This document shows, in pieces, positions 1 through 64,000 of a stretch of DNA of 64,000 nt. Both the position numbers and the translations under genes were made by a program. The notes under the pieces were generated by a model that was given only the letters and a program-made list of their open reading frames with translations, was not told where the DNA came from and made no database searches. The stretch covers positions 1,054,001 to 1,118,000 of the forward strand of contig NZ_CP121197.1 in the NCBI RefSeq assembly GCF_029625215.1, read 5' to 3'. Origin of the DNA: Aurantibacillus circumpalustris. Its GTDB lineage: Bacteria; Bacteroidota; Bacteroidia; B-17B0; Aurantibacillaceae. Position 1 is the first letter of the stretch; each line of letters opens with the position of its first letter.

Positions 1-263
1 ATGATATGACATGTTTTTTGGGAGGAAGAAACATCGGGATAATTTAATTGTATTTTTTCTGAAAGAATTTCTTCATCAACCGAAGCAAGAACGGTGAGAT
101 TAATTCTTATTTTTCGTCCGCGTGCGTCAATGCTACGTTTCAAAATTTTAAGATGGAGGGTGTTATTTTCTTCGAGAGAAAGTTGTTGTTTGATTTCTTC
201 TTTAAGAAGAGCTTCACTCAAAGCGGTTTGCGGACTAACCTGTAGTTGTATTTTTGTTTGCAT
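1..263 (-). CDS. FAD-dependent dehydrogenase, COG2509 type (partial)
   Basis: Only the first 87 codons lie in the window; the gene runs off the left edge. Reading leftwards from the ATG at 263-261 the protein starts MQTKIQLQVSPQTALSEA and contains the stretch LKRSIDARGRKIRINL. That N-terminal domain, with the conserved KRSIDAR motif, is what I know from the uncharacterised FAD-utilising dehydrogenases of COG2509, which put it before a large Rossmann-type FAD domain. The FAD-binding part is not visible here, so the call rests on the N-terminus alone. Function within the family is unknown. The opposite-strand frame over the same bases is a shadow. Confidence 0.7.
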   Translation of the reverse strand, partial: MQTKIQLQVSPQTALSEALLKEEIKQQLSLEENNTLHLKILKRSIDARGRKIRINLTVLASVDEEILSEKIQLNYPDVSSSQKTCHI

Positions 264-368
264 AGGATGGAAGATTTTTATTCTTCATTACGAGTACAAA
301 TTACATTAATTCTATGAACACATACAAATGTTTGGCAGTAAAAACAATTTTGAGATGAGGATATAGAC

Positions 369-1127
369 TTATCCTTCAAAAGTAATACTAAATACTACCA
401 TGCGTGAGCGCATTTTATCGATGCTGTTTGTGAACACACTGTTTTCTTTTTTAAGAAGATTTTTTGTGCCGATCAGGAGTTTGAGTTCAAAGCCAAGTTT
501 AAAGTATTGCAAATAAAAATCAGTTCCAGCACCGGCACTGTAAAAGAAATCGTCGCGCAGTACTTTCACAGCGTCGTCTAATTGATTAGAGCCTCCTGCA
601 GAGCCGCTTCCGGCTTTTTTACGTGCAGAAAGATCTAAAATATAGCCACCGCCTCCAATGACATAAGCAGAAAAATTACTTTGTCGTTTAGATTGTATTT
701 TTAATTCAAGAGGAAATATTAAGAAAACAGATTCAACTGTTTTTTCGAAGATCTTAAGGCTGTCGCGATCACTTGTGGCAAGCGTGTATTCAACTTTACG
801 CGTTCCAAAACTAATATTTGGAGTAAGCCTTAAGCGTACATATTCAAAAAGTCTTGCGTCCGCTACAAGACCAATTGCAAAGCCAACAGAAGGTTTAGAA
901 TAAACTGTTTTCATTCTGAAACGTGATTCACCAATAACAGTATCGGGAAACATTGAGTTAGGCACAGGATTAATTCTAAAATCAGTTTGATTACCAGCAA
1001 TTGTAAAACCGAAGTTGAGTTTTCGGCTATAGTAATTCCTCAAATTTACACCGTAGCCGTCGCTTTCTTGAGCAAATGCAAGAATGGAATTTAAAAATGC
1101 AATAAGTATTAAGGCTATTCTTTTCAG
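369..1127 (-). CDS. porT: PorT-like outer-membrane beta-barrel protein of type IX secretion
   Basis: Likely PorT, an outer-membrane barrel needed for type IX secretion. The body has alternating beta strands with aromatic ends and the family-like opening LNFGFTIAGNQTDFRI, and ends in VVFSITFEG. The first conventional start is a TTG at 1043, but it lies after a signal peptide: the frame stays open upstream and encodes KRIALILIAFLNSILAFAQ, a clear signal peptide, before a TAG at about 1151. That segment has no ATG, GTG or TTG; only CTG (1127, 1148) or ATT (1136) could start it. I place the start at 1127 because an outer-membrane protein needs the signal. A lost ATG through mutation or sequencing error is an alternative. 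Divergent from panD. Confidence 0.65.
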   Translation of the reverse strand: MKRIALILIAFLNSILAFAQESDGYGVNLRNYYSRKLNFGFTIAGNQTDFRINPVPNSMFPDTVIGESRFRMKTVYSKPSVGFAIGLVADARLFEYVRLRLTPNISFGTRKVEYTLATSDRDSLKIFEKTVESVFLIFPLELKIQSKRQSNFSAYVIGGGGYILDLSARKKAGSGSAGGSNQLDDAVKVLRDDFFYSAGAGTDFYLQYFKLGFELKLLIGTKNLLKKENSVFTNSIDKMRSRMVVFSITFEG

Positions 1128-1217
1128 AGAGTTAATAACGTGTTTCAGCTAGGTTAAATTGTGTAAAGTTATTGATTTTGTTGGGTTTAATATTAGTCTA
1201 AAACTAATAAAAAACCC

Positions 1218-1225
1218 TAAATTTG
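1218..1225 (+). promoter_or_regulatory. -7 promoter box of panD operon
   Basis: TAAATTTG fits the Bacteroidota -7 consensus TAnnTTTG and ends 7 nt before the panD ATG at 1233, so the transcript would start at or just before the start codon. No good -33 TTG at 17-23 nt spacing is visible, so this is supported by the box and position only. Confidence 0.45.
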
Positions 1226-1232
1226 TGCCCTT

Positions 1233-1583
1233 ATGGAAATTCAGGTTATGAAATCTAAGTTGCATTGTGTAACAGTTACACAAGCAGAATTGGATTATAT
1301 AGGCAGCGTTACTATTGACGAAGATTTAATGGATGCCGCAAATTTAATAGAAAATGAGCAAGTACACATTCTAAACAAGAACAACGGGGAACGCTTTGTG
1401 ACTTACGTTTTAAAGGGTGAAAGAGGAAGCGGTGTTATTTGTTTAAATGGCCCTGCTGCTTTAAAGGTGAAATTGGGTGACGTTGTAATTATTATTTCTT
1501 ACGCGAATATGGATTTTGAAAAGGCTAAAACCTTTGTTCCCTGGGTTATTTTTCCAGATACGGCAAAAAATAAAGTAAAATAA
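1233..1583 (+). CDS. panD: Aspartate 1-decarboxylase
   Basis: Pyruvoyl enzyme that decarboxylates L-aspartate to beta-alanine for pantothenate and coenzyme A synthesis; cytoplasmic. The 116-residue length is normal for a proenzyme. The self-cleavage site Gly24-Ser25 is present in YIGSVTID and has the same numbering as in the E. coli enzyme, which supports the ATG at 1233. Other family motifs are [29 protein letters not shown] and LNGPAA. It is the first gene of a tight operon: one base separates its stop from the start of the membrane-protein gene. A TAAATTTG box lies directly upstream. Confidence 0.96.
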
Positions 1584-1584
1584 C

Positions 1585-2613
1585 ATGGCAATTAAAAACA
1601 CCAAGTCAGTCATACAATTTGTTGTACTGTTAGGAATAGGTATTTTATTAATCTGGCTTTCTCTTACTGGTATCACTCCTGAACAAAAAGTTGAAATAGT
1701 TGTAGCGTTTCAAACAGCAAATTATTTTTGGATTGGGGTATCTATGTTAATTGCTTTATTGAGTCATTTCTTAAGAGCGTACCGATGGAACTATTTATTA
1801 AAACCAGTGGGTTATAAAACCGATTTATTAAACGCAACGTGTCATGTGCTCGTTGGATATTTTGCGAATTATGGAATTCCGCGTATGGGAGAAGTGTCTC
1901 GTTGCACACTGGCAGCGAAATATGATAAAGTGCCATTTGAGGTTGGTTTTGGAACTGTTATCACTGAAAGGATTATAGATTTTATTTTATTTTTAGGGAT
2001 TTTTCTTTTAACTCTAGCCGTACAGTTTGGCGAGTTAATTGGCTTGGCAAACAAACTTATTTTTGATAAGGTTCTGGAAAAACTTTCTGTAATTGGTGAA
2101 AGCCCTTTAAAATTGATTGTTTTGGCTGCGGTGTTTTTTTTCGTTATTGTTGGAATTTTTCTTATTCGAAAAAAATTCTCAGCGCTGTTAAAAGGAAAAT
2201 TAGGTGGCATCATCAAAGGAATGGTTGAAGGCATTGGCTCTGTTAGAAAAATGAAAAACCCATTACAATTTGTTATTTTAAGTTTGATGATTTGGGCTTG
2301 TTATTTTTACGCTCTTTATTTTTGTTTTTTCGCGTTGCCAGGAACCGCTCATTTAGGACACAAAGAGTGCTTAACACTTTTACTGTTTGGAACATTTGGT
2401 GTTATTTTTTCTCCAGGCGGCTTAGGAGCCTACCCCGCAATTGTCGGCGGCATTTTGTTAGTTACTTACAACATTGACAGAGTGTCCTCTTTTGCACTTC
2501 CTTGGTTATCTTGGACCAGCCAGTTTATTCTTATTGTTGTACTTGGAATAATTAGTTTAATTGTTTTACCAATTTACAATCGAAAAAAGGATGCCGTTTC
2601 ACCAACAGCTTAA
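1585..2613 (+). CDS. YbhN / UPF0104-type integral membrane protein (LPG-synthase TM domain)
   Basis: A 342-residue polytopic membrane protein with about eight hydrophobic segments, matching the flippase-like transmembrane domain of lysylphosphatidylglycerol synthases (the UPF0104 / YbhN family) without the cytoplasmic transferase domain. Seen in sequence: SHFLRAYRWNYLL and NYGIPRMGEVSRC near the N-terminus, typical of the family, and FSPGGLGAYPAIVGG near the C-terminus. The absence of the soluble domain means it does not make lysyl-PG by itself; many stand-alone members are thought to move lipids or isoprenoid-linked molecules, which is inference here. Sits between panD and rfaE2 with a 23-nt overlap with the latter. 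Confidence 0.85.
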   Translation: MAIKNTKSVIQFVVLLGIGILLIWLSLTGITPEQKVEIVVAFQTANYFWIGVSMLIALLSHFLRAYRWNYLLKPVGYKTDLLNATCHVLVGYFANYGIPRMGEVSRCTLAAKYDKVPFEVGFGTVITERIIDFILFLGIFLLTLAVQFGELIGLANKLIFDKVLEKLSVIGESPLKLIVLAAVFFFVIVGIFLIRKKFSALLKGKLGGIIKGMVEGIGSVRKMKNPLQFVILSLMIWACYFYALYFCFFALPGTAHLGHKECLTLLLFGTFGVIFSPGGLGAYPAIVGGILLVTYNIDRVSSFALPWLSWTSQFILIVVLGIISLIVLPIYNRKKDAVSPTA

Positions 2614-3082
2614 AAATAAAATTGTAAGTAAAGAAGAGGCTTTGAAAAGCCTGAACGCTCTTCGTAAACCTTCAGTAAAAATCGTTTTTACAAACGGCTG
2701 TTTTGATATTTTGCATCCTGGTCATGTCGACTATTTATGTCAGGCGCGTGATCTTGGTGACTTTATGGTTTTAGGTTTAAATACAGATGCGTCGGTAAAA
2801 CTACTTAATAAAGCTCCAAACCGCCCCATTAATGATGAACACACAAGATCAGCAGTTTTAGCAGGTTTAGCGTGTATTGATCTGATTGTTTTTTTTGATG
2901 AAGCAACGCCTTACGAATTGATTAAATTTTTACAGCCAACTATTTTAGTAAAAGGAAACGATTATAAAGCAGAAGAAATTGTTGGTTACGATATTGTGAA
3001 ATCGAATGGTGGTGAGGTAATTACGATTCCTATGGTGGAAGGCTATTCAACGACTAAACTAATCGAAAAAATTCTGAAATAA
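2591..3082 (+). CDS. rfaE2: D-glycero-beta-D-manno-heptose 1-phosphate adenylyltransferase
   Basis: Cytidylyltransferase-fold enzyme that makes ADP-heptose from heptose-1-phosphate and ATP for the LPS inner core. The 163-residue protein corresponds to the C-terminal half of E. coli HldE; a separate kinase half would be expected elsewhere. Motifs: VFTNGCFDILHPGHVDYL with the HxGH nucleotide-binding signature at residues 42-45, VLGLNTDASV, the NRPIN turn and the late GYSTTKLI motif. I use the ATG at 2591; a TTG 30 nt further upstream is possible but would lengthen the overlap with the membrane-protein gene. Last gene of the panD operon. Confidence 0.93.
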   Translation: MPFHQQLKNKIVSKEEALKSLNALRKPSVKIVFTNGCFDILHPGHVDYLCQARDLGDFMVLGLNTDASVKLLNKAPNRPINDEHTRSAVLAGLACIDLIVFFDEATPYELIKFLQPTILVKGNDYKAEEIVGYDIVKSNGGEVITIPMVEGYSTTKLIEKILK

Positions 3083-3097
3083 ATTCTTAATAGGATT

Positions 3098-5710
3098 TTA
3101 AAAATCATTATCAAATCTTGGAATACTGCGTTTCGGAATTTTGAAATCACTTAACATAGCAGTTTTTAAATTCAAAACAAGATTGTAGCTTTTATTTGGC
3201 CCAAACGGAATCCATTCTATACGCGCTTCCCAACATTTCAGGTCACGGTAAATATCGAATTTGGTATAACTTAATTTTTGCGTATTAAAATCAAAACCAC
3301 TACTAATTCCAACTTTCCAAAATTTTGTCGGCATTAAATCTCCAGAAAAATTAAGTAGTTGACTGGTTATTATTTTTCTATCGTCAGGGTTAGAGAGGTT
3401 GAGATTATAACCTATTCTTAAATTCCAAGGCATGGTTTCCTGATTATTTAGATCGTTTTTTGCGCCTCTTTCAACACCATTTGTTTGATCGGTTGGTTGC
3501 CTTGTTTTTTTTATTGCTTCAATCATATTGCTGCCAATGGAAGTACTTACAACTAAACTTCCGGAAGTAAAACGAGCCACACGACCATCGTTTTTAGATA
3601 CAAATTGATTGACTCTTGTTTTAGAAATTTTGTTATACGTGTAAGGATCAAAACTGGAAAGCACATTGATATCAAAATACTTAAATAGCACCGTTCGCAA
3701 TGACACACCAACCACGCTCATTTTGAAACTATCTGCAGCAAAATTGTATGAACCATTAATTCCTAAGCCTTGTATTAGAGTAACTTTTTTAAAAGTAGTA
3801 CCAGTGTCTGTTTTTTGTTTCAACTTAGCTTCGAGTACGTTGTTCAGGTTTAATGTTAAGGAGCTTTCTTTTCCTCGTCGAGGGCCACCGTATAAGCTTT
3901 TCTCGAAAATGGAGTAACTTGTTTTATTTCCGAGAGTATCGTATTGAACATTTTTCCAAACGGTATATTTTGGATCACCAAAATCTGGTCGGTAACCATA
4001 AGTTAGCGTTGGGATTAATAAGTGTCTTACTTGTTTTAATTTTCCCTTTTTAAATAAGTAGTCGAAATAAACTTTTGTATTAAAAGCAGTTGTAAAATTA
4101 GCTTCGTAGGCAGCTACTAAATCTTTATTGGTTTTTGTATTTATAACAGGCACCTGAACTGATTTTTTTATCACGGTGTCGATATCACCACCTGTCTTCA
4201 CAGTAAAATCCCGTAATTCAGGTTGTGTTGTATATGTTTTGCTGATGCTTTTAGTGTATAAAACAGAACTAAGATTGATAGCCGGAGTAGCAGTAATGTA
4301 TTTCAAAATATTAAAGTTGGTTGAGATGGGTAGACTATGTCTCAATCCATATTGCATACTATCCAAAGGGGATCCTTTAAAAATAGTTGAGTCTTTTCCA
4401 CTTAATCTGTTCTCTGTTTCCAATAAATAGCTAATACCTATTTTATCAATAACACTTTGTTTCACAGCACCGGCGCGCTTAAATGGATAAAAACGATTTA
4501 CATTAAAAGTTAATTTGGGAAATGTAATTTCAACCAATTGACTTTGAGAATTCTGACTATGGGTGGCATTAATACTGAGTGAGCTAAGTTTAAATGTTTT
4601 GGTAAAGTTGATGTTAGATTGATAGGTATTGGTAACATATTGTCCGGTATTAATGGCATTAAAGCGGTTGTAAATTTGGTTTTTCCTATAATTAACATTG
4701 GCGCTAAATCTGATAGAAGGGTTTCGCTTATTGTCCTGTGTGTGCAGCCAGCCAATGGTGTATGATACTTCGTTTCGGTAAGTTTTAGGGATATCTTTAT
4801 CACCAATTTGCAAACTGCTGTAACTTAAATTTACGGCACCAGAAGATTTGTAACGGATGTTATAATTATTGTTGGTGGTTAACAGCCACGTTCCGTTCGC
4901 ATAGATATCACCTCTAATGATCATGTCTGTTTTATCATTTATGCCAAGGTAGTAACCTCCATTTCTTAAGTTTATACCTCTGTCTTGCGAGGTACCAAAG
5001 GTTGGTAAAAGAATTCCATTGGCTTGTTTTTTTGTATTTGGAAAATAACCAAATGGTAAACCTAAAGGCGTTGGAATGTTGCCAATTTCGAGAAACATGG
5101 GCCCGGTTACTATTTTATCATCTGGAATGGCTTTCGCTTTTTTTGCCCGAAAGGCCGTGCGCGCATCGGCTTCCTGACAAGGGAGACAGCGCATGTCTTT
5201 AAAATAAATGTTGTTAAGACTATCTTTTTTTATTTCGCTTCCAATAACAAGCAACTCGCCTTGTTTTGTGAGCGCGTTATAAATCTTACCTTTTTTGCTT
5301 TTAAGATTATACATGATCTTATCAGCTTCCATGGTTTCACCATTGTCTTTAAAAACAGGGTTGCCGAATGGCTTTCCAGTACTGTCTTTAGAACCATATG
5401 CGAGAATAAGATTTTTGGTATAATCAATTTCTATAAATTGCGCTTCAATTGTTGTTCCACCATAATCAACTCTGGCTTTGCCGTACAGTAAAGCTTTACC
5501 CTGTTGCGGAAGTGCCACAATACTATCCTCAGCGGAATATTTTATAGGTTCATCAATACTCTCTGAAGTATCTTCTTTTCGAACTAAAGTATCTGTTGTA
5601 ACTTTTTTTAACGTATCGCTGGGTAGCGCTTGAGCGTTTAACCCGTTAATACTCAAAGATATTAACAAGATAAAGAAGAAAACTACTTTATTATGTGTGG
5701 TGATTATCAA
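3098..5710 (-). CDS. lptD: LPS-assembly outer-membrane protein LptD
   Basis: Outer-membrane protein that inserts lipopolysaccharide in the outer leaflet. At 870 residues it has a signal peptide (HNKVVFFFILLISLSINGLNAQ), an OstA-like N-terminal domain (about residues 60-180, with YGKARVDYGGTTIEAQ) and then a long beta-barrel region of repeated strand patterns. GMFLEIG-like and PLGLPFGYFP segments at the domain junction are typical of Bacteroidota LptD. A Cys-x-x-Cys (CLPC) sits at the end of the OstA part; whether it forms the disulfides known in E. coli LptD is not clear. Starts with TTG at 5710, as there is no ATG before the signal peptide. Divergent from the amidase gene, 85 nt away. Confidence 0.88.
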   Translation of the reverse strand: MIITTHNKVVFFFILLISLSINGLNAQALPSDTLKKVTTDTLVRKEDTSESIDEPIKYSAEDSIVALPQQGKALLYGKARVDYGGTTIEAQFIEIDYTKNLILAYGSKDSTGKPFGNPVFKDNGETMEADKIMYNLKSKKGKIYNALTKQGELLVIGSEIKKDSLNNIYFKDMRCLPCQEADARTAFRAKKAKAIPDDKIVTGPMFLEIGNIPTPLGLPFGYFPNTKKQANGILLPTFGTSQDRGINLRNGGYYLGINDKTDMIIRGDIYANGTWLLTTNNNYNIRYKSSGAVNLSYSSLQIGDKDIPKTYRNEVSYTIGWLHTQDNKRNPSIRFSANVNYRKNQIYNRFNAINTGQYVTNTYQSNINFTKTFKLSSLSINATHSQNSQSQLVEITFPKLTFNVNRFYPFKRAGAVKQSVIDKIGISYLLETENRLSGKDSTIFKGSPLDSMQYGLRHSLPISTNFNILKYITATPAINLSSVLYTKSISKTYTTQPELRDFTVKTGGDIDTVIKKSVQVPVINTKTNKDLVAAYEANFTTAFNTKVYFDYLFKKGKLKQVRHLLIPTLTYGYRPDFGDPKYTVWKNVQYDTLGNKTSYSIFEKSLYGGPRRGKESSLTLNLNNVLEAKLKQKTDTGTTFKKVTLIQGLGINGSYNFAADSFKMSVVGVSLRTVLFKYFDINVLSSFDPYTYNKISKTRVNQFVSKNDGRVARFTSGSLVVSTSIGSNMIEAIKKTRQPTDQTNGVERGAKNDLNNQETMPWNLRIGYNLNLSNPDDRKIITSQLLNFSGDLMPTKFWKVGISSGFDFNTQKLSYTKFDIYRDLKCWEARIEWIPFGPNKSYNLVLNLKTAMLSDFKIPKRSIPRFDNDF

Positions 5711-5795
5711 GCAGAATCAAATACTTTTATTCAACGCGCTAAGGCATACAAAGCTACAATACTTTAACGTATTGCATAAAATTATATTAGAGTTC

Positions 5796-7367
5796 ATGGT
5801 TAAAAAATTACAATATTTTATTGTACTTACAGCACTTGTATTTACAGGACTAGCATTCAAATTTATTTCGAGAAGCGGCGTAAATTCTATAAAAATAATT
5901 GTAATCGATGCAGGGCACGGTGGTAAGGATCCTGGTTGTTTAGGATTTACTCACAAAGAAAAAGAGGTTTCTTTAGCGGTAGCGCTTAAACTGGGTAAAT
6001 ATTTAGAAGAAAATTTTAAGGATGTTAAAGTTGTTTACACGCGCACAACCGATGTATTCGTTGAGTTGGAAGATCGTGCACAAATAGCGAATAAAGCGAA
6101 AGCAGATCTTTTTATTTCCATTCATTGTAATGCAGCCGGAAAGCCTGTAATGGTAAAGGATGCTAAAACAGGAAGAAAGCGTCCGAAAACGTACAGAAAT
6201 AAAAAGGGGAAATTGATAGTTGTTGAGAAACCAAATCCCGGGCCTTATGGAACAGAAACGTATGTGATGGGATTAAAGAATGAAGAGGGAAAAATGAAAG
6301 TAGCAACGCGCGAAAACTCTGCCATTTTTTATGAAGATGATTACGAGAAAAAGTATGGCGGCTTTGATCCTGAGAGTGAAGAGAGTTATATCATCATGAG
6401 CAATTACACTTCTGCTTACGTAATTCAAAGTGCAAACCTTGCTTTAAAAATGCAAGATGAGTATCAAAGAAAAGCCGGACGCCTCGACAGAGGGGTGCAT
6501 CGTCAGAGTATTTGGGTGTTATGGAGAACGTCGATGCCAAGCATTTTAACCGAATTGGGTTATCTTACAAATCCCTTAGAAGAAACTTTTTTAGGAAGTG
6601 ATAAAGGACAGGAATATCTCGCTAAAGCAATGTTTAGAGGGATAAGAAAATACAAGGACGAGGTTGAAGGGAATAAAAAAGAATATAACGATGAGTTTGA
6701 AAATCAAACGCCTTTGGAAAATGAAAACATTAAAGCGAAGGGACAAAGTAATTCAAAGAAAACCGAAGACGAAGATGATGATGAAGAGGATGTGGTAGCA
6801 AATGATGAACCGGAAGATACTAAAGCTACAGAACCGGAAGTTCCGAAAACTGAAAAAAAACCAAAACCGATAGCTGTTGAACAGGGATCTGTTGCGCTTA
6901 AGCAAATAAGTGAAGAGGTTTCAGACTACGAACAAAATTCAGAAAAAGAAGACTCAGTTGTTTCAGCAAAAGTTATCGCCGACAAGTTTAAAAAAGAAAC
7001 CAAATTAGCAGATCAACCTAAATCAGAAACTGCGAATACTTTAAAAAAAGAGCAAGAACTTAAACTGGCCGAATTAAAGAAAAAGGAAGATTTAATCAAG
7101 AATGAAGTTGTTTTTAAAGTGCAATTTGCAACCAGCGACATTGCACTAAATCTTAAACAGGAAAAGTTTGCAGCAATTACAGACGCTGATTTTTATAAGG
7201 TGAATAAAACTTTGAAATACACCTCCGGCAAATTTTCGAACGTGAAAGACGCCTTTGATCATCAAACGGATCTGCGTAAAAAGGGATTTACAGATTGTTT
7301 TGTAATCGCAGTTAAGGGCGGAGAACGTATAGATCTTAACGAAGCAAAAAAACTAGTTGGGCAGTAA
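5796..7367 (+). CDS. N-acetylmuramoyl-L-alanine amidase with acidic linker and SPOR-like tail
   Basis: Zinc amidase (Amidase_3 fold) that cuts the lactyl-peptide bond in peptidoglycan; exported, periplasmic. The ATG at 5796 gives an N-terminal membrane or signal segment (YFIVLTALVFTGLAFKF). Zinc ligands are visible: His41 in DAGHGGKD, Glu in the following KEKEVSLAV, His in SIHCNA, and the catalytic Glu in LTELGYLTN. A loop of about 70 residues is inserted after SIHCNA, as in other Bacteroidota amidases. Residues about 300-435 are a charged Lys/Glu/Asp-rich linker. The last 80 residues (VVFKVQFATS to KGFTDCFVIAV) look like a SPOR-type peptidoglycan-binding domain, which would send the enzyme to the septum. 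No ABC-type activator is adjacent. Confidence 0.9.
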   Translation: MVKKLQYFIVLTALVFTGLAFKFISRSGVNSIKIIVIDAGHGGKDPGCLGFTHKEKEVSLAVALKLGKYLEENFKDVKVVYTRTTDVFVELEDRAQIANKAKADLFISIHCNAAGKPVMVKDAKTGRKRPKTYRNKKGKLIVVEKPNPGPYGTETYVMGLKNEEGKMKVATRENSAIFYEDDYEKKYGGFDPESEESYIIMSNYTSAYVIQSANLALKMQDEYQRKAGRLDRGVHRQSIWVLWRTSMPSILTELGYLTNPLEETFLGSDKGQEYLAKAMFRGIRKYKDEVEGNKKEYNDEFENQTPLENENIKAKGQSNSKKTEDEDDDEEDVVANDEPEDTKATEPEVPKTEKKPKPIAVEQGSVALKQISEEVSDYEQNSEKEDSVVSAKVIADKFKKETKLADQPKSETANTLKKEQELKLAELKKKEDLIKNEVVFKVQFATSDIALNLKQEKFAAITDADFYKVNKTLKYTSGKFSNVKDAFDHQTDLRKKGFTDCFVIAVKGGERIDLNEAKKLVGQ

Positions 7368-7388
7368 AAATTAAGTAAAGTTTACATT

Positions 7389-8201
7389 TTACTTTATATT
7401 GTTTACATCTATTTTAAAGAGTTTAGCAGCGTTTTTCCATTGAATTAATTCCTTTTTTTCTTCTGGCAAATCAAGTTGTTTCATAAATGAGCGATAAGAT
7501 TTCATGCTAGAAATTGGCCAATCTGTTCCATATAATAAGTATTTTGGTTCACCTGCATACAGTATCATTTCTTCCAATTGATTTTTCATGTAGATTTCAA
7601 AACGATCGCTAAAATCTCCTAATACCAGTCCTGAAAAATCCGCGTAACAATTTTTATTTTTATAAATAACTTCCATACAATCTTTAATCCATGGATTACC
7701 AACGTGACAAATGACTATTTTCATTTCAGGGAAATCAACGGCCACATCATCTAAGTGAAGTGGATGAGAATAACGAACTTTTCCTTTTGGAGTGTAAGTG
7801 TCGCCTGAATGAAACATAACAGGCACATCGTACTCAATCGCTAAATCGTATATTATTTTTAAACGTTTGTCATAAGGGTAAAAAGGTTCATAACCTGGAT
7901 ATAATTTTATTCCCTTAAGCAAACCTTCTTTTAGGTACTCGTGTATTTCAATTAAATCATTTAGTTTGAAATTGTTATAGCTAATCCCCGCAACAACTCC
8001 CATGTTTTTTTTACCACGTACAGCCTCTACCACTTGTTTAACACTTGGCCTATTCACATTTACAACATACGACGTTAGAATGAGCGAGTAATCAATTTGA
8101 TTCTCGTCCATTGCCGCTTGAAGCTTAACCAAGCTTTCTTCAACAGTGGCAAATATTCCTTCGTGGTAATTGTTTAAATGAGTGTGAACGTCAATAATCA
8201 T
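7389..8201 (-). CDS. Amidohydrolase-family TIM-barrel hydrolase
   Basis: A 270-residue member of the amidohydrolase_2 (COG2159) family. The ATG at 8201 places the metal-binding IDVHTHLN at the N-terminus, as in the family; the longer frame upstream adds 27 residues without matches. Other motifs are MFHSGDTYTP (second metal His), ICHVGNPWIKD (third) and the late LLYGTDWPIS with the catalytic Asp. Family members include decarboxylases and hydrolases of aromatic or sugar-lactone substrates; the substrate here cannot be told. It stands alone between the convergent amidase and the S46 peptidase genes. Confidence 0.85.
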   Translation of the reverse strand: MIIDVHTHLNNYHEGIFATVEESLVKLQAAMDENQIDYSLILTSYVVNVNRPSVKQVVEAVRGKKNMGVVAGISYNNFKLNDLIEIHEYLKEGLLKGIKLYPGYEPFYPYDKRLKIIYDLAIEYDVPVMFHSGDTYTPKGKVRYSHPLHLDDVAVDFPEMKIVICHVGNPWIKDCMEVIYKNKNCYADFSGLVLGDFSDRFEIYMKNQLEEMILYAGEPKYLLYGTDWPISSMKSYRSFMKQLDLPEEKKELIQWKNAAKLFKIDVNNIK

Positions 8202-8411
8202 GAGAAGAGTTTTATTAATAATTAAACTAGTTTTTATTTCTCGCCATTGTTTGAAAATTAAGGCGCATGGGTTTTGTGGCATTCAAAACTCCCCAAGTTT
8301 CATTTGAGGATCTTTTCTGTGATGAGCTATATTGGCAGTTAAATGGCCAATCAAAACATATAAGAACACTACTAAAGTAGGATTATTTTTTACACCATGA
8401 AAACATATCAT

Positions 8412-8448
8412 AAAAAAAGCGGTTAAACCAAATTAGTTTAACCGCTTA
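8412..8448 (-). terminator. Rho-independent terminator of the S46 peptidase gene
   Basis: A perfect 12-bp stem, AAGCGGTTAAAC with GTTTAACCGCTT, around a 7-nt loop. On the minus strand it is followed by seven T residues and lies 22 nt past the peptidase stop. Confidence 0.85.
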
Positions 8449-8470
8449 TAAAATCGTAAAAGACTAAAAA

Positions 8471-10633
8471 TTATTTTGCAAGAATTAACTCATCCACAAT
8501 ATTTTTAGCGCCACCAAGTTTATCTACAACAAACAACAAGTAACGAACATCTAAACAAATAGTACGGTTTAGCTCACCATCAAAAGCTATTTTATGGCTT
8601 AAGGCTTCGTAATTTCCATCAAAAGCAAGGCCTATTAATTCGCCCTTTGCATTTAAAACAGGAGATCCTGAATTACCACCTGTAATGTCGTTGGTGGTAA
8701 TAAATGTTACAACAATGTCATTTGTTTTTTTGTCGACGTATTGACCAAAATCTTTGGCAGCAATTAATTCAATTAATTTCGCCGGCGCATCAAATTCGTA
8801 ATCTCCCGGCGTATATTTTTCCATAACACCACTGAGTGTGCAAATTTCTTTGTAGTTAACCGCGTCTCTTGGCGAATAGGATTTTACGTTTCCAAATGAC
8901 ACGCGCATGGTTTGATTAGCGTCTGGATACAAAGCTTGTCCTTTTTTCATTTCTAAAACACCTTTAAGGTATTTATTTCCATAAGCATAATTCGTAGAAA
9001 TAAAATTTTTATAAAATTTAGAATAGTTGTTGTTGTAATTATTAATGAAAGCCAAAGCTGTTGAATAAGCTAAATCTTTGTGTAAGATCGCTGTATCAGG
9101 ATTTTCAACAAAAGCAGTAAATCGTGCAGCGTTTAACAAGATGCTTTTTTCAAAAACATCTTTTGCAAATTTCTTATAGGTTTCATCTTTTTCAAGATCA
9201 CCATAACTTGTTTTTAATTTAGTATAAAACTCTATTGGTTGTTGGTTTGCATCTACATCATGATAGTACATGTTTAACACCGTTGCAAGAATGCTTTTAT
9301 CTGAAGCCGTGTTTTCATCTTTATTAAAGCGTTCGAAACTGGCTTTAACCGCAGCAGTTGCTTTAGTTACGGCTTCAGGCTTAATCTCCTTAGCAGATAA
9401 AGCGTCATCGAGTGCTTTTAGACTGGAAGAAGCCGCTAAAAGTGGAGAACCCATGATTCCTTCGTTTAAATACACGCGGCCTTTAGCATAGGGTCTCCAG
9501 CTATCATACGAAGCTTTAATTCCAGAGAAAAGATTATCGTATTCAGACTTTCCTTTTGCCCAGGTTTCAAACTGTTTTTCTTCTTTTTCTTTTTGTGCAA
9601 GAACATTGTGTTTAATCAATTGCTTTGTTTCTCCATCAAAAAACTTCCAGTAATTTGCAATGCCGGCATATGAGCTTGCTAATTGAATTTTAACCGCAGG
9701 ATCTTTTACCATTTCAGTCATCATGGCTTTAAGTCTTGCATCACGAAGCGTCACAAGGTTTGGATTCTCAATGTCGATTTTAAGTTTAACGCCATGAGAA
9801 GTTTCGTAACGGTTAGTGCCGCCAGGGTAACCATAAATCATCGCATAGTCACCGTCATTCACACCTTTAATAGATACTTGTAAAAATTGTTTTGGTTTAT
9901 AAGGTACATTTTCAGCTTTAAAATCTGACGGTTTTCCATCTGCAGCCATGTATACTCTAAAAATGGAAAAATCACCTGTATGACGAGGCCACTCCCAATT
10001 ATCTGTGTCTCCACCAAATTTACCAATGCTTTCAGGTGGTGCGCCAACTAAACGCACATCGGTATAACGTTGGTAAGTAAATTTCAAAAACTGGTTGCCT
10101 TTAAAAAAACTGCTTACACGTGTTTCGTAACCGGTTCCGTCAGAGGTTTTTCCTGACATTTCGTTAAGCACTGTTGTTAGTTGAGTTGTAATATCTTCTG
10201 GCTTAACATCCTTTATTTTAGTAAGCACGGCCTCTGTTACATCTTCTATTTTAACCAAAAACTGCACGCTTAAACCAGGACAAGCAATTTCTTCTTGTTT
10301 ACTTTTAGCCCAAAAACCATCTTTTAAATAGTTGTGATCAACAGTACTCGAAGCTGCAATATTAGAATAACCGCAGTGGTGATTTGTAAACAATAACCCT
10401 TCTTTACTCACTACTTCAGCAGTGCAACCGCCACCAAAAAGTACAATAGCATCTTTTAAACTATTAGAGTTCATGCTATACAATTGTTCCTTGGTTAATT
10501 TAAGACCTCTTTTTGTCATGTCAGCGTATGTTTTCTCTCCAATTAAATGAACAAGCCACATACCTTCATCGGCCTTTACTGAAATACTGTTAATTGTAAA
10601 AAGTACAATTAGGGTAATTATTATTTTTTTCAT
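8471..10633 (-). CDS. S46-family dipeptidyl-peptidase, DPP7-like
   Basis: Secreted or periplasmic serine dipeptidyl-peptidase that removes dipeptides from extracellular peptides, typical of protein-fermenting or peptide-using Bacteroidota. 720 residues with the ATG at 10633, which begins a clean signal peptide (MKKIIITLIVLFTINSISVKA). The chymotrypsin-type triad is visible: His86 in TNHHCGY, Asp in GGDTDNWEWPRHTGDF, and Ser in ITGGNSGSPV. In the S46 family the residue 18 positions after the catalytic Ser decides the P1 preference: Gly in DPP7 (broad, hydrophobic), Arg in DPP11 (acidic). Here it is Gly (AFDGN), so DPP7-like is inferred. Monocistronic with its own terminator. Confidence 0.92.
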   Translation of the reverse strand: MKKIIITLIVLFTINSISVKADEGMWLVHLIGEKTYADMTKRGLKLTKEQLYSMNSNSLKDAIVLFGGGCTAEVVSKEGLLFTNHHCGYSNIAASSTVDHNYLKDGFWAKSKQEEIACPGLSVQFLVKIEDVTEAVLTKIKDVKPEDITTQLTTVLNEMSGKTSDGTGYETRVSSFFKGNQFLKFTYQRYTDVRLVGAPPESIGKFGGDTDNWEWPRHTGDFSIFRVYMAADGKPSDFKAENVPYKPKQFLQVSIKGVNDGDYAMIYGYPGGTNRYETSHGVKLKIDIENPNLVTLRDARLKAMMTEMVKDPAVKIQLASSYAGIANYWKFFDGETKQLIKHNVLAQKEKEEKQFETWAKGKSEYDNLFSGIKASYDSWRPYAKGRVYLNEGIMGSPLLAASSSLKALDDALSAKEIKPEAVTKATAAVKASFERFNKDENTASDKSILATVLNMYYHDVDANQQPIEFYTKLKTSYGDLEKDETYKKFAKDVFEKSILLNAARFTAFVENPDTAILHKDLAYSTALAFINNYNNNYSKFYKNFISTNYAYGNKYLKGVLEMKKGQALYPDANQTMRVSFGNVKSYSPRDAVNYKEICTLSGVMEKYTPGDYEFDAPAKLIELIAAKDFGQYVDKKTNDIVVTFITTNDITGGNSGSPVLNAKGELIGLAFDGNYEALSHKIAFDGELNRTICLDVRYLLFVVDKLGGAKNIVDELILAK

Positions 10634-10781
10634 GAATAAATTAATTTGTGAGATGCAAAAATAGCATTGAATTTGAAATAACAGCATGTTTTATGTCAAT
10701 CATTAGTCTTAAAAGGCCTTACACGGCAATTCTTACCAAGAAATCACGTCTTTTGGGGGATTTAATAAAAAGAATTCCTCG

Positions 10782-10797
10782 AAGCCGATATCGGCTT
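10782..10797. repeat. CCGATATCGG-centred palindrome
   Basis: AAGCCGATATCGGCTT is a perfect 16-bp palindrome. Its core resembles the hairpin at 41931-41952 (CCGATA..TATCGG), which suggests a dispersed intergenic palindrome family. Confidence 0.5.
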
Positions 10798-10822
10798 TAC
10801 TTCGGGGTGCCTAGTTTTTTTG

Positions 10823-10884
10823 GCCACGAATTACGCGAATTAGCATGAATGAATTTTGTTAGTAAAAATTAGTGTAATAGTGGC
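10823..10884. repeat. Imperfect long inverted repeat
   Basis: The left arm begins GCCACGAATTACGCGAATTA and the right arm ends AATTAGTGTAATAGTGGC. The arms pair over about 20 bp with 3-4 mismatches around a loop of about 22 nt. It lacks a T-tract, so it is more like an intergenic repeat than a terminator. Confidence 0.45.
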
Positions 10885-10956
10885 AGGATACTTCTAGACT
10901 CTGCCTCGAGGATATTCAATTAAAGAAAGTATCTTTATAAATAATACTTCGAATTT

Positions 10957-11880
10957 ATGAAAAGAATCTCGTTTTGTTTTGTTTTAATTTTTATAGTTGG
11001 GCATTTACCTTTCGCGGCGCAAACCACTGAAAAAGAATACAGCAATGGACACGGCGGAAAAATAAAGTTGCCACTTGGTGATATTTCATTTGCCGATAAA
11101 ATGGTGAGTTATAAAACAGGCACTCCAGCTCCTATTCCTGAAAACAGAAATCCTAATGATGGAATTGGTAAGCCAGACTTTAACGAGATGAGAGTAAGTG
11201 GCTTTGTGTCTTTAGGAACTGGGGGTGAATTAATTTTGGCCTTTACTGACAATGCCTTAGTAAATATTGAGGGTCCAGATTTATATGTTTTTGAAGTGGG
11301 AAGATATGTTGAAGAAACGTTTTTGTATGTTTCAAAGAATGGAAAAACCTGGATTAACGTTGGGAAAATAAGTGGCGGCAACGCTTTAATTGAAATTGGC
11401 GATTCAACAAAACCTGGAGATATTTTTACTTACGTGAAACTGGTAGACGCAGGAACAACTTCCAAAAAAGGTGATCACATGTGGCCGGGTGCCGATATTG
11501 ATGCGGTTGCCGCAATTGGTTCAGCAAAACAATTATCCTTAAATTCTCTGTACTTATTTAATACCAATGAAGCGAAAATTAAAACAACGGCAAAAAAAGA
11601 ATTGGACGAAATTATAAATGAACTGAAAGCAAATCCACTATTTAACCTTGTTATAAATGGCCACACCGATAGTACTGGGAATAAGAAATTAAACCAAAAA
11701 TTGTCGGTTGATCGTGCTGAAGCAATTCGAAATTATTTCGTAACAAAACTACCCGAATTAAAAAATAAAATTACAACAAATGGTTATGCCGATGAGATGC
11801 CTGTGTCAACAAACCTTACAGATGAGGGGCGAGAAAAAAACAGAAGAGTGGAAGTGTTTTTTATACCGATAAAAAAATAA
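10957..11880 (+). CDS. Secreted protein with a lectin-like surface domain and OmpA C-terminal domain
   Basis: 307 residues: signal peptide (MKRISFCFVLIFIVGHLPFAAQ), an N-terminal beta-rich domain (about 30-190) and an OmpA/MotB peptidoglycan-binding domain (about 195-307). The N-terminal part has SLGTGGELILAFTDNAL, GPDLYVFEVG and PGADIDAVAAIGSAKQ. This pattern occurs in uncharacterised secreted cell-surface proteins, often without OmpA. The OmpA part carries the INGHTDSTGNKKLNQKLSVDRA and EKNRRVEVFF signatures that bind diaminopimelate. The fusion suggests an envelope protein anchored to peptidoglycan that shows a ligand-binding domain. Stands alone; role unknown. Confidence 0.75.
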   Translation: MKRISFCFVLIFIVGHLPFAAQTTEKEYSNGHGGKIKLPLGDISFADKMVSYKTGTPAPIPENRNPNDGIGKPDFNEMRVSGFVSLGTGGELILAFTDNALVNIEGPDLYVFEVGRYVEETFLYVSKNGKTWINVGKISGGNALIEIGDSTKPGDIFTYVKLVDAGTTSKKGDHMWPGADIDAVAAIGSAKQLSLNSLYLFNTNEAKIKTTAKKELDEIINELKANPLFNLVINGHTDSTGNKKLNQKLSVDRAEAIRNYFVTKLPELKNKITTNGYADEMPVSTNLTDEGREKNRRVEVFFIPIKK

Positions 11881-12043
11881 GAAGAAATAGAATCAAAAGT
11901 ATAAAAATTTCTCTTAGAAAATGTGCTAGCACTGACAAGAATACTACCTGTTACTTAAAAGCTTGCCAAAAACGCCCACATTACGCGTTCCTTTTCAAAA
12001 ATAAAACAGCTTAATAGGAAAGCCGGTTCATTTGTTTTATTTG

Positions 12044-12117
12044 TGACTCCGAAGGGATTCGAACCCCCAACCAACAGAACCGGAATCTGTCATTCTATCC
12101 AATTGAACTACGGAGCC
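12044..12117 (-). tRNA. tRNA-Arg (anticodon CCG)
   Basis: The minus strand folds as a 74-nt cloverleaf. The acceptor GGCTCCG pairs with CGGAGTC (one G-T pair), followed by discriminator A. The D-arm is TAGTTCAATTGGATAGA-like, the anticodon stem ACAGA/TCTGT closes the loop TTCCGGT giving anticodon CCG, and the T-loop is GGTTCGAATCC. The terminal CCA is not encoded. It reads CGG codons. Confidence 0.95.
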
Positions 12118-12207
12118 ATATTTTAGGCAAATATAGCATCATATTTGCTCGCGTAATATAATATTATTGTAATTTTAGCGTTATAAGCTAACTTGTGATT
12201 TTGAAAT

Positions 12208-14544
12208 ATGTATAGGACTCTCTTTTTTCTTTTTTGTGTAATTTTTTTCCCTGCTTTTTCGCAAGTTGGGCCACGAACCTGGCAAGATAATTTAGGAATT
12301 AATTCTTGTAATACGGTAACCAAAAACGGCTCTACCGTTTATGCTTCAAATTATTATGGACTGGTAAAGTTTAATGAAGAAGAACTCGTTACCGAGCCGC
12401 TCAACAAAATAAACGGGCTCAGTGACATTGGTATTCGTTTACTGCGCACAAATACCTACAATAGCAAGGTTTTAGTTATTTATGATAACAGTAATATCGA
12501 CATAATTGACGCCAACGGAAACATCATAAATTACCCGGACATCAAATTAAAATCAATAAACGGAAAAAAAATCATAAATGAAGTCACCTTTGATAAGCAG
12601 TACGCTTATTTAGCCTGTGGCTTTGGAATTATTGTGTTTGACACAGATAAACTCGAAACAAAAGAAACCTATATTATTGGGCCAAATGCAACGAATATGC
12701 AAATTCAACAAATAGCCTTAAATGATACATATATTTTTGCAGCTACTCCCGTTGGAATGTATAGAGCAAATAGAAGTAGTGCATTAAATAATTATGTTAA
12801 TTGGACTTTAGACACACTGAGATTGCCAAAAGGTATCTATTGTGGGGTGCAAAATGTTCAAGGTAAAATAGTAGGGTGCTATTGCCCAAGTACTGCAGAC
12901 GTTGATTTTAAAGGAAAAGATTCCGTTTTTGTTTTTGCAAACAACAACTGGACTAAATTAGAGCCAAATGGCCAAACCATAATAAAAATGGGCCCAGTGT
13001 ACAAAAATCTTTTTTCTACGGTCGATCCACTTGGTTTAATCGTGAAGGATATAGATTCAATGAGACTTGTACAACAGCTTATTCATTTTGATGGTGTATT
13101 TGATTATGGCACATACAGAGATTCTTATTTTGGATTAGATCATTCAAAAAGAGTGTCTTATTGGATTGCCGATGCGCGCTTTGGATTAAATCAGTTTTAC
13201 GAATATTACGATCCAAACAAAAGAGTTACCCGAAATGGCATGAACAAAAGCATCATTTCAAACATAGATATATTTAAGGGTAAAGTGGCTGTTTCCCCAT
13301 CATTGATTAACAATACCGGTTCTGGTAATTATTCAAGAGAAGGTATAAATACGCTTAGAGAAGGATATTGGTCATATTTAAAATGTTTAGACGATGATGG
13401 TAATATCATTCAAGATGTCACTTCGGTTTTGTGGGATAGAATAGACACAAGCAAAATGTGGATAGCTTCCTGGTATTATGGTGTAATGCAATTCAAAAAC
13501 AATAAGGCAGTAAGACCAGCCTATACGCCTACCAATAATCCTACTATGAGCACCTATAATGGTGAGCCAAGATGCTCGGGATTAAGTATGGATAAGCAAG
13601 GCAATCTTTGGTTTGCCAGTAGCGATCAAAAAGCCTTTTTAAATGTAATTAAGAAAAACGGAGGGTACCAAAGTTTTACTTTTGACGTGACTCACGGTTT
13701 TGCCCGGAAAACTTTTACTGACAGAAATAATTATGTTTGGGTTCTTCATGAAAGAGACGGCGGATTAACAGTATATAAACATAATAATTTTGAACCCCCT
13801 CGCCTCAATTCAAATTATAAATGGCTCAGTAATTCAATCGGCAACGGTAATTTGCAGTCAAACTCAATTTATTCAATAGCAGAAGATTTAGACGGTAAAA
13901 TATGGATAGGCACCAGCCAGGGAATTAGTGTTTTTTATAACCCGACAGCAATTTTTAATGGCGGTAATTTTGATTCACAACCAATTAAAATTATTCAAGA
14001 TGGAAATGTTGAACTTTTGTTGGGCAAGGAAATTGTAACCGCAATTAAAGCCGACGGAGCTAATAATAAATGGTGCGGCACCCAGTCAGGCGGGGTATAT
14101 TGTTTTAGTCCAGATGGTTTGAAGCAACTTTACCACTTTACGAAAGAAAACAGTCCCTTGTACTCCAATACGATTATTGACATAAATTACAACGATGCTA
14201 CAGGCGATGTTTTTTTCGGAACAGAAGCTGGCCTGCAATCATTTAGGGGAATTGTTGTGGTGGGTGAAGAGGACTATTCGAGCGGTGTTTATGCTTATCC
14301 AAACCCTGTAAAACCTGGTTATCTGGGCACGGTTTTAATAAGAGGTTTGGTGGATGACTCCATTGTAAAAATTGTAGATGAAAGTGGGAATATGGTGTGG
14401 GAAGCTAAGTCTAGCGGCGGGCAAATAGAGTGGCCAATAACAACCTTTGCTAACACAAGAGCAACTTCTGGAGTCTATATCGTTTACGCTTCTAACGCTA
14501 CAGGAGAACTTCGAGCTTCCACAAAAATTCTTGTTGTAAATTAA
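12208..14544 (+). CDS. porZ: Type IX secretion component PorZ
   Basis: PorZ is a surface subunit of the T9SS attachment complex that presents A-LPS to the sortase PorU. The 778-residue protein has a signal peptide (MYRTLFFLFCVIFFPAFSQ), the family opening GPRTWQDNLGINSCNTVTKNG, two beta-propeller-like domains with repeated propeller blades such as DLDGKIWIGTSQGISVFY, and a C-terminal beta domain (VYAYPNPVKPGY to STKILVVN) like a type A sorting domain. All fit PorZ. Its stop TAA shares one base with the recO ATG, so the two are co-transcribed. The tRNA-Arg lies divergently upstream. Confidence 0.88.
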   Translation: MYRTLFFLFCVIFFPAFSQVGPRTWQDNLGINSCNTVTKNGSTVYASNYYGLVKFNEEELVTEPLNKINGLSDIGIRLLRTNTYNSKVLVIYDNSNIDIIDANGNIINYPDIKLKSINGKKIINEVTFDKQYAYLACGFGIIVFDTDKLETKETYIIGPNATNMQIQQIALNDTYIFAATPVGMYRANRSSALNNYVNWTLDTLRLPKGIYCGVQNVQGKIVGCYCPSTADVDFKGKDSVFVFANNNWTKLEPNGQTIIKMGPVYKNLFSTVDPLGLIVKDIDSMRLVQQLIHFDGVFDYGTYRDSYFGLDHSKRVSYWIADARFGLNQFYEYYDPNKRVTRNGMNKSIISNIDIFKGKVAVSPSLINNTGSGNYSREGINTLREGYWSYLKCLDDDGNIIQDVTSVLWDRIDTSKMWIASWYYGVMQFKNNKAVRPAYTPTNNPTMSTYNGEPRCSGLSMDKQGNLWFASSDQKAFLNVIKKNGGYQSFTFDVTHGFARKTFTDRNNYVWVLHERDGGLTVYKHNNFEPPRLNSNYKWLSNSIGNGNLQSNSIYSIAEDLDGKIWIGTSQGISVFYNPTAIFNGGNFDSQPIKIIQDGNVELLLGKEIVTAIKADGANNKWCGTQSGGVYCFSPDGLKQLYHFTKENSPLYSNTIIDINYNDATGDVFFGTEAGLQSFRGIVVVGEEDYSSGVYAYPNPVKPGYLGTVLIRGLVDDSIVKIVDESGNMVWEAKSSGGQIEWPITTFANTRATSGVYIVYASNATGELRASTKILVVN

Positions 14545-15260
14545 TGCGTGTTTCCGATCAGGCAATCGTTTTGCAGGCAATTAAGCATGGCGATAAAAAA
14601 TTTATTTTAAAATTATATACCCGTGGTCATGGAATGATTACCGTTTCCACGCATGTGAGCAATGGTGTCAAATCAAAAATTAAACCTGCAAGCGTTTTAC
14701 CATTAAGTTTAATGGATGTAGAATTAATTGTAAAAGAAAACAAAGAAATTCATCAACTCACCGAAGCCTCTTGTTATTATGTTAGCTCGCAAATTTCAAA
14801 CTCTATAGCCAAACTCAGTATTGCTCAGTTCTTAAACGAAATCCTTATCAAAACGCTTAAAGAACAGAGTGCCAACACACACGTTTATGAGTTTATAGAA
14901 ACATGCCTTAAATTTTTAAACGATACAGACAACTGCATCAATCTTCACCTTTATTTCTTAAGTGAATTTACCCGATATCTTGGCTTTGAACCTCAAAATA
15001 ATTTCACGTCTAATACTCCCTATTTCGATTGCCGTGAAGGACGCTTTTCTTCGGTGGGTTTAACTATGCCACTTGGATTAAATAAAGAAGATTCTTTGCT
15101 TTTTTCTGAATTTTTAAAAATCAACAGCTTAAAAAGTGGTATTACTAACGTTCAACGCCAAACGTTGCTGGAGATTTTGTTGGCATACTATAAATTACAT
15201 GTGCCAGGCTTTAATGAAGTAAAAAGTCTTGAGGTATTAAGAGAAGTTGTTTCGGGGTAA
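14544..15260 (+). CDS. recO: DNA repair protein RecO
   Basis: RecO helps load RecA on SSB-coated DNA in the RecFOR pathway and anneals strands. 238 residues. The N-terminal OB-fold is seen in the opening VSDQAIVLQAIKHGDKKFILKLYTR cut by the HGDKKFI turn, then ISTHVSNG-like and KIKPASVLPLSLMDVE segments. The helical C-terminal part has FLSEFTRYLGFEPQN, typical of RecO. The zinc-binding Cys cluster of some RecO proteins is reduced to a lone Cys (YFDCREGRFS), as in other Bacteroidota. Start overlaps the porZ stop by one base. Confidence 0.88.
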   Translation: MRVSDQAIVLQAIKHGDKKFILKLYTRGHGMITVSTHVSNGVKSKIKPASVLPLSLMDVELIVKENKEIHQLTEASCYYVSSQISNSIAKLSIAQFLNEILIKTLKEQSANTHVYEFIETCLKFLNDTDNCINLHLYFLSEFTRYLGFEPQNNFTSNTPYFDCREGRFSSVGLTMPLGLNKEDSLLFSEFLKINSLKSGITNVQRQTLLEILLAYYKLHVPGFNEVKSLEVLREVVSG

Positions 15261-15282
15261 AACGATACCAAACTTTAAAACG

Positions 15283-15314
15283 CAAAAAAGCCGCCCGGAA
15301 TTTCCGTACGGCTT
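15283..15314 (-). terminator. Terminator after rpmH
   Basis: Outer stem AAGCCG / CGGCTT with an inner CGGAA / TTCCG stem. On the minus strand the hairpin ends in six T residues, 22 nt past the rpmH stop. The plus side could also stop recO transcripts but has no T-tract. Confidence 0.7.
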
Positions 15315-15335
15315 CAATTCTAAAATAAAAGAATC

Positions 15336-15491
15336 TTATTTATGAGTTTTTTCGCTGCTAACAGTCAATTTTGCGCGACCTTTTGCACGACGAGATGCTA
15401 ATACACGACGTCCGTTTGCAGTTGCCATACGCTCTTTAAATCCATGTTTGTTTTTTCTCTTGCGTTGCGATGGTTGGAAAGTCCTTTTCAT
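15336..15491 (-). CDS. rpmH: Ribosomal protein L34
   Basis: A 51-residue basic protein, [18 protein letters not shown] then [21 protein letters not shown]. This is the universal L34 sequence (RTFQPS, HGFRxRM, GRxVLxxRRxKGR) with a short hydrophilic tail. Large-subunit component. In many bacteria rpmH lies by dnaA and rnpA near oriC; here neither is adjacent, as is usual in Bacteroidota. It is transcribed alone, against recO and divergently from the ABC exporter. Confidence 0.97.
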
Positions 15492-15640
15492 GATATATTT
15501 TTATTAAAATGTTGTTTATTCCTAAAAATGGAGTGCAAATATAGAGCTAATTTTTGTTCCGACAAATTTTATTTGAAAAAACTACTGCATTTATTGATGT
15601 TCCGATTACAATTTAATGACAAGATAAGTTATTAATGACG

Positions 15641-15648
15641 TAATTTTG
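15641..15648 (+). promoter_or_regulatory. -7 promoter box of ABC exporter
   Basis: TAATTTTG matches TAnnTTTG and ends 9 nt before the ATG at 15658. No clear -33 TTG at normal spacing. It supports the ATG over the TTG at 15646, which lies inside the box. Confidence 0.45.
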
Positions 15649-15657
15649 GGGTTTTAT

Positions 15658-17502
15658 ATGGCAAAAGAGCAAAAAAGGGGCGCTGGTCCAACCAATAGCG
15701 CCAACGACGAATTACCGAAAGCGAAGCTAAATGTAGCCAACTTAAAGCGCTCAATGCGCCTTTTCGCATATTTAGGCAAGCAAAAGTGGAAGTTTGTCCT
15801 TGGAATGATTTTTCTTGCGGCAAGTGCTGGCGTTGGGCTTATTTTTCCTCTAAAATCAGGTCAAATGTTGGGTTATTTAGCCGAAAACACCCTTTCACCC
15901 GAAGAAATAAGTGGCGATTTAATGAAAATTGGCCTCGTACTTCTCATTATTTTGGTTCTTCAGGCAGCTTTTTCTTTCGGACGTGTGTACCTTTTTGCCC
16001 AGGTTACAGAAAACATTCTAAAAGCACTTCGTAAAGACACGTTTAAACAATTGATTCAAATGCCAATGAGTTTTTTCTCAAAAAACCAGGTAGCGGAACT
16101 AAGTAGTAGAATGGCAACAGATATCAGTGTAATTTCCGATGCTTTTACCGTTAACATTGCTGAACTTATAAGACAAACCATTGTTGGTGTGGGAGGCCTA
16201 ATTTTATTAATTGTTACAAGTGAATGGGCCATAACAAAATGGTTTTTAGTTATTATACCACCTTTGACTATTGTTGCTATTATGTTTTCGCGAAGAATTA
16301 GAAAATTCTCGAAAGTATATCAGGAAAAAATCGCCGAATCAAACGTTGTGGTGGGCGAAGCGCTTACAGGCATCACGAATGTAAAAACATTTACGAACGA
16401 GAAATACGAGATAAATAAATACGATAAAATATCAGAGGTAATTCGTGAGTTCGGTATAAAATATGGCATTTTCAGAGGGTTGTTCTTTTCTTTTGTAATG
16501 ATTTTTGTTTTTGGGTCTATCTTTTTTATTCTTTGGCAAATGCTTTTTGCTTTAAAAGTAGATAAAAGTATAACAGCAGAAGACTTTGGAACTTTTATGA
16601 TGCTGTCTCTTTTTGTCGCGGGATCTCTTGGCGGTTTACCAGAACAAATAGCATCTATTCAACGTGCATTAGGCGCCACAGACAGAGTGTTTGAGCTAAT
16701 TGATGGCGACATAGAAAGTATCGATCTTCTTAAAGACAACAGTATTTTAGAAAAACACACCAAAGGTGAAATTCAATTTAAAAACATTTCTTTTAATTAT
16801 CCTTCACGACCAGATTTTAATGTCCTTAAGAATATTGATTTTAAAGTGGAAGCAGGCCAAACGGTTGCGTTGGTGGGCTCAAGCGGTTCTGGAAAGAGTA
16901 CCATTGCTTCCCTCATTCTAAGATTTTATGACCCAACAAGTGGTTCAGTTTTGATAGATGGAATTGATAACAGATCTATTTCACTTACAGAACTCAGAAA
17001 ACAGATTGCCTTGGTGCCGCAGGATGTCATTTTATTTGCAGGAAGCATTCGTGATAACATTGCTTACGGCCGTCCAAATGCGACTGATCTTGAAATTGAA
17101 GAAGCTGCGCGTAAGGCGAATGCGTACGATTTTGTTTTTTCTTTTCCTGATAAATTTCAAACACTTGTTGGGGAGCGTGGGATACAGCTTTCTGGCGGAC
17201 AACGTCAGCGCATTGCCATAGCACGCGCCGTGCTTAAAAACCCAAGTATTTTAATTCTCGATGAGGCTACAAGCAGTCTTGATAGTGAAAGTGAATACCT
17301 TGTGCAAGAAGCTCTAGATAAATTAATGGTTGGTAGAACAAGTGTTGTTATTGCACATCGCTTGGCTACCATAAAAAATGCAGATAAAATTATTGTTCTG
17401 CAAGACGGCGTGGTTCAAGAAAGTGGTAAACACCAAGAGTTGATTTTAAACGACCAAGGACTGTACTACAAATTAAGTAAAATGCAATTTGAGCTAAGTT
17501 GA
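15658..17502 (+). CDS. ABC exporter, fused permease and ATPase (MsbA/ABCB-like)
   Basis: 614 residues: a six-helix type IV exporter transmembrane domain (about 40-330) followed by a nucleotide-binding domain. Walker A GSSGSGKST, Q-loop LVPQDVILFAG, signature LSGGQRQRIAIARA, Walker B ILILDEATSSLD and the H-loop IAHRLATI are all intact. A homodimer would export a lipid, drug or peptide; the family includes MsbA lipid A flippases, but sequence alone does not fix the substrate. ATG at 15658 follows a promoter box that covers the alternative TTG start. Own terminator downstream. Confidence 0.88.
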   Translation: MAKEQKRGAGPTNSANDELPKAKLNVANLKRSMRLFAYLGKQKWKFVLGMIFLAASAGVGLIFPLKSGQMLGYLAENTLSPEEISGDLMKIGLVLLIILVLQAAFSFGRVYLFAQVTENILKALRKDTFKQLIQMPMSFFSKNQVAELSSRMATDISVISDAFTVNIAELIRQTIVGVGGLILLIVTSEWAITKWFLVIIPPLTIVAIMFSRRIRKFSKVYQEKIAESNVVVGEALTGITNVKTFTNEKYEINKYDKISEVIREFGIKYGIFRGLFFSFVMIFVFGSIFFILWQMLFALKVDKSITAEDFGTFMMLSLFVAGSLGGLPEQIASIQRALGATDRVFELIDGDIESIDLLKDNSILEKHTKGEIQFKNISFNYPSRPDFNVLKNIDFKVEAGQTVALVGSSGSGKSTIASLILRFYDPTSGSVLIDGIDNRSISLTELRKQIALVPQDVILFAGSIRDNIAYGRPNATDLEIEEAARKANAYDFVFSFPDKFQTLVGERGIQLSGGQRQRIAIARAVLKNPSILILDEATSSLDSESEYLVQEALDKLMVGRTSVVIAHRLATIKNADKIIVLQDGVVQESGKHQELILNDQGLYYKLSKMQFELS

Positions 17503-17847
17503 TTTAGTTAGTAATAAAAAACAGGCAGCCTGTCGAACTGCCTGTTTTGCGTAATAGCCATTTTCTTACTAAACACACTAAAAGGGCAAACAATCTATAT
17601 CCCAAATAATTTAAGAAAACGAAGTGCGGGCTACTACATATTTTAATCGTTTTTCCAGGTATACAAACAAATACACTTGATTTTAGAAAAGGGTTGGGCA
17701 GGGCATAAATTTTAACAATTTTATAATCTCCCCAATTTCTCTGGCTTAAGAAGCCAATAACTGGTAATTATGAGGATACATAAGGCATTAAATAAGGTTC
17801 TTCAGCTAATTCTTCTTATTTTTATCATTCTAAAATTCAATTGAATT
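17503..17847. other. Gene-free interval
   Basis: Holds the exporter terminator (17516-17548). The rest has no convincing gene or promoter. A 14-bp AT palindrome AATTCAATTGAATT abuts the next ATG (17834-17847), probably by chance given the base composition. Confidence 0.6.
17516..17548 (+). terminator. Terminator of ABC exporter
   Basis: Stem AAAACAGGCAG with CTGCCTGTTTT around a 9-nt loop, starting 14 nt past the stop and ending in four T residues. Confidence 0.8.
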
Positions 17848-20673
17848 ATGACTTCTTCAAAACCTAAAAAAAGTTTACTAGCCAGGATTCTGAAATGGAC
17901 CGGAATCTCTTTACTACTGATTATTCTATTATTAATTGCTGCGCCATTTATATTTAAGGATAAAATTGTAGCACTAGTTAAGGAACAGGCCAACGCCAAT
18001 TTAAATGCAAAGGTAGATTTTGGAGATTTTGATCTTAGTTTAATTTCTTCCTTCCCTGATTTTAGATTTAAAATCCAAAAGGTAAGTGTTATTGGTATTG
18101 ATGATTTTAAAGATGACACACTCGCTTACATTGGTGAGTTGAGCACAGACATTAATCTTAAAAGTGTATTAAATGGGGGTCCTTATCAAATTAATTCCAT
18201 CGTAATTGACAAAGCACGTATTTTAGGAAAAGTGCTTAAAAGCGGTGTTGCAAATTGGGATATTGCCAAACCAAGTACCGATACAATTTCTGAAGTTGCG
18301 GCAGATACTTCAGCTCCAACTAAGTTTGCACTGAAACTAAAAGAGTTTAAAATTACAGAGGCGTATATTGTTTACGATGATCAAAAGGGCAACATGTATG
18401 CTAAGCTAGAAAATTTTAATTATAGCATTAATGGAGATTTCACTCAAGATATTTTTGTGATGAAGAATTTAATGGACATTGCGAAGACAACCTTTAAAAT
18501 GGACGGTGTTGCTTACTTAAACGAAGTGCACACAAAGATGAAGGCTGATTTAGATATGGACATGCTTCAATCTAAATATACCTTTAAAGAGAATGAGTTT
18601 AGTTTGAACGATTTAACGCTTGGCTTTGATGGCTATGTGTTAATGCCTGATACAAATATTGATATGGATTTAAAATTTGGCGCAAAACAAACCGAGTTTA
18701 AAGCCATTTTATCTTTGATACCAAGTGTTTATAGCAAAGATTTCGCTTCAGTAAAAACCTCTGGAAAAATAGCACTTGATGGGCATGCTAAAGGAAGATA
18801 TAACGCTTCGCAGCTACCTGCGTTTGGCGTGAACCTTTCTATTGTTAATGCGATGTTTAAATACCCGAGTCTTCCTAAGTCAGTTGATAAAATCAATATT
18901 GATGTTAAGGTTTTAAATCCTACGGGTGTGCTAGATGCAACAACCGTAGATATAAATAAATTCCATATCGAAATGGCTGGTAATCCAATTGATATTGTAG
19001 CCCACATTAAAACACCTATTTCAGATCCGGGAATTAATACCAATATTAAAGGCTTAATCAATTTAGCTTCTGTAAAAGATTTTGTTCCACTTGAAAAAGG
19101 AGATAACCTGAGCGGTACAATTAAGGCAGATATTAGTGCTGATGGACACATGAGTGCTATTGATAAAAAAGAGTTCGATAAGTTTAATGCGAGTGGAGCA
19201 TTTGAAATTGATCAGATGAACTATAAAACCAGCACCTTGCCTTATGAAGTGAAGTTAAACACCATGAAACTTAATTTCACAACACAATACGTTGAACTGG
19301 CTGCATTTGACGCCTTAATGGGTAAGAGTGATATCAGGGCTTCTGGTAGAATCGATAATTTATTACAATACATTTTTAAGGACGATCTTATCAAAGGAAC
19401 CTTTGCCTTAAACAGTAATTTAATGGATCTAAACGAACTTATGGCAAGCGACAGCACTGCGGCAACAACGGCTACCGTTGCCGTGGATAGCACTGCTACT
19501 ACTGGCGTTTTTGCGGTGCCTGCAAATTATGATTTTAACCTGGATGCTAAAATAAATAAGGTATTGTACACGAATCTTGTTTTAGAAAACATGGTAGGGA
19601 ACATCGTCGTTAGAGATCAAAAGGTAGACATGACCAATTTAAGAATGAATGTCATTGGTGGTGCTTTGACTATTAACGGTTATTACGAAACAACTAATAT
19701 TAAGAAGCCTACTGTTGGAATGAATTTAAAAATGGAAAATTTTGATATTCAAACAACATTCAAAACATTTAACTCGGTTAAAAAATTAGCGCCTATTGGT
19801 GAATACGCAAAAGGAATGTTTACAGCGAGTCTCGAAAACTTTAAAACATCTTTAAATGATAAAATGGAGCCAGATCTTAATGCAGTTGATGCGCATGGAG
19901 TATTCAAAACCAATAAAGTGAGTGTTGGCGGTTTTCCTCCATTTGTAAAATTAGGTGAGGCTTTAAAAATAGAACAGCTTAAAAACATGGATGTTGATAA
20001 TGTAAACGCGAAATACGCCATCAAAAATGGTCGATTATATTTAGAACCGTTTGATGTGAAAATAGCTGGAATCAACACCAATATTAGCGGTAGCACTGGT
20101 TTGGATCAAACAATCGATTACACGTATAAAATGGAGATACCGCGTAGCATGTTTGGTGGCGCTGCAAACAAAGTGTTAGATGGATTAATGGCACAAGCAA
20201 ATGCGAAAGCTGGCACAAACATTACACTGGGTGAAAAAATAAAAGTAAATGTTTCCATGGGTGGAACAGTAACAAAACCTACTATTAAAACAGGCATGAA
20301 GGGTGAAGAAGGTCAGCCGAGTGTTATATCTACCGTTACAACGCAAGCCTTAAATGCAGGTATTGATAAGGCAAACGAAGAAGCACAAAAAATATTAGAG
20401 GACGCAAAAGTTCAAGTGGATAGATTAAAAGCCGAAGCAAAAACTTTGTCTGATAAAACAAAACAGGAGGGTTACGCCAATGCCGATAGACTTGTGGAAG
20501 AAGCAAGCAATCCGATTGCGAAAATGGCTGCTAAAAAAGGCGCGGAGCTTGCTAAAAAAGAAGTGGATAAAAAAGCGCAACAAATTTTAGATGAAGCGGA
20601 TGTAAGAGGAAAGAAAATTTTGGACGACGCAAAAGTAAAAGCGGACGCGAAAGCTGCTGAAAGTAAGAAGTAG
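17848..20673 (+). CDS. AsmA-family protein with C-terminal coiled coil
   Basis: 941-residue envelope protein. One N-terminal transmembrane helix (about 15-40, ISLLLIILLLIAAPFIF) is followed by a very long repetitive beta region like the AsmA / TamB / YhdP group, now viewed as bridge-like lipid transporters between membranes. Family marks are the opening DFGDFDLSLISSFPDFRF and the AsmA C-terminal part near 700-800 (ISGSTGLDQTIDYTYKMEIP, LGEKIKVNVSMGGTVTKPTIK). After it come about 120 residues of Ala/Lys/Glu-rich coiled coil (ANEEAQKILEDAKVQVDRLK onward), not part of the core family. Monocistronic with a strong terminator. Lipid cargo unknown. Confidence 0.87.
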   Translation: MTSSKPKKSLLARILKWTGISLLLIILLLIAAPFIFKDKIVALVKEQANANLNAKVDFGDFDLSLISSFPDFRFKIQKVSVIGIDDFKDDTLAYIGELSTDINLKSVLNGGPYQINSIVIDKARILGKVLKSGVANWDIAKPSTDTISEVAADTSAPTKFALKLKEFKITEAYIVYDDQKGNMYAKLENFNYSINGDFTQDIFVMKNLMDIAKTTFKMDGVAYLNEVHTKMKADLDMDMLQSKYTFKENEFSLNDLTLGFDGYVLMPDTNIDMDLKFGAKQTEFKAILSLIPSVYSKDFASVKTSGKIALDGHAKGRYNASQLPAFGVNLSIVNAMFKYPSLPKSVDKINIDVKVLNPTGVLDATTVDINKFHIEMAGNPIDIVAHIKTPISDPGINTNIKGLINLASVKDFVPLEKGDNLSGTIKADISADGHMSAIDKKEFDKFNASGAFEIDQMNYKTSTLPYEVKLNTMKLNFTTQYVELAAFDALMGKSDIRASGRIDNLLQYIFKDDLIKGTFALNSNLMDLNELMASDSTAATTATVAVDSTATTGVFAVPANYDFNLDAKINKVLYTNLVLENMVGNIVVRDQKVDMTNLRMNVIGGALTINGYYETTNIKKPTVGMNLKMENFDIQTTFKTFNSVKKLAPIGEYAKGMFTASLENFKTSLNDKMEPDLNAVDAHGVFKTNKVSVGGFPPFVKLGEALKIEQLKNMDVDNVNAKYAIKNGRLYLEPFDVKIAGINTNISGSTGLDQTIDYTYKMEIPRSMFGGAANKVLDGLMAQANAKAGTNITLGEKIKVNVSMGGTVTKPTIKTGMKGEEGQPSVISTVTTQALNAGIDKANEEAQKILEDAKVQVDRLKAEAKTLSDKTKQEGYANADRLVEEASNPIAKMAAKKGAELAKKEVDKKAQQILDEADVRGKKILDDAKVKADAKAAESKK

Positions 20674-20683
20674 TTTAATTATG

Positions 20684-20716
20684 AGTCTCTCAAGGTATGA
20701 CTTTGAGAGACTTTTT
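20684..20716 (+). terminator. Terminator of AsmA-like gene
   Basis: Perfect 10-bp stem AGTCTCTCAA / TTGAGAGACT with a 9-nt loop followed by five T residues, 11 nt past the stop. The minus-strand reading lacks a T-tract, so it serves the plus gene. Confidence 0.88.
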
Positions 20717-20717
20717 C

Positions 20718-21551
20718 TTACAGGTCTAAATGTTGAGATTTTACTATCTCGCCATAAAACAAACTAGCAGCTTTATCAAATGTTTCGGGAAGATCGGTTG
20801 TGTAAAAATTGAGCAATTTGTTTTTGCTGCATTCTTTCTCAATTTCAGGATGACGTTGTAAATAATCTTTTAAGCCTTTGGCTACAATAGATCCCTGTGA
20901 AAGAAGATCAACATTTTTTGGAAGATATTTTTTTATTTTATCCTGTATAAGTGGGTAATGGGTACAAGCAAGAATAACCGCATCAATATTTTTTTGCTGC
21001 GCCATCAATTCATCTACATATTTTTTAATAAAGAACTCGGCACCTTCATTATCAAACTCACTGTTTTCAATCAATGGAACCCACATAGGACAAGCTTGCT
21101 GATACACTTTTAATTCAGGAAAAAACTTTTCAATTTCAACTAAATAAGATTCGGAGTTTACAGTTCCTTGTGTGCCTAAAACGCCAACATGTCCCGTTTT
21201 ACTGTGCTTGCCAATAATTTCAGTGGTAGGACGGATAACTCCTAATACTCGTTTAGAGGGAGCAATTTTTGGAAGATCCTTTTGTTGTATGGTGCGCAAA
21301 GCTTTTGCTGAGGCGGTATTGCAAGCGAGCACAACTAAATGACATCCCATATTAAATAAGTGCTCTACACATTCAAGTGCATATTCGTAAACGGTTTCAA
21401 AACTTCGCGAACCATAGGGAGCGCGGGCGCTATCGCCAAGGTAAATATAATCGTATTGAGGAAGTTCAGAAACAATTTCCTTTAGAACGGTTAAGCCGCC
21501 AAAGCCGCTATCAAAAATGCCAATTGGCTGATATGTTTTTTTTTCTTCCAA
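20718..21551 (-). CDS. murI: Glutamate racemase
   Basis: Cofactor-independent racemase that makes D-glutamate for peptidoglycan. 277 residues with the two catalytic cysteines, Cys77 in LACNTAS and Cys196 in LACTHYPL, and the N-terminal GIFDSGFGGLTVL and YLGDSARAPYG motifs. The start is TTG at 21551 (TTG GAA GAA); there is no ATG before the conserved start region. Transcribed alone, convergent with the AsmA-like gene and downstream of a porin gene on the same strand (30 nt). Confidence 0.95.
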   Translation of the reverse strand: MEEKKTYQPIGIFDSGFGGLTVLKEIVSELPQYDYIYLGDSARAPYGSRSFETVYEYALECVEHLFNMGCHLVVLACNTASAKALRTIQQKDLPKIAPSKRVLGVIRPTTEIIGKHSKTGHVGVLGTQGTVNSESYLVEIEKFFPELKVYQQACPMWVPLIENSEFDNEGAEFFIKKYVDELMAQQKNIDAVILACTHYPLIQDKIKKYLPKNVDLLSQGSIVAKGLKDYLQRHPEIEKECSKNKLLNFYTTDLPETFDKAASLFYGEIVKSQHLDL

Positions 21552-21581
21552 AACTTTTTATTGAATAATTAGTTGCAATGA

Positions 21582-22823
21582 TTAGAACCACAAATCTAAG
21601 CAAACAATAATTTCATTCCGTTGATTTAAACTTTTATTTCCTTGTCTAAAGATAAGGTTGTCAGATTGTAATCCCCGCCATTCAACACTCAAGCCTGCTG
21701 TTTTTTGTGGTTTAATTTCAAAACCAATGGTTGCACCTCTAATATACTGGCCAATGGAAAGGCTTCCTGTAAGAATGCGATTAGGATCGGAGAAATCTTC
21801 TAATCGGCCATAAACATCTAACATTTTGTGTAGCTTATATTTCGCAACCAGGGTGCCAGCATAAGTTACCGCGGCTTTAGCAGTATCTCTCAGTAAGGAA
21901 TGCTGTTGTACGCCATAGTTAAGATCAATCCCAAGGGTAAACTTATCATAAATAAAAGTGGCGTAAAAGTTCTGGTAATAGCGTTGGTGTTTTGTCTTTA
22001 CGGCGTCTGGCGTTTCATCGCAGGTTAAGAAGTTGTACGTGAGAGAAATGTTCTCACTGAGATTATAGTTTGCTGAAAAACCTAGAGCCTTGTTGGTGTT
22101 GTTATCAATGTACTCGTTATAACCATTAAAAATAGAAGCCTGTAAAGTAAGTTTCGATGTCGCAAGGTAGCTAAGCTTAGCCCCGCTGAGGTAATATGGA
22201 TCATAATAGTCTGGAATAGACATACTCGACGCAATGTTTTCTCTTGGCTGAAAACTCTCTAAACCAATATGAGTTTTAAAAAAGCCAGCGTCGAACCACA
22301 GTTTTTTGCTTAACCGAAACCCAGCGTTTGCCTCTTGAATTAAATTAAAAGTTGCTGGCCAGGAACTTTCAGGCACATCACCATAGTGTAAGGTAATATT
22401 GCTTCTCATAGAGGAGCTTTTGTATTCCGCACTTATAACTGCCATATTAAGAGAAAACTGATCTTTACGTGGCGCTAGGGTTGGGAATAGCACAAAATTA
22501 TTGGTTTCTGAATCATCGTCGTAGTAAGCATAGTAGGTGGAAACATAGCCCCCAATTCTAAGGACTGGATGTAAAATGCTATCTATGGCTGAGATAATAC
22601 GAGTTCCCTGAAGCTGAAGTTTATCATTAGACCTAAAAATGATTTGTGTGGACGTAACAGGATCCGTTGTAAAGTTTGGGGCTGACGATGTTTTTGTTTT
22701 TTTTGTCTTATCCGAAGTTTCTTTTTTTTTAGCAGTTAAAGTGTCTTCTATTTGAGCTTGATAAGCTTCTGGAAGTAGATAAAGAAGCACAAAAAGACTT
22801 AAATATTTGAAACTTACAGGCAT
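21582..22823 (-). CDS. Outer-membrane beta-barrel porin (OmpL / porin-2 like)
   Basis: 413 residues from the ATG at 22823, which begins the signal peptide MPVSFKYLSLFVLLYLLPEAYQAQ; a GTG 21 nt upstream is less likely. After a short polar Ser/Thr/Lys-rich segment the protein is an outer-membrane barrel with alternating strands and aromatic ends, ending in IVCLDLWF with a terminal Phe as usual for BAM substrates. The patterns GFFKTHIGLESFQP and SIPDYYDPYYLSGAKLSY resemble the putative porin-2 / OmpL-like family. Solute unknown. Precedes murI on the same strand. Confidence 0.75.
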   Translation of the reverse strand: MPVSFKYLSLFVLLYLLPEAYQAQIEDTLTAKKKETSDKTKKTKTSSAPNFTTDPVTSTQIIFRSNDKLQLQGTRIISAIDSILHPVLRIGGYVSTYYAYYDDDSETNNFVLFPTLAPRKDQFSLNMAVISAEYKSSSMRSNITLHYGDVPESSWPATFNLIQEANAGFRLSKKLWFDAGFFKTHIGLESFQPRENIASSMSIPDYYDPYYLSGAKLSYLATSKLTLQASIFNGYNEYIDNNTNKALGFSANYNLSENISLTYNFLTCDETPDAVKTKHQRYYQNFYATFIYDKFTLGIDLNYGVQQHSLLRDTAKAAVTYAGTLVAKYKLHKMLDVYGRLEDFSDPNRILTGSLSIGQYIRGATIGFEIKPQKTAGLSVEWRGLQSDNLIFRQGNKSLNQRNEIIVCLDLWF

Positions 22824-22877
22824 TTTGGTACAAAATAAACACAATAAAAGGACTATTTTTACGTTTCTAGTATTGTT

Positions 22878-23690
22878 TTGTTAAAAAGAGGCCTTTTATA
22901 TCTTTTCTGTTTCCTTTTTGTTTCGGGAATTTCACAAATCAAAAAACGAACCTTTGCTCAAAGGGAACTTGGTTTTTTTGGTGGCGGTTCCTATTATATT
23001 GGGGATATTAACCCAAGAGGACACTTTAAAGCTTCTCATCCGGCTTTAGGCATATTTTTTAGATACGCGAAGAGTTATCGTTATGCTTTTAGATTCGGTT
23101 TTAACTATGGTCAAATAAGCGGGAACGACGCAACAAGCAGTGAACCAGATCAGATTGAGCGCAACCTTAACTTTAAAAGTCAGCTTTATGAATTAAATGC
23201 AACGGCTGAATTTAATTTTGTGGAATATCGCATTGGCCATGATCGTTATAAATTCACCATGTTTGTTTTTGCTGGCGTGGCAGGATTTTACTTCAATTCC
23301 CAAGCAAACATAAATGGAACCGAGGTTTCATTAAGGGATAATCTTACTGAAGGCAAAGCTTATCCAAAATTTCAATTAAGCATTCCTTTTGGGGTTGGCC
23401 TTAAGTGGAACATTGGTGAAAAATGTGGATTAGGAATAGAGTGGGGACCAAGAAGAACATTTACCGATAATCTTGATGATATAAAAGGCAGCTATCCGAA
23501 TTCAATTGCCACGGAAGGCGGAGGTAGCGTTACGAACCAGTCTTTAAATAACTCTGCAACACCAGGCGATATGCGCGGCAATCCTAGTTCACGCGATTGG
23601 TATTTTTATTACGGTGTAACCTTAAACATAAAACTACCCGATCCGAAGAGTTTTTGTCCCGGAAGAGGCAGACGCGCAAGAACGCACTAA
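22878..23690 (+). CDS. DUF6089-family outer-membrane protein
   Basis: 270 residues. A signal peptide (LKRGLLYLFCFLFVSGISQ) is followed by an eight-strand-like barrel with ELGFFGGGSYYIGDINPRG, a hallmark of the Bacteroidota DUF6089 family, and GVGLKWNIGEKCGLGIEWGPR cut by turns. The C-terminus DWYFYYGVTLNIKLP is the last strand, then a short basic tail. There is no ATG; it starts with TTG at 22878. The family function is unknown. Divergent from the porin gene, with 54 nt between them. Confidence 0.75.
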   Translation: MLKRGLLYLFCFLFVSGISQIKKRTFAQRELGFFGGGSYYIGDINPRGHFKASHPALGIFFRYAKSYRYAFRFGFNYGQISGNDATSSEPDQIERNLNFKSQLYELNATAEFNFVEYRIGHDRYKFTMFVFAGVAGFYFNSQANINGTEVSLRDNLTEGKAYPKFQLSIPFGVGLKWNIGEKCGLGIEWGPRRTFTDNLDDIKGSYPNSIATEGGGSVTNQSLNNSATPGDMRGNPSSRDWYFYYGVTLNIKLPDPKSFCPGRGRRARTH

Positions 23691-23699
23691 ATCTTAGTT

Positions 23700-26600
23700 T
23701 TATTCTTTTATAATTCTCAGCTGTGTAGAAACCTCTTTTTCTGAAACTAATTTAATGAAATAAGTACCTGATGACAATTCACTTATGTTGATGTCAATCT
23801 GCTTTTCAGAATTTGTGAAAGAGAGCTGCTGTTTAAACACTATTTTTCCACTTACATCCATAACCTCTAGATTCATTGCTTTTTCAGAACTACTTGAAGT
23901 GGCAAGGGTTAATTTACCTTTAGTTGGGTTTGGGAAAATAGAATAGAGTGTTTTATTTAAAAGAAGCGTTTTTTCTCCTGAGCAAAACGAAACGGATGCG
24001 GTAAAAGCACTTGTTTTAGAACAACCATTTGCATCAACACCTGTACAATAATAAGTGGTTGTTACAGCTGGAGTAAATGTTAAAGAGCTACCTGCGGGCC
24101 CACCTGGATTCCAAGTGTAAGAAAGAGCTCCAGTCACATTGAGCGAAATAGACTCGTACAAACAAATCACTGTATCTTTACTGGATATTAAGACATCTGG
24201 AAGTGGGTTAACCAATATGGTTGTTGAAGCTGTTGGTTTACAACTACTGCCCGAAGCGCCGGTAACAGAGTACGTTGTAGTTACTGTAGGACTAACATTA
24301 ATAATGGCACCACTTGTTGCATTGCTCCATGTATAGGTGCTTGCTCCTGAGGCAGTAAGTGAGACAACATCACCAGCACAAATTGCGTTCGAGCCGCTAA
24401 TACTTATTGTAGAATTAGGAATAACAATTACACTAATTGTTTTAGAGGCCGAACATCCTACTGAGGTTCCTGTTACAGTGTAAACAGAAGACGATAATGG
24501 GGAATAAGTTGCTGTAGAGGAGGCTCCGCCACCGTTACTCCAACTATAAATGTTAGCGCCACTAGCTGAGAAAATAACTGAAGATCCCGCGCAAACAGAC
24601 TGAGCACTGCTTGATACAACGAGGTTCGGAACATTTGAAATAGATAAAATTTGGCTATAAACAGTTCCAGAACCATTCACATTGCTTGCTTGAATACTCA
24701 CGGTATAGTTTCCGCCACCCGGAAAGGTAATTATTGGATTTTGTGAATTTTGTGAACCAATCACAACACCTGCTGATGGGCTTACCGACCAACTCCAAGC
24801 TGTTGGACTGCCGGAAGATTGATCGGTAAAGGTTGAAGACGAGCCAGCACATATACCGCCTAAAGGAGGCGCAAAGTTACTAACGGGCGCAGTAGCACTA
24901 GTAGCAAGATTAACGACCCACACCCCTCTGCCATATGTTGCGGCATGTAATAAGGTTGGCGAAGCTGGCGAAATTTCTAAATCTGCAATAGGAGTGTTTG
25001 GGAGACCGGCATTATACAAGGTCCACGTAGAACTACCGTTATCTCGATAATAAATACCTACATCCATTCCTACGTATATTCTATCATTACTTCCGGGCTC
25101 GTATACACAGCAGTTAGCCGGGATGTTTGGTAAATTGCTTGAAACATTTGTCCATGAACTACCCCCGTTGCTTGTTACAAACACTTTGTTTCCGTTAGAG
25201 TAACCACTAAAAACTACCCAAGCATTATTAGGATCCAGAGGATCAATACTCACGAATTCAGGATTTAAAGAACTTACAGGTAAAGTCGAAGTTACATTTG
25301 ACCAACTCGTACCCCCGTTAATAGTTTTATAAACGCCATTACTTTTTAGAACATAAATCACAAGGCTATTTGATGGAGCTACTGCAAACTCTCTAATAGT
25401 TCCAGTAGCTGGCATGGCGGTTAATTGAGTCCAGGAAACGCCAAGGTTGGTAGACTTAAAAAGATCGTTGTAACCCACATAAATTGTATTAGCGGTTTGT
25501 GGATCTTGTTTCCAGGGTGTAACCCAACCTGGAGTTCCTGTTAATCCGGTTACGGCTGAAGACCAGCTAGCTCCTCCATTGGTTGATCTTCGAAGCGCAC
25601 CATTTTGATACTCACCAAACACATTGTTATCGTTAGTTCTATCATAAAAACAATCCATACCATCGCCACCCAACATGGCGTTATAGCTTGTGCCATTCCA
25701 GATACTTGTTCCGTTATCCTGATGACCTGTTATCCATTTATTTGCAGTTTGTGAAGACAAGCCAATTTTATATATCTGTGATATATTCATTGAACCTGAA
25801 ATTTCTGTCCAGCCCGTTGAGTTACGTTTATAAACAGTGCCATCATTGGTATTATACAAATCGCCAATTGTCGTGTATTCTAAATCGTGTTGATCTGCGT
25901 GGGTAAATGGCGCGCCAGAACCCGTCCAATGCCCATAAATAGACCAATTAGAGCCACCATCTAAACTTCTCCAAACATTAACCCCTCCTGTAACTACCTC
26001 ATCTTTATTCAAAGGAGAGACAGCGATACACAGGTCATACCATCCTTGTCCTCCGGTACCACTACCGTTGTTAGAACTATTTAAAATATTTGGCGTGCTT
26101 GACATCAAAGAAAAAGTTGTGCCACTTGAAGTTGAGCGGTATAATCCCAGAAATCCATTTGTAGAATTGTCGGAGGCTAAAACGTAAACGTAATTAGGGT
26201 CGTTCGCTGTTACCGCAACTGCCATACGTCCGGCGGCGGTTGTAATGCCTGAGGTTATTTGTGTAAAACTTGAACCACTGTTGGTGGAAATGCGCAAACT
26301 TGTACCTCCGGCGTAAATTGTAGTTGGATCGCCCGGTTTGAATTCAAGGTCATAACAATTTGAAGTAGAAACTTGTGTCCAGTTTGTTCCACCATTAATA
26401 GTTCTATAGATACCAGTATTGCAGGCAGCTAAAATAATCTGTGTGTTAGATGGGTTAATAATTAAACGTCGTATTAAAAAATTAGTAGAAACAGGGTTCG
26501 TTAAGCCAGTTGCAGACCAAGTTGAGCCGCCATTCGTGGTTTTTAAAACACCAATACTTCTTGTGTCGCCAGCGTCACCATCTCCGGTTGCTAAATACAT

Positions 26601-27185
26601 TATACTTGTATTTGTAGGATCTATCGCTAAGTCAGAACAACCAAGTACCGAAAGATTGTCGGTATTTGTAGTCCAGGAAGTGCCGCTGTTAGTAGATTTC
26701 CACAAACCGCCTGCAGGAGTTCCAACCCACAATGTATTAGCATTTGTAGGATCAAAAGTTATAAAACCAATGCGGCCTGCTTTTAAAAACTGACCACCCG
26801 CATTGCCAGTGAGGGGTCCAAAAGGTCCCATTGCAGTCCATGTAGTAGATGCTATTAAATTTCCGCCATTACCAATAACTTTTCCGGGACCTGTTTGTTG
26901 TAATCCTTCTTGTTTTAGAAATTTCTCGTAGTTAATTGGGGTTAAATGTAATAATGATAAATCGCCTGAGGGGTAGACTCTTCTCTCAACAAAATTTTCC
27001 CAACGTTTAAAAGCCTTATAACCCTTGCCTTTTTCGTCTTTATCGTGAGCTAACCAATATTGGTTAAACTCTTGTTGTATCTCATAAAAATTGGCATCGG
27101 GAGCGTGCATTTTTTCTGCCCAGCTTTGACCGAAAATTAAATTATTAATTAAAAATAAAAACGGCAGATAAAATTTGAATTTCAT
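23700..27185 (-). CDS. T9SS-secreted BNR/sortilin-repeat protein with PKD and Ig-like domains
   Basis: 1161 residues, secreted. A signal peptide (MKFKFYLPFLFLINNLIFG) is followed by a propeller of BNR or VPS10/sortilin-like repeats up to about 770, with many blades of the form STNGGASWSSAV and KTINGGTNWTQVS. A PKD domain (about 790-870, PSAGVVIGSQNSQNPIITF) and Ig-like repeats rich in Ser/Thr with CAGxxVxLTASGA cores come next. The last 80 residues (YSIFPNPTKGKLTLATS to TQLRIIKE) are a type A T9SS sorting domain. Cargo of this kind is glycan-binding, adhesive or hydrolytic; no catalytic motif is seen. Ser/Thr-rich as usual for such cargo. Confidence 0.88.
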   Translation of the reverse strand: MKFKFYLPFLFLINNLIFGQSWAEKMHAPDANFYEIQQEFNQYWLAHDKDEKGKGYKAFKRWENFVERRVYPSGDLSLLHLTPINYEKFLKQEGLQQTGPGKVIGNGGNLIASTTWTAMGPFGPLTGNAGGQFLKAGRIGFITFDPTNANTLWVGTPAGGLWKSTNSGTSWTTNTDNLSVLGCSDLAIDPTNTSIMYLATGDGDAGDTRSIGVLKTTNGGSTWSATGLTNPVSTNFLIRRLIINPSNTQIILAACNTGIYRTINGGTNWTQVSTSNCYDLEFKPGDPTTIYAGGTSLRISTNSGSSFTQITSGITTAAGRMAVAVTANDPNYVYVLASDNSTNGFLGLYRSTSSGTTFSLMSSTPNILNSSNNGSGTGGQGWYDLCIAVSPLNKDEVVTGGVNVWRSLDGGSNWSIYGHWTGSGAPFTHADQHDLEYTTIGDLYNTNDGTVYKRNSTGWTEISGSMNISQIYKIGLSSQTANKWITGHQDNGTSIWNGTSYNAMLGGDGMDCFYDRTNDNNVFGEYQNGALRRSTNGGASWSSAVTGLTGTPGWVTPWKQDPQTANTIYVGYNDLFKSTNLGVSWTQLTAMPATGTIREFAVAPSNSLVIYVLKSNGVYKTINGGTSWSNVTSTLPVSSLNPEFVSIDPLDPNNAWVVFSGYSNGNKVFVTSNGGSSWTNVSSNLPNIPANCCVYEPGSNDRIYVGMDVGIYYRDNGSSTWTLYNAGLPNTPIADLEISPASPTLLHAATYGRGVWVVNLATSATAPVSNFAPPLGGICAGSSSTFTDQSSGSPTAWSWSVSPSAGVVIGSQNSQNPIITFPGGGNYTVSIQASNVNGSGTVYSQILSISNVPNLVVSSSAQSVCAGSSVIFSASGANIYSWSNGGGASSTATYSPLSSSVYTVTGTSVGCSASKTISVIVIPNSTISISGSNAICAGDVVSLTASGASTYTWSNATSGAIINVSPTVTTTYSVTGASGSSCKPTASTTILVNPLPDVLISSKDTVICLYESISLNVTGALSYTWNPGGPAGSSLTFTPAVTTTYYCTGVDANGCSKTSAFTASVSFCSGEKTLLLNKTLYSIFPNPTKGKLTLATSSSSEKAMNLEVMDVSGKIVFKQQLSFTNSEKQIDINISELSSGTYFIKLVSEKEVSTQLRIIKE

Positions 27186-27292
27186 GTGTAGTGTGTTAAA
27201 TCTTGAACCAATAAAAATACAGTAATTTTACCTTAGTTTTACTTATCAACCCTAATTTTTAACTAAAACTAAATCAATTAAATTAGACAAGT

Positions 27293-28498
27293 TTATTTTT
27301 GAGGCATAGTGAGCTTATTAAAACCAACTGAGGTAAAAATTAAAGCGGTTCCTAATACAACAAACAAAACTGAAAAATTGGTTGCATCAACTAACAGGGC
27401 AGATAGAAATGGTCCTAATGTTTGTCCTATTCCCCAAGCTATAGTATAAAGCCCGGCGTATTGTCCGCGGTTTTTTTCATTCGATCGTGATATCCAGTAA
27501 GAGTTCATAAAAGGCATGGCCACTATTTCGCCAATCGTTATTAAAAGAATCATAAACAAAGAAATTAGTTTAGCATTGCCGGGTAATAATAAACTAAAAA
27601 AGGCCGCGGCGCATATAAACGTACCGAAACTTATAAAAAAAATTATTTTGTTTTTACGCTCTAATATATATACCAAAACCATTTCAACCCCAACAATGAT
27701 GAGGCCGTTAACCGCCATAATTAAACCAATATAGCTTTCAGATAAAAATAAATTATCTCTAAAATATTTTGGAATAATTGTAAATAGTTGGAAAAAACAA
27801 AATCCAAAAATTGTGGTTAAGAATATAAACCACAAATAAGTTTTGTCTCTGTACGCTGATTGCGAAGCCGGCACCTCAACCTCAATAGCTTCTGGTTTTA
27901 ATTCTAATCGTTTCGGTCTTAAAAAGATAAATAAAAAAACGGCCGCAATAATATTGGTAAAACCATCTACCCAAAATAATAACTCATAATTGTATGTAGC
28001 AATTAAACCACCTATTGACGCTCCAACTGCCCAACCCAGGTTTATTGCTAAACGGTTTAAAGAATAAGATCGCGTTCTGTTTTCATTAGAGCTGTAATGT
28101 GCTATTGCCGCAGAGTTTGCTGGCCGAAAGGACTCGTTAACAAGACTTAGTAAAAAAGTAAACAAACAAATGGAGCCAAATGATTTGAGTTGACCCAGAA
28201 CTATAAATAGAATTCCACCAAAAAGTAGCGCATACATTTGTACTTTAAAAAAACCGATTTTGTCGGTAAACTTTCCGCCAAAATAAGCACCAACAATTGA
28301 ACCAAGACCGAATAAACCCATCACTGTGCCAGCTTCCGCAAGCGTACGGTTCATTGTTTTTCCGGTAAGATACAATGTCATAAAAGGTAACACCATTGTA
28401 CCACTTCTATTCACCAGCATAATGAGTGATAGCAACCAGGTTTGAGAAGAAAGACCTGTGAACGAAGTTTTATAGAGTGTGGCCGTGCGAGCAATCAT
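27293..28498 (-). CDS. Major facilitator superfamily transporter
   Basis: 401 residues, twelve predicted transmembrane helices, no soluble domain. The first half has the MFS loop-2/3 motif GAYFGGKFTDKIGFFKV (G-x-x-x-D-x-x-G variant), and the second half has IAWGIGQTLGPFLSALLVD. Efflux-type MFS with a drug or small-molecule substrate is the best general guess. ATG at 28498. It lies 25 nt past the thioredoxin-like gene on the same strand and is probably co-transcribed with it. Confidence 0.88.
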   Translation of the reverse strand: MIARTATLYKTSFTGLSSQTWLLSLIMLVNRSGTMVLPFMTLYLTGKTMNRTLAEAGTVMGLFGLGSIVGAYFGGKFTDKIGFFKVQMYALLFGGILFIVLGQLKSFGSICLFTFLLSLVNESFRPANSAAIAHYSSNENRTRSYSLNRLAINLGWAVGASIGGLIATYNYELLFWVDGFTNIIAAVFLFIFLRPKRLELKPEAIEVEVPASQSAYRDKTYLWFIFLTTIFGFCFFQLFTIIPKYFRDNLFLSESYIGLIMAVNGLIIVGVEMVLVYILERKNKIIFFISFGTFICAAAFFSLLLPGNAKLISLFMILLITIGEIVAMPFMNSYWISRSNEKNRGQYAGLYTIAWGIGQTLGPFLSALLVDATNFSVLFVVLGTALIFTSVGFNKLTMPQK

Positions 28499-28523
28499 AT
28501 TAATATTGAAAGGAGTGTTTGGA

Positions 28524-29114
28524 TTACAAATTTTGTACCAAGTTTAGAATTTCCATTTGCAACGTTTTTGTTTTATCGGCATTGTACCAGTTCTGAGAGA
28601 TTAAACTTATGTCCTCATGAGTTTTATTTTCTCGCTTCATTTGTAAAACAAGTTCTTGAAGATTTGTTGGTCGCGGGCCCCAAACAAAAACTTCTTGCAA
28701 TGTATCGTTGTTTACACAGATTAATTTGGGAATTGCTTTTGCGCCATTAGTAAGATAATTATTCATAATGTCGAGATTTTCATCTCTTAAAATAAGTTTT
28801 AATGTGATGTTTTTGCAAGCTTTTTCTATTAAATAACATATGGGTAAGTTTTGTGCAGCGTCACCACACCACCCTTCTGTAATTATTAAGAAGGTGTATT
28901 GCTTGGTAATTTTAGACAGGTCGTTTTCAAGTTCATTATTTAAAACGATCGTTTTTTCGAGCCGATGCATTCGTTGTAAATTGATTTTAGCGTAGTTAAG
29001 ATATTCTGCACTTTGATTGGCACCTGTTGTTTTTCCTTGTGTAAGCAGGTTTTCTAAGAGTGCTTTGTAGTATGAATAACTCATTGCTTGATTTAGAAGT
29101 TCTTGTGTTATCAT
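28524..29114 (-). CDS. Thioredoxin-family protein with WCGDA motif
   Basis: 196 residues from the ATG at 29114 (a TTG at 29162 adds 16 residues). A helical N-terminal part is followed by a thioredoxin-like fold with ITEGWCGDAAQNLP in place of WCxxC: the second Cys of the redox pair is absent. The cis-Pro loop is GAKAIPKLICVN. This WCGDAxQ form is a known Bacteroidota thioredoxin-like group of unknown function; with a single cysteine it cannot act as a standard dithiol reductase by that motif. No signal peptide, so cytoplasmic. Upstream of the MFS gene. Confidence 0.8.
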   Translation of the reverse strand: MITQELLNQAMSYSYYKALLENLLTQGKTTGANQSAEYLNYAKINLQRMHRLEKTIVLNNELENDLSKITKQYTFLIITEGWCGDAAQNLPICYLIEKACKNITLKLILRDENLDIMNNYLTNGAKAIPKLICVNNDTLQEVFVWGPRPTNLQELVLQMKRENKTHEDISLISQNWYNADKTKTLQMEILNLVQNL

Positions 29115-29280
29115 AGCCGGGTTTTCAAAAAATGTATTTTTATAAGAGTCTAAATTAGACAATTGCTCTTTAATGTATCTTAGTCACAAAAAGAATCTAC
29201 GACTATTTAAGTTAATTTCATTGTTAATAAAGAATTCTCATGGCTTGAACAAAAGGAATGCAATTTCCTAATTTTAAAGC

Positions 29281-30285
29281 ATGATGAAGACAAAAACAAT
29301 CGCTTGCTTTCTGGGTCTTGCACTATTGATTTCCTGTGTGCCTGAAAGGAAACTAGAAGAAACAAAAACAAAACTAACTACCTGTGAAACTAACCTGGCT
29401 GATCTTAAAAAGAGCTCTATGGAGAATGAAGCTAAGTTAGCCCAACTAACCGAGCAGGCGACTAATAATGAGAAAGTGATTAGGGCCTTAAAAATGGACA
29501 CAACCCATAATGGGAGTAGCCTTAGAAATCTTGTTTCTAAATATGACAAATTAGATCAACTTAACGGCCAGTTAATGGATCGACTAAATAAGTTAATGAG
29601 CGGCGCAGAAAAAGATAACGCGAAATTGAGCGGTGAACTTCAGATGACGACAGAGCAATTATTAAAAAAGCAAGATGAATTAAAACAGTTGGAGGTTGCG
29701 CTTAACAAACAGAAAGCAGATTTGGATAACCTTAACGTTGAACTTAAAAAACGAGAAGCGCGTGTAAATGAGTTACAAGATATTTTAAAAAAGAAGGATC
29801 AGGCTGCGGCTGACCTAAGAAAAAAACTAAGTGATGCCTTGGTTGGTTTTGAAAATAAAGGCTTAACAATAACACAAAGAAATGGAAAAGTTTATGTGAG
29901 TTTAGACGAGAGTTTATTGTTTGCTAGTGGAAAAACCAATGTAGAAGCGAAAGGAGTGGAGGCATTAAAAAATGTTGCCAATGTGCTGGAACAAAATCCG
30001 GATATAAACGTTATGGTAGAAGGACATACAGATGATGTGGCAATGAAAGGTTCGGGAGAGATAAAAGACAACTGGGATTTAAGCGTGATGCGTGCTACCT
30101 CGGTAACTAAAATACTATTGAATAGCGCAAAAATAGAACCTGAACGTATAATTTCAGCCGGAAGAGGAGAGTTTGTTCCACTAGATAAAGGCAAAACCCC
30201 TGAAGCCAGAAAGAAAAACAGACGGACAGAAATAATTTTGACACCTAAATTGGACGAGTTATTAAAAGTACTAGAAAGTAATTAA
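29281..30285 (+). CDS. OmpA-family lipoprotein with coiled coil
   Basis: 334 residues. The N-terminus MMKTKTIACFLGLALLISC has a lipobox-like LLISC, so it is probably an outer-membrane lipoprotein. Residues about 25-200 are a long charged coiled coil with heptad-like Leu spacing, followed by an OmpA/MotB domain (about 200-325) with VEGHTDDV, LSVMRATSVTKIL and ARKKNRRTEIILTP, the peptidoglycan-binding signature. It tethers the outer membrane to the cell wall over a long reach. A near-consensus promoter (TTG, 21 nt, TAATTTTA) lies just upstream. mscL follows 29 nt downstream. Confidence 0.85.
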   Translation: MMKTKTIACFLGLALLISCVPERKLEETKTKLTTCETNLADLKKSSMENEAKLAQLTEQATNNEKVIRALKMDTTHNGSSLRNLVSKYDKLDQLNGQLMDRLNKLMSGAEKDNAKLSGELQMTTEQLLKKQDELKQLEVALNKQKADLDNLNVELKKREARVNELQDILKKKDQAAADLRKKLSDALVGFENKGLTITQRNGKVYVSLDESLLFASGKTNVEAKGVEALKNVANVLEQNPDINVMVEGHTDDVAMKGSGEIKDNWDLSVMRATSVTKILLNSAKIEPERIISAGRGEFVPLDKGKTPEARKKNRRTEIILTPKLDELLKVLESN

Positions 30286-30314
30286 TATTATATTGAAATT
30301 TTAAAAGTGAAATT

Positions 30315-30698
30315 ATGGGCATGTTAAAAGAGTTTAAATCATTTGCAATTAGGGGCAACGTTATTGATTTAGCGATTGGTGTGGTTATTGGTGGTGCTTT
30401 TGGAAAAATAGTCGCTTCGCTTGTTGATGATATTATTACGCCCGCAGTTTTAACACCGGCACTAGAGGCCGCAAATCTCGCTGACCTTAACCAATTGGTT
30501 ATTCCGGGTACAGCTATTAAATACGGTAATTTTGTCTCAACACTTATCTCTTTTGTCATTATAGCTTTTGTTTTATTTATGGTAATAAAGGCAATTAATG
30601 CAGCAAAGAAAAAAGAAGATGCTATACCGGCTGCTCCCCCAGAGCCTACTAATACCGAGAAATTATTGACTGAAATAAGAGATTCTCTTAAAAAGTAG
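30315..30698 (+). CDS. mscL: Large-conductance mechanosensitive channel
   Basis: 127 residues, normal for MscL. It forms a homopentameric tension-gated pore that releases solutes on osmotic downshock. Family motifs are the N-terminal amphipathic helix [15 protein letters not shown], the pore helix [21 protein letters not shown] with the Gly-rich gate, and the second helix [23 protein letters not shown]. It ends in a charged cytoplasmic helix with [14 protein letters not shown]. Follows the OmpA lipoprotein gene closely and is probably co-transcribed with it. Confidence 0.96.
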
Positions 30699-30741
30699 AT
30701 TTTTGCGGGTTAAACAATGACTTTGCTCCTTCAATTAACTT

Positions 30742-30759
30742 CTTAACAATTACATAACA
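30742..30759 (+). promoter_or_regulatory. Pho-box-like direct repeat upstream of porin
   Basis: CTTAACA and CATAACA, 11 bp apart start to start, as in PhoB direct-repeat boxes. Lies 63 nt upstream of the porin ATG. A better copy precedes the next gene, a phosphate transporter. Confidence 0.55.
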
Positions 30760-30821
30760 TTGTATTCTCTTTATATTAATGTAGTCGCGCGTATTTTACT
30801 CTCGATTAATAATTAATTTAC

Positions 30822-32174
30822 ATGAGAGCAATATTAAATTTACTTACACTTCTGGTTTTATGTTCGACATCGCTTTATTCACAGAATAGTGAAGCGGCAC
30901 TGCCTAATGATAGTTTATCGAAAGAAATAAACCGTATAAAAAAAGATATTGCACAGCTTAAAAATTTAAAAATAAGCGGGTGGGTACAAGCTCAATTTCA
31001 AATTGCTGATACCAGAGGAATCTCTAACTATGAAGGCGGAACTTTTTCAGCCAATTCAGACAAACGTTTTATGATTCGTCGCGGGCGCGTGAAATTTACG
31101 TATAATGGAAAACACACTCAGTATGTTATGCAGTTAAATGGAACAGAAAGAGGATTAAATCTTACCGAAATATTTGCAACGGCAACCGATCCGTGGACTA
31201 AAGCTTTTTCCATTACTGCCGGCGTAATGAACAGACCATTTGGTTTTGAAATTGATCAATCCTCATCTGTAAGAGAGAGTCCGGAGCGTTCCCGTTACAC
31301 TCAAATTTTAATGCCAAATGAGCGCGACTTAGGAGCAAAAATTGTAATTGCCCCTGGAGATAAAAGTAAACTGCATGGACTAAGATTGGATGCTGGATTC
31401 TATAACGGTCAAGGTATTTATGTACCGGGCACAAGCACTCCCGCAGGATATGCTGCGGGTACAACACCTCTTTTAGGTGTAAATGAAGTTGACTTTCAGA
31501 AGGATTTTATTGGAAGGTTGAGTTATTATAAAGGATTTAAAAACGATAAAATAAAAATTGGTATAGGCGTTTCACATTATAATGGGGGCAATACTTACCA
31601 GAATAATAAAGTATACGATCAAATTACAAATGATCAAGATGGCTTAAAAGTCTGGAAAATGGCAGATACTACCAACAAAACATTTAAAAACAAGACCGCG
31701 CCACGCATGTATTATGGTGCCGAGGCATTTTTTAGTATTAAAACAACGCTTGGAACTACAACTATTAGAGGTGAATATATTACAGGAACACAATCTGGTC
31801 AAAACAACAGCAGTAGCAGTCCATTTTTCTTACCTTCTTCAAAAGACACGTATATTAGAAACTTCAATGGCATGTACGCATATTTTATTCACAGAATAGC
31901 AAAAACAAAACATGAAATCGCTGTAAAATATGAGATTTATGATCCAAACACCAAAGTTGCAGGAAGAGATATTACAAGTGCTACTGTGAATGGACTTTCA
32001 AGCGCAGATATTAAGTTCACTCAATTGGGCCTTACCTATACGTATTATATGTACGAAAACGTAAAATTTATGTTTAACTACAATATCGTGACCAACGAAA
32101 CAACCAATTTAAACGGGTTTACTAAAGATATTCGCGACAATATCCTGACAATTAGGATGCAATATAAATTTTAA
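30822..32174 (+). CDS. Outer-membrane porin, phosphate-selective O/P type
   Basis: 450 residues. A signal peptide (MRAILNLLTLLVLCSTSLYS) is followed by a short coiled-coil stretch (KEINRIKKDIAQLKNLK) and then a 16-strand-like barrel with SGWVQAQFQIADTRG, RFMIRRGRVKFTYNG and PFGFEIDQSSSVRESPERS, ending in IRMQYKF. This is the layout of the OprO/OprP porin family, which takes up phosphate or polyphosphate. The Pho-box-like site upstream and the Pit transporter downstream agree with that role; the ion itself is inferred. Confidence 0.82.
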   Translation: MRAILNLLTLLVLCSTSLYSQNSEAALPNDSLSKEINRIKKDIAQLKNLKISGWVQAQFQIADTRGISNYEGGTFSANSDKRFMIRRGRVKFTYNGKHTQYVMQLNGTERGLNLTEIFATATDPWTKAFSITAGVMNRPFGFEIDQSSSVRESPERSRYTQILMPNERDLGAKIVIAPGDKSKLHGLRLDAGFYNGQGIYVPGTSTPAGYAAGTTPLLGVNEVDFQKDFIGRLSYYKGFKNDKIKIGIGVSHYNGGNTYQNNKVYDQITNDQDGLKVWKMADTTNKTFKNKTAPRMYYGAEAFFSIKTTLGTTTIRGEYITGTQSGQNNSSSSPFFLPSSKDTYIRNFNGMYAYFIHRIAKTKHEIAVKYEIYDPNTKVAGRDITSATVNGLSSADIKFTQLGLTYTYYMYENVKFMFNYNIVTNETTNLNGFTKDIRDNILTIRMQYKF

Positions 32175-32190
32175 GACATAGGTATCTTTT

Positions 32191-32208
32191 CTTAACATTA
32201 ACTTAACA
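32191..32208 (+). promoter_or_regulatory. Pho box upstream of phosphate transporter
   Basis: Two identical CTTAACA heptamers exactly 11 bp apart (32191 and 32202), 51 nt upstream of the ATG. A -7-like TATATTTA starts 8 nt after them, the spacing expected for a PhoB-activated promoter that lacks a -33 box. Confidence 0.7.
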
Positions 32209-32259
32209 TTCTGTTCTATATTTACAGATAGTTTTACCGATGTTTTAAAAATATACTTT

Positions 32260-33663
32260 ATGTTTGGATTAGACACAACTTTAACGGTTCTTTTAATACT
32301 TTGTATTCTTTTAGCTTGTTTTTTTGAATTTATAAATGGCTTTCACGACACTGCCAATGCAGTAGCAACGGTTATTTACACCAATTCGATGAAGCCAACT
32401 GTAGCGGTTATATACAGTGGTTTATTAAATTTTTCGGGTGTGATGTTGGGCGGAATCGCCGTGGCAATGGGAATTGTAAACTTACTGCCGATGGATACAT
32501 TGGTTGATTCTAATCCCTATCATGGTATTGCCATGGTTTTGGCTTTATTATTAAGTTCAATCATTTGGAATTTCGGTACCTGGTATTTTGGAATTCCCTC
32601 TTCCAGTTCGCACACATTAATCGGTTCAATTCTTGGAATAGGGATTGCCTTTTATTTTTTACCTGGAGAGGTGGGCGCAAGTGCTGTTAATTGGGATAAG
32701 GCAAAAGATACCGGAGCAGCTCTATTATTATCGCCGTTACTGGGATTTTCGGCTGCAATCATTATAATGTTTGTATTTAAACGCTTAGTCACTAATGAGG
32801 TTATTTACAAAGAACCCATTCCAGGTAAAAAGCCACCTATTTGGATTCGCATGTTATTATGGTTAACCTGTGGAATGGTAAGTTTTTTCCATGGTCAAAA
32901 TGATGGCCAAAAAGGAGTAGGATTAATCATGTTAATTTTGATTGCCGTTTTACCTGCGCAGTTTTCAGTAGACTCTAGTATTAATCTCCAAAGCACTACA
33001 GGAAATATTAATAAGATTGAAGCCTTAATGATTAAAGCTGATACAAGTGTATTAGCCGCAAAGGAAAAAAAGCTTCATGCAGACTTACTTTTACACGCGG
33101 GCCACTTTAAAACTATAACAGAGGGAAAATTTAGTACAGAAGAAATATCATTAAAAGATCGTTTTTCCCTAAGAAAGGATGTTATAAAAATTACAAAGGG
33201 TGCTGATAAAATGATTAGCGGTGGAAATTTAGCGCTAAGTTTAAATGAGATAAGCGAATTAAAAAAAGAGATTAAAGCCACAAAAAAACTAGTAGAATTT
33301 GCGCCAACATGGGTAATAATTTTAATATCAGTGTGTTTAGGTTTGGGTACAATGGTAGGTTGGAAACGCATTGTAAAAACTGTTGGAGAGAAGATCGGTA
33401 AACAACACATGAGTTATGCGCAGGGTGCAAGTGCTGAGATAGTAGCGTCTATTGGAATTGGACTTGCAAGCTGGAAAGGACTTCCTGTTAGTACTACGCA
33501 TATGTTATCATCAGGTATTGCCGGATCGATGGTGGCGAAGAAGGGATTAAAGAATCTACAAAAGGGAACTGTAAAAACAATTGCTCTTACATGGGTGCTT
33601 ACTCTTCCTGTTACAATTATTTTATCAGCGTCTTTATTTTTATTATTTAGAGCGATTTTATAA
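32260..33663 (+). CDS. Inorganic phosphate transporter, Pit family
   Basis: 467-residue inner-membrane phosphate:cation symporter. The two inverted family motifs are present: NGFHDTANAVATVIYTNSM near the N-terminus and FFHGQNDGQKGVGLIML in the middle. The C-terminal half has SYAQGASAEIVASIGI and GLPVSTTHMLSSGIAG. A soluble loop of about 100 residues (about 240-345, Lys/Glu-rich) interrupts the membrane helices, as in Bacteroidota Pit proteins. The perfect Pho box upstream makes phosphate-starvation induction likely. Followed by its own terminator. Confidence 0.95.
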   Translation: MFGLDTTLTVLLILCILLACFFEFINGFHDTANAVATVIYTNSMKPTVAVIYSGLLNFSGVMLGGIAVAMGIVNLLPMDTLVDSNPYHGIAMVLALLLSSIIWNFGTWYFGIPSSSSHTLIGSILGIGIAFYFLPGEVGASAVNWDKAKDTGAALLLSPLLGFSAAIIIMFVFKRLVTNEVIYKEPIPGKKPPIWIRMLLWLTCGMVSFFHGQNDGQKGVGLIMLILIAVLPAQFSVDSSINLQSTTGNINKIEALMIKADTSVLAAKEKKLHADLLLHAGHFKTITEGKFSTEEISLKDRFSLRKDVIKITKGADKMISGGNLALSLNEISELKKEIKATKKLVEFAPTWVIILISVCLGLGTMVGWKRIVKTVGEKIGKQHMSYAQGASAEIVASIGIGLASWKGLPVSTTHMLSSGIAGSMVAKKGLKNLQKGTVKTIALTWVLTLPVTIILSASLFLLFRAIL

Positions 33664-33681
33664 ATCAAAATATTTTATTAG

Positions 33682-33712
33682 AAAGCGCAACTATTTTTGT
33701 TGCGCTTTTTTT
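33682..33712 (+). terminator. Terminator of the phosphate transporter
   Basis: Stem AAAGCGCAAC / GTTGCGCTTT, 7-nt loop, then a run of seven T residues, 18 nt past the stop. Confidence 0.88.
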
Positions 33713-33776
33713 ATGCCTATATAATTGCTTACTTTATAATATTAAACAATCACTGAAAATAGTTGTCGTTTGCACC

Positions 33777-34274
33777 ATGTTGTTTGCAACAATCGTGCAT
33801 TTTGGTTTAGTTGCTATTCATGCTAATCCTTACCCAATTAGCAAAAGTAAGCTTGATTATTATGCCGAATGGTATTCATATCCCTTTTTTACACAAAACT
33901 GGAATTTGTTTGCTCCAGTGCCAAACACTAACTACAAACTTTTTGTAGAGTATGAGGATAAAGAATATGGTAGCCATCGAATTCAAAAAAAGGACATCTT
34001 CCAAGAAATACTTTTTAAACATCAAACGAATCGTTTAAAAGGCTACGGGCCTCTACTGCTTGCCTTTTCAAACAGCATCCATTATTTTGAAAAAAACACA
34101 GACAAAATAAAAAGTTTAAACGGGCCAATACTTAACGCCCCTTATTTTGATATACTAAAGAATAGTGCTTTAAATTATATTAGATCGACTCAGAAAACCA
34201 AGATCGAAAAAATGAAAATGATATTATATGTTCAATCTGTAGATACAAATTTTACAAGAGTCTATTATAATTAA
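33777..34274 (+). CDS. DUF5819-like membrane-anchored protein
   Basis: 165 residues from the first conventional start, an ATG. It resembles the DUF5819 family through an N-terminal transmembrane helix ending HFGLVAIHANP and the following YPFFTQNWNLFAPVPNT, the family's best conserved stretch. The rest is polar and may lie outside the membrane. The helix is too short from this ATG (about 15 residues). The frame stays open upstream and would add LKIVVVCT from a CTG at 33753, so the real start may be non-standard. Function unknown. Confidence 0.6.
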   Translation: MLFATIVHFGLVAIHANPYPISKSKLDYYAEWYSYPFFTQNWNLFAPVPNTNYKLFVEYEDKEYGSHRIQKKDIFQEILFKHQTNRLKGYGPLLLAFSNSIHYFEKNTDKIKSLNGPILNAPYFDILKNSALNYIRSTQKTKIEKMKMILYVQSVDTNFTRVYYN

Positions 34275-34342
34275 AAAACATACTCTTTTTACACTTGTTA
34301 TCTTCTTTAGTATTGTTTAATTTTAAACCAAACCTTTACACT

Positions 34343-36034
34343 ATGCAACGCTATTATGTTAAACCAGATTACACTGTAACTACTTGGGAGTTATTAAAAC
34401 CTTATTTCGAGGAATTAAAAGAGCGCAAACTTAACTCTTCTGAAGAATTAGAAAAATGGTTGAAAGATTACAGTGAATTGGGGGCCGTTGTAGGAGAGAA
34501 TATGGCTTGGCGCTATATTAGAATGACCTGCGATACAACGAATACGGAGTTGCGGGATCGTTTTAATGATTTTGTTCAAAACATTGAGCCGCACATGGCA
34601 CCAATTGCCAATGATTTGAATGTAAAGTTAATGGCTTCGCCTTATAAAGATAAACTCACAAAAACAGGCTACGATATTTATTTAAGAGGCATAAAAAATA
34701 GCATCGATCTTTTTAGAGAAGAAAACATTCCGCTTAACACACAATTACAAGAATTGGAACAACAGTTCGGTGAAATTAACGGAGCACAGAGCATTGAGCA
34801 TGAAGGAGAAAAAATAACATTACAAAAAGCATCGGTTTATCTAAAAGATTTGGATAGAACAGTTCGCGAAACGGTTTATAAAAAAGTTCAAAAACGCAGA
34901 GCAGAAGATGAGGGAGCATTGAATGACTTATTCACTAAGTTAATTAACCTTCGACACCAAGTCTCTTTGAATGCGGGATTTAAAAACTATAGAGATTATA
35001 AACACCAATCCTTAGCCCGTTTTGATTATAGCGTACAAGATTGTTTAAATTTTCACGAAGCTGTTAAACTACACGCTGTGCCACTTATAAACGAGCACGA
35101 TAAAAGACGTAAAGAAAAACTAAAGCTGGCAGACTACCGTCCCTGGGATACCTCTGTGGATGAAGAAGGACTGCCACCTTTAAAGCCATTTGCGAATGCA
35201 CAAGAATTAATTGATCGCACCATTGAGTGTTTCAATAAACTCGACCCTTTTTTTGGCGAGTGTATTGATACCATGCAAAAACTAAAACGATTAGATTTGG
35301 ATAGTCGTTTAGGTAAGGCGCCAGGTGGATATCAATATCCATTATATGAAACGGATGTACCTTTTATTTTTATGAATTCAGTGGGATTGCATCGCGATTT
35401 AGTAACCATGGTTCATGAAGGTGGACACGCCATTCACTCTTTCTTAGATTTTGATTTAGAATTGGTAGATTTTAAATCACCTCCAAGTGAAGTAGCTGAA
35501 CTTGCAAGCATGAGTATGGAGTTGATGAGCATGGAGCATTGGGATGTGTTTTTTAAAAATGAAGATGAATTGAAACGCGCAAAACGTCAGCAATTGGAAA
35601 GTGTGATGGATACATTGCCATGGATTGCAGCGATAGATCGCTTTCAACACTGGATTTACAAAAACCCTGATCATACTACCGAACAGCGCTACGAAGAGTG
35701 GGAAAGAATTATTGAGGACTTTGGCAGCGATGAAATTAACTACAAAGGTCTTGAAGATAATTTGAGACGTCGTTGGCAGGTACAATTGCATTTGTTTGAA
35801 GTACCGTTTTATTATATCGAATATGGTTTTGCTCAACTAGGCGCTATTGCTGTTTGGCGCAATTATAAAACTAATCCTAAAAAAGCAGTTGAAAATTATA
35901 AAAAAGCGCTGGCTTTGGGATACACAAAATCAATTCCAAAAATTTACGAAGCCGCAGGAGTCAAATTTGATTTCAGTCCTGATTACATTAAAGAGCTAAT
36001 GGATTTTGTAAAAGCGGAATACGAGAAGATTTAG
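34343..36034 (+). CDS. M3-family oligoendopeptidase
   Basis: 563-residue cytoplasmic zinc metallopeptidase that degrades oligopeptides. The zinc-binding HEGGH is at residues 358-362 in MVHEGGHAIHSFL, followed by the ligand Glu in PPSEVAELASMSMELM. The long helical body and the GFAQLGAIAVWRNY motif near the C-terminus match PepF-type M3 enzymes. ATG at 34343; an upstream start at 34295 adds residues outside the family. Monocistronic; an inverted repeat that may act as a terminator follows. Confidence 0.93.
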   Translation: MQRYYVKPDYTVTTWELLKPYFEELKERKLNSSEELEKWLKDYSELGAVVGENMAWRYIRMTCDTTNTELRDRFNDFVQNIEPHMAPIANDLNVKLMASPYKDKLTKTGYDIYLRGIKNSIDLFREENIPLNTQLQELEQQFGEINGAQSIEHEGEKITLQKASVYLKDLDRTVRETVYKKVQKRRAEDEGALNDLFTKLINLRHQVSLNAGFKNYRDYKHQSLARFDYSVQDCLNFHEAVKLHAVPLINEHDKRRKEKLKLADYRPWDTSVDEEGLPPLKPFANAQELIDRTIECFNKLDPFFGECIDTMQKLKRLDLDSRLGKAPGGYQYPLYETDVPFIFMNSVGLHRDLVTMVHEGGHAIHSFLDFDLELVDFKSPPSEVAELASMSMELMSMEHWDVFFKNEDELKRAKRQQLESVMDTLPWIAAIDRFQHWIYKNPDHTTEQRYEEWERIIEDFGSDEINYKGLEDNLRRRWQVQLHLFEVPFYYIEYGFAQLGAIAVWRNYKTNPKKAVENYKKALALGYTKSIPKIYEAAGVKFDFSPDYIKELMDFVKAEYEKI

Positions 36035-36048
36035 TTTTCGCTTCTATT

Positions 36049-36120
36049 AACCACATAAGAAACATAAGTTCACATAAGTATGGTTAACCCTTATGTTGTC
36101 TTGTGTTTCTTATGTGGGTT
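36049..36120. repeat. Long inverted repeat between convergent genes
   Basis: The left arm AACCACATAAGAAACATAAG and a right arm that reads AACCCACATAAGAAACACAAG on the other strand form a stem of about 20 bp with 2 differences and a loop of about 30 nt. The left arm also holds three direct ACATAAG copies. It lies between the convergent M3 peptidase and ftsE genes and may act as a terminator in both directions. Confidence 0.55.
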
Positions 36121-36131
36121 GTATTTAGGAG

Positions 36132-36800
36132 CTAGGCTAACTCAGTCACCACACCATTATCGAAAGTAAGTGTTCGCGATTTAAATTTGTTGTAGACTAA
36201 CATATCATGCGTGGCGAAAAGAACGGCACGACCTGTATCACTGAGATCTTTAAGTAAAACTAAAATTTCTTCTGAAGTGGCAGGATCTAAATTACCAGTT
36301 GGCTCATCTGCTAAGATCAATTCTGGATCGTTTACCAAAGCACGTCCAATACTTACACGTTGTTGCTCACCACCAGAAAGTTCATGTGGCATTTTATTTT
36401 CTTTGCCCTCTAGATTTACCTTTTTAAATACCTCGTAGATGCGTTCTTTAATTTTTGCCTCGTCTCTCCAGCCTGTTGCTTTCATTACGAATTTAAGATT
36501 GTTGTATATACTACGATCACCTAATAATTGAAAATCTTGAAACACAATTCCTAACTTCCTTCTTAAATAGGGAATTTCTCTTTGTTTTAAATGTGGTAGA
36601 TCAAAACCACAACAATTGGCATCGCCTACTTTTACAGGAAGGTCACCATATAAGGTTTTTAAAAAACTACTTTTCCCGCTTCCTGTTTTACCGAGCAAAT
36701 ACACAAATTCACCTTTATTAACTTCTAGACTTAGGTCAGAAACAACAGGACGCTCGTCTTGAAAGATGGTAACATTGGTATACTTGATTAACTCACTCAT
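36132..36800 (-). CDS. ftsE: Cell division ATP-binding protein FtsE
   Basis: 222-residue ABC ATPase that works with FtsX to control cell-wall hydrolases at the septum. Walker A GKTGSGKSS, signature LSGGEQQRVSIGRAL, Walker B ELILADEPTGNLDP, and the FtsE/LolD-type ATHDMLVYNKF. The ATG at 36800 (MSELIKYTNV) fits the family. No ftsX is adjacent: the gene stands alone between the M3 peptidase and the TPR gene, as is often seen in Bacteroidota. LolD-like lipoprotein export is the main alternative. Confidence 0.85.
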   Translation of the reverse strand: MSELIKYTNVTIFQDERPVVSDLSLEVNKGEFVYLLGKTGSGKSSFLKTLYGDLPVKVGDANCCGFDLPHLKQREIPYLRRKLGIVFQDFQLLGDRSIYNNLKFVMKATGWRDEAKIKERIYEVFKKVNLEGKENKMPHELSGGEQQRVSIGRALVNDPELILADEPTGNLDPATSEEILVLLKDLSDTGRAVLFATHDMLVYNKFKSRTLTFDNGVVTELA

Positions 36801-36956
36801 AAAAACCTCTAAGGTAGAATGAATGTAACTTTTATCGCTAATCAACTTATACCAATATCAACACAAGCGGGTTAATAACTGTAAGCCATTATAGCAAAAG
36901 CGCGCCTTTAAGAAAACTAAATTTATTGAGATAAAATTTTACCTGATTTAGTAGTA

Positions 36957-39900
36957 ATGAAGTATCTAATAAAGACGAGCTTTACGTTGCTTTTTATTTT
37001 AACTGGACTAGCAATTAAGGCGCAAAGAACCGCCATATATGCAGATCAGGATGTGATTTATAAACAGGGACTAGAATTGTTTGATAAAAAACAATTTGCA
37101 AGTGCGCAGGAAAGTTTTGTTGAATTTTCTGCCAAAACAAAATCAACACTTTTAAAAGAAGACGCCACCTATTATGCTGCAGCCTGCGGAATAGAATTGT
37201 TTAACAAAGACAGCGAATGGCTCATGCGTGAATTCATCGCTAAGAATCCATCAAGTACCCGCATTAACAGTGCCTGGTTTTATCTTGGCAAATCAAATTT
37301 TCGCAAAAAAAAATACGATACAACCATTGAGTATTTAGAAAAAATAGATGAATACAAATTAGACAAAGAACAATTGGCTGAGTTATATTTCAAGCGGGGT
37401 TATAGTTATTTACAAGAAAAAAATGATGAAAAAGCTAAAGCAGATTTTTACGAAATAAAGGATGTAGAAAATAAATATAGCGCTCCGGCTGCTTACTACT
37501 ATGCCCATCTTGCTTACAAAGAAAAAAACTATGAAATCGCTTTGCAAGGATTTAACAAGTTAGTAGGTAACGAAACTTTTGGAAGTGTGGTGCCTTACTA
37601 TATCACACAAATTTATTTCATTCAAGGTAAATTTGAAAAGGTGGTAAAAGAAGCGCCAAAATTGTTAAACGACACAGCATACATTCAGAAAGCAGGCGAT
37701 ATTAATCGCATGATTGGCGAAAGTTATTTCAACATGAAAGAGTATGCAAATGCTTTAATCTATCTTAAAAAAACTGAATTGGGTTATGGAATGAATGCGC
37801 AGGGCAATTATGTTTTAGGATTTTGTTATTATAAAATGAAAGACTATACTAACGCAGAACGCAACTTACAAAAAGCAACTGAAGGGAAAGATTCTGTAGC
37901 TCAAAGTGCTTGGTATCACATGGCCGATTGCGATATTAAGTTAGGCGAGAAATTGAAAGCTAAGAACGCTTTTTACAGCGCCTATCAGTTAAACTTCGAT
38001 AAAAAAATAACCGAAGACGCGCTTTTTAGCTTTGCTAAATTGAGTTATGAATTAGATTTTAATCCATACAACGAAGCTGTAAAAGGGTTTACGAAATACA
38101 TAAATGAATACCCTAAATCGCCGAGAAAAGATGAGGTGTATAATTTTTTAATCAATGTTTATTCAACAACTAAAAATTACGCAGCCGCGGTTATTAGTAT
38201 GGAGAGTATCGAGAACATGGATCCAATACTGAAAGTTACGTATCAAAAATTAATATATTTCAGAGGCGTTGAGTTTTTTAACAATGGCGATTTGGATAAT
38301 GCCGAAGTACAATTTAAAAAATCGTTGCTGCAAAATACGGATATGGCATTAAATTCTTTATCTCAATATTGGTTAGCAGAGATTTCTTATTTAAGAAAAA
38401 ACTACACAACCGCTATAGAAGGATGGAAAAAATTTCAGGTTACACAAGGCGCAACAAGTCTTATGGAATATGACTTAAGTAACTATGCAATTGGTTATGC
38501 CTATTTTCACCGTAAGGATAAAGACGATTACACTAATGCAAATATTTCGTTTCGCAAATTTTTATTAACCAAGAATAGTTACGATGAAAATAAAATAGCG
38601 GATGCAAATATTCGTACCGCCGATGCTTATTTTATGAACCGTGATTTTATTCAGGCTTCCGATTATTACAAAAAGGCTATAGCCTTGAATAAAATCGATG
38701 TGGATTATTCTTTGTATCAAAAGGCTTTATGCGACGGTCTAAATAAAAACTACATTGAGAAAATTGCTGAACTTAAAAAAATTGAAACACGTCATCCGCA
38801 CTCAAATTACATAGTACCAACATTAAACGAAATAGCGGAGACTTATTACAACAATGTGAAGGATGAAGACAATGCGATTCTTTATTATGAACGAATTTTG
38901 AAAAACTTTCCAAACTCAAGTGCGGTGAACACCTCGTATGCACAATTGGGAAACATTTATTTTAATCGCAAACAAGACGATAAAGCTTTGGAGTACTTTG
39001 ACAAGTTTGTTAGGACTGACGCTAAGAGCGAAGCGGCAAAAGATGTATTGCAGCAAATTAAAAAGATCTTTGAAGCAAAAGGCGATGTAGATGCAATGAC
39101 TGCTTATTTTGCTTCAGTTGGAAATCCTTTATCGGAAGATCAGATTGAAAAGGCAAGTTATCAAACCGCTTACGACGCATTTTACACGGATAATAATTGC
39201 GACATAGCAATGCCTAAATGGGAGACTTATATTTCTAAATTTCCAAATGGCAGACATATTTCGGAAGCACAATTTCGTTTTGCTGAATGCGCCTACAGCA
39301 AGAGCATGTTCGAAAAAGCGATTCCTTCGTACCAATATATTATAACACGCCCTCGTTCTGTGTACAGCGAAGTATCACTTGCTAAAACGTCGTATTTGTA
39401 TTATAAAGACAAAAAGTACGCGGAAGCACTTCCTTTGTTTCAGCAGTTGCAGGAAATAGCTGAAACACCTTCTAATAAAAGCGCAGGAAAGTTCGGCGCT
39501 ATGCGGTGCGCGTTTTATATGAAGGAGTATACAGTGGCATTAAACGAATGCACCAAAGTATTAAATACTGAAAAACTCACCCCACAAGAAACAAGCGAAG
39601 CTAAATATATTAAGGCGAAGTCGCTTTACGAAACAAAACGATTGGATGATGCGCTGATAGAATTCACAGCAATGACGAAAGCAGCGAAAAATGTGACAGG
39701 AGCCGAAGCATACTATTATATTGGAAGAATTCAGTTTGCTAAACAAGATTATAAAGAAGTTGAAAAAACAATTAATAAATTAATTAGTTACGAATACAGC
39801 AACGACGATTGGAATAATAAGGGAATGCTGCTTTTAGCAGATTCCTATATTGCATTGAAAGATGACGCTAATGCTCAGGTTGTTCTTGAAAGCGTTATTG

Positions 39901-40133
39901 GAGCAAAAATTAAACAGGAATATGTAGATGAGGCGAATAGCCGATTAGCAGCATTAAAAGAAAGACAAATTAAAGAATTGTCTCCTGTTGAAAATAAAGG
40001 AGCAACACAACAAGGCAATGAAATGAAAGTGGAATTTAATCAAACAAAAAAGGACAGCGCTTTATTTAATAACGAGCCAGAAGTAATACAAGTGCCAGCA
40101 CCAACCACAACTATTAGCGAACAACCAAAATAA
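36957..40133 (+). CDS. Secreted TPR-repeat protein
   Basis: 1058 residues. A signal peptide (MKYLIKTSFTLLFILTGLAIKA) is followed by tetratricopeptide repeats over almost the whole length, with typical blocks such as AWFYLGKSNFRKKKYDTTIE, AYYYAHLAYKEKNYEIALQG and SAVNTSYAQLGNIYFNRKQDD. The repeats resemble those of the Bam/LPS scaffold group (BamD, YbgF), and the C-terminal 60 residues are disordered. A periplasmic scaffold is likely. A beta-barrel gene follows 9 nt downstream, so the two may form an outer-membrane pair. No enzyme domain. Confidence 0.85.
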   Translation: MKYLIKTSFTLLFILTGLAIKAQRTAIYADQDVIYKQGLELFDKKQFASAQESFVEFSAKTKSTLLKEDATYYAAACGIELFNKDSEWLMREFIAKNPSSTRINSAWFYLGKSNFRKKKYDTTIEYLEKIDEYKLDKEQLAELYFKRGYSYLQEKNDEKAKADFYEIKDVENKYSAPAAYYYAHLAYKEKNYEIALQGFNKLVGNETFGSVVPYYITQIYFIQGKFEKVVKEAPKLLNDTAYIQKAGDINRMIGESYFNMKEYANALIYLKKTELGYGMNAQGNYVLGFCYYKMKDYTNAERNLQKATEGKDSVAQSAWYHMADCDIKLGEKLKAKNAFYSAYQLNFDKKITEDALFSFAKLSYELDFNPYNEAVKGFTKYINEYPKSPRKDEVYNFLINVYSTTKNYAAAVISMESIENMDPILKVTYQKLIYFRGVEFFNNGDLDNAEVQFKKSLLQNTDMALNSLSQYWLAEISYLRKNYTTAIEGWKKFQVTQGATSLMEYDLSNYAIGYAYFHRKDKDDYTNANISFRKFLLTKNSYDENKIADANIRTADAYFMNRDFIQASDYYKKAIALNKIDVDYSLYQKALCDGLNKNYIEKIAELKKIETRHPHSNYIVPTLNEIAETYYNNVKDEDNAILYYERILKNFPNSSAVNTSYAQLGNIYFNRKQDDKALEYFDKFVRTDAKSEAAKDVLQQIKKIFEAKGDVDAMTAYFASVGNPLSEDQIEKASYQTAYDAFYTDNNCDIAMPKWETYISKFPNGRHISEAQFRFAECAYSKSMFEKAIPSYQYIITRPRSVYSEVSLAKTSYLYYKDKKYAEALPLFQQLQEIAETPSNKSAGKFGAMRCAFYMKEYTVALNECTKVLNTEKLTPQETSEAKYIKAKSLYETKRLDDALIEFTAMTKAAKNVTGAEAYYYIGRIQFAKQDYKEVEKTINKLISYEYSNDDWNNKGMLLLADSYIALKDDANAQVVLESVIGAKIKQEYVDEANSRLAALKERQIKELSPVENKGATQQGNEMKVEFNQTKKDSALFNNEPEVIQVPAPTTTISEQPK

Positions 40134-40142
40134 GTAAGTAAC

Positions 40143-41876
40143 ATGAACTCAGGAAAGACCTATAACGAAGAGACGAGTGCTACATCTTTTTTGAATAAAA
40201 GACGGAAAAAGCAGATAGAATGGATATTGATCTTTCTTTTTGTTTGTGCTTACGCCGTAATAACGTTTGCGCAAACCGGCTTAAACGACCTTAGTTTTAC
40301 GGCTGATAGTAAATTTCAACCAACTATTAAAGACGCAAAAAAGTTTTCAGATTTACCTGAAATAAAAGACAGCGTGCAACGTATAGATAATATTAAGTAT
40401 ACGATAACAAGTGCTCCAATTTTTCCAAAATACCAAACGCAGCCCATTGATGCAGCGAAACTACAGAACGAACCATTAAATAAATTATACCACTCTTTAT
40501 TAAAATTAGGCTATGGCCCAATTTATAATATGCCATACGGTGAATTTTGGATAGCAAATACGCGTTCAAAGGAAAGTAGTTATGGAGCACACCTAAAACA
40601 TTTTTCAAGTAGCGGCACAGTAAAAGACGCAGGGTATGGTGGATTTAGCGACAATGTGATTAATGTGTTTGGAAAACGTTTTTATAAAAAACACACGCTA
40701 AGCGGCGACCTTAATTACGAAAGAAATGTCGTTCACTATTATGGTTACGATACGAAACTAAACACGCTCGATAAAAACTATACACGTCAACGTTATCAAT
40801 TGTTTGAGCCAAAAATTCAATTGTTAAGTCATTATACAGACAGTACACATATCAATCATAACATAAATTTGAGTTATTACAACCTTCAAAATCTTTTTAG
40901 AGAAACTGAAAACAATGTAAAGCTGAACGCACTTGGAACTGGTTTTATAAATAAAGAAAAATTAAATGTTGGATTTCTTGCAGATTTTTATAACCACAAA
41001 CAGGCCAATGATAGCATGAACGATCTTATTGTAAGCATTAGTCCTTCGTTTGAAGCGAATGGTAAAAAGTGGCATGCAGATATGGGCGTTACGGGGACTC
41101 TGGATAATTTTAATAAGACAACTAAATTTTATTTTTATCCGCAGTTAAATTTACATTATGATGTTTATGAAAGTCTGGTTATTCCTTATGCAGGGGTAAC
41201 AGGTAAATTAGTCAAAAACAGCATGCGTAGTTTAACGAGTGAAAATGCATTCATTGATACAACCATTAATTATAAAAACACAAATAACAAATACAATCTT
41301 TTTGGAGGATTAAGAGGTAATCTAAGTAGTAATACATCTTACGACGCCAAAGTAAATTACGCGCAGTACGACAACCTTCATTTTTTTGTTATTGATTACT
41401 CTGGTAATAATTTATTATATAATCAGTTTAATGTTTTGTATGATAACACCAGTGTCTTAACCATTAGCGGACAACTGAAATATCACTACAAAGAGAAGTG
41501 GAACTTTATAGGAAAAGGAAACTATTATATTTATAAAACAAAAACATTAATACACGCGTATCATAAGCCTGATTTCGATCTAACACTTTCGTCGGTTTAT
41601 AATATGCAAAGCAAACTTATATTTAGAGCGGATGTGTTTTTTATGGGTAAGCAATGGGCTTTGACTCAAGCGGATGATGGTGTAACCAAAACGTTGAAAC
41701 CAAAACAAATTAATGGTTGGCTTGATATTAATTTAGAAGCCGAGTACCGTTACAGCAAAATGTTGAGTTTTTTCGCGAGATTTAACAACATAGCGAGTCA
41801 ACGCTATTACCGTTGGGAGCATTATCTTAGTCAACGCTTTAATTTTATGGTGGGCTTAACGTTTGTTCCTTTTTAA
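40143..41876 (+). CDS. TonB-receptor-type beta-barrel without plug
   Basis: 577 residues. The first 45 are unusual: a 25-residue polar and basic n-region (MNSGKTYNEETSATSFLNKR) precedes a single hydrophobic stretch (WILIFLFVCAYAVITFAQ). Then comes a linker and a large outer-membrane barrel with many aromatic-rich strands, ending in FNFMVGLTFVPF. The C-terminal half resembles TonB-dependent receptors (ASQRYYRWEHYLSQRFNFM), but no plug domain or TonB box is seen. Co-transcribed with the TPR gene. Confidence 0.75.
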   Translation: MNSGKTYNEETSATSFLNKRRKKQIEWILIFLFVCAYAVITFAQTGLNDLSFTADSKFQPTIKDAKKFSDLPEIKDSVQRIDNIKYTITSAPIFPKYQTQPIDAAKLQNEPLNKLYHSLLKLGYGPIYNMPYGEFWIANTRSKESSYGAHLKHFSSSGTVKDAGYGGFSDNVINVFGKRFYKKHTLSGDLNYERNVVHYYGYDTKLNTLDKNYTRQRYQLFEPKIQLLSHYTDSTHINHNINLSYYNLQNLFRETENNVKLNALGTGFINKEKLNVGFLADFYNHKQANDSMNDLIVSISPSFEANGKKWHADMGVTGTLDNFNKTTKFYFYPQLNLHYDVYESLVIPYAGVTGKLVKNSMRSLTSENAFIDTTINYKNTNNKYNLFGGLRGNLSSNTSYDAKVNYAQYDNLHFFVIDYSGNNLLYNQFNVLYDNTSVLTISGQLKYHYKEKWNFIGKGNYYIYKTKTLIHAYHKPDFDLTLSSVYNMQSKLIFRADVFFMGKQWALTQADDGVTKTLKPKQINGWLDINLEAEYRYSKMLSFFARFNNIASQRYYRWEHYLSQRFNFMVGLTFVPF

Positions 41877-41930
41877 GTTAGCGAAAACTTCCTAAATCAA
41901 GCGGCAACAAATTCTTTCGTGCTAATTCTT

Positions 41931-41952
41931 GAATCCGATAGATATCGGATTC
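41931..41952. repeat. CCGATA/TATCGG hairpin
   Basis: Perfect 10-bp inverted repeat, GAATCCGATA and TATCGGATTC with a 2-nt loop, just before the promoter of the next gene. Core shared with 10782-10797. Confidence 0.55.
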
Positions 41953-41957
41953 GTGGC

Positions 41958-41988
41958 TTTGTGAGAGGAGGACAAAATCCTATATTTG
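41958..41988 (+). promoter_or_regulatory. Complete Bacteroidota promoter
   Basis: TTTG at 41958-41961, exactly 19 nt, then TATATTTG at 41981-41988: a full match to the -33/-7 consensus. The start would be near 41994, 8 or so nt before the ATG at 42003. Confidence 0.75.
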
Positions 41989-42002
41989 CCTATATTAATT
42001 TC

Positions 42003-42884
42003 ATGAGTCGTCTACCTGTTCTAAAAACATATAAATTATTTATTGCCGGTCAGTTTCCGAGAACTGAAAGTGGAAGGTACTACGAATTAAAAAACACAAA
42101 ACAACAAATTATTGCAAATGTGTGCTTAGGTTCACGCAAGGACTTTAAGAATTCAGTTGTTGCGGCTCGTACGTCTTTTCCTAGTTGGAGCGGGCGATCT
42201 GCTTTTAACCGCGGACAGATTTTGTATCGTATTGCAGAAATGTTAGAGGGAAGAAAATCACAGTTTACAGAAGAGATGCTTTTGCAAGGTATTTCAAAAA
42301 AAGCTGCAGAATCTGAAATTAGTTTAAGTATTGATAGGTTAATTCATTACGCAGGATGGTGCGATAAATACCAGCAAATTTTTAGTTCAGTAAATCCAGT
42401 AGCTTCTTCGCATTTTAATTTTTCTGTTCCTGAGCCAGCAGGAGTAATTTCTGTTATTGCACCTGAAACTTCAGGACTGTTGGGTTTGATAAGTGTTATC
42501 GCTCCAATTATTATAGGTGGAAATACTTGTATTGTGCTGGCTTCTGAAAAATTACCATTATCCGCAATAACTTTTTGTGAAGTGTTGGCTACTTCAGATT
42601 TACCCCATGGGGTGATAAATGTGTTAACGGGTGCAAGTAGAGAACTGCACAGCCATTTTTCATCTCACATGGATGTGAATGCAATAGTGTATTGCAGAAA
42701 CAACAAGGCGGAAATAAAACTCATTCAGGAAAATTGCTCTTTAAATGTAAAGCGATTTTATCATTGGAATAAAGATTGGACTAAAGTAGAAAATCAAAAC
42801 CCATATTTAATCCTTAACCTTCAAGAAATAAAAACCACTTGGCATCCAATCGAAAATAACAGTGTAAGTGGAGCTAAGTATTAA
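42003..42884 (+). CDS. Truncated aldehyde-dehydrogenase-like protein
   Basis: 293 residues, far short of the usual 480. It follows the aldehyde dehydrogenase N-terminal and NAD-binding fold: LFIAGQFPRTESG, RTSFPSWSGRSAFNRGQILYRIAEML cut by turns, VPEPAGVISVIAP, GNTCIVLASEKLPLSA and LPHGVINVLTG. It stops before the ELGGK-type Glu and the catalytic Cys region, so it cannot be a standard active enzyme. The C-terminus (FYHWNKDWTKVENQN, TTWHPI) is not random, and the promoter upstream is intact, so it looks like an expressed pseudoenzyme rather than a recent pseudogene. ATG at 42003 follows the promoter. Confidence 0.75.
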   Translation: MSRLPVLKTYKLFIAGQFPRTESGRYYELKNTKQQIIANVCLGSRKDFKNSVVAARTSFPSWSGRSAFNRGQILYRIAEMLEGRKSQFTEEMLLQGISKKAAESEISLSIDRLIHYAGWCDKYQQIFSSVNPVASSHFNFSVPEPAGVISVIAPETSGLLGLISVIAPIIIGGNTCIVLASEKLPLSAITFCEVLATSDLPHGVINVLTGASRELHSHFSSHMDVNAIVYCRNNKAEIKLIQENCSLNVKRFYHWNKDWTKVENQNPYLILNLQEIKTTWHPIENNSVSGAKY

Positions 42885-42893
42885 TACTTGAAA

Positions 42894-43043
42894 TTATAGA
42901 GATCCTTTATTATGCCTTCTTACCTTTTTATGTCGGGAAACACCTGGACAAGAGTCACATTTGTTTTTTTGAAGAAAACAACATTCCATTGTATTTACAA
43001 GAATTGCGAAAACGGAAAACAGAAGTAAATATCTTTTAAGCAT
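42894..43043 (-). CDS. Small cysteine-rich secreted protein
   Basis: A 49-residue frame. The N-terminus MLKRYLLLFSVFAILVNT looks like a signal peptide, and the rest is short, basic and rich in Cys: ECCFLQKNKCDSCPGVSR. Four Cys (two CC and CxxC) in a 30-residue mature part suggest a metal-binding or disulfide-bonded peptide. It lies on the opposite strand between the truncated ALDH-like gene and mlaE, and ends 10 nt from the former's stop. No family recognised; coding status is supported by signal-peptide logic and codon pattern only. Confidence 0.5.
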   Translation of the reverse strand: MLKRYLLLFSVFAILVNTMECCFLQKNKCDSCPGVSRHKKVRRHNKGSL

Positions 43044-43127
43044 AATTATCCTTACAAATATAAGCGAATATTTTACTACTTTTAGCCTTTATCACTAAAG
43101 GTGATTTACGAAAAAATGTAAAATAAA

Positions 43128-43874
43128 TTGGGATTGTTTTTTCATATAGGACAGTATTCTGCACTCATGTTCAGGGTCTTTAAAAGACCTCAGAAGTACA
43201 GCGTTTATTTAAGACAAATAATTGTTGAGATAGATAGTATGGGACTCACTTCTCTACCTATCGTTGCAATTATTTCTGTTTTTATGGGCGGAATTATTGC
43301 CATTCAAACGGCTAGTAATATAGATAATCCTTTAATTCCTCTTTATACAATTGGATTTACGGTTCGCGAAAGTATTATGTTGGAGTTTAGTCCAACTGTG
43401 GTGTGTTTAATTTTGGCAGGAAAAGTAGGGTCTAACATTTCTTCTGAAATTGGCGCCATGCGCATCACAGAGCAAATCGATGCTTTAGAGATCATGGGAA
43501 TAAATTCGGCAGGGTATTTAATTTTTCCAAAGATTGCAGCGGCTATCATTATTTTTCCTGTGCTTATTGCCTTAAGTATGTTTCTTGGAATCTCTGGGGG
43601 TTACTTAATGGCGTGTCTACCGTCTGCAGCCTTCACAACCTATGAATATGTTTTCGGGATCCAGGCCTTTTTTGACCCCACGAAATTATATTACTCTTTC
43701 ACAAAAGTTTTAGTTTTTGCGTTTATTATTACTTCTGTTTCTTCTTACTATGGTTACTATACTTCCGGTGGAGCTTTAGAAGTGGGTAAAAGTAGTACAA
43801 ATGCTGTGGTTTACAGCAGTATTTTGATTTTATTATTTAGCCTGATCCTAACTTATTTATTCCTGATCCGTTGA
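43128..43874 (+). CDS. mlaE: MlaE-type ABC transporter permease
   Basis: 248-residue permease of the Mla phospholipid transport group; five to six hydrophobic helices. Family motifs are LTSLPIVAIISVFMGGIIAIQTA cut by helix ends, LIPLYTIGFTVRESIMLEFSPTVVCLI, and the EIGAMRITEQIDALEIMGI loop. There is no ATG: it starts with TTG at 43128, which gives the N-terminus GLFFHIGQY typical of the family. Its TGA overlaps the TTG of mlaF by 4 nt. The MCE protein MlaD is not adjacent. Confidence 0.9.
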   Translation: MGLFFHIGQYSALMFRVFKRPQKYSVYLRQIIVEIDSMGLTSLPIVAIISVFMGGIIAIQTASNIDNPLIPLYTIGFTVRESIMLEFSPTVVCLILAGKVGSNISSEIGAMRITEQIDALEIMGINSAGYLIFPKIAAAIIIFPVLIALSMFLGISGGYLMACLPSAAFTTYEYVFGIQAFFDPTKLYYSFTKVLVFAFIITSVSSYYGYYTSGGALEVGKSSTNAVVYSSILILLFSLILTYLFLIR

Positions 43875-44626
43875 TCGAAATTAAAAATATCAACAAAAGT
43901 TTTGGCTCCAGGCACATTGTAAAAGACGTTTCCTTTGTGTTTTATCCTGGTAAAACAAACCTCATTATAGGAGAAAGTGGAAGTGGTAAAACAACTATAT
44001 TAAAACTTATGGTTGGACTTCACGAAGCCGATACTGGAGATGTTATTTATGATGGACAAAATTTCCCCAAATTAACGCCTGATGGTAAGCAAGAAATTAG
44101 GAAACAAATCGGCATGTTATTTCAAGGCGGCGCTTTGTTTGACTCGCAGACTTTAGAGGAAAATGTACGTTTTCCATTAGACATGTTTACTAATCTTAGT
44201 AAGGAAGAAAAACTGGACCGTGTAAATTTTTGTTTGAAGCGCGTAATGCTCGAAGGAAAAAATGATTTATATCCAGCTGAACTCAGCGGAGGCATGAAAA
44301 AAAGAGCTTCCTTAGCAAGAGCAATAGCCAATCACCCGAAGTATTTATTTTGCGATGAACCAAATTCAGGACTTGATCCAAAAACGTCCATTGTTATTGA
44401 TAATTTAATTAAAGACATCACTGAGGAGTATAACATGACTACGATTATCGTTACTCACGATATGAATTCCGTAATAGAAATTGGAGACAATGTTATGTTT
44501 GTTTATAAGGGAGAGAATTGGTGGTCTGGTGATAAAACACAAGTGTTAGAAACTGCAAATAAAGAACTAACAGACTTTGTATTTGCTAGTGCATTTATGA
44601 AATCGGTTTACAAAAACAAAAAGTAA
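43871..44626 (+). CDS. mlaF: MlaF-type ABC transporter ATPase
   Basis: 251-residue ATPase partner of MlaE in phospholipid transport between membranes. Walker A GESGSGKTT, Q-loop GMLFQGGALFDSQT, signature LSGGMKKRASLARAI, Walker B LFCDEPNSGLDP and the VTHDMNSVIEI H-loop are intact. The GALFDSQTLEENVRFPL stretch is characteristic of MlaF. Starts with TTG, overlapping mlaE (4 nt), so translation is likely coupled. Confidence 0.92.
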   Translation: MIEIKNINKSFGSRHIVKDVSFVFYPGKTNLIIGESGSGKTTILKLMVGLHEADTGDVIYDGQNFPKLTPDGKQEIRKQIGMLFQGGALFDSQTLEENVRFPLDMFTNLSKEEKLDRVNFCLKRVMLEGKNDLYPAELSGGMKKRASLARAIANHPKYLFCDEPNSGLDPKTSIVIDNLIKDITEEYNMTTIIVTHDMNSVIEIGDNVMFVYKGENWWSGDKTQVLETANKELTDFVFASAFMKSVYKNKK

Positions 44627-44637
44627 ACGAACACAAT

Positions 44638-45165
44638 TTAATTCTGGGCATACAAGTGTTTCGACCTGTCAACGTCTACTAATTTCTCTGCATCAATTTC
44701 AAGAAAAAAATTTAATTGCCAATTTTGAGTTTTTTGCGCTTGTTTGTTAAGCTGTTTATCCCAAGGAGGATATACGCGAAACCCTCTTTTTCCTTCTTTT
44801 TTATCACTTGATAATACGTGTTGCTTTAATAGTTCTTCTTTTGGAAATACAAATTGTCCAAATCGGTTCTTATTTCTAACACTTATTACGAAAAAATCAA
44901 TGATGTCAGAGGCATCGTGCGGACAAGTTATTCCGGCTTCATCCCGTTTCCATAAGGTAACAAAGAGACCCGTTTTAGTTGGCGTAACTTTTGCTACACG
45001 AAACTTTATGTGAGAAAAATTAATTGAAAAAGTGCAGGCTCCATAGTCATTGCTTTCAGATTCTTGAATGAGATTTGAAAATAGAAATCCGCAGGCATCA
45101 TACACAAAAGTTTTAGCAAAGTTTAAATCGGGATGAATTTTATTTAATCCAATTTCATTAATCAT
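44638..45165 (-). CDS. MepB-family protein
   Basis: 175 residues. It matches the MepB family along its whole length: KFRVAKVTPTKTGLFVTLWKR cut by a loop, DIIDFFVISVRNKNRFGQFVFP, GKRGFRVYPPWD and KQAQKTQNWQ. In Staphylococcus mepB lies beside the multidrug pump gene mepA, but its function is not established, so none is given here. Cytoplasmic. Its ATG overlaps the ABC-F stop by 3 nt, so the two form an operon. Confidence 0.88.
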   Translation of the reverse strand: MINEIGLNKIHPDLNFAKTFVYDACGFLFSNLIQESESNDYGACTFSINFSHIKFRVAKVTPTKTGLFVTLWKRDEAGITCPHDASDIIDFFVISVRNKNRFGQFVFPKEELLKQHVLSSDKKEGKRGFRVYPPWDKQLNKQAQKTQNWQLNFFLEIDAEKLVDVDRSKHLYAQN

Positions 45166-47072
45166 GACAGCTCTTCCTGAATTTCAAGCCAACGAATTGA
45201 CTTTTGATCCAATTCTTCTGTTAGTTTCTTAAGATCTTCTGTTAGTTTTTGAATTTCATTATAATCAGTAACACCACCAGCAAGTTCTTCATTTATACGC
45301 AATTTTTTTTCTTCTAGGATGGGAATTTCTATTTCAAGTTCATCTAATTCATGCTGAACCTTAAACGATAATTTTTTTGCAGGAGCATTTTTTGGTTCTT
45401 GTTTAACTTCTACTTTAGCAGTTTCAATAACCTTCGCAGCATTTTTAATTGTTTCTTTTTCTTCCTCTTTTTGTTCACTAATCCAGTTACGGTACTCCGT
45501 GTAGTTTCCTGGATAATCTTTAATCGCACCGTTGCCCTCTAAAACGAATGTATGATCAACCAAACGATCAATAAAATATCTATCGTGAGAAACAATCAAC
45601 ACACAACCTTTAAACTCTTCAAGAAAATCTTCTAATGTTTGTAGAGTAACAATGTCTAAATCATTTGTAGGCTCATCGAGAATTAAAAAGTTAGGATTTT
45701 TCATTAACACGGTTAAAAGAAACAATCTTCTTTTTTCACCACCGCTTAGGGTATGTGCATAGCTGTATTGAACATTTGGTGGAAAATTAAAACGCGTTAA
45801 TAATTGAGAAGCCGATAAACTTGTTCCATTCGCTAATGGAATGTGTTCCGCAATGTCTTGAATAATTTCAATGATGCGTTTGTCGTTGTTTATTACCATT
45901 CCGCTTTGGGAATAGTAACCAAAAACAATCGTGTCGCCTAAAGAAACTTTTCCTGTATCAACAGATTCTTTGCCTTGAATAATATTTAAAAGGGTTGTTT
46001 TACCAGTACCGTTTTTTCCAACCACACCAATTTTTTCACCTGGAATAAAAGTGTAAGTAAATGCCTCGGATAAAATAACTTTATTAGGATAATTTTTTGT
46101 GATGTTATGAAGCTCTACAATTTTAGAACCCATGCGTTCCATCTTTACTGTTAGTTCAATTTTTTTCTCGACACGTTTTTGTTTCGCTTTTTTTTCTGTT
46201 TCATAAAAAGCATCCACACGTGATTTTGATTTTGTTCCACGAGCCTTTGGCATCTTACGCACCCAAACCACTTCTTTGCGATAAAGATTTCTTGCCTTAT
46301 CAATTTCAGCATCTGTAATTTGTTCACGTTCTGCTTTTTTCTCTAAATAATAATCAAAATTGCCTTTGTATTCATACAACATGTGATTATCAATTTCAAT
46401 TATTTTATCACACACTTCATCTAGAAAATAACGATCGTGCGTCACTAATAAAATACTAATAGACGCATCTTGTAAGTAATTTTCAAGCCATTCAATCATC
46501 TCAATATCGAGGTGATTGGTAGGCTCATCCATAATAATAAGATTGGGTTTATTAATTAAAGTAAGGGCAAGTGCCACACGTTTTTTTTGTCCACCCGAAA
46601 GTGTACTGATAATGCGTGAAGTATCGCGAATTTCCAAACGAGATAAAATTTCTAGAATATTTTTTTCGTAATCCCAGGCATCGATTAAATTCATTTCATT
46701 AAGTGCGATTTCCATTTTATCGGCTACTTGATCACTCGAATCGGTCTCACTTAATTTAATAATGGCATCGTAATTTCTTATGCAACGTACAAATTGATTA
46801 TCGGCTGTATCAATCAGTTGCTGTATAGTTAGCGTTTCATCAAAAGCAAAATTCTGTTCCAAAAATCCAACAGTAATATCTTTTCTAAAAACAACTTCAC
46901 CCTCATCAGCAATTTCAATTCCCTTTAATATTTTAAAAAGGGTTGTTTTCCCGGAACCATTTTTGGCCACCAAAGCAACTTTTTCACCGTAATTAATACC
47001 GAAACTGATTTTATTAAACAGCACCTTTGCGCCGTATGCTTTAGAAATATTGTTAATAGAGAGTAAATTCAT
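45162..47072 (-). CDS. ABC-F family ATPase (Uup-like)
   Basis: 636 residues: two ABC ATPase domains without membrane helices, a charged linker between them and a C-terminal coiled coil (KVQHELDELEIEIPILEEKK region) as in Uup. Walker A motifs GSGKTTLFKIL and GTGKTTLLNII, signatures LSGGQKKRVALAL and LSGGEKRRLFLLT, Walker B with DEPTNHLD and DEPTNDLD. ABC-F proteins act on ribosomes or, for Uup, on DNA transposition precision and branched DNA. ATG at 47072, chosen because a promoter box (TACCTTTG) covers the ATG at 47090. First gene of the operon with mepB. Confidence 0.92.
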   Translation of the reverse strand: MNLLSINNISKAYGAKVLFNKISFGINYGEKVALVAKNGSGKTTLFKILKGIEIADEGEVVFRKDITVGFLEQNFAFDETLTIQQLIDTADNQFVRCIRNYDAIIKLSETDSSDQVADKMEIALNEMNLIDAWDYEKNILEILSRLEIRDTSRIISTLSGGQKKRVALALTLINKPNLIIMDEPTNHLDIEMIEWLENYLQDASISILLVTHDRYFLDEVCDKIIEIDNHMLYEYKGNFDYYLEKKAEREQITDAEIDKARNLYRKEVVWVRKMPKARGTKSKSRVDAFYETEKKAKQKRVEKKIELTVKMERMGSKIVELHNITKNYPNKVILSEAFTYTFIPGEKIGVVGKNGTGKTTLLNIIQGKESVDTGKVSLGDTIVFGYYSQSGMVINNDKRIIEIIQDIAEHIPLANGTSLSASQLLTRFNFPPNVQYSYAHTLSGGEKRRLFLLTVLMKNPNFLILDEPTNDLDIVTLQTLEDFLEEFKGCVLIVSHDRYFIDRLVDHTFVLEGNGAIKDYPGNYTEYRNWISEQKEEEKETIKNAAKVIETAKVEVKQEPKNAPAKKLSFKVQHELDELEIEIPILEEKKLRINEELAGGVTDYNEIQKLTEDLKKLTEELDQKSIRWLEIQEELS

Positions 47073-47077
47073 GGCCG

Positions 47078-47085
47078 CAAAGGTA
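47078..47085 (-). promoter_or_regulatory. -7 promoter box of ABC-F operon
   Basis: TACCTTTG on the minus strand, 5 nt before the ATG at 47072. The upstream ATG at 47090 lies before it and would not be in the transcript. Confidence 0.5.
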
Positions 47086-47143
47086 GTCATTCGTTAGCAA
47101 TGGCATAAATAAGAATGTTTTTTTGAGTATTTTTATACATCAA

Positions 47144-47293
47144 ATGTCAAATAAGCCGCCTTTCATAAACGAAGAAGAAAAGCTAAGAATTCGAATGAGC
47201 AGGACTCACACGGAAAGGTTTAGAATGCTAATGAATCTTATTAAAATTAGCCAAAAGCTTAAGAGCGCGAAAATCATTAATTCAAAGCCATAA
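47144..47293 (+). CDS. Small protein paired with a nucleotidyltransferase
   Basis: 49-residue, basic, helical protein (MSNKPPFINEEEKLRIRM, then SRTHTERFRMLMNLIKIS). The TAA is directly followed by the ATG of the nucleotidyltransferase without a spacer, so the two are surely co-expressed. In Bacteroidota short helical proteins with a THxERL/F-type core often precede such nucleotidyltransferases. By position and size it could be the antitoxin or cofactor of a toxin-antitoxin-like pair; no experimental link is seen. Confidence 0.65.
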   Translation: MSNKPPFINEEEKLRIRMSRTHTERFRMLMNLIKISQKLKSAKIINSKP

Positions 47294-47785
47294 ATGGATA
47301 TTCTTGACGAAGAAATATTGAATTTATGGCGTTTGTTGGAGAAACATCAAACTAAATATATTATGGTTGGAGGTTTTGCAACCACACTTCATGGTTTTAG
47401 CAGAGCAACTGCAGATCTTGATATATGGATTAAAGATACACCAGAAAACAGGCGTAGTTTCAGGTTAGTTTTAAAGGAATTGGAGATTGGAGATTTTGAA
47501 AGTATTGAGACTACTCAGTTTGTTCCAGGATTTACTTCTATTTTATTGAATTCTGGTTTTGAACTCGATATCATGACCTATTTGAAGGGATTTGATCAAG
47601 TTAGGTTTGATGAATGTTATGGCCTTGCGCCAGAAGCCGTTGTTGAAGATGTACGGGTAAAATTCATGCACATTAATCAATTAATTGAAGCTAAAAAAGC
47701 TTCAGGTCGCAAGAAAGATCTAATGGACGTTGAAGAGCTTGAAAAAATAAAAAAAACCCCACCATACGGCAGGGTTTCAGAATAA
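47294..47785 (+). CDS. Nucleotidyltransferase (DUF6036 / AbiEii-MNT like)
   Basis: 163 residues with the Pol-beta-type fold: YIMVGGFATTLHGFSRATADLD contains the GG-A-x-x-x-HG and the metal-binding TADLDIWI, and ELDIM carries the third acid. Size and motifs fit the DUF6036-like nucleotidyltransferases that act in toxin-antitoxin or abortive-infection systems, or as antitoxin-like modifiers. Substrate unknown. Cytoplasmic. It forms a compact pair with the 49-residue gene and lies between the ABC-F and MORN genes. Confidence 0.8.
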   Translation: MDILDEEILNLWRLLEKHQTKYIMVGGFATTLHGFSRATADLDIWIKDTPENRRSFRLVLKELEIGDFESIETTQFVPGFTSILLNSGFELDIMTYLKGFDQVRFDECYGLAPEAVVEDVRVKFMHINQLIEAKKASGRKKDLMDVEELEKIKKTPPYGRVSE

Positions 47786-47799
47786 ATAAAAGGTTTTTT

Positions 47800-48282
47800 T
47801 TAGTTAGCGTGACTGTAATCTTTAGTCCCAGCAACTGCACCATTCTCGTCCCAATTTGTCCAAACACCTGTTTTCTCTCCATTGTTATAGTTCATCTCAA
47901 AACGTTTTTTGCCAGTTTCATCAAAAACTAACCAAGTGCCAGTTTTTTTCCCAACATTATAAAAAGCGATGGCAGAAGTAGTTCCATTTTCATTAAAACG
48001 TACCCATTTATTGTCTTTTTGACCTTTAGTAAACATTCCTTTTTCCATTAGCTTGCCTGATGCGTAGAAATAAGTTGCTTCTCCTTCAATAACGCCTTCC
48101 TTAACAGTAAATTCAGACTTAATTCCGTTTTGCGTTTTCGAAATAACTCCATTAAACAACTCTCCGTTAAATAAACCTGGAGTAGCATTGTCATTAATAT
48201 ATAAACCTTTATCGTTTTGTGTTTGTGAATTTAAGAACCCAAAACTTACTACCGATAAAAATAGAATAAGTGCATTTTTCAT
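47800..48282 (-). CDS. MORN/YwqK-repeat secreted protein
   Basis: 160 residues from the ATG at 48282, starting with a signal peptide (MKNALILFLSVVSFGFLNSQ). The body consists of YwqK / MORN-type repeats: ATYFYASGKLMEKGMFTKGQ, KWVRFNENGTTSAIAFYNVG, TWLVFDETGKKRFEMNYNNG, VWTNWDENG. Annotation pipelines often call these toxin-antitoxin YwqK antitoxins, but the repeats occur widely and a secreted copy is unlikely to be one. A promoter with TTG-20-TATCTTTG precedes it (48357-48327). Confidence 0.75.
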   Translation of the reverse strand: MKNALILFLSVVSFGFLNSQTQNDKGLYINDNATPGLFNGELFNGVISKTQNGIKSEFTVKEGVIEGEATYFYASGKLMEKGMFTKGQKDNKWVRFNENGTTSAIAFYNVGKKTGTWLVFDETGKKRFEMNYNNGEKTGVWTNWDENGAVAGTKDYSHAN

Positions 48283-48326
48283 AACCTTTGTTTTTTTAAA
48301 TAGTTTAATAAACCAATTTGTTAAAA

Positions 48327-48357
48327 CAAAGATATTAAGATAACCGTTTAGAAACAA
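48327..48357 (-). promoter_or_regulatory. Promoter of MORN-repeat gene
   Basis: Minus strand: TTG at 48357-48355, 20 nt, TATCTTTG at 48334-48327. Full match to TTG-N17-23-TAnnTTTG, about 44 nt before the ATG. Confidence 0.65.
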
Positions 48358-48445
48358 TGGGGTAATAGAAAGATAACCTTAACTTTACTTTTAAAGGTGT
48401 AAAATTAGCTCAAAGGCCCTTTGGTAACGATAAAATTAAGATAAA

Positions 48446-48766
48446 TTAGAGAGATTTTAAAGAAAGATCCGAAAAAGCACTTAGATAAGTTGCTTTTACT
48501 TCTAAAGGTTCGAAGCCAATAGTGTTTATTTTTAGAGAGTATTCTTTATCTGTTTTAATGGAAAGTTTGAAATTACCATCCATGTCTGCAAAGAAAGTCT
48601 CACCTGTTTCTGGAATTAAAATCTTAGCACCTGGAATGGATTCGCCGTATGAATCAGTTATTTTACCAGCAATTACTTTTGTAGTCGATTTCTCTTTGTC
48701 GGAGTTTCCAGCTAATGAAACACCGCTAAACGAAACAAATAATAAGATATAAAGTAGTTTTTTCAA
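48446..48766 (-). CDS. Secreted carboxypeptidase-regulatory-like domain protein
   Basis: 106 residues. A signal peptide (MKKLLYILLFVSFSGVSLAG) is followed by one CarboxypepD_reg-like beta-sandwich: VIAGKITDSYGESIPGAKILI, ADMDGNFKLSI, INTIGFEPLEV. In Bacteroidota this domain usually precedes SusC-type barrels; here it is alone, so the gene encodes a free secreted domain. The GTG at 48772 is the last base of a promoter box, so I use the TTG at 48766, which gives the typical MKKL start. Confidence 0.7.
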   Translation of the reverse strand: MKKLLYILLFVSFSGVSLAGNSDKEKSTTKVIAGKITDSYGESIPGAKILIPETGETFFADMDGNFKLSIKTDKEYSLKINTIGFEPLEVKATYLSAFSDLSLKSL

Positions 48767-48771
48767 CGACA

Positions 48772-48779
48772 CAAAGTTA
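48772..48779 (-). promoter_or_regulatory. -7 box of carboxypeptidase-regulatory-like gene
   Basis: TAACTTTG on the minus strand, 5 nt before the TTG start at 48766. Confidence 0.4.
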
Positions 48780-48849
48780 AACGCACTGTTTTCGTTAATC
48801 GTTACGGCAATATTACCAAATTGTTAAGGTCAAATTCCCGGCAAAAAAT

Positions 48850-48857
48850 TACCTTTG
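48850..48857 (+). promoter_or_regulatory. -7 box of trmD
   Basis: TACCTTTG, ending 4 nt before the trmD ATG, which implies a leaderless or nearly leaderless transcript. Confidence 0.5.
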
Positions 48858-48861
48858 CCCC

Positions 48862-49536
48862 ATGCGTATAGATATAATAAGCGCGGTGCCCGATCTTATG
48901 ACAAGTGCTTTCGGGCACTCCATATTAAAAAGAGCCATTGCCAATAAAATTGTGGAAGTCAACCTCATTAACCTGAGAGATTATGCTACAGGAAAGCAAA
49001 AACAATTAGACGATTACGCGTTTGGTGGAGGCGCCGGAATGGTAATGATGATAGAGCCAATTGATAATTGTATTAAGGATCTAAAATCAAAAAACGCCTA
49101 TGATGAGGTTATTTATATGTCGCCAGATGGTGAACTATTAAATCAACCACTTTGCAATCAGCTTTCTTTGGTAAAGAATATTATTATTTTATGCGGACAC
49201 TATAAAGGTGTTGATCAAAGAGTAAGAGAACACTTGATTTCACGTGAGATTAGCGTGGGTGATTATGTTTTAAGTGGCGGAGAACTGGCGGCTGCTATTT
49301 TAAGCGATTCAATTATTCGTTTGCTTCCTGGAGTGTTAAATGATGAAACATCTGCCCTAAGCGACTCTTTTCAGGATAATTTGTTGGCTCCTCCTGTTTA
49401 TACTCGTCCTTCAAGCTATAATGGCTGGGAGATTCCTGAGGTGCTGTTAAGTGGACACAGCGCTAATATTGATAAATGGCGCCATGAACAAAGCGTAGAA
49501 CGCACAAAAACAAGGCGTCCCGACCTCCTTAAATAG
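48862..49536 (+). CDS. trmD: tRNA (guanine-N1)-methyltransferase
   Basis: Methylates G37 next to the anticodon to prevent frameshifting. 224 residues, with the SPOUT trefoil-knot motifs: [27 protein letters not shown], and [17 protein letters not shown]. Asp in the catalytic SFQDNLL is also seen. It stands apart from rpsP, rimM and rplS, with which it clusters in many other bacteria. The promoter box is 4 nt before the ATG. Confidence 0.95.
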
Positions 49537-49684
49537 GAAAAATTAATGAAAATAGGCGTTTTATTTTCCCAATAAAATTGCGTTATTTGAAGCCTTAAAT
49601 TAAAAGTATATCAAGGTGTATTTTAAGAAAAAAGCTAAGTAAAATAACATTAACAATACACACGACAACTAAAATTACGTACAT

Positions 49685-51220
49685 ATGAAAGTTGGAATTC
49701 CAGCGGAAATATTTCCAAACGAACTAAGGGTTGCTGCAACTCCTAAAACGGTAAAACGTTTACAAAAGCAGGGGTTCGAGGTTTATATCCAGCATAACGC
49801 CGGACAAAAAGCAAACTTTTCTGACAAAGATTTTGAAGAAGCTGGTGCTAAAATAGTACAAAATGCTGCCGATATTTATGGTAAATCTGATATTGTTCTT
49901 AAAGTAAAAGAACCTGCAGTAGAAGAAATTGCCATGATGCGAGAAGGCCTGGTGATGTTGAGCTATTTATGGCCGGCACAAAATCAGGACTTACTTAAAG
50001 TGTTAGCTGACAAAAAAGTAAACGCTGTAGCAATGGACGCTATTCCGCGTATTTCCAGAGCACAAAAAATGGATGTACTGTCATCTATGGCTAACATAGC
50101 TGGATACAGAGCAGTTATAGAAGGATCGTATCATTTTGGAAGATTTTTAAACGGACAAATTACAGCTGCAGGAAAAGTAGAACCTGCAAAAGTACTTGTG
50201 ATTGGCGCGGGTGTAGCAGGACTTGCAGCACTAGGAGCAGCCAATTCATTAGGTGCCATTGTAAGAGCATTCGATACGCGAAAAGAAGTAGCTGAACAAA
50301 TTGAATCCATGGGTGCCGAATTTCTTACGGTAGAAATAGAAGAAGACGGCGCAACATCTTCTGGCTACTCTAAAGAAATGAGTAAAGAATTTATTGCAGC
50401 GGAAATGGCTTTGTTTAAAGCACAAGCCGCTGAGGTAGATATTATTATAACCACTGCACAAATTCCAGGCAAGCCTGCTCCAAAATTAATTTTAGAAGAT
50501 CACGTTGCTGTAATGAAGCCAGGTTCTGTGATTGTTGATTTAGCGGCATCTACCGGTGGTAATTGTGTGCTAACTAAAAATGGTGAAGTATATACGACGC
50601 CGAACGGTGTTACCATTGTTGGAAAATTAAATCAGTTACCAAGTCAGGCATCACAACTTTATGGAAACAACTTATGCCATCTTCTAGATGATATGGGCAA
50701 AGCCGAAAAGTTTAAGATTGATATGGAAGACGCTGTTGTATCAAGAGCCATGGTAACATACAATGGTAAGATCAATTGGCCACCAGCGCCACTTCCTGTA
50801 AGTCCGGCTAAACCTAAGGCTGCAGCCGTTGAAGTTGAAGATCCAAAAGTTGTTGCAGCGCGCAAAGCAAAAAAGGAAGGAAAATCGTTAACCATTCGTT
50901 TAGGTTTTATTGGTTTGTTTTTATTGATGTTAGGTCAATTTGCACCGAGTGAATTTATGCAACACTTCACCGTGTTTGTACTAGCGGTGTTTATCGGTTG
51001 GCAAGTTATTTGGAATGTATCACATTCTCTTCACACTCCGTTAATGGCTGTTACCAATGCCATAAGCGGAATTATCATCGTTGGCGGTTTATTGCAAACG
51101 ACCAATGATTTTTCAAGTCCTATGACCATTTTAGCATCCATTGCTATTCTTGTGGCCAGCATAAATATTGTTGGCGGATTTGTAGTTACTCACCGTATGT
51201 TGAAAATGTTCAAAAAATAA
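49685..51220 (+). CDS. pntA: NAD(P) transhydrogenase subunit alpha
   Basis: 511 residues, about the size of E. coli PntA (510), so NAD-binding domain I and the transmembrane part of domain II are fused. Domain I has [19 protein letters not shown], the Rossmann motif [15 protein letters not shown] and [16 protein letters not shown]; the C-terminal third carries four hydrophobic helices. With PntB it couples hydride transfer between NADH and NADP+ to proton flow. Four nt separate it from pntB. Confidence 0.95.
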
Positions 51221-51224
51221 AAAA

Positions 51225-52622
51225 ATGATCGCTAAGGAAATTCAAATTGCAGCTTACTTATTTGCAAGTATATTATTTATTTTAAGTTTAGGAGGTTTAT
51301 CCTCACAAGAGTCCGCTAAGCGCGGAGTGTTCTACGGTATCATTGGAATGATCATTGCTGTTTTAGCAACGGTTCTCGGACAAGGCGTAAACGGACACGC
51401 CTATATCATCGCTGCAGTTGCCATTGCATCTGTTATTGGTGTGATGTTAGCGCGTAAGGTTGAAATGACTTCTATGCCTCAGCTAGTAGCCATTCTACAT
51501 AGTTTTGTGGGATTAGCTGCGGTTCTTGTAGGTTTTGGTTCTTATCTCGATCCTAAAACACATGCTTTGGCATCGACAGAACATACTATTCATTTAGTAG
51601 AAGTATTTATTGGTGTGTTTATTGGCGCCATCACTTTCACAGGTTCTATTGTTGCTTGGGGAAAACTAGAAGGTAAAATCAGAAGCAAACCTTTGTTATA
51701 TCCGGGCAGACATGCAGTAAATATTATTTTATTAGTTGCGTGTATCGTTCTCGGCGCAATTTTTACAATGGCTCCAGGTACAGAAGGAATGTTGTATTTA
51801 TACATCATGACAGCAATAGCTTGTTTTATTGGTGTGATGCTGGTAATGGCAATAGGCGGTGCAGATATGCCAGTGGTTGTTTCCATGTTAAACTCTTATT
51901 CAGGTTGGGCAGCTTCAGCAGCTGGTTTTATGTTAGGCAATGATCTTTTAATTGTAACAGGAGCTTTAGTGGGTAGTTCAGGTGCTATTCTTTCCATCAT
52001 TATGTGTGAAGCCATGAACAGATCTTTTATCTCTGTTATTCTTGGAGGTTTTGGTGAGACAGCATCAAGCGGAGAAGCAGTTGCTATGGAAGGTGAAGTG
52101 ACTGCTATGAATCATGAAGAAGTTGCTGATCTTTTAAAAGAAGCAAAATCGATTGTGATTGTACCAGGTTACGGAATGGCTGTAGCAAAAGCACAATATC
52201 CTATTTTTGAAATGGTGCAAACTTTACGTAAAGCTGGTAAAAAAGTAAGATTCGCGATTCACCCTGTGGCTGGTCGTTTACCGGGACATATGAACGTATT
52301 ACTTGCAGAAGCAAGCGTACCTTATGATATTGTTTTAGAAATGGATGAGATCAATGAAGATCTTCCTGATACAGACGTAGTAATGGTAATCGGTGCTAAC
52401 GACGTTGTTAATCCTGGTGCGCAAGATGATCCTTCAAGTCCAATTTACGGCATGCCTGTTATTGAAGCTTGGAAAGCAGAAAAAGTAATTGTGATGAAAC
52501 GCTCTATGTCTGTTGGTTATGCCGGTGTTGAAAATCCATTGTTCTACAAATCAAATACCGATATGCTTTACGGCGATGCTAAGGACAGTGTAGAAAAAAT
52601 ACTAGGCTTTTTGAAAGCTTAG
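51225..52622 (+). CDS. pntB: NAD(P) transhydrogenase subunit beta
   Basis: 465 residues. The N-terminal half is membrane-spanning (about eight helices), the C-terminal half is the NADP-binding domain III with [42 protein letters not shown] cut by turns, [21 protein letters not shown] and [16 protein letters not shown]. All are typical of PntB. Operon with pntA; a strong terminator follows. Confidence 0.96.
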
Positions 52623-52650
52623 TTCGACAACCAAAATTTATTTATTACAG

Positions 52651-52677
52651 AAAGCTTAGGATGTCCTAAGCTTTTTT
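52651..52677 (+). terminator. Terminator of pntAB
   Basis: Stem AAAGCTTAGGA / TCCTAAGCTTT, 2-nt apparent loop, then six T residues, 28 nt past the pntB stop. Confidence 0.85.
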
Positions 52678-52743
52678 AATGACCTTTTATTTGTAATTCT
52701 TAAATGATTAAATTAGCTTGTCGAAACGCTAAACCCAAATCAC

Positions 52744-53622
52744 ATGAAAAAACTATTACTACCTTTTATTTTGTTAATTCTGATAAATAAAACACCTGCA
52801 CAAGTTGTGTTTTGTCCTGCTGGTGCTGAGTGGAATTATTATTTTAATGCAGCTTATGGTGGCGGTTTTGAGAACGAAACCATTAAATATCTGCGGGACA
52901 CAATTATTGGTGCTGACACAATTAAACTATTGAAGAGTTCGCGCTTGTATGCAGATGGCAACCCAGTGCCCCCCAATTTTTTAACCCACATTAAACAAAA
53001 GGGCGACACGATATTTTTTAATAATTTTTCTACGCAATATACTTGGCAGATTTTATATAATTTTGCTGCACAGGTAAACGAAGGTTGGCACATAACTCAT
53101 ATAGGATGTCCTGTTAACTCTATTTTAACCAGTAGTTATAACGTTGTTTCTATTAGCTCAGTAGTTGAAAACAATATGACTTTAAAAAAGTTGAACATGG
53201 GTGTTTTCACTGTTACAGAAAGATTTGGATCCAGTGGTTTTCTGTTTCTGCTTTCTAACAAAGGTAATTGCCATACCGATCAATATGTCGGGAGTTTATG
53301 TTATAAAGACAATTCATTCGGCTTAAAACAATTTTCCAGCTATCCGTGTGATTACTCAAATACAGTTGGTGTTTCAGAGAATGAGCTTAATAAAGGTTTA
53401 AGAGTTTTCCCAAATCCTACAAATGGAAAATTTACTTTTGAGTCAGCAACTTCTGAAATGACTAACATTAGCATTCACAACGCTCTTGGAGAGCTTGTTT
53501 ATAGCAAACCAAATCAATATTCAAACAATCAAATAGACCTGAGTTTTTTACCGCAAGGAATTTATTATTTATCTGCAGAAAGCGACAAGATCAAGAAAAC
53601 AATTAAGGTAGTAAAGAATTAA
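52744..53622 (+). CDS. Small T9SS-secreted protein
   Basis: 292 residues: signal peptide (MKKLLLPFILLILINKTPAQ), a central domain of about 190 residues with no recognised family (CPAGAEWNYYFNAAYGGG, five Cys in pairs), and a C-terminal type A T9SS sorting domain (LRVFPNPTNGKFTFESATS to KKTIKVVKN). Secreted to the surface by the T9SS. No catalytic motif is visible. Confidence 0.82.
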   Translation: MKKLLLPFILLILINKTPAQVVFCPAGAEWNYYFNAAYGGGFENETIKYLRDTIIGADTIKLLKSSRLYADGNPVPPNFLTHIKQKGDTIFFNNFSTQYTWQILYNFAAQVNEGWHITHIGCPVNSILTSSYNVVSISSVVENNMTLKKLNMGVFTVTERFGSSGFLFLLSNKGNCHTDQYVGSLCYKDNSFGLKQFSSYPCDYSNTVGVSENELNKGLRVFPNPTNGKFTFESATSEMTNISIHNALGELVYSKPNQYSNNQIDLSFLPQGIYYLSAESDKIKKTIKVVKN

Positions 53623-53639
53623 TCAAGAACAGGCCGTTG

Positions 53640-54152
53640 TTACTTAATCGGCAACTCTTTCACCATTCGATCGTTTTTAAAAAGCATTTTGTGTGCAATT
53701 ACACCTAGTGTATCGTAATATGTCCAAATGCTGTCTTTTAAATCGTTTTTGTAAGAACCCGAGTAACGCGTTTTTCCATTCTCAAAGTAAGCAATGTTTG
53801 GTCCGTGACGGTAACCTTTGTCATAATGCATTTCGCTCCAAAGCACACCAGTCGGGTAAAATGACATCCACTGCCCATGGCGCTCTCCAAAACGAAAAAG
53901 ACCTTTAAACTTGGTGATGCCATTTGGATATTTATCTACGTAATCTCCGGTGTAAGTGCTGTCTGGTGGCACAATCAATAATGGGTTTGTTCCTCTTAAA
54001 GAGTCCGCTTTTAAACGTTGTTCGATTCTTGAAAGTGAATCGTTCACTCTTCTTTCTTCAGGACTAAGATTTTTTTCTTCTGAATTGGAAGAGCAGTTTA
54101 CAAGGAATACTAATAGTGTGATACAAATGGTAATGGAGAACAATTTTTTCAT
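53640..54152 (-). CDS. MORN-repeat lipoprotein
   Basis: 170 residues from the ATG at 54152. The N-terminus MKKLFSITICITLLVFLVNC ends in a lipobox-like FLVNC, so it is probably a lipoprotein. The C-terminal two thirds are MORN/YwqK repeats: FKGLFRFGERHGQWMSFYPTG cut by turns, WSEMHYDKGYRHGPNIAYFENG, YSGSYKNDLKDSIWTYYD. The gene starts 4 nt after the polyprenyl synthase stop. A different protein from the other MORN gene (160 residues, no lipobox). Confidence 0.75.
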   Translation of the reverse strand: MKKLFSITICITLLVFLVNCSSNSEEKNLSPEERRVNDSLSRIEQRLKADSLRGTNPLLIVPPDSTYTGDYVDKYPNGITKFKGLFRFGERHGQWMSFYPTGVLWSEMHYDKGYRHGPNIAYFENGKTRYSGSYKNDLKDSIWTYYDTLGVIAHKMLFKNDRMVKELPIK

Positions 54153-54156
54153 GTGG

Positions 54157-55134
54157 TTATTTTTTTCTTTCAATGGCGTAAATTAATAAACGTTCTAAGC
54201 TATTTCGGGCATCGTTTTCTGGCAACTGTTTTAAAACGGCAAGAGCTTGATCTTTGTATTGATGCATGATCTTATTTGCATAGCTAATACCGCCTTTTGC
54301 AATTACAAAATCAATTACTTTTTTTACTTCTTCGCTTTCTTCGTTGTGATTTTTAACGATGTTAATGATTTTGCGTTTCTCTAACCAAGTACTATTATTC
54401 AGAGCATAAATTAAAGGCAGGGTCATTTTCTTTTCCTTGATATCGATACCTGTTGGTTTACCAATGTTGTCATCTGTTCCAAAATCAAACAAGTCGTCTT
54501 TAATTTGAAAGGCTATACCAGTAAGGGTTCCAAAATCACGCGCCAAGTTTATTGCTTTTTCATCGTTTGTTACAGAAGCTGTTCCTGCAGCGCAACAAGC
54601 GGCAATCAAAGTCGCAGTCTTTTTAGTAATAATATCAAAATAAATTTCTTCAGAAATATCCAATCGTCTTGCTTTTTCAATCTGCAACAATTCCCCTTCA
54701 CTCATTTCACGTACAGCTGTGCTCACAATTTTTAAAAGGTGAAAATCATTATTGTCCAATGAAAGCAAAAGCCCTTTTGATAATAAAAAGTCGCCAATTA
54801 AAACAGCAATTTTATTTTTCCATAAAGCGTTTACGCTAAAAAACCCGCGACGTTCATTGCTATCATCCACAACATCGTCGTGTACCAAAGTGGCGGTATG
54901 CAAAAGCTCAATAAGTGCAGCGGCACGGTGTGTGCTGTCGTTAATTTCTCCACTAATTTGTGCGGATAAAAACACAAACATGGGGCGGATTTGTTTGCCT
55001 TTACGTTTTACGATGTAGGTGGTAATTTTGTCGAGAAGCGGAACCGAACTCTTCATGGCGTCTTTGAATTTTTCTTCAAACACTTCCATGTGATGTTCAA
55101 CCGGTTTTTTTATTTCATCAACTGTTTTAGACAC
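54157..55134 (-). CDS. Polyprenyl diphosphate synthase
   Basis: 325-residue trans-prenyltransferase that makes the long isoprenoid tail of menaquinone. First Asp-rich motif DDVVD at residues 86-90 in TATLVHDDVVDDSNERRG, second motif in FQIKDDLFDFGTDD, and KGKQIRP for substrate binding. A small Ala five residues before the first Asp motif is typical of long-chain products (C30-C40). GTG start at 55134. Between rlmN (18 nt) and the MORN lipoprotein, on the same strand. Confidence 0.9.
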   Translation of the reverse strand: MSKTVDEIKKPVEHHMEVFEEKFKDAMKSSVPLLDKITTYIVKRKGKQIRPMFVFLSAQISGEINDSTHRAAALIELLHTATLVHDDVVDDSNERRGFFSVNALWKNKIAVLIGDFLLSKGLLLSLDNNDFHLLKIVSTAVREMSEGELLQIEKARRLDISEEIYFDIITKKTATLIAACCAAGTASVTNDEKAINLARDFGTLTGIAFQIKDDLFDFGTDDNIGKPTGIDIKEKKMTLPLIYALNNSTWLEKRKIINIVKNHNEESEEVKKVIDFVIAKGGISYANKIMHQYKDQALAVLKQLPENDARNSLERLLIYAIERKK

Positions 55135-55152
55135 AGATAGCTAATTTACCTT

Positions 55153-56211
55153 TTATTTCAATTCAGGGGAAATAAGTTTGTTTTTATTTGCCAGTTGACC
55201 GCAGGCAGCATCAATGTCTTTACCACGGCTATGTCGTACGTTACAAATAATACCATGACTATCCAGGTGTTTTGTAAATGCCAACAAACGGCTCGTACTT
55301 GTTTGCTGAAATTCTCCACCATCGATGGAATTATATTCAATAATATTTACTTTGCTTTTTACCCGTTTGCAATAGTCGACTAACTCCTGCGCATCCTGTA
55401 AAGAATCATTAAAGTCTTTAAAAACAATGTATTCAAAAGTTGGGCGTGATCCGGTTTTTTCAGTAAAGTATAAAAGCGCTTCTGCTAAATTTTCGAGAGT
55501 ATTTGTTTCGTTAATCGGCATCAGCTTATTACGTTTTTCATCATTAGCAGCGTGTAAAGACAATGCCAAATTAAATTTCACTTTATCGTCCCCTAACTTC
55601 ATAATCATTTTTGCAACACCGGCAGTAGAAACGGTAATGCGTTTCGGTGACATACCTAAACCTGTTGGACTCGTAATTTTCTCAACTGATTTTAAAACTT
55701 CAGCATAATTTAGAAGAGGTTCTCCCATTCCCATGTAAACAATGTTGGTTAAGGGGGCTTCATAACGGTCGTTGGCAGTATTCTTCACTAGGACAACCTG
55801 ATCAAAAATTTCATCAGCGTTGAGGTTACGCATGCGTTTTAGTTTTCCTGTTGCGCAAAACTTGCAGGTTAAACTACAGCCAACTTGTGATGAAATACAG
55901 GCGGTCATTCTTTCCTGATGCGGAATTAAAACACTTTCTACCACATAATTATCATGCAATCGCATGGCACATTTTATGGTGCGATCAGAACTTACTTGTA
56001 GTTCGTGAATTTGAACCGCATTAATGGCAAAATTTTCTTCCAGATAATCGCGCAACTTTTTAGAAAGGTTCGACATCTGACTGAATTCTACAACACCTTT
56101 TGCCCACAACCAATCATACACTTGTTTAGCCCTGAATGCGGGCTCACTAATTTCCTCAAACAATTGAGTTAATTGTGGCAGTGATAAAGCGCGTATATCT
56201 TTCTTTGGCAT
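55153..56211 (-). CDS. rlmN: 23S rRNA / tRNA adenine-C2 methyltransferase RlmN
   Basis: Radical-SAM enzyme that methylates C2 of A2503 in 23S rRNA and A37 in some tRNAs. 352 residues from the ATG at 56211 (MPKKDIRALSLPQL). The cluster-binding Cys112, Cys116 and Cys119 lie in GCSLTCKFCATG, and the second catalytic Cys337 is in AACGQL. Motif YMGMGEPLLNY is typical. The longer frame to 56277 adds residues before the promoter box at 56230-56223 and is not used. First gene of a three-gene run with the prenyl synthase and the MORN lipoprotein. Confidence 0.94.
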   Translation of the reverse strand: MPKKDIRALSLPQLTQLFEEISEPAFRAKQVYDWLWAKGVVEFSQMSNLSKKLRDYLEENFAINAVQIHELQVSSDRTIKCAMRLHDNYVVESVLIPHQERMTACISSQVGCSLTCKFCATGKLKRMRNLNADEIFDQVVLVKNTANDRYEAPLTNIVYMGMGEPLLNYAEVLKSVEKITSPTGLGMSPKRITVSTAGVAKMIMKLGDDKVKFNLALSLHAANDEKRNKLMPINETNTLENLAEALLYFTEKTGSRPTFEYIVFKDFNDSLQDAQELVDYCKRVKSKVNIIEYNSIDGGEFQQTSTSRLLAFTKHLDSHGIICNVRHSRGKDIDAACGQLANKNKLISPELK

Positions 56212-56222
56212 GAATTGAGGGT

Positions 56223-56230
56223 CAAAGATA
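56223..56230 (-). promoter_or_regulatory. -7 box of rlmN operon
   Basis: TATCTTTG on the minus strand, ending 11 nt before the rlmN ATG. No -33 TTG at normal spacing. Confidence 0.4.
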
Positions 56231-56384
56231 CCATTTTTAGCCGCAATTGAATGGGGAATGGGATTTTTTTGCACCATTCCACCATCTTATTTTTTGGCTT
56301 TACCACTTAAAAAAACCTTCTAACCACTTACAATTTGAACTTGAGTTTTTCCTCATCGGGTTTAGGCTTAAACCTATATTTAAT

Positions 56385-56392
56385 TAACTTTG
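56385..56392 (+). promoter_or_regulatory. -7 box upstream of amidohydrolase
   Basis: TAACTTTG, 3 nt before the GTG at 56396. It covers the TTG at 56390, so that start is not likely to be used. Confidence 0.5.
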
Positions 56393-56395
56393 CCT

Positions 56396-57550
56396 GTGCG
56401 TTTTTTAAAGGCAGATAAATTATTTGATGGCAAAACTTACCTTTCTCAGGATGCCGTTTTGGTTGTTGATAGAGAAGGCGTTTTAAGGGAAATTATTTCC
56501 GAGAATGAGCTTGACATAAATAAGGTTGAGTACGTAAAGGGCATTATAAGTCCTGGTTTTGTTAATGCTCATTGCCATTTAGAACTGAGCCACCTTAAAA
56601 ATAAAATCCCTCAAAGTACTGGATTACCAGCGTTCGCAAAGCAAGTGGTTTCTTTAAGGAATTCGTTTTCAATAGGGGAAGTTTTTTCAGCAATGCACGA
56701 GGCAAATCTTGAAATGCAAGAAAACGGCATTGTTGCTGTTGGCGATATTAGCAATGCATCGGATAGTTTTGAAGAAAAGCAGAACAGCTCAATTTATTAT
56801 CACACGTTTATAGAATTGTTAGGTTTAAATCCCATAAACGCGGCAGCTATTTTTGAAAGAGGCAAGAATTTGTTGTTGGAGTTAAAATCTGAAAAGTTAG
56901 CAGGAAGCCTTGCGCCGCACGCACCTTATAGTACTTCGAAAGAATTAATTCAACTTATTTCAGAATTTAATTTCACCAATGGTTTGTCTTTTAGCATTCA
57001 CAACCAAGAGAGTTTGGAAGAGAAAAAATTCTTAGAAGGAAGTCCGAGTGCTTTTGAAGAACTCTTTAGCTCTTTAGGATTAGATCTTTCCTGGTACAAA
57101 GCGACCGGAAATTCTGGCTTAAAGCATTATTTTGAAACCTTATCAAACAAACCGTCTATTTTAGTACACAATACTTTTAGCACTTCAGAAGACATACAAT
57201 TAAGCACTAAGAAAAATATTTATTGGTGTTTTTGTCCTGGCGCTAACATGTACATTGAAAATAAACTTCCAAATTTTTCACTTTTTGCGAATCAAAAGAA
57301 CAAGATTTGTTTTGGCACCGATAGTCTGGCGAGTAATACGCAACTGGATGTTATTGCCGAAGCTAATTTGGTTTTACAACATTCAAAGGAATTTTCTTTG
57401 GAAAATGTGTTGCAGGCGCTAACTTTTAACGGCTCTGAAGCATTGGGTATTTCTGATAAATTTGGACGTTTTATTATTGGTAAAAACGCGGGACTAAATC
57501 AATTAGAATTTATAGATTCAAAAATTAATTTCATAAAAAAAATAGCTTAA
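56396..57550 (+). CDS. Amidohydrolase (cytosine-deaminase / chlorohydrolase group)
   Basis: 384-residue cytoplasmic metal-dependent hydrolase of COG0402. Metal site in GFVNAHCHLELSHLK, third His in SIHNQESLEEK, HAPYSTS, and the late Asp in FGTDSLASN. The group deaminates nucleobases or hydrolyses chlorinated or aminated rings; substrate unknown. Start GTG at 56396 because the TTG 6 nt upstream is part of the -7 box. First gene of a run of closely spaced genes; the next starts 3 nt after its stop. Confidence 0.85.
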   Translation: MRFLKADKLFDGKTYLSQDAVLVVDREGVLREIISENELDINKVEYVKGIISPGFVNAHCHLELSHLKNKIPQSTGLPAFAKQVVSLRNSFSIGEVFSAMHEANLEMQENGIVAVGDISNASDSFEEKQNSSIYYHTFIELLGLNPINAAAIFERGKNLLLELKSEKLAGSLAPHAPYSTSKELIQLISEFNFTNGLSFSIHNQESLEEKKFLEGSPSAFEELFSSLGLDLSWYKATGNSGLKHYFETLSNKPSILVHNTFSTSEDIQLSTKKNIYWCFCPGANMYIENKLPNFSLFANQKNKICFGTDSLASNTQLDVIAEANLVLQHSKEFSLENVLQALTFNGSEALGISDKFGRFIIGKNAGLNQLEFIDSKINFIKKIA

Positions 57551-57553
57551 TAC

Positions 57554-58192
57554 ATGTTATACTTAAAAACATTTACGTTTAATCCTTTTCAACAAAATAG
57601 TTATCTGATTTATGATGATGAAGGCACTGCTTATTTATTCGACGCGGGAAACTCGAATGCTAGTGAAAACGAAATCTTAAGAAAGTTTATAGAAAATAAA
57701 AAGTTAAACTTAAAACGTTTCATTTTAACACACGCTCACATCGATCATATTTTAGGAGCACGTTTTATTTTAGACACTTATGGTTTGTTGCCTGAAATGC
57801 ACGAAAAGGAAATATTTTTTATTGAAAGAATGGCACAAAGTGGCGCTATGTATGGAATTAGTGTAGATCAAGCGCCAATGCCTAAAACGTTCATTAAAGA
57901 AGGGGATAAAATTACGCTGGGTAAATATGAGTTTGATTGTCTTTTTACACCGGGGCATTCGCCAGGAAGTATTTCTTTTTACAATAAGGAAAATAAACTT
58001 CTTATCAGTGGTGATGTTTTATTTTATGGAAGTATTGGCCGCAGCGATTTACCCATGGGAGATCACGAAACTTTAATTGCATCTATTAAAAACAAACTTT
58101 TAGTGCTTGATGATGATGTGAAAGTATACAGTGGACATGGTCCGGCAACAACTATTGGTTTTGAAAGATTAAATAATCCGTTTTTAGTGTAA
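57554..58192 (+). CDS. MBL-fold metallo-hydrolase (glyoxalase II-like)
   Basis: 212 residues with the metallo-beta-lactamase fold: HxHxDH in LTHAHIDHILGA, TPGHSPGSISFY, ISGDVLFYGSIGRSD and YSGHGPATTIGFE. This arrangement fits the glyoxalase II / persulfide-dioxygenase-like group that is common as YcbL-type hydrolases. Cytoplasmic. Three nt separate it from the amidohydrolase gene. Confidence 0.88.
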   Translation: MLYLKTFTFNPFQQNSYLIYDDEGTAYLFDAGNSNASENEILRKFIENKKLNLKRFILTHAHIDHILGARFILDTYGLLPEMHEKEIFFIERMAQSGAMYGISVDQAPMPKTFIKEGDKITLGKYEFDCLFTPGHSPGSISFYNKENKLLISGDVLFYGSIGRSDLPMGDHETLIASIKNKLLVLDDDVKVYSGHGPATTIGFERLNNPFLV

Positions 58193-58210
58193 TTGGAATT
58201 AAGTACATTT

Positions 58211-58855
58211 ATGAATAACATGCGTAAATACAAATTAATAGTAATTCTTTGCGTTTATTTTTTTGGTCTAAATGCTCAGGACACTCTTCAGGAACTTCCC
58301 TTTAAAAAAAGGGAACGCCCACCATTTGACCGCAAAGAGGAGATAATTTACGATGGTAAACGTTATAGAATCCATAATACATACCTTACTGTAGGAGGTG
58401 GGTTTTTACAATCTACTATTCGCTCAAAACTGCAAAAGAATTTAGGACTTGATTTTCACTTTCCAATTAGGAACCATCATTTTCAGGTGGGTGTTTTTAT
58501 GAGCGGTGAGGAATTCGCATCCAATAATAATATTCAGGGGCATATTTGCTACGGCATAAGAAGAGAAAAAAACAAAAGCAATTTCGCGGCATACGTTGGT
58601 CCAAGTTATGCAACAGGTGTAGAAGGGAATGTGAACAGCGGAAACCCTAAATTTTATGATGCCTTTGGTGCTTATATAAGTATACAAGCTGTTATGAAAT
58701 TTACATACGACATTGGATTTGGTGCAGAGCTGTTTAGCGAGTTGGGAAAAAAGCAAAACATTATTGGTTTAAAACTTATTGCGTTTTTTTCTGGGTCATA
58801 TCGTGGGCCGAAACGAAATTACAACCCGAATGTTAGAGCAGAAAATCCGTTATGA
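58211..58855 (+). CDS. Hypothetical exported protein
   Basis: 214 residues from the ATG at 58211 (a second ATG is at 58220). An N-terminal signal peptide (MRKYKLIVILCVYFFGLNAQ) is followed by a beta-rich domain with aromatic strand ends (YLTVGGGFLQSTIRSK, HHFQVGVFMSG, SNFAAYVGPSYATG) and a C-terminal strand LKLIAFFSGSYRG, then a short basic tail. This looks like a small outer-membrane barrel. No family recognised. Its stop overlaps the next ATG by 4 nt. Confidence 0.7.
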   Translation: MNNMRKYKLIVILCVYFFGLNAQDTLQELPFKKRERPPFDRKEEIIYDGKRYRIHNTYLTVGGGFLQSTIRSKLQKNLGLDFHFPIRNHHFQVGVFMSGEEFASNNNIQGHICYGIRREKNKSNFAAYVGPSYATGVEGNVNSGNPKFYDAFGAYISIQAVMKFTYDIGFGAELFSELGKKQNIIGLKLIAFFSGSYRGPKRNYNPNVRAENPL

Positions 58856-59916
58856 TCGATTTTATTATTGTGGGAAGAGGACTGGCAGCAGCAACGCTGG
58901 CACATACTTTTCATAAGCACAGTATTTCTTTTAAGATTGTTGGCTCTGATACCATGAGTTCCTGTTCTCGTGTCGCGGCAGGCATTTGGAATCCCGTAGT
59001 TTTTAAACGCCTCACTAAAAGTTGGCTTGCCGATGATTTAATTCAAGAACTAAATACATTTTATTCAGAATGCGAATTTCTTCTTCGAAAAAAAATCATT
59101 ACCCAACGATCAATTATTAAACCGTTTACAGAAGATCAAGAAAAAACACTTTGGAAAAAAAGGGCAAAAGGGGAACTCGAAAGTTTTTTAGATGAGCATA
59201 TTAAGTTAGAAGCCACTGAAGAATTAGAAAGCTACAAAATTGTAAATGGATATGGCATTGTAAATAAATGTGGTAATTTGAATGTGGCCGATTTTATAGA
59301 TGCTACCTGCGAGTATTTTAAGGAACTCATCATAAACGAAAAGTTTGACCACAGTGAACTACAATTAACAAGTGAGAAGCTCACTTACAAAGAAGCAGTG
59401 GCCAAGAATATTATTTTTTGTGAAGGGTACATGGTAAAAGAAAATCCTTTGTTTAATTGGATTCCATTAAAACCAGCTAAGGGAGAAATTTTAACGATTA
59501 AAGTTCCAAAACTAAAATCTAAAAATTCAATATTTAACCGAAACGGTTTTATTATGGATGTTGAAGAGGGGCTTTATAGGGTAGGCGCTACGTATGAGTG
59601 GGATGATTTAACAGAAACACCTACAGAAAAAGGCTTTCAGGAATTGCAAGAAAAAATAAAAAGCATGCTTGACTGCGATTACACACTTTTAAAGCATGAG
59701 GCTGGTATACGTCCCTCTTCAAAAGATCGTCGTCCTATAATTGGAGCGCATCCAAAACTTAAAAATGCGTATGTATTTAATGGTTTGGGAACTAAGGGTG
59801 TTATGCTGGCGCCATATTTCGCAAAAAATTTCGTAAATTCCTTCCTTAATAAAGAGCCACTGCATAAGGAAGTGGATGTTAAAAGGTTTTATACAGACTA
59901 TGACAATAAAGGGTAA
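58852..59916 (+). CDS. FAD-dependent oxidoreductase (DAO family)
   Basis: 354 residues. FAD site IIVGRGLAAATLAHTF at the N-terminus, then SSCSRVAAGIWNPVVFKRL with an insertion. The substrate-domain motifs GLYRVGATYEWDD and HEAGIRPSSKDRRPIIG and the C-terminal GLGTKGVMLAPYFA are typical of D-amino-acid / glycine-oxidase-like FAD enzymes. The product and substrate cannot be told. ATGA overlap with the preceding gene and a 17-nt overlap with the next show co-transcription. Confidence 0.85.
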   Translation: MIDFIIVGRGLAAATLAHTFHKHSISFKIVGSDTMSSCSRVAAGIWNPVVFKRLTKSWLADDLIQELNTFYSECEFLLRKKIITQRSIIKPFTEDQEKTLWKKRAKGELESFLDEHIKLEATEELESYKIVNGYGIVNKCGNLNVADFIDATCEYFKELIINEKFDHSELQLTSEKLTYKEAVAKNIIFCEGYMVKENPLFNWIPLKPAKGEILTIKVPKLKSKNSIFNRNGFIMDVEEGLYRVGATYEWDDLTETPTEKGFQELQEKIKSMLDCDYTLLKHEAGIRPSSKDRRPIIGAHPKLKNAYVFNGLGTKGVMLAPYFAKNFVNSFLNKEPLHKEVDVKRFYTDYDNKG

Positions 59917-60343
59917 AGTAAAGTTAATTGGTCGTCGCGAATTCGTCGATCTTCCTTTATTAGGTATTTTTGGTATTGAAGCAAAAATTGATACCGGTGC
60001 TTATACTTCTTCTTTGCATTGCGAAAACATCTCTTTAAATTATGAAAATTCAAAACCAATCCTTTATTTTACTATCGATCTGGGACAGTCTAAAAAGTTT
60101 CGCTTTGAAGAGTTCAGATTAAAAAAAATAAAAAATTCATTTGGTGAAATGGAAGAACGTTATGTGATAAAAACATTACTGGTTATTGGAAAGAAAAAAA
60201 TTTATTCCACTATCTCGTTAAGTAATCGTGATAACATGCGTTACCCAATGCTCATCGGAAGAAGACTTCTAAAAGGAAAATTTTTAATAGACGTAAATAA
60301 AATTCATACTAACGGTATAAGCCTTAACGGATTTCCAATCTAA
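59900..60343 (+). CDS. RimB-like ATP-dependent zinc protease (retropepsin-type)
   Basis: 147 residues from the ATG at 59900. It matches the PF05618 family (RimB, a retropepsin-fold protease that in Pseudomonas works with RimK): AKIDTGAYTSSLHCENI has the aspartyl-protease Asp-Thr-Gly, and RYPMLIGRRLLKGKFLIDV is the second family block. Start overlaps the FAD gene by 17 nt; rimK follows 24 nt downstream. Its role as a protease on RimK or on glutamylated S6 is inferred from Pseudomonas. Confidence 0.82.
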   Translation: MTIKGKVKLIGRREFVDLPLLGIFGIEAKIDTGAYTSSLHCENISLNYENSKPILYFTIDLGQSKKFRFEEFRLKKIKNSFGEMEERYVIKTLLVIGKKKIYSTISLSNRDNMRYPMLIGRRLLKGKFLIDVNKIHTNGISLNGFPI

Positions 60344-60367
60344 AATTTTACACTTAAAACTAAATCA

Positions 60368-61264
60368 ATGAAAATCGCGGTATTGTCTCGCAATAAGAAT
60401 CTGTATTCAACACAGCGTTTGTTGGAAGCTGGTGAACAAAGAGGGCACGAAATGGTGTTACTCGATCACATGAAATGCGTATTGGTTATTGAGAAAGGCC
60501 GACCGCACATTTATTTTAATGGAAAAGAAGTTTTGGATGTAAATGCCATCATTCCCAGAATTGGAGCTTCCGCTACCTTTTACGGTTCGGCTGTGGTAAG
60601 ACAATTTGAAATGATGCATATTTTTAGCGCTATTGAATCTCAAGCATTGGTGCGTTCACGTGACAAACTAAGGAGCCTTCAAATTTTAGCCCGTGCAGGA
60701 ATAGGAATTCCGAAAACCGCCTTCGCTTCTTCACCAAAAGATAAAGATATTGATAGTGTAATTGAAAACATCGGTGGCGCACCCTGTGTAATTAAGCTCT
60801 TAGAGGGCACACAAGGTATTGGAGTTATTTTGGCAGAAAATCAGAAAGCGGCTAAAAGTGTAATCGAAGCATTTTTAAAGTTAGAAGCAAACATGCTTGT
60901 TCAAGAGTTTATAAAAGAAGCGGGTGGAGCAGATTTGCGCGTATTTATTGTAGACGGACAAATTGTTGGGGCTATGAAACGTCAAGCAAAAGAAGGCGAA
61001 TTTCGCAGTAATTTGCACCGTGGAGGTTCAGCATCTCTAATTAATTTAACTGCTGAAGAACGCTCAACGGCCATAAAAGCTGCGAAAAAATTAGGTTTAG
61101 GAATTGCCGGTGTCGATCTTTTGCAATCAAGCAGAGGTCCTTTGGTAATGGAAGTAAATTCGTCACCAGGGCTTGAAGGTATTGAAGGCGCGACAAAAGT
61201 CGATATCGCCGGAAAAATTATTGAATACGTAGAACGGAATGAGTTCACAAAACCGGGGGAATAA
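60368..61264 (+). CDS. rimK: RimK-like ATP-grasp L-glutamate ligase
   Basis: 298 residues. ATP-grasp ligase that adds glutamates to the C-terminus of ribosomal protein S6, or related substrates. Family marks: [71 protein letters not shown], and the metal site [14 protein letters not shown]. Full length, so active enzyme is likely. Between the retropepsin-type protease (24 nt) and the AspA-like deacylase (20 nt): a three-gene cassette. Confidence 0.92.
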
Positions 61265-61284
61265 TTATTAACTAATTTATTGAA

Positions 61285-62238
61285 GTGCAAGAAACAATAA
61301 CAATCAACGGACAAACAATAGAACCAGGACAAACTAAAACGGTGATCCTGAATTCTTACGAACTTCATACGAAGACAAAATTAGAAATCCCTGTAATAGT
61401 TATTCGTTCAAAAAAGAAAGGTCCAACGTTATTGTTAAGTGCTGGAATGCATGGAGAAGAAACAAATGGCATTGAAATTATTCGTAAAGTAATTACGCGA
61501 AAAGATGTGCGTAATTTACAATGCGGCACTCTTATTGCAATACCTGTAATCAACGTTATTTCTTTTTTGTTTGGTAGTCGTGATTTACCGGATGGCCGTG
61601 ACCTTAACCGATGTTTTCCAGGAAACAAAAAGGGTTCTTTTGGAAGTAGAATTGCGTACGATTTAATGAAACATATTTTGCCAGTGATTGATTTTGGTAT
61701 CGATTTTCATACAGGTGGAGCTAAGATTAACAATTTTCCTCAGATCCGTTGTGTTTTTAGTTTTCCTGAGAACATTGCTTTGGCAGAAAAATTTTCAGCA
61801 CCACTAATTATTGACAGTACATACCGCGAAGGTACTTTTAGGAAAGAAGCCGCAAAGAAAGGCAAACCTATATTAGTATATGAAGGTGGCGAAAGTATGC
61901 GCTTTGATTATAGGGCAATTAATGAAGGCGTTACAGGATGCATGAGGCTGATGAAGGCGTATAAAATGATAAGTACGGAAGCGCCTGGAGAAAATCCTTC
62001 TGTAAAAATTAAAAAAGACACTTGGGTACGGGCGAATAGCAGCGGCCTTTTTCATATGAGTGTGAACAATGGCGCCCGGGTTGCTGAAGGAGATTTATTA
62101 GGAATAATTTTTAATCCCTTTGGAGAAATTGAGAAAAAAATACTTAGCCCCGTAACGGGATATATAGTGGGCATCAACAATCAACCCGTTGTAAACCAAG
62201 GGGACGCCTTGATTCATATAGGCATGGAAGAAGCGTAA
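61285..62238 (+). CDS. Succinylglutamate desuccinylase / aspartoacylase family hydrolase
   Basis: 317 residues. Zinc carboxypeptidase-fold acylase of the AstE / AspA family: LLSAGMHGEETNGIEIIRK carries the first two ligands, GSRDLPDGRDLNRCFPG the Arg pocket, and DFGIDFHTGGAK the third ligand. The C-terminal part resembles a lipoyl/biotinyl-like beta domain (RVAEGDLLGIIF). Substrates are N-acylated amino acids or peptides. GTG start at 61285. In the cassette, cleavage of a RimK-made modification is a natural hypothesis but is not shown. Confidence 0.85.
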   Translation: MQETITINGQTIEPGQTKTVILNSYELHTKTKLEIPVIVIRSKKKGPTLLLSAGMHGEETNGIEIIRKVITRKDVRNLQCGTLIAIPVINVISFLFGSRDLPDGRDLNRCFPGNKKGSFGSRIAYDLMKHILPVIDFGIDFHTGGAKINNFPQIRCVFSFPENIALAEKFSAPLIIDSTYREGTFRKEAAKKGKPILVYEGGESMRFDYRAINEGVTGCMRLMKAYKMISTEAPGENPSVKIKKDTWVRANSSGLFHMSVNNGARVAEGDLLGIIFNPFGEIEKKILSPVTGYIVGINNQPVVNQGDALIHIGMEEA

Positions 62239-62246
62239 TTTTTTTG

Positions 62247-62254
62247 TAACTTTG
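62247..62254 (+). promoter_or_regulatory. -7 box upstream of micro-protein and tatA
   Basis: TAACTTTG, 3 nt before the ATG at 62258. It would let the micro-protein / tatA pair be expressed apart from the operon upstream. Confidence 0.5.
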
Positions 62255-62257
62255 CGC

Positions 62258-62368
62258 ATGCACAATAAAGTAGACTTAAGTGACTTTTTTATCATAGTAT
62301 TTGTTGCCATGGTATTTATTACAGGTTGCGTGGTTGTTTTCAAATTTATGAGAGGAGGAAAGAGGTAA
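62258..62368 (+). CDS. 36-residue membrane protein before tatA
   Basis: A short frame, MHNKVDLSDFF then IIVFVAMVFITGCVVVFKFM and RGGKR: one hydrophobic helix of about 20 residues with a polar acidic N-terminus and a basic C-terminus, so N-out/C-in by the positive-inside rule. Its TAA ends 1 nt before the tatA ATG, and a promoter box lies just upstream. No family known to me. A helper of the Tat translocase is a guess from position. Coding evidence is the shared operon and the clear helix. Confidence 0.6.
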   Translation: MHNKVDLSDFFIIVFVAMVFITGCVVVFKFMRGGKR

Positions 62369-62369
62369 C

Positions 62370-62621
62370 ATGATAACAAATCAATTTATTTTATTTTTAA
62401 ATCTAGGCGGTGGCGAAGTAGTCATGATCGTTCTGGTAATCTTACTTTTATTTGGAGGAAAAGGAATACCAACAATTGCTAAAACATTGGGAAAAGGTAT
62501 ACGTGAATTTAAAGATGCTACAGACGGTATAAAAAAAGACATTCGCGATAGTACAAGTGGTATAACGGACCAAATTACCGAGCACATTCAAGAAGTAAAA
62601 AAAGAAGTCGAAAAGGATTAG
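62370..62621 (+). CDS. tatA: Sec-independent translocase subunit TatA
   Basis: 83 residues. One N-terminal helix (GGGEVVMIVLVILLLFGGKG, with the Phe-Gly hinge), then an amphipathic helix (IPTIAKTLGKGIREFKDA), and a charged tail. This is the TatA/TatB layout. TatA forms the pore of the twin-arginine translocase for folded proteins. tatC is not in the window, as in many Bacteroidota where it lies elsewhere. Directly after the 36-residue gene. Confidence 0.93.
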   Translation: MITNQFILFLNLGGGEVVMIVLVILLLFGGKGIPTIAKTLGKGIREFKDATDGIKKDIRDSTSGITDQITEHIQEVKKEVEKD

Positions 62622-62701
62622 AGCCTGTTTAACTCTAGCTGACTGAGCTTGCTAAAGATACTGCACTTGAATCTATAAATCAAAAACTATTAGTCGTAAC
62701 A

Positions 62702-63175
62702 GTGAAAAGTAAATTCAAGCAGATTTTCTCCATTCTATTTTTAAGTATTAGTTTTCTTGGACTTTCACAAACGGTAGAAAAAATAAAATTCAAAAAAGAC
62801 CGTTCTCTTATCTATTTTTTTCAGAAAGGAGCAAAAAGTGATACGCTTTACAGAGGAAACGAAAATCTATTTTACTTGGTCGTTCCTGAGAATTTGAAAA
62901 GAGATCTTTCAATTCAAGTTGAGAATGGACAATTGATGACTAGTGGCAACGACAGTATTGTGAGTTTAATTTATCTTCCAGGTTTTCAATACGAATCATT
63001 TTATGAAAGCAAAGAAATAAAGGGAGAAAAAAAACAAAAAAAGGTGCAATACAATTTTACAACACTGGTGAATGGAACCTCAATCATAAAGGCGCCTAAA
63101 ATCTCAATAAGTATTATTAATAAAAGTACAGGCGGATTAATCTTAGAAAACGTTTTTTTATATGGAAACGATTAG
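62702..63175 (+). CDS. Hypothetical exported protein
   Basis: 157 residues from a GTG at 62702. A signal peptide (MKSKFKQIFSILFLSISFLG) is followed by a beta-rich domain with DTLYRGNENLFYLVVPENL and ITGGLILENVFLYG-like strands. The first part distantly recalls the beta domains of GldM-type proteins (xLYRGxxNxxxxxVP), which is only a hint. Its TAG overlaps the convergent purine-nucleoside phosphorylase TAA. Confidence 0.65.
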   Translation: MKSKFKQIFSILFLSISFLGLSQTVEKIKFKKDRSLIYFFQKGAKSDTLYRGNENLFYLVVPENLKRDLSIQVENGQLMTSGNDSIVSLIYLPGFQYESFYESKEIKGEKKQKKVQYNFTTLVNGTSIIKAPKISISIINKSTGGLILENVFLYGND

Positions 63176-63987
63176 ATTCGTTTTACCAATTCCTTCATAA
63201 TTAAAGTCATCTTAGGTTCCTGCAAATTGGCTATATGCATGACTTCTTCATGCGTTACGGTTTGAACACTTCCTTCTACTCCTAAATCTGTGACAATACT
63301 AATCCCAAAAACATCTATACCAGAATGTTTAGCAACTATTACTTCGGGTACAGTACTCATTCCAACAACATCAGCACCTATGCGCCATAACCAACGGTAT
63401 TCAGCTGGAGTTTCAAAACAAGGGCCAGTTAAGCCTGCGTAAACCCCTTCGCTTACTTTAATATTATTTTCTTTGGCAATTTCTTTGGCAAGATTTACGT
63501 AAGTTTTTTTATACGTTTCACCCATGTCGGGAAAACGAGGTCCAAGAGATGGTTCATTTTTTCCAATGAGTGGATTACTCAGAAACAAATTAATGTGATC
63601 GTTAATAATCATCAATTCACCTACTTCAAAATTTGGATTCATTCCACCGCAAGCATTACTAACGCAAAGCGTTTTTACGCCTAAGGCTTTCATAACCCTA
63701 ACCGGAAAACTTATTTCTTGCATGGTATATCCCTCGTAAAAATGAAAACGGCCTTGCATAGCCATTACTTTTTTACCACCCAATTCTCCAAAAATTAATT
63801 TTCCTTTATGACCTTCAACTGTGCTAATTGGGAAATTTGGAATGTCTTCGTAGGGAAGGGTATACTCTACAGTGATTTCTTTTACCAAGCCTCCAAGTCC
63901 TGTACCGAGAATGATTCCGACAATAGGCGAAAAATTATTGGTTTTGCTAAGTATATTTTTTGTGGTGAATTCTATTTGTTCTAACAT
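63172..63987 (-). CDS. Purine nucleoside phosphorylase
   Basis: 271-residue PNP-I family enzyme that splits inosine, guanosine or xanthosine with phosphate; purine salvage. Motifs: IGIILGTGLGGL-like phosphate site near the N-terminus, GRFHFYEGYTMQEISFPVRV cut by loops, VSNACGGMNPNF, GPCFETPAEYRWL and the signature VGMSTVPEVIVAKH. ATG at 63987. Last complete gene, convergent with the hypothetical gene and sharing stop-codon bases with it. Confidence 0.93.
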   Translation of the reverse strand: MLEQIEFTTKNILSKTNNFSPIVGIILGTGLGGLVKEITVEYTLPYEDIPNFPISTVEGHKGKLIFGELGGKKVMAMQGRFHFYEGYTMQEISFPVRVMKALGVKTLCVSNACGGMNPNFEVGELMIINDHINLFLSNPLIGKNEPSLGPRFPDMGETYKKTYVNLAKEIAKENNIKVSEGVYAGLTGPCFETPAEYRWLWRIGADVVGMSTVPEVIVAKHSGIDVFGISIVTDLGVEGSVQTVTHEEVMHIANLQEPKMTLIMKELVKRI

Positions 63988-64000
63988 ATTTTAAAATAAT

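Follow-up and report, generated by a model that had tools for sequence, protein, structure and literature searches.

The PhoP repeats of Bacillus subtilis are of the TTAACA type with an 11-bp period, and the repeat of the Escherichia coli PHO box is of the CTGTCAT type. By definition a PHO box has two direct-repeat units of 11 nt, and seven bases of each unit are well conserved (PMC4415409); this and the following accounts are given as they stand in the available portions of the cited papers. For PhoP of R. anatipestifer, which is raised in phosphate starvation, DAP-seq gave a motif whose most conserved nucleotides are TTTAACA, and this resembles the motif of ArcA, an E. coli regulator that also belongs to the OmpR family (PMC9603813). 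PhoB of B. fragilis binds the pstC promoter. Under phosphate limitation the pst genes are down in the B. fragilis phoB mutant, and the phosphate/sulphate permease BF3715 is changed by -52.2; in the wild type under limitation BF3715 is unchanged, one porin O is up and another is down (PMC3547664). OprP of F. johnsoniae (Fjoh_0542) showed no induction on phosphate depletion in the available account (PMC8115612). At the promoter level, TAnnTTTG is the sigma-A -7 box of F. psychrophilum, and for TAnnTTGY (SM5), together with SM4 and SM6, the authors consider alternative sigma factors most likely (PMC9723704). Among the papers listed in a literature search of partial coverage, none was seen that gives a Bacteroidota 11-bp Pho box with promoter spacing.

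Repeats before porin and phosphate importer genes

The window analysed here is a stretch of 64,000 nucleotides from the genome of Aurantibacillus circumpalustris, a single contig of 4,604,442 bp. A porin gene and the gene of a Pit importer follow one another on its + strand, and MscL and an OmpA-domain protein are encoded upstream of the pair (Table 1). The preliminary description had reported two 7-bp repeats with an 11-bp period before both genes; both pairs were found in place, with the same period in the two boxes. When the window was scanned with up to three mismatches, 15 places were obtained against 15.7 expected, which is chance level, and 0 or 1 mismatch was seen only at the porin and Pit boxes.

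Table 1. Features of the porin-Pit region, in window coordinates
Feature	Position	Strand	Details
Putative Pho-box-like operator, porin gene, CTTAACA-N4-CATAACA	30742..30759	+	CTTAACA 30742-30748, CATAACA 30753-30759; 1 mismatch; one of the seven exact or one-mismatch places in 4.6 Mb; 62 nt from box end to ATG 30822
Probable -7 element, porin promoter, TATTTTAC	30792..30799	+	32 nt past box; conserved form TAnnTTGY, here TTA for TTG
Outer-membrane porin, 450 aa	30822..32174	+	Family alignment and fold match
Putative Pho-box-like operator, Pit gene, CTTAACA-N4-CTTAACA	32191..32208	+	CTTAACA 32191-32197, CTTAACA 32202-32208; one of two exact genomic copies; 51 nt from box end to ATG 32260
Conserved -7 element of Pit promoter, TAGTTTTA	32229..32236	+	Exactly 20 nt past box
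Pit-type phosphate importer (PHO4 family), 467 aa	32260..33663	+	PF01384, E 5.7e-87

The PHO4 domain profile (PF01384) is spanned by the Pit protein over its full length, positions 1-350 of 350. The top NCBIfam model for this protein is PitA, at 402.8 bits and below the model cut-off of 800, and its closest relatives sit in contigs labelled Bacteroidia, Bacteroidetes, Sphingobacteriaceae and similar. The window porin matched no Pfam family, phosphate-selective porin O/P (PF07396) included, and a PDB sequence search with its profile gave no match; Porin_O_P is matched by 9 of the 15 members of its alignment. For its predicted barrel (pLDDT 71) the best fold match is an OprO mutant (E 3.1e-12, TM 0.50-0.53), and OprP ranks sixth among fold matches that include many general porins.

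A search of the entire genome returned two exact copies of the motif, one at Pit and the other 44 nt before pstS. One mismatch was seen at five further places, two of which are the window porin and the porin directly before pstS; the remaining three do not point at a gene start, two being intergenic and one inside a coding frame. Of these seven exact or one-mismatch sites, four thus stand before two parallel units, porin-Pit and porin-pstS, and both units are boxed at each partner. Apart from the pair known from the preliminary description five of the seven sites remain, and two of them fall at the two starts of the pst locus (binomial P about 1e-8). This locus reads porin, pstS, pstC, pstA, pstB, phoU, where pstS and phoU are matches to TIGR02136 and TIGR02135, pstC, pstA and pstB were named from their translations, and the porin matches Porin_O_P (E 4.2e-12). 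A gene for a SpoIIE-type phosphatase follows phoU (L015:13409-15412). As in the PHO box, two 7-nt direct repeats lie 4 nt apart before pst and Pit genes.

The expectation of the preliminary description that the motif would recur before other phosphate genes was borne out at pst, by the exact copy before pstS and the one-mismatch copy before the pst porin, but not at phoA, as the PhoA family (PF00245) has no match in the genome. The PhoD family (PF09423) has none there either, so predictions for PhoA and PhoD are without footing in this genome. With up to two mismatches the genome holds 87 places for the motif and 81 for the reversed control, showing no excess, and the motif combined with a -7 element, at up to three mismatches, was found 152 times against 177 in the control. 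Since no excess over controls is seen at looser matching, only near-perfect copies are informative within one genome, and degenerate boxes are not listable with confidence. A PstS-like periplasmic binding protein is encoded elsewhere (L016:6137-12348, genome 984136-990347) within a cluster of exbB, exbD, exbD, tonB, the binding protein and a TPR protein (names from translations), and some 190 nt ahead of the first gene of this cluster there is a box with two mismatches.

Relatives and promoter spacing

Among 61 family genomes (the own genome and 60 others) the exact motif was found at 39 sites and the reversed pattern at 6; 26 of the genomes carry an exact site and 35 do not. Outside the own genome there are 37 exact sites, near-identical genomes being counted separately (L148, L149). 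Of these, 14 precede porins (three assigned by weak similarity: L141, L145, L161), 11 precede Pit genes and 12 precede other or unassigned genes. Nine of the last 12 are from G015 and G023, which belong to the same genus. Products encoded behind the 12 sites are, among others, an OmpR-type response regulator (L172), a TonB-dependent-receptor-like protein (two sites), a T9SS-sorted secreted protein, a thiolase and a glycerol-3-phosphate acyltransferase.

Larger arrangements of repeats were also seen. In G023 a TonB-dependent-receptor-like protein is preceded by six repeats of the NTTAACA type (L170:1549-1619), which follow one another every 11 bp except for one larger gap, and a similar site is present at L079:433-503; the six-repeat array of L170 is a putative complex Pho operator. 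In G015 the gene of the OmpR-type response regulator (L172:1244-1936) has the exact box with more repeats upstream, which possibly reflects autoregulation of a regulator of the Pho type.

Pit genes were followed through the best 79 of 215 relatives, of which 77 could be scored, L050 and L077 being too short upstream. A box of at least 11/14 was found in 69 upstream regions, of at least 12/14 in 53 and of 14/14 in 15. At the same three thresholds the reversed motif gave 9, 3 and 0 and the other strand 3, 1 and 0, and 5 of 3031 background windows reached 12/14. Upstream DNA of 1600 nt or more was available at 72 loci, and in 33 of them a gene of the porin cluster lies directly before Pit; in these pairs a box of at least 12 is present at 30 porins and 23 Pit genes, and at both genes in 22. 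Many of the loci are related, hence these counts are not independent.

A PstS-family match of some kind is present in 59 of the 61 family genomes, many of them low-scoring. Of the 30 strong matches 28 were examined as loci; one of these (L187) has no readable gene, so that 27 loci, with that of the own genome among them, were compared. In four of these pstS is preceded by a box of at least 12/14, and in five others such a box precedes a porin at the head of the operon; in the other 18 no box of this score was seen at either position within the DNA examined. From a phylum-wide search for Pit 30 loci (L209-L238) were read, with a box of at least 12 in four; one of the four is the window locus itself, and another, L236, is a broken match that falls short of the family cut-off. 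In these loci no box was found at Pit genes that follow a small gene of DUF47-type appearance, as judged from its translation; some Pit genes without such a partner do carry the box, and it is exact at a 760-aa Pit of another family (L235). Control by an accessory protein and control by a Pho box may be alternatives at Pit genes.

The distance to the promoter was read from the best box in each region, picked by motif score, with the -7 element playing no part in the choice. When 68 distinct Pit promoters with a box of at least 11/14 were aligned on the box, the consensus was NTTAACA-TTAAC-TTAACAT, and TAnnTTT stood 20 nt past the box in 40 of them. Longer segments were available for 70 Pit promoters (the 69 regions scoring at least 11 and the window); TAnnTTT[AG] was present at +20 in 42 and TAnnTTGY nowhere within 60 nt past the box. 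For the gene that precedes Pit a set of 34 'porin' promoters was compared, comprising 30 from the porin cluster, two of other genes (L079, L084), the window porin and the own pst porin; L057 was left out since its upstream gene is a Pit. In this set TAnnTTG[CT] was found at +32 in 16 promoters and TAnnTTTG in none. Shuffles with slightly looser patterns gave means of 0.43 at +20 and 0.24 at +32, with maxima of 4 and 3.

In the own genome Pit (TAGTTTTA, 32229) and pstS (TAATTTTA) match TAnnTTT[AG] at +20 exactly, and the repeats, the 20-nt spacing and TAnnTTT occur together with zero mismatches only at these two genes. The pst porin has TAGTTTGC at +32, and the window porin has the looser TATTTTAC. 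In related porin promoters the columns between the box and the -7 element resemble a weak, degenerate third 11-bp repeat. A -7-like box of the Pit gene had been described earlier at a shorter distance. The sequence, TATATTTA, is indeed present at 32217-32224, 8 nt past the box, but it is not conserved; TAnnTTT[AG] occurs at +8 in 1 of the 70 promoters, the window itself, against 42 at +20, and it was rejected as the Pit -7 element.

The importers with TAnnTTT[AG] at +20 and the porins with TAnnTTGY at +32 have the operator in common, and perhaps not the promoter class. We tentatively suggest that one phosphate regulator may serve two Bacteroidota promoter classes, the importers having sigma-A type TAnnTTT[AG] at +20 and the porins TAnnTTGY about 11 bp further, behind the third repeat. 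If so, porin output would require phosphate starvation together with a second sigma-factor signal.

Candidate regulator and rival readings

Nine OmpR-type regulators are encoded in the genome, and the best PhoB match among them is the one at 1286842 (L126/L135). It scores 228.7 bits with TIGR02154, below the cut-off of 296.2, and the next regulator scores 183.5; of the nine it alone has RTIDVHIRKLR in the C-terminal, DNA-binding part. Two genomes of the family (L183, L189) have a regulator 73-74% identical to it in divergent orientation to pstS, and in L183 a 12/14 box lies between the two genes. In the own genome the candidate is divergent from a TonB-dependent receptor, which is followed by a T9SS-sorted secreted protein. 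These neighbours recall the phoBR cluster of F. johnsoniae, in which a TonB-dependent transporter and an exoprotein (Fjoh_0545, 0546) adjoin phoB (PMC8115612). Neither phoR nor a phosphate transporter was recognized among the frames around the candidate (L135), and the site upstream of it is weak (11/14, within noise). The PhoR model TIGR02966 gave 43 matches, none above its cut-off, and the best of them (L203) is without a box.

The presence of the motif at a second porin-importer pair and in many relatives makes it very probably the landing site of a phosphate-starvation regulator. The earlier reading as a PhoB box is supported by the exact copy before pstS and by conservation at the porin and Pit genes of relatives. 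With the positions, conservation and promoter geometry observed here, we consider it likely that the repeats represent the PHO box in its Bacteroidota form and act as a phosphate-starvation switch on porin and importer, to which PhoB would bind and through which low phosphate would induce and activate both genes. On this scheme a PhoB-type response regulator would bind the NTTAACA repeats head-to-tail in phosphate starvation. Before Pit and pstS, 20 nt separate the end of the box from the TAnnTTT[AG] -7 element downstream, a distance that would place the second repeat near the usual position of the -33 element, and the bound regulator could recruit RNA polymerase in place of that element. At the porins the -7 element, in the TAnnTTGY form, would lie about one 11-bp step further down, behind the degenerate third repeat. 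The outer-membrane pore and the inner-membrane importer would thus be switched on jointly in two units, porin-Pit and porin-pstSCAB-phoU.

The same spacing would also fit CTTAACA being a mere variant -33 element of ordinary sigma-A promoters, used without any regulator, as the end of the second repeat, 20 nt before TAnnTTT, falls at about the -33 position. This is highly improbable, as the first repeat 11 bp upstream would be left unexplained, and so would the rarity of the motif, with two exact genomic copies, and its concentration at phosphate genes. The thought that the repeats merely reflect chance resemblance in AT-rich DNA draws on the counts at up to two or three mismatches, which are not clearly above the controls; it is scarcely credible and can be regarded as already refuted by the 53 of 77 Pit regions against 3 for the reversed motif and by the pst result.

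Other rivals accept the operator and differ in what is bound or in the outcome. PhoB might bind the box and repress Pit, a low-affinity importer that would yield to Pst in starvation. In some proteobacteria the Pit genes are PhoB-repressed, and the low-affinity Pit system of E. coli and Sinorhizobium is either constitutive or repressed; the lack of a rise of BF3715 in wild-type B. fragilis under limitation, in the portion of the account available, points the same way (PMC3547664). Yet the own Pit and pstS genes share an identical box at an equal 20-nt spacing from the -7 element, which makes opposite signs unlikely, and the 52-fold decrease of BF3715 that mutation of phoB causes in phosphate-limited B. 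fragilis is a sign of activation (PMC3547664), so that repression of Pit appears quite improbable. It is unlikely, too, that the repeats are bound by some other OmpR-family regulator, reaching anion transport by chance, in place of the PhoB orthologue. The nine regulators of this type offer candidates, and the R. anatipestifer motif is similar to that of E. coli ArcA (PMC9603813), but the sites centre on phosphate transport genes, and the candidate is the best PhoB match, with relatives adjoining pstS and, in L183, the box in between. A phosphate-starvation switch operated by a PhoB-type regulator thus seems to account best for the repeats.

Comparison with described Pho systems

Pit importers are often thought to be constitutive, and here one stands under the same box as pst. 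An outer-membrane pore and an inner-membrane importer appear to be wired together twice in one genome, and a Pho box with fixed promoter geometry would allow some of the phosphate regulon in environmental Bacteroidota to be predicted from the sequence. The repeats have a half-site and period near-identical to those of B. subtilis PhoP; phylum and promoter type differ. Like the boxes described here, the E. coli PHO box consists of 7-nt direct repeats with a 4-nt gap at phosphate transport genes (PMC4415409). Unlike that box, the repeats here are NTTAACA, and their partner is a Bacteroidota -7 box 20 nt away. In B. fragilis, too, dependence on PhoB is seen for pst, for a phosphate/sulphate permease and for a porin O, whereas the available account gives no binding motif and the permease does not rise in the wild type (PMC3547664). 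The R. anatipestifer PhoP is alike in being a Bacteroidota regulator of the Pho type with a TTTAACA half-site; its account, in the portion available, is without the 11-bp spacing, the porin-importer pair and the promoter geometry, and other direct targets are named (PMC9603813). The half-site was partly known before, and the spacing of the repeats, the pairing of porin and importer and the two proposed promoter classes are the part added here.
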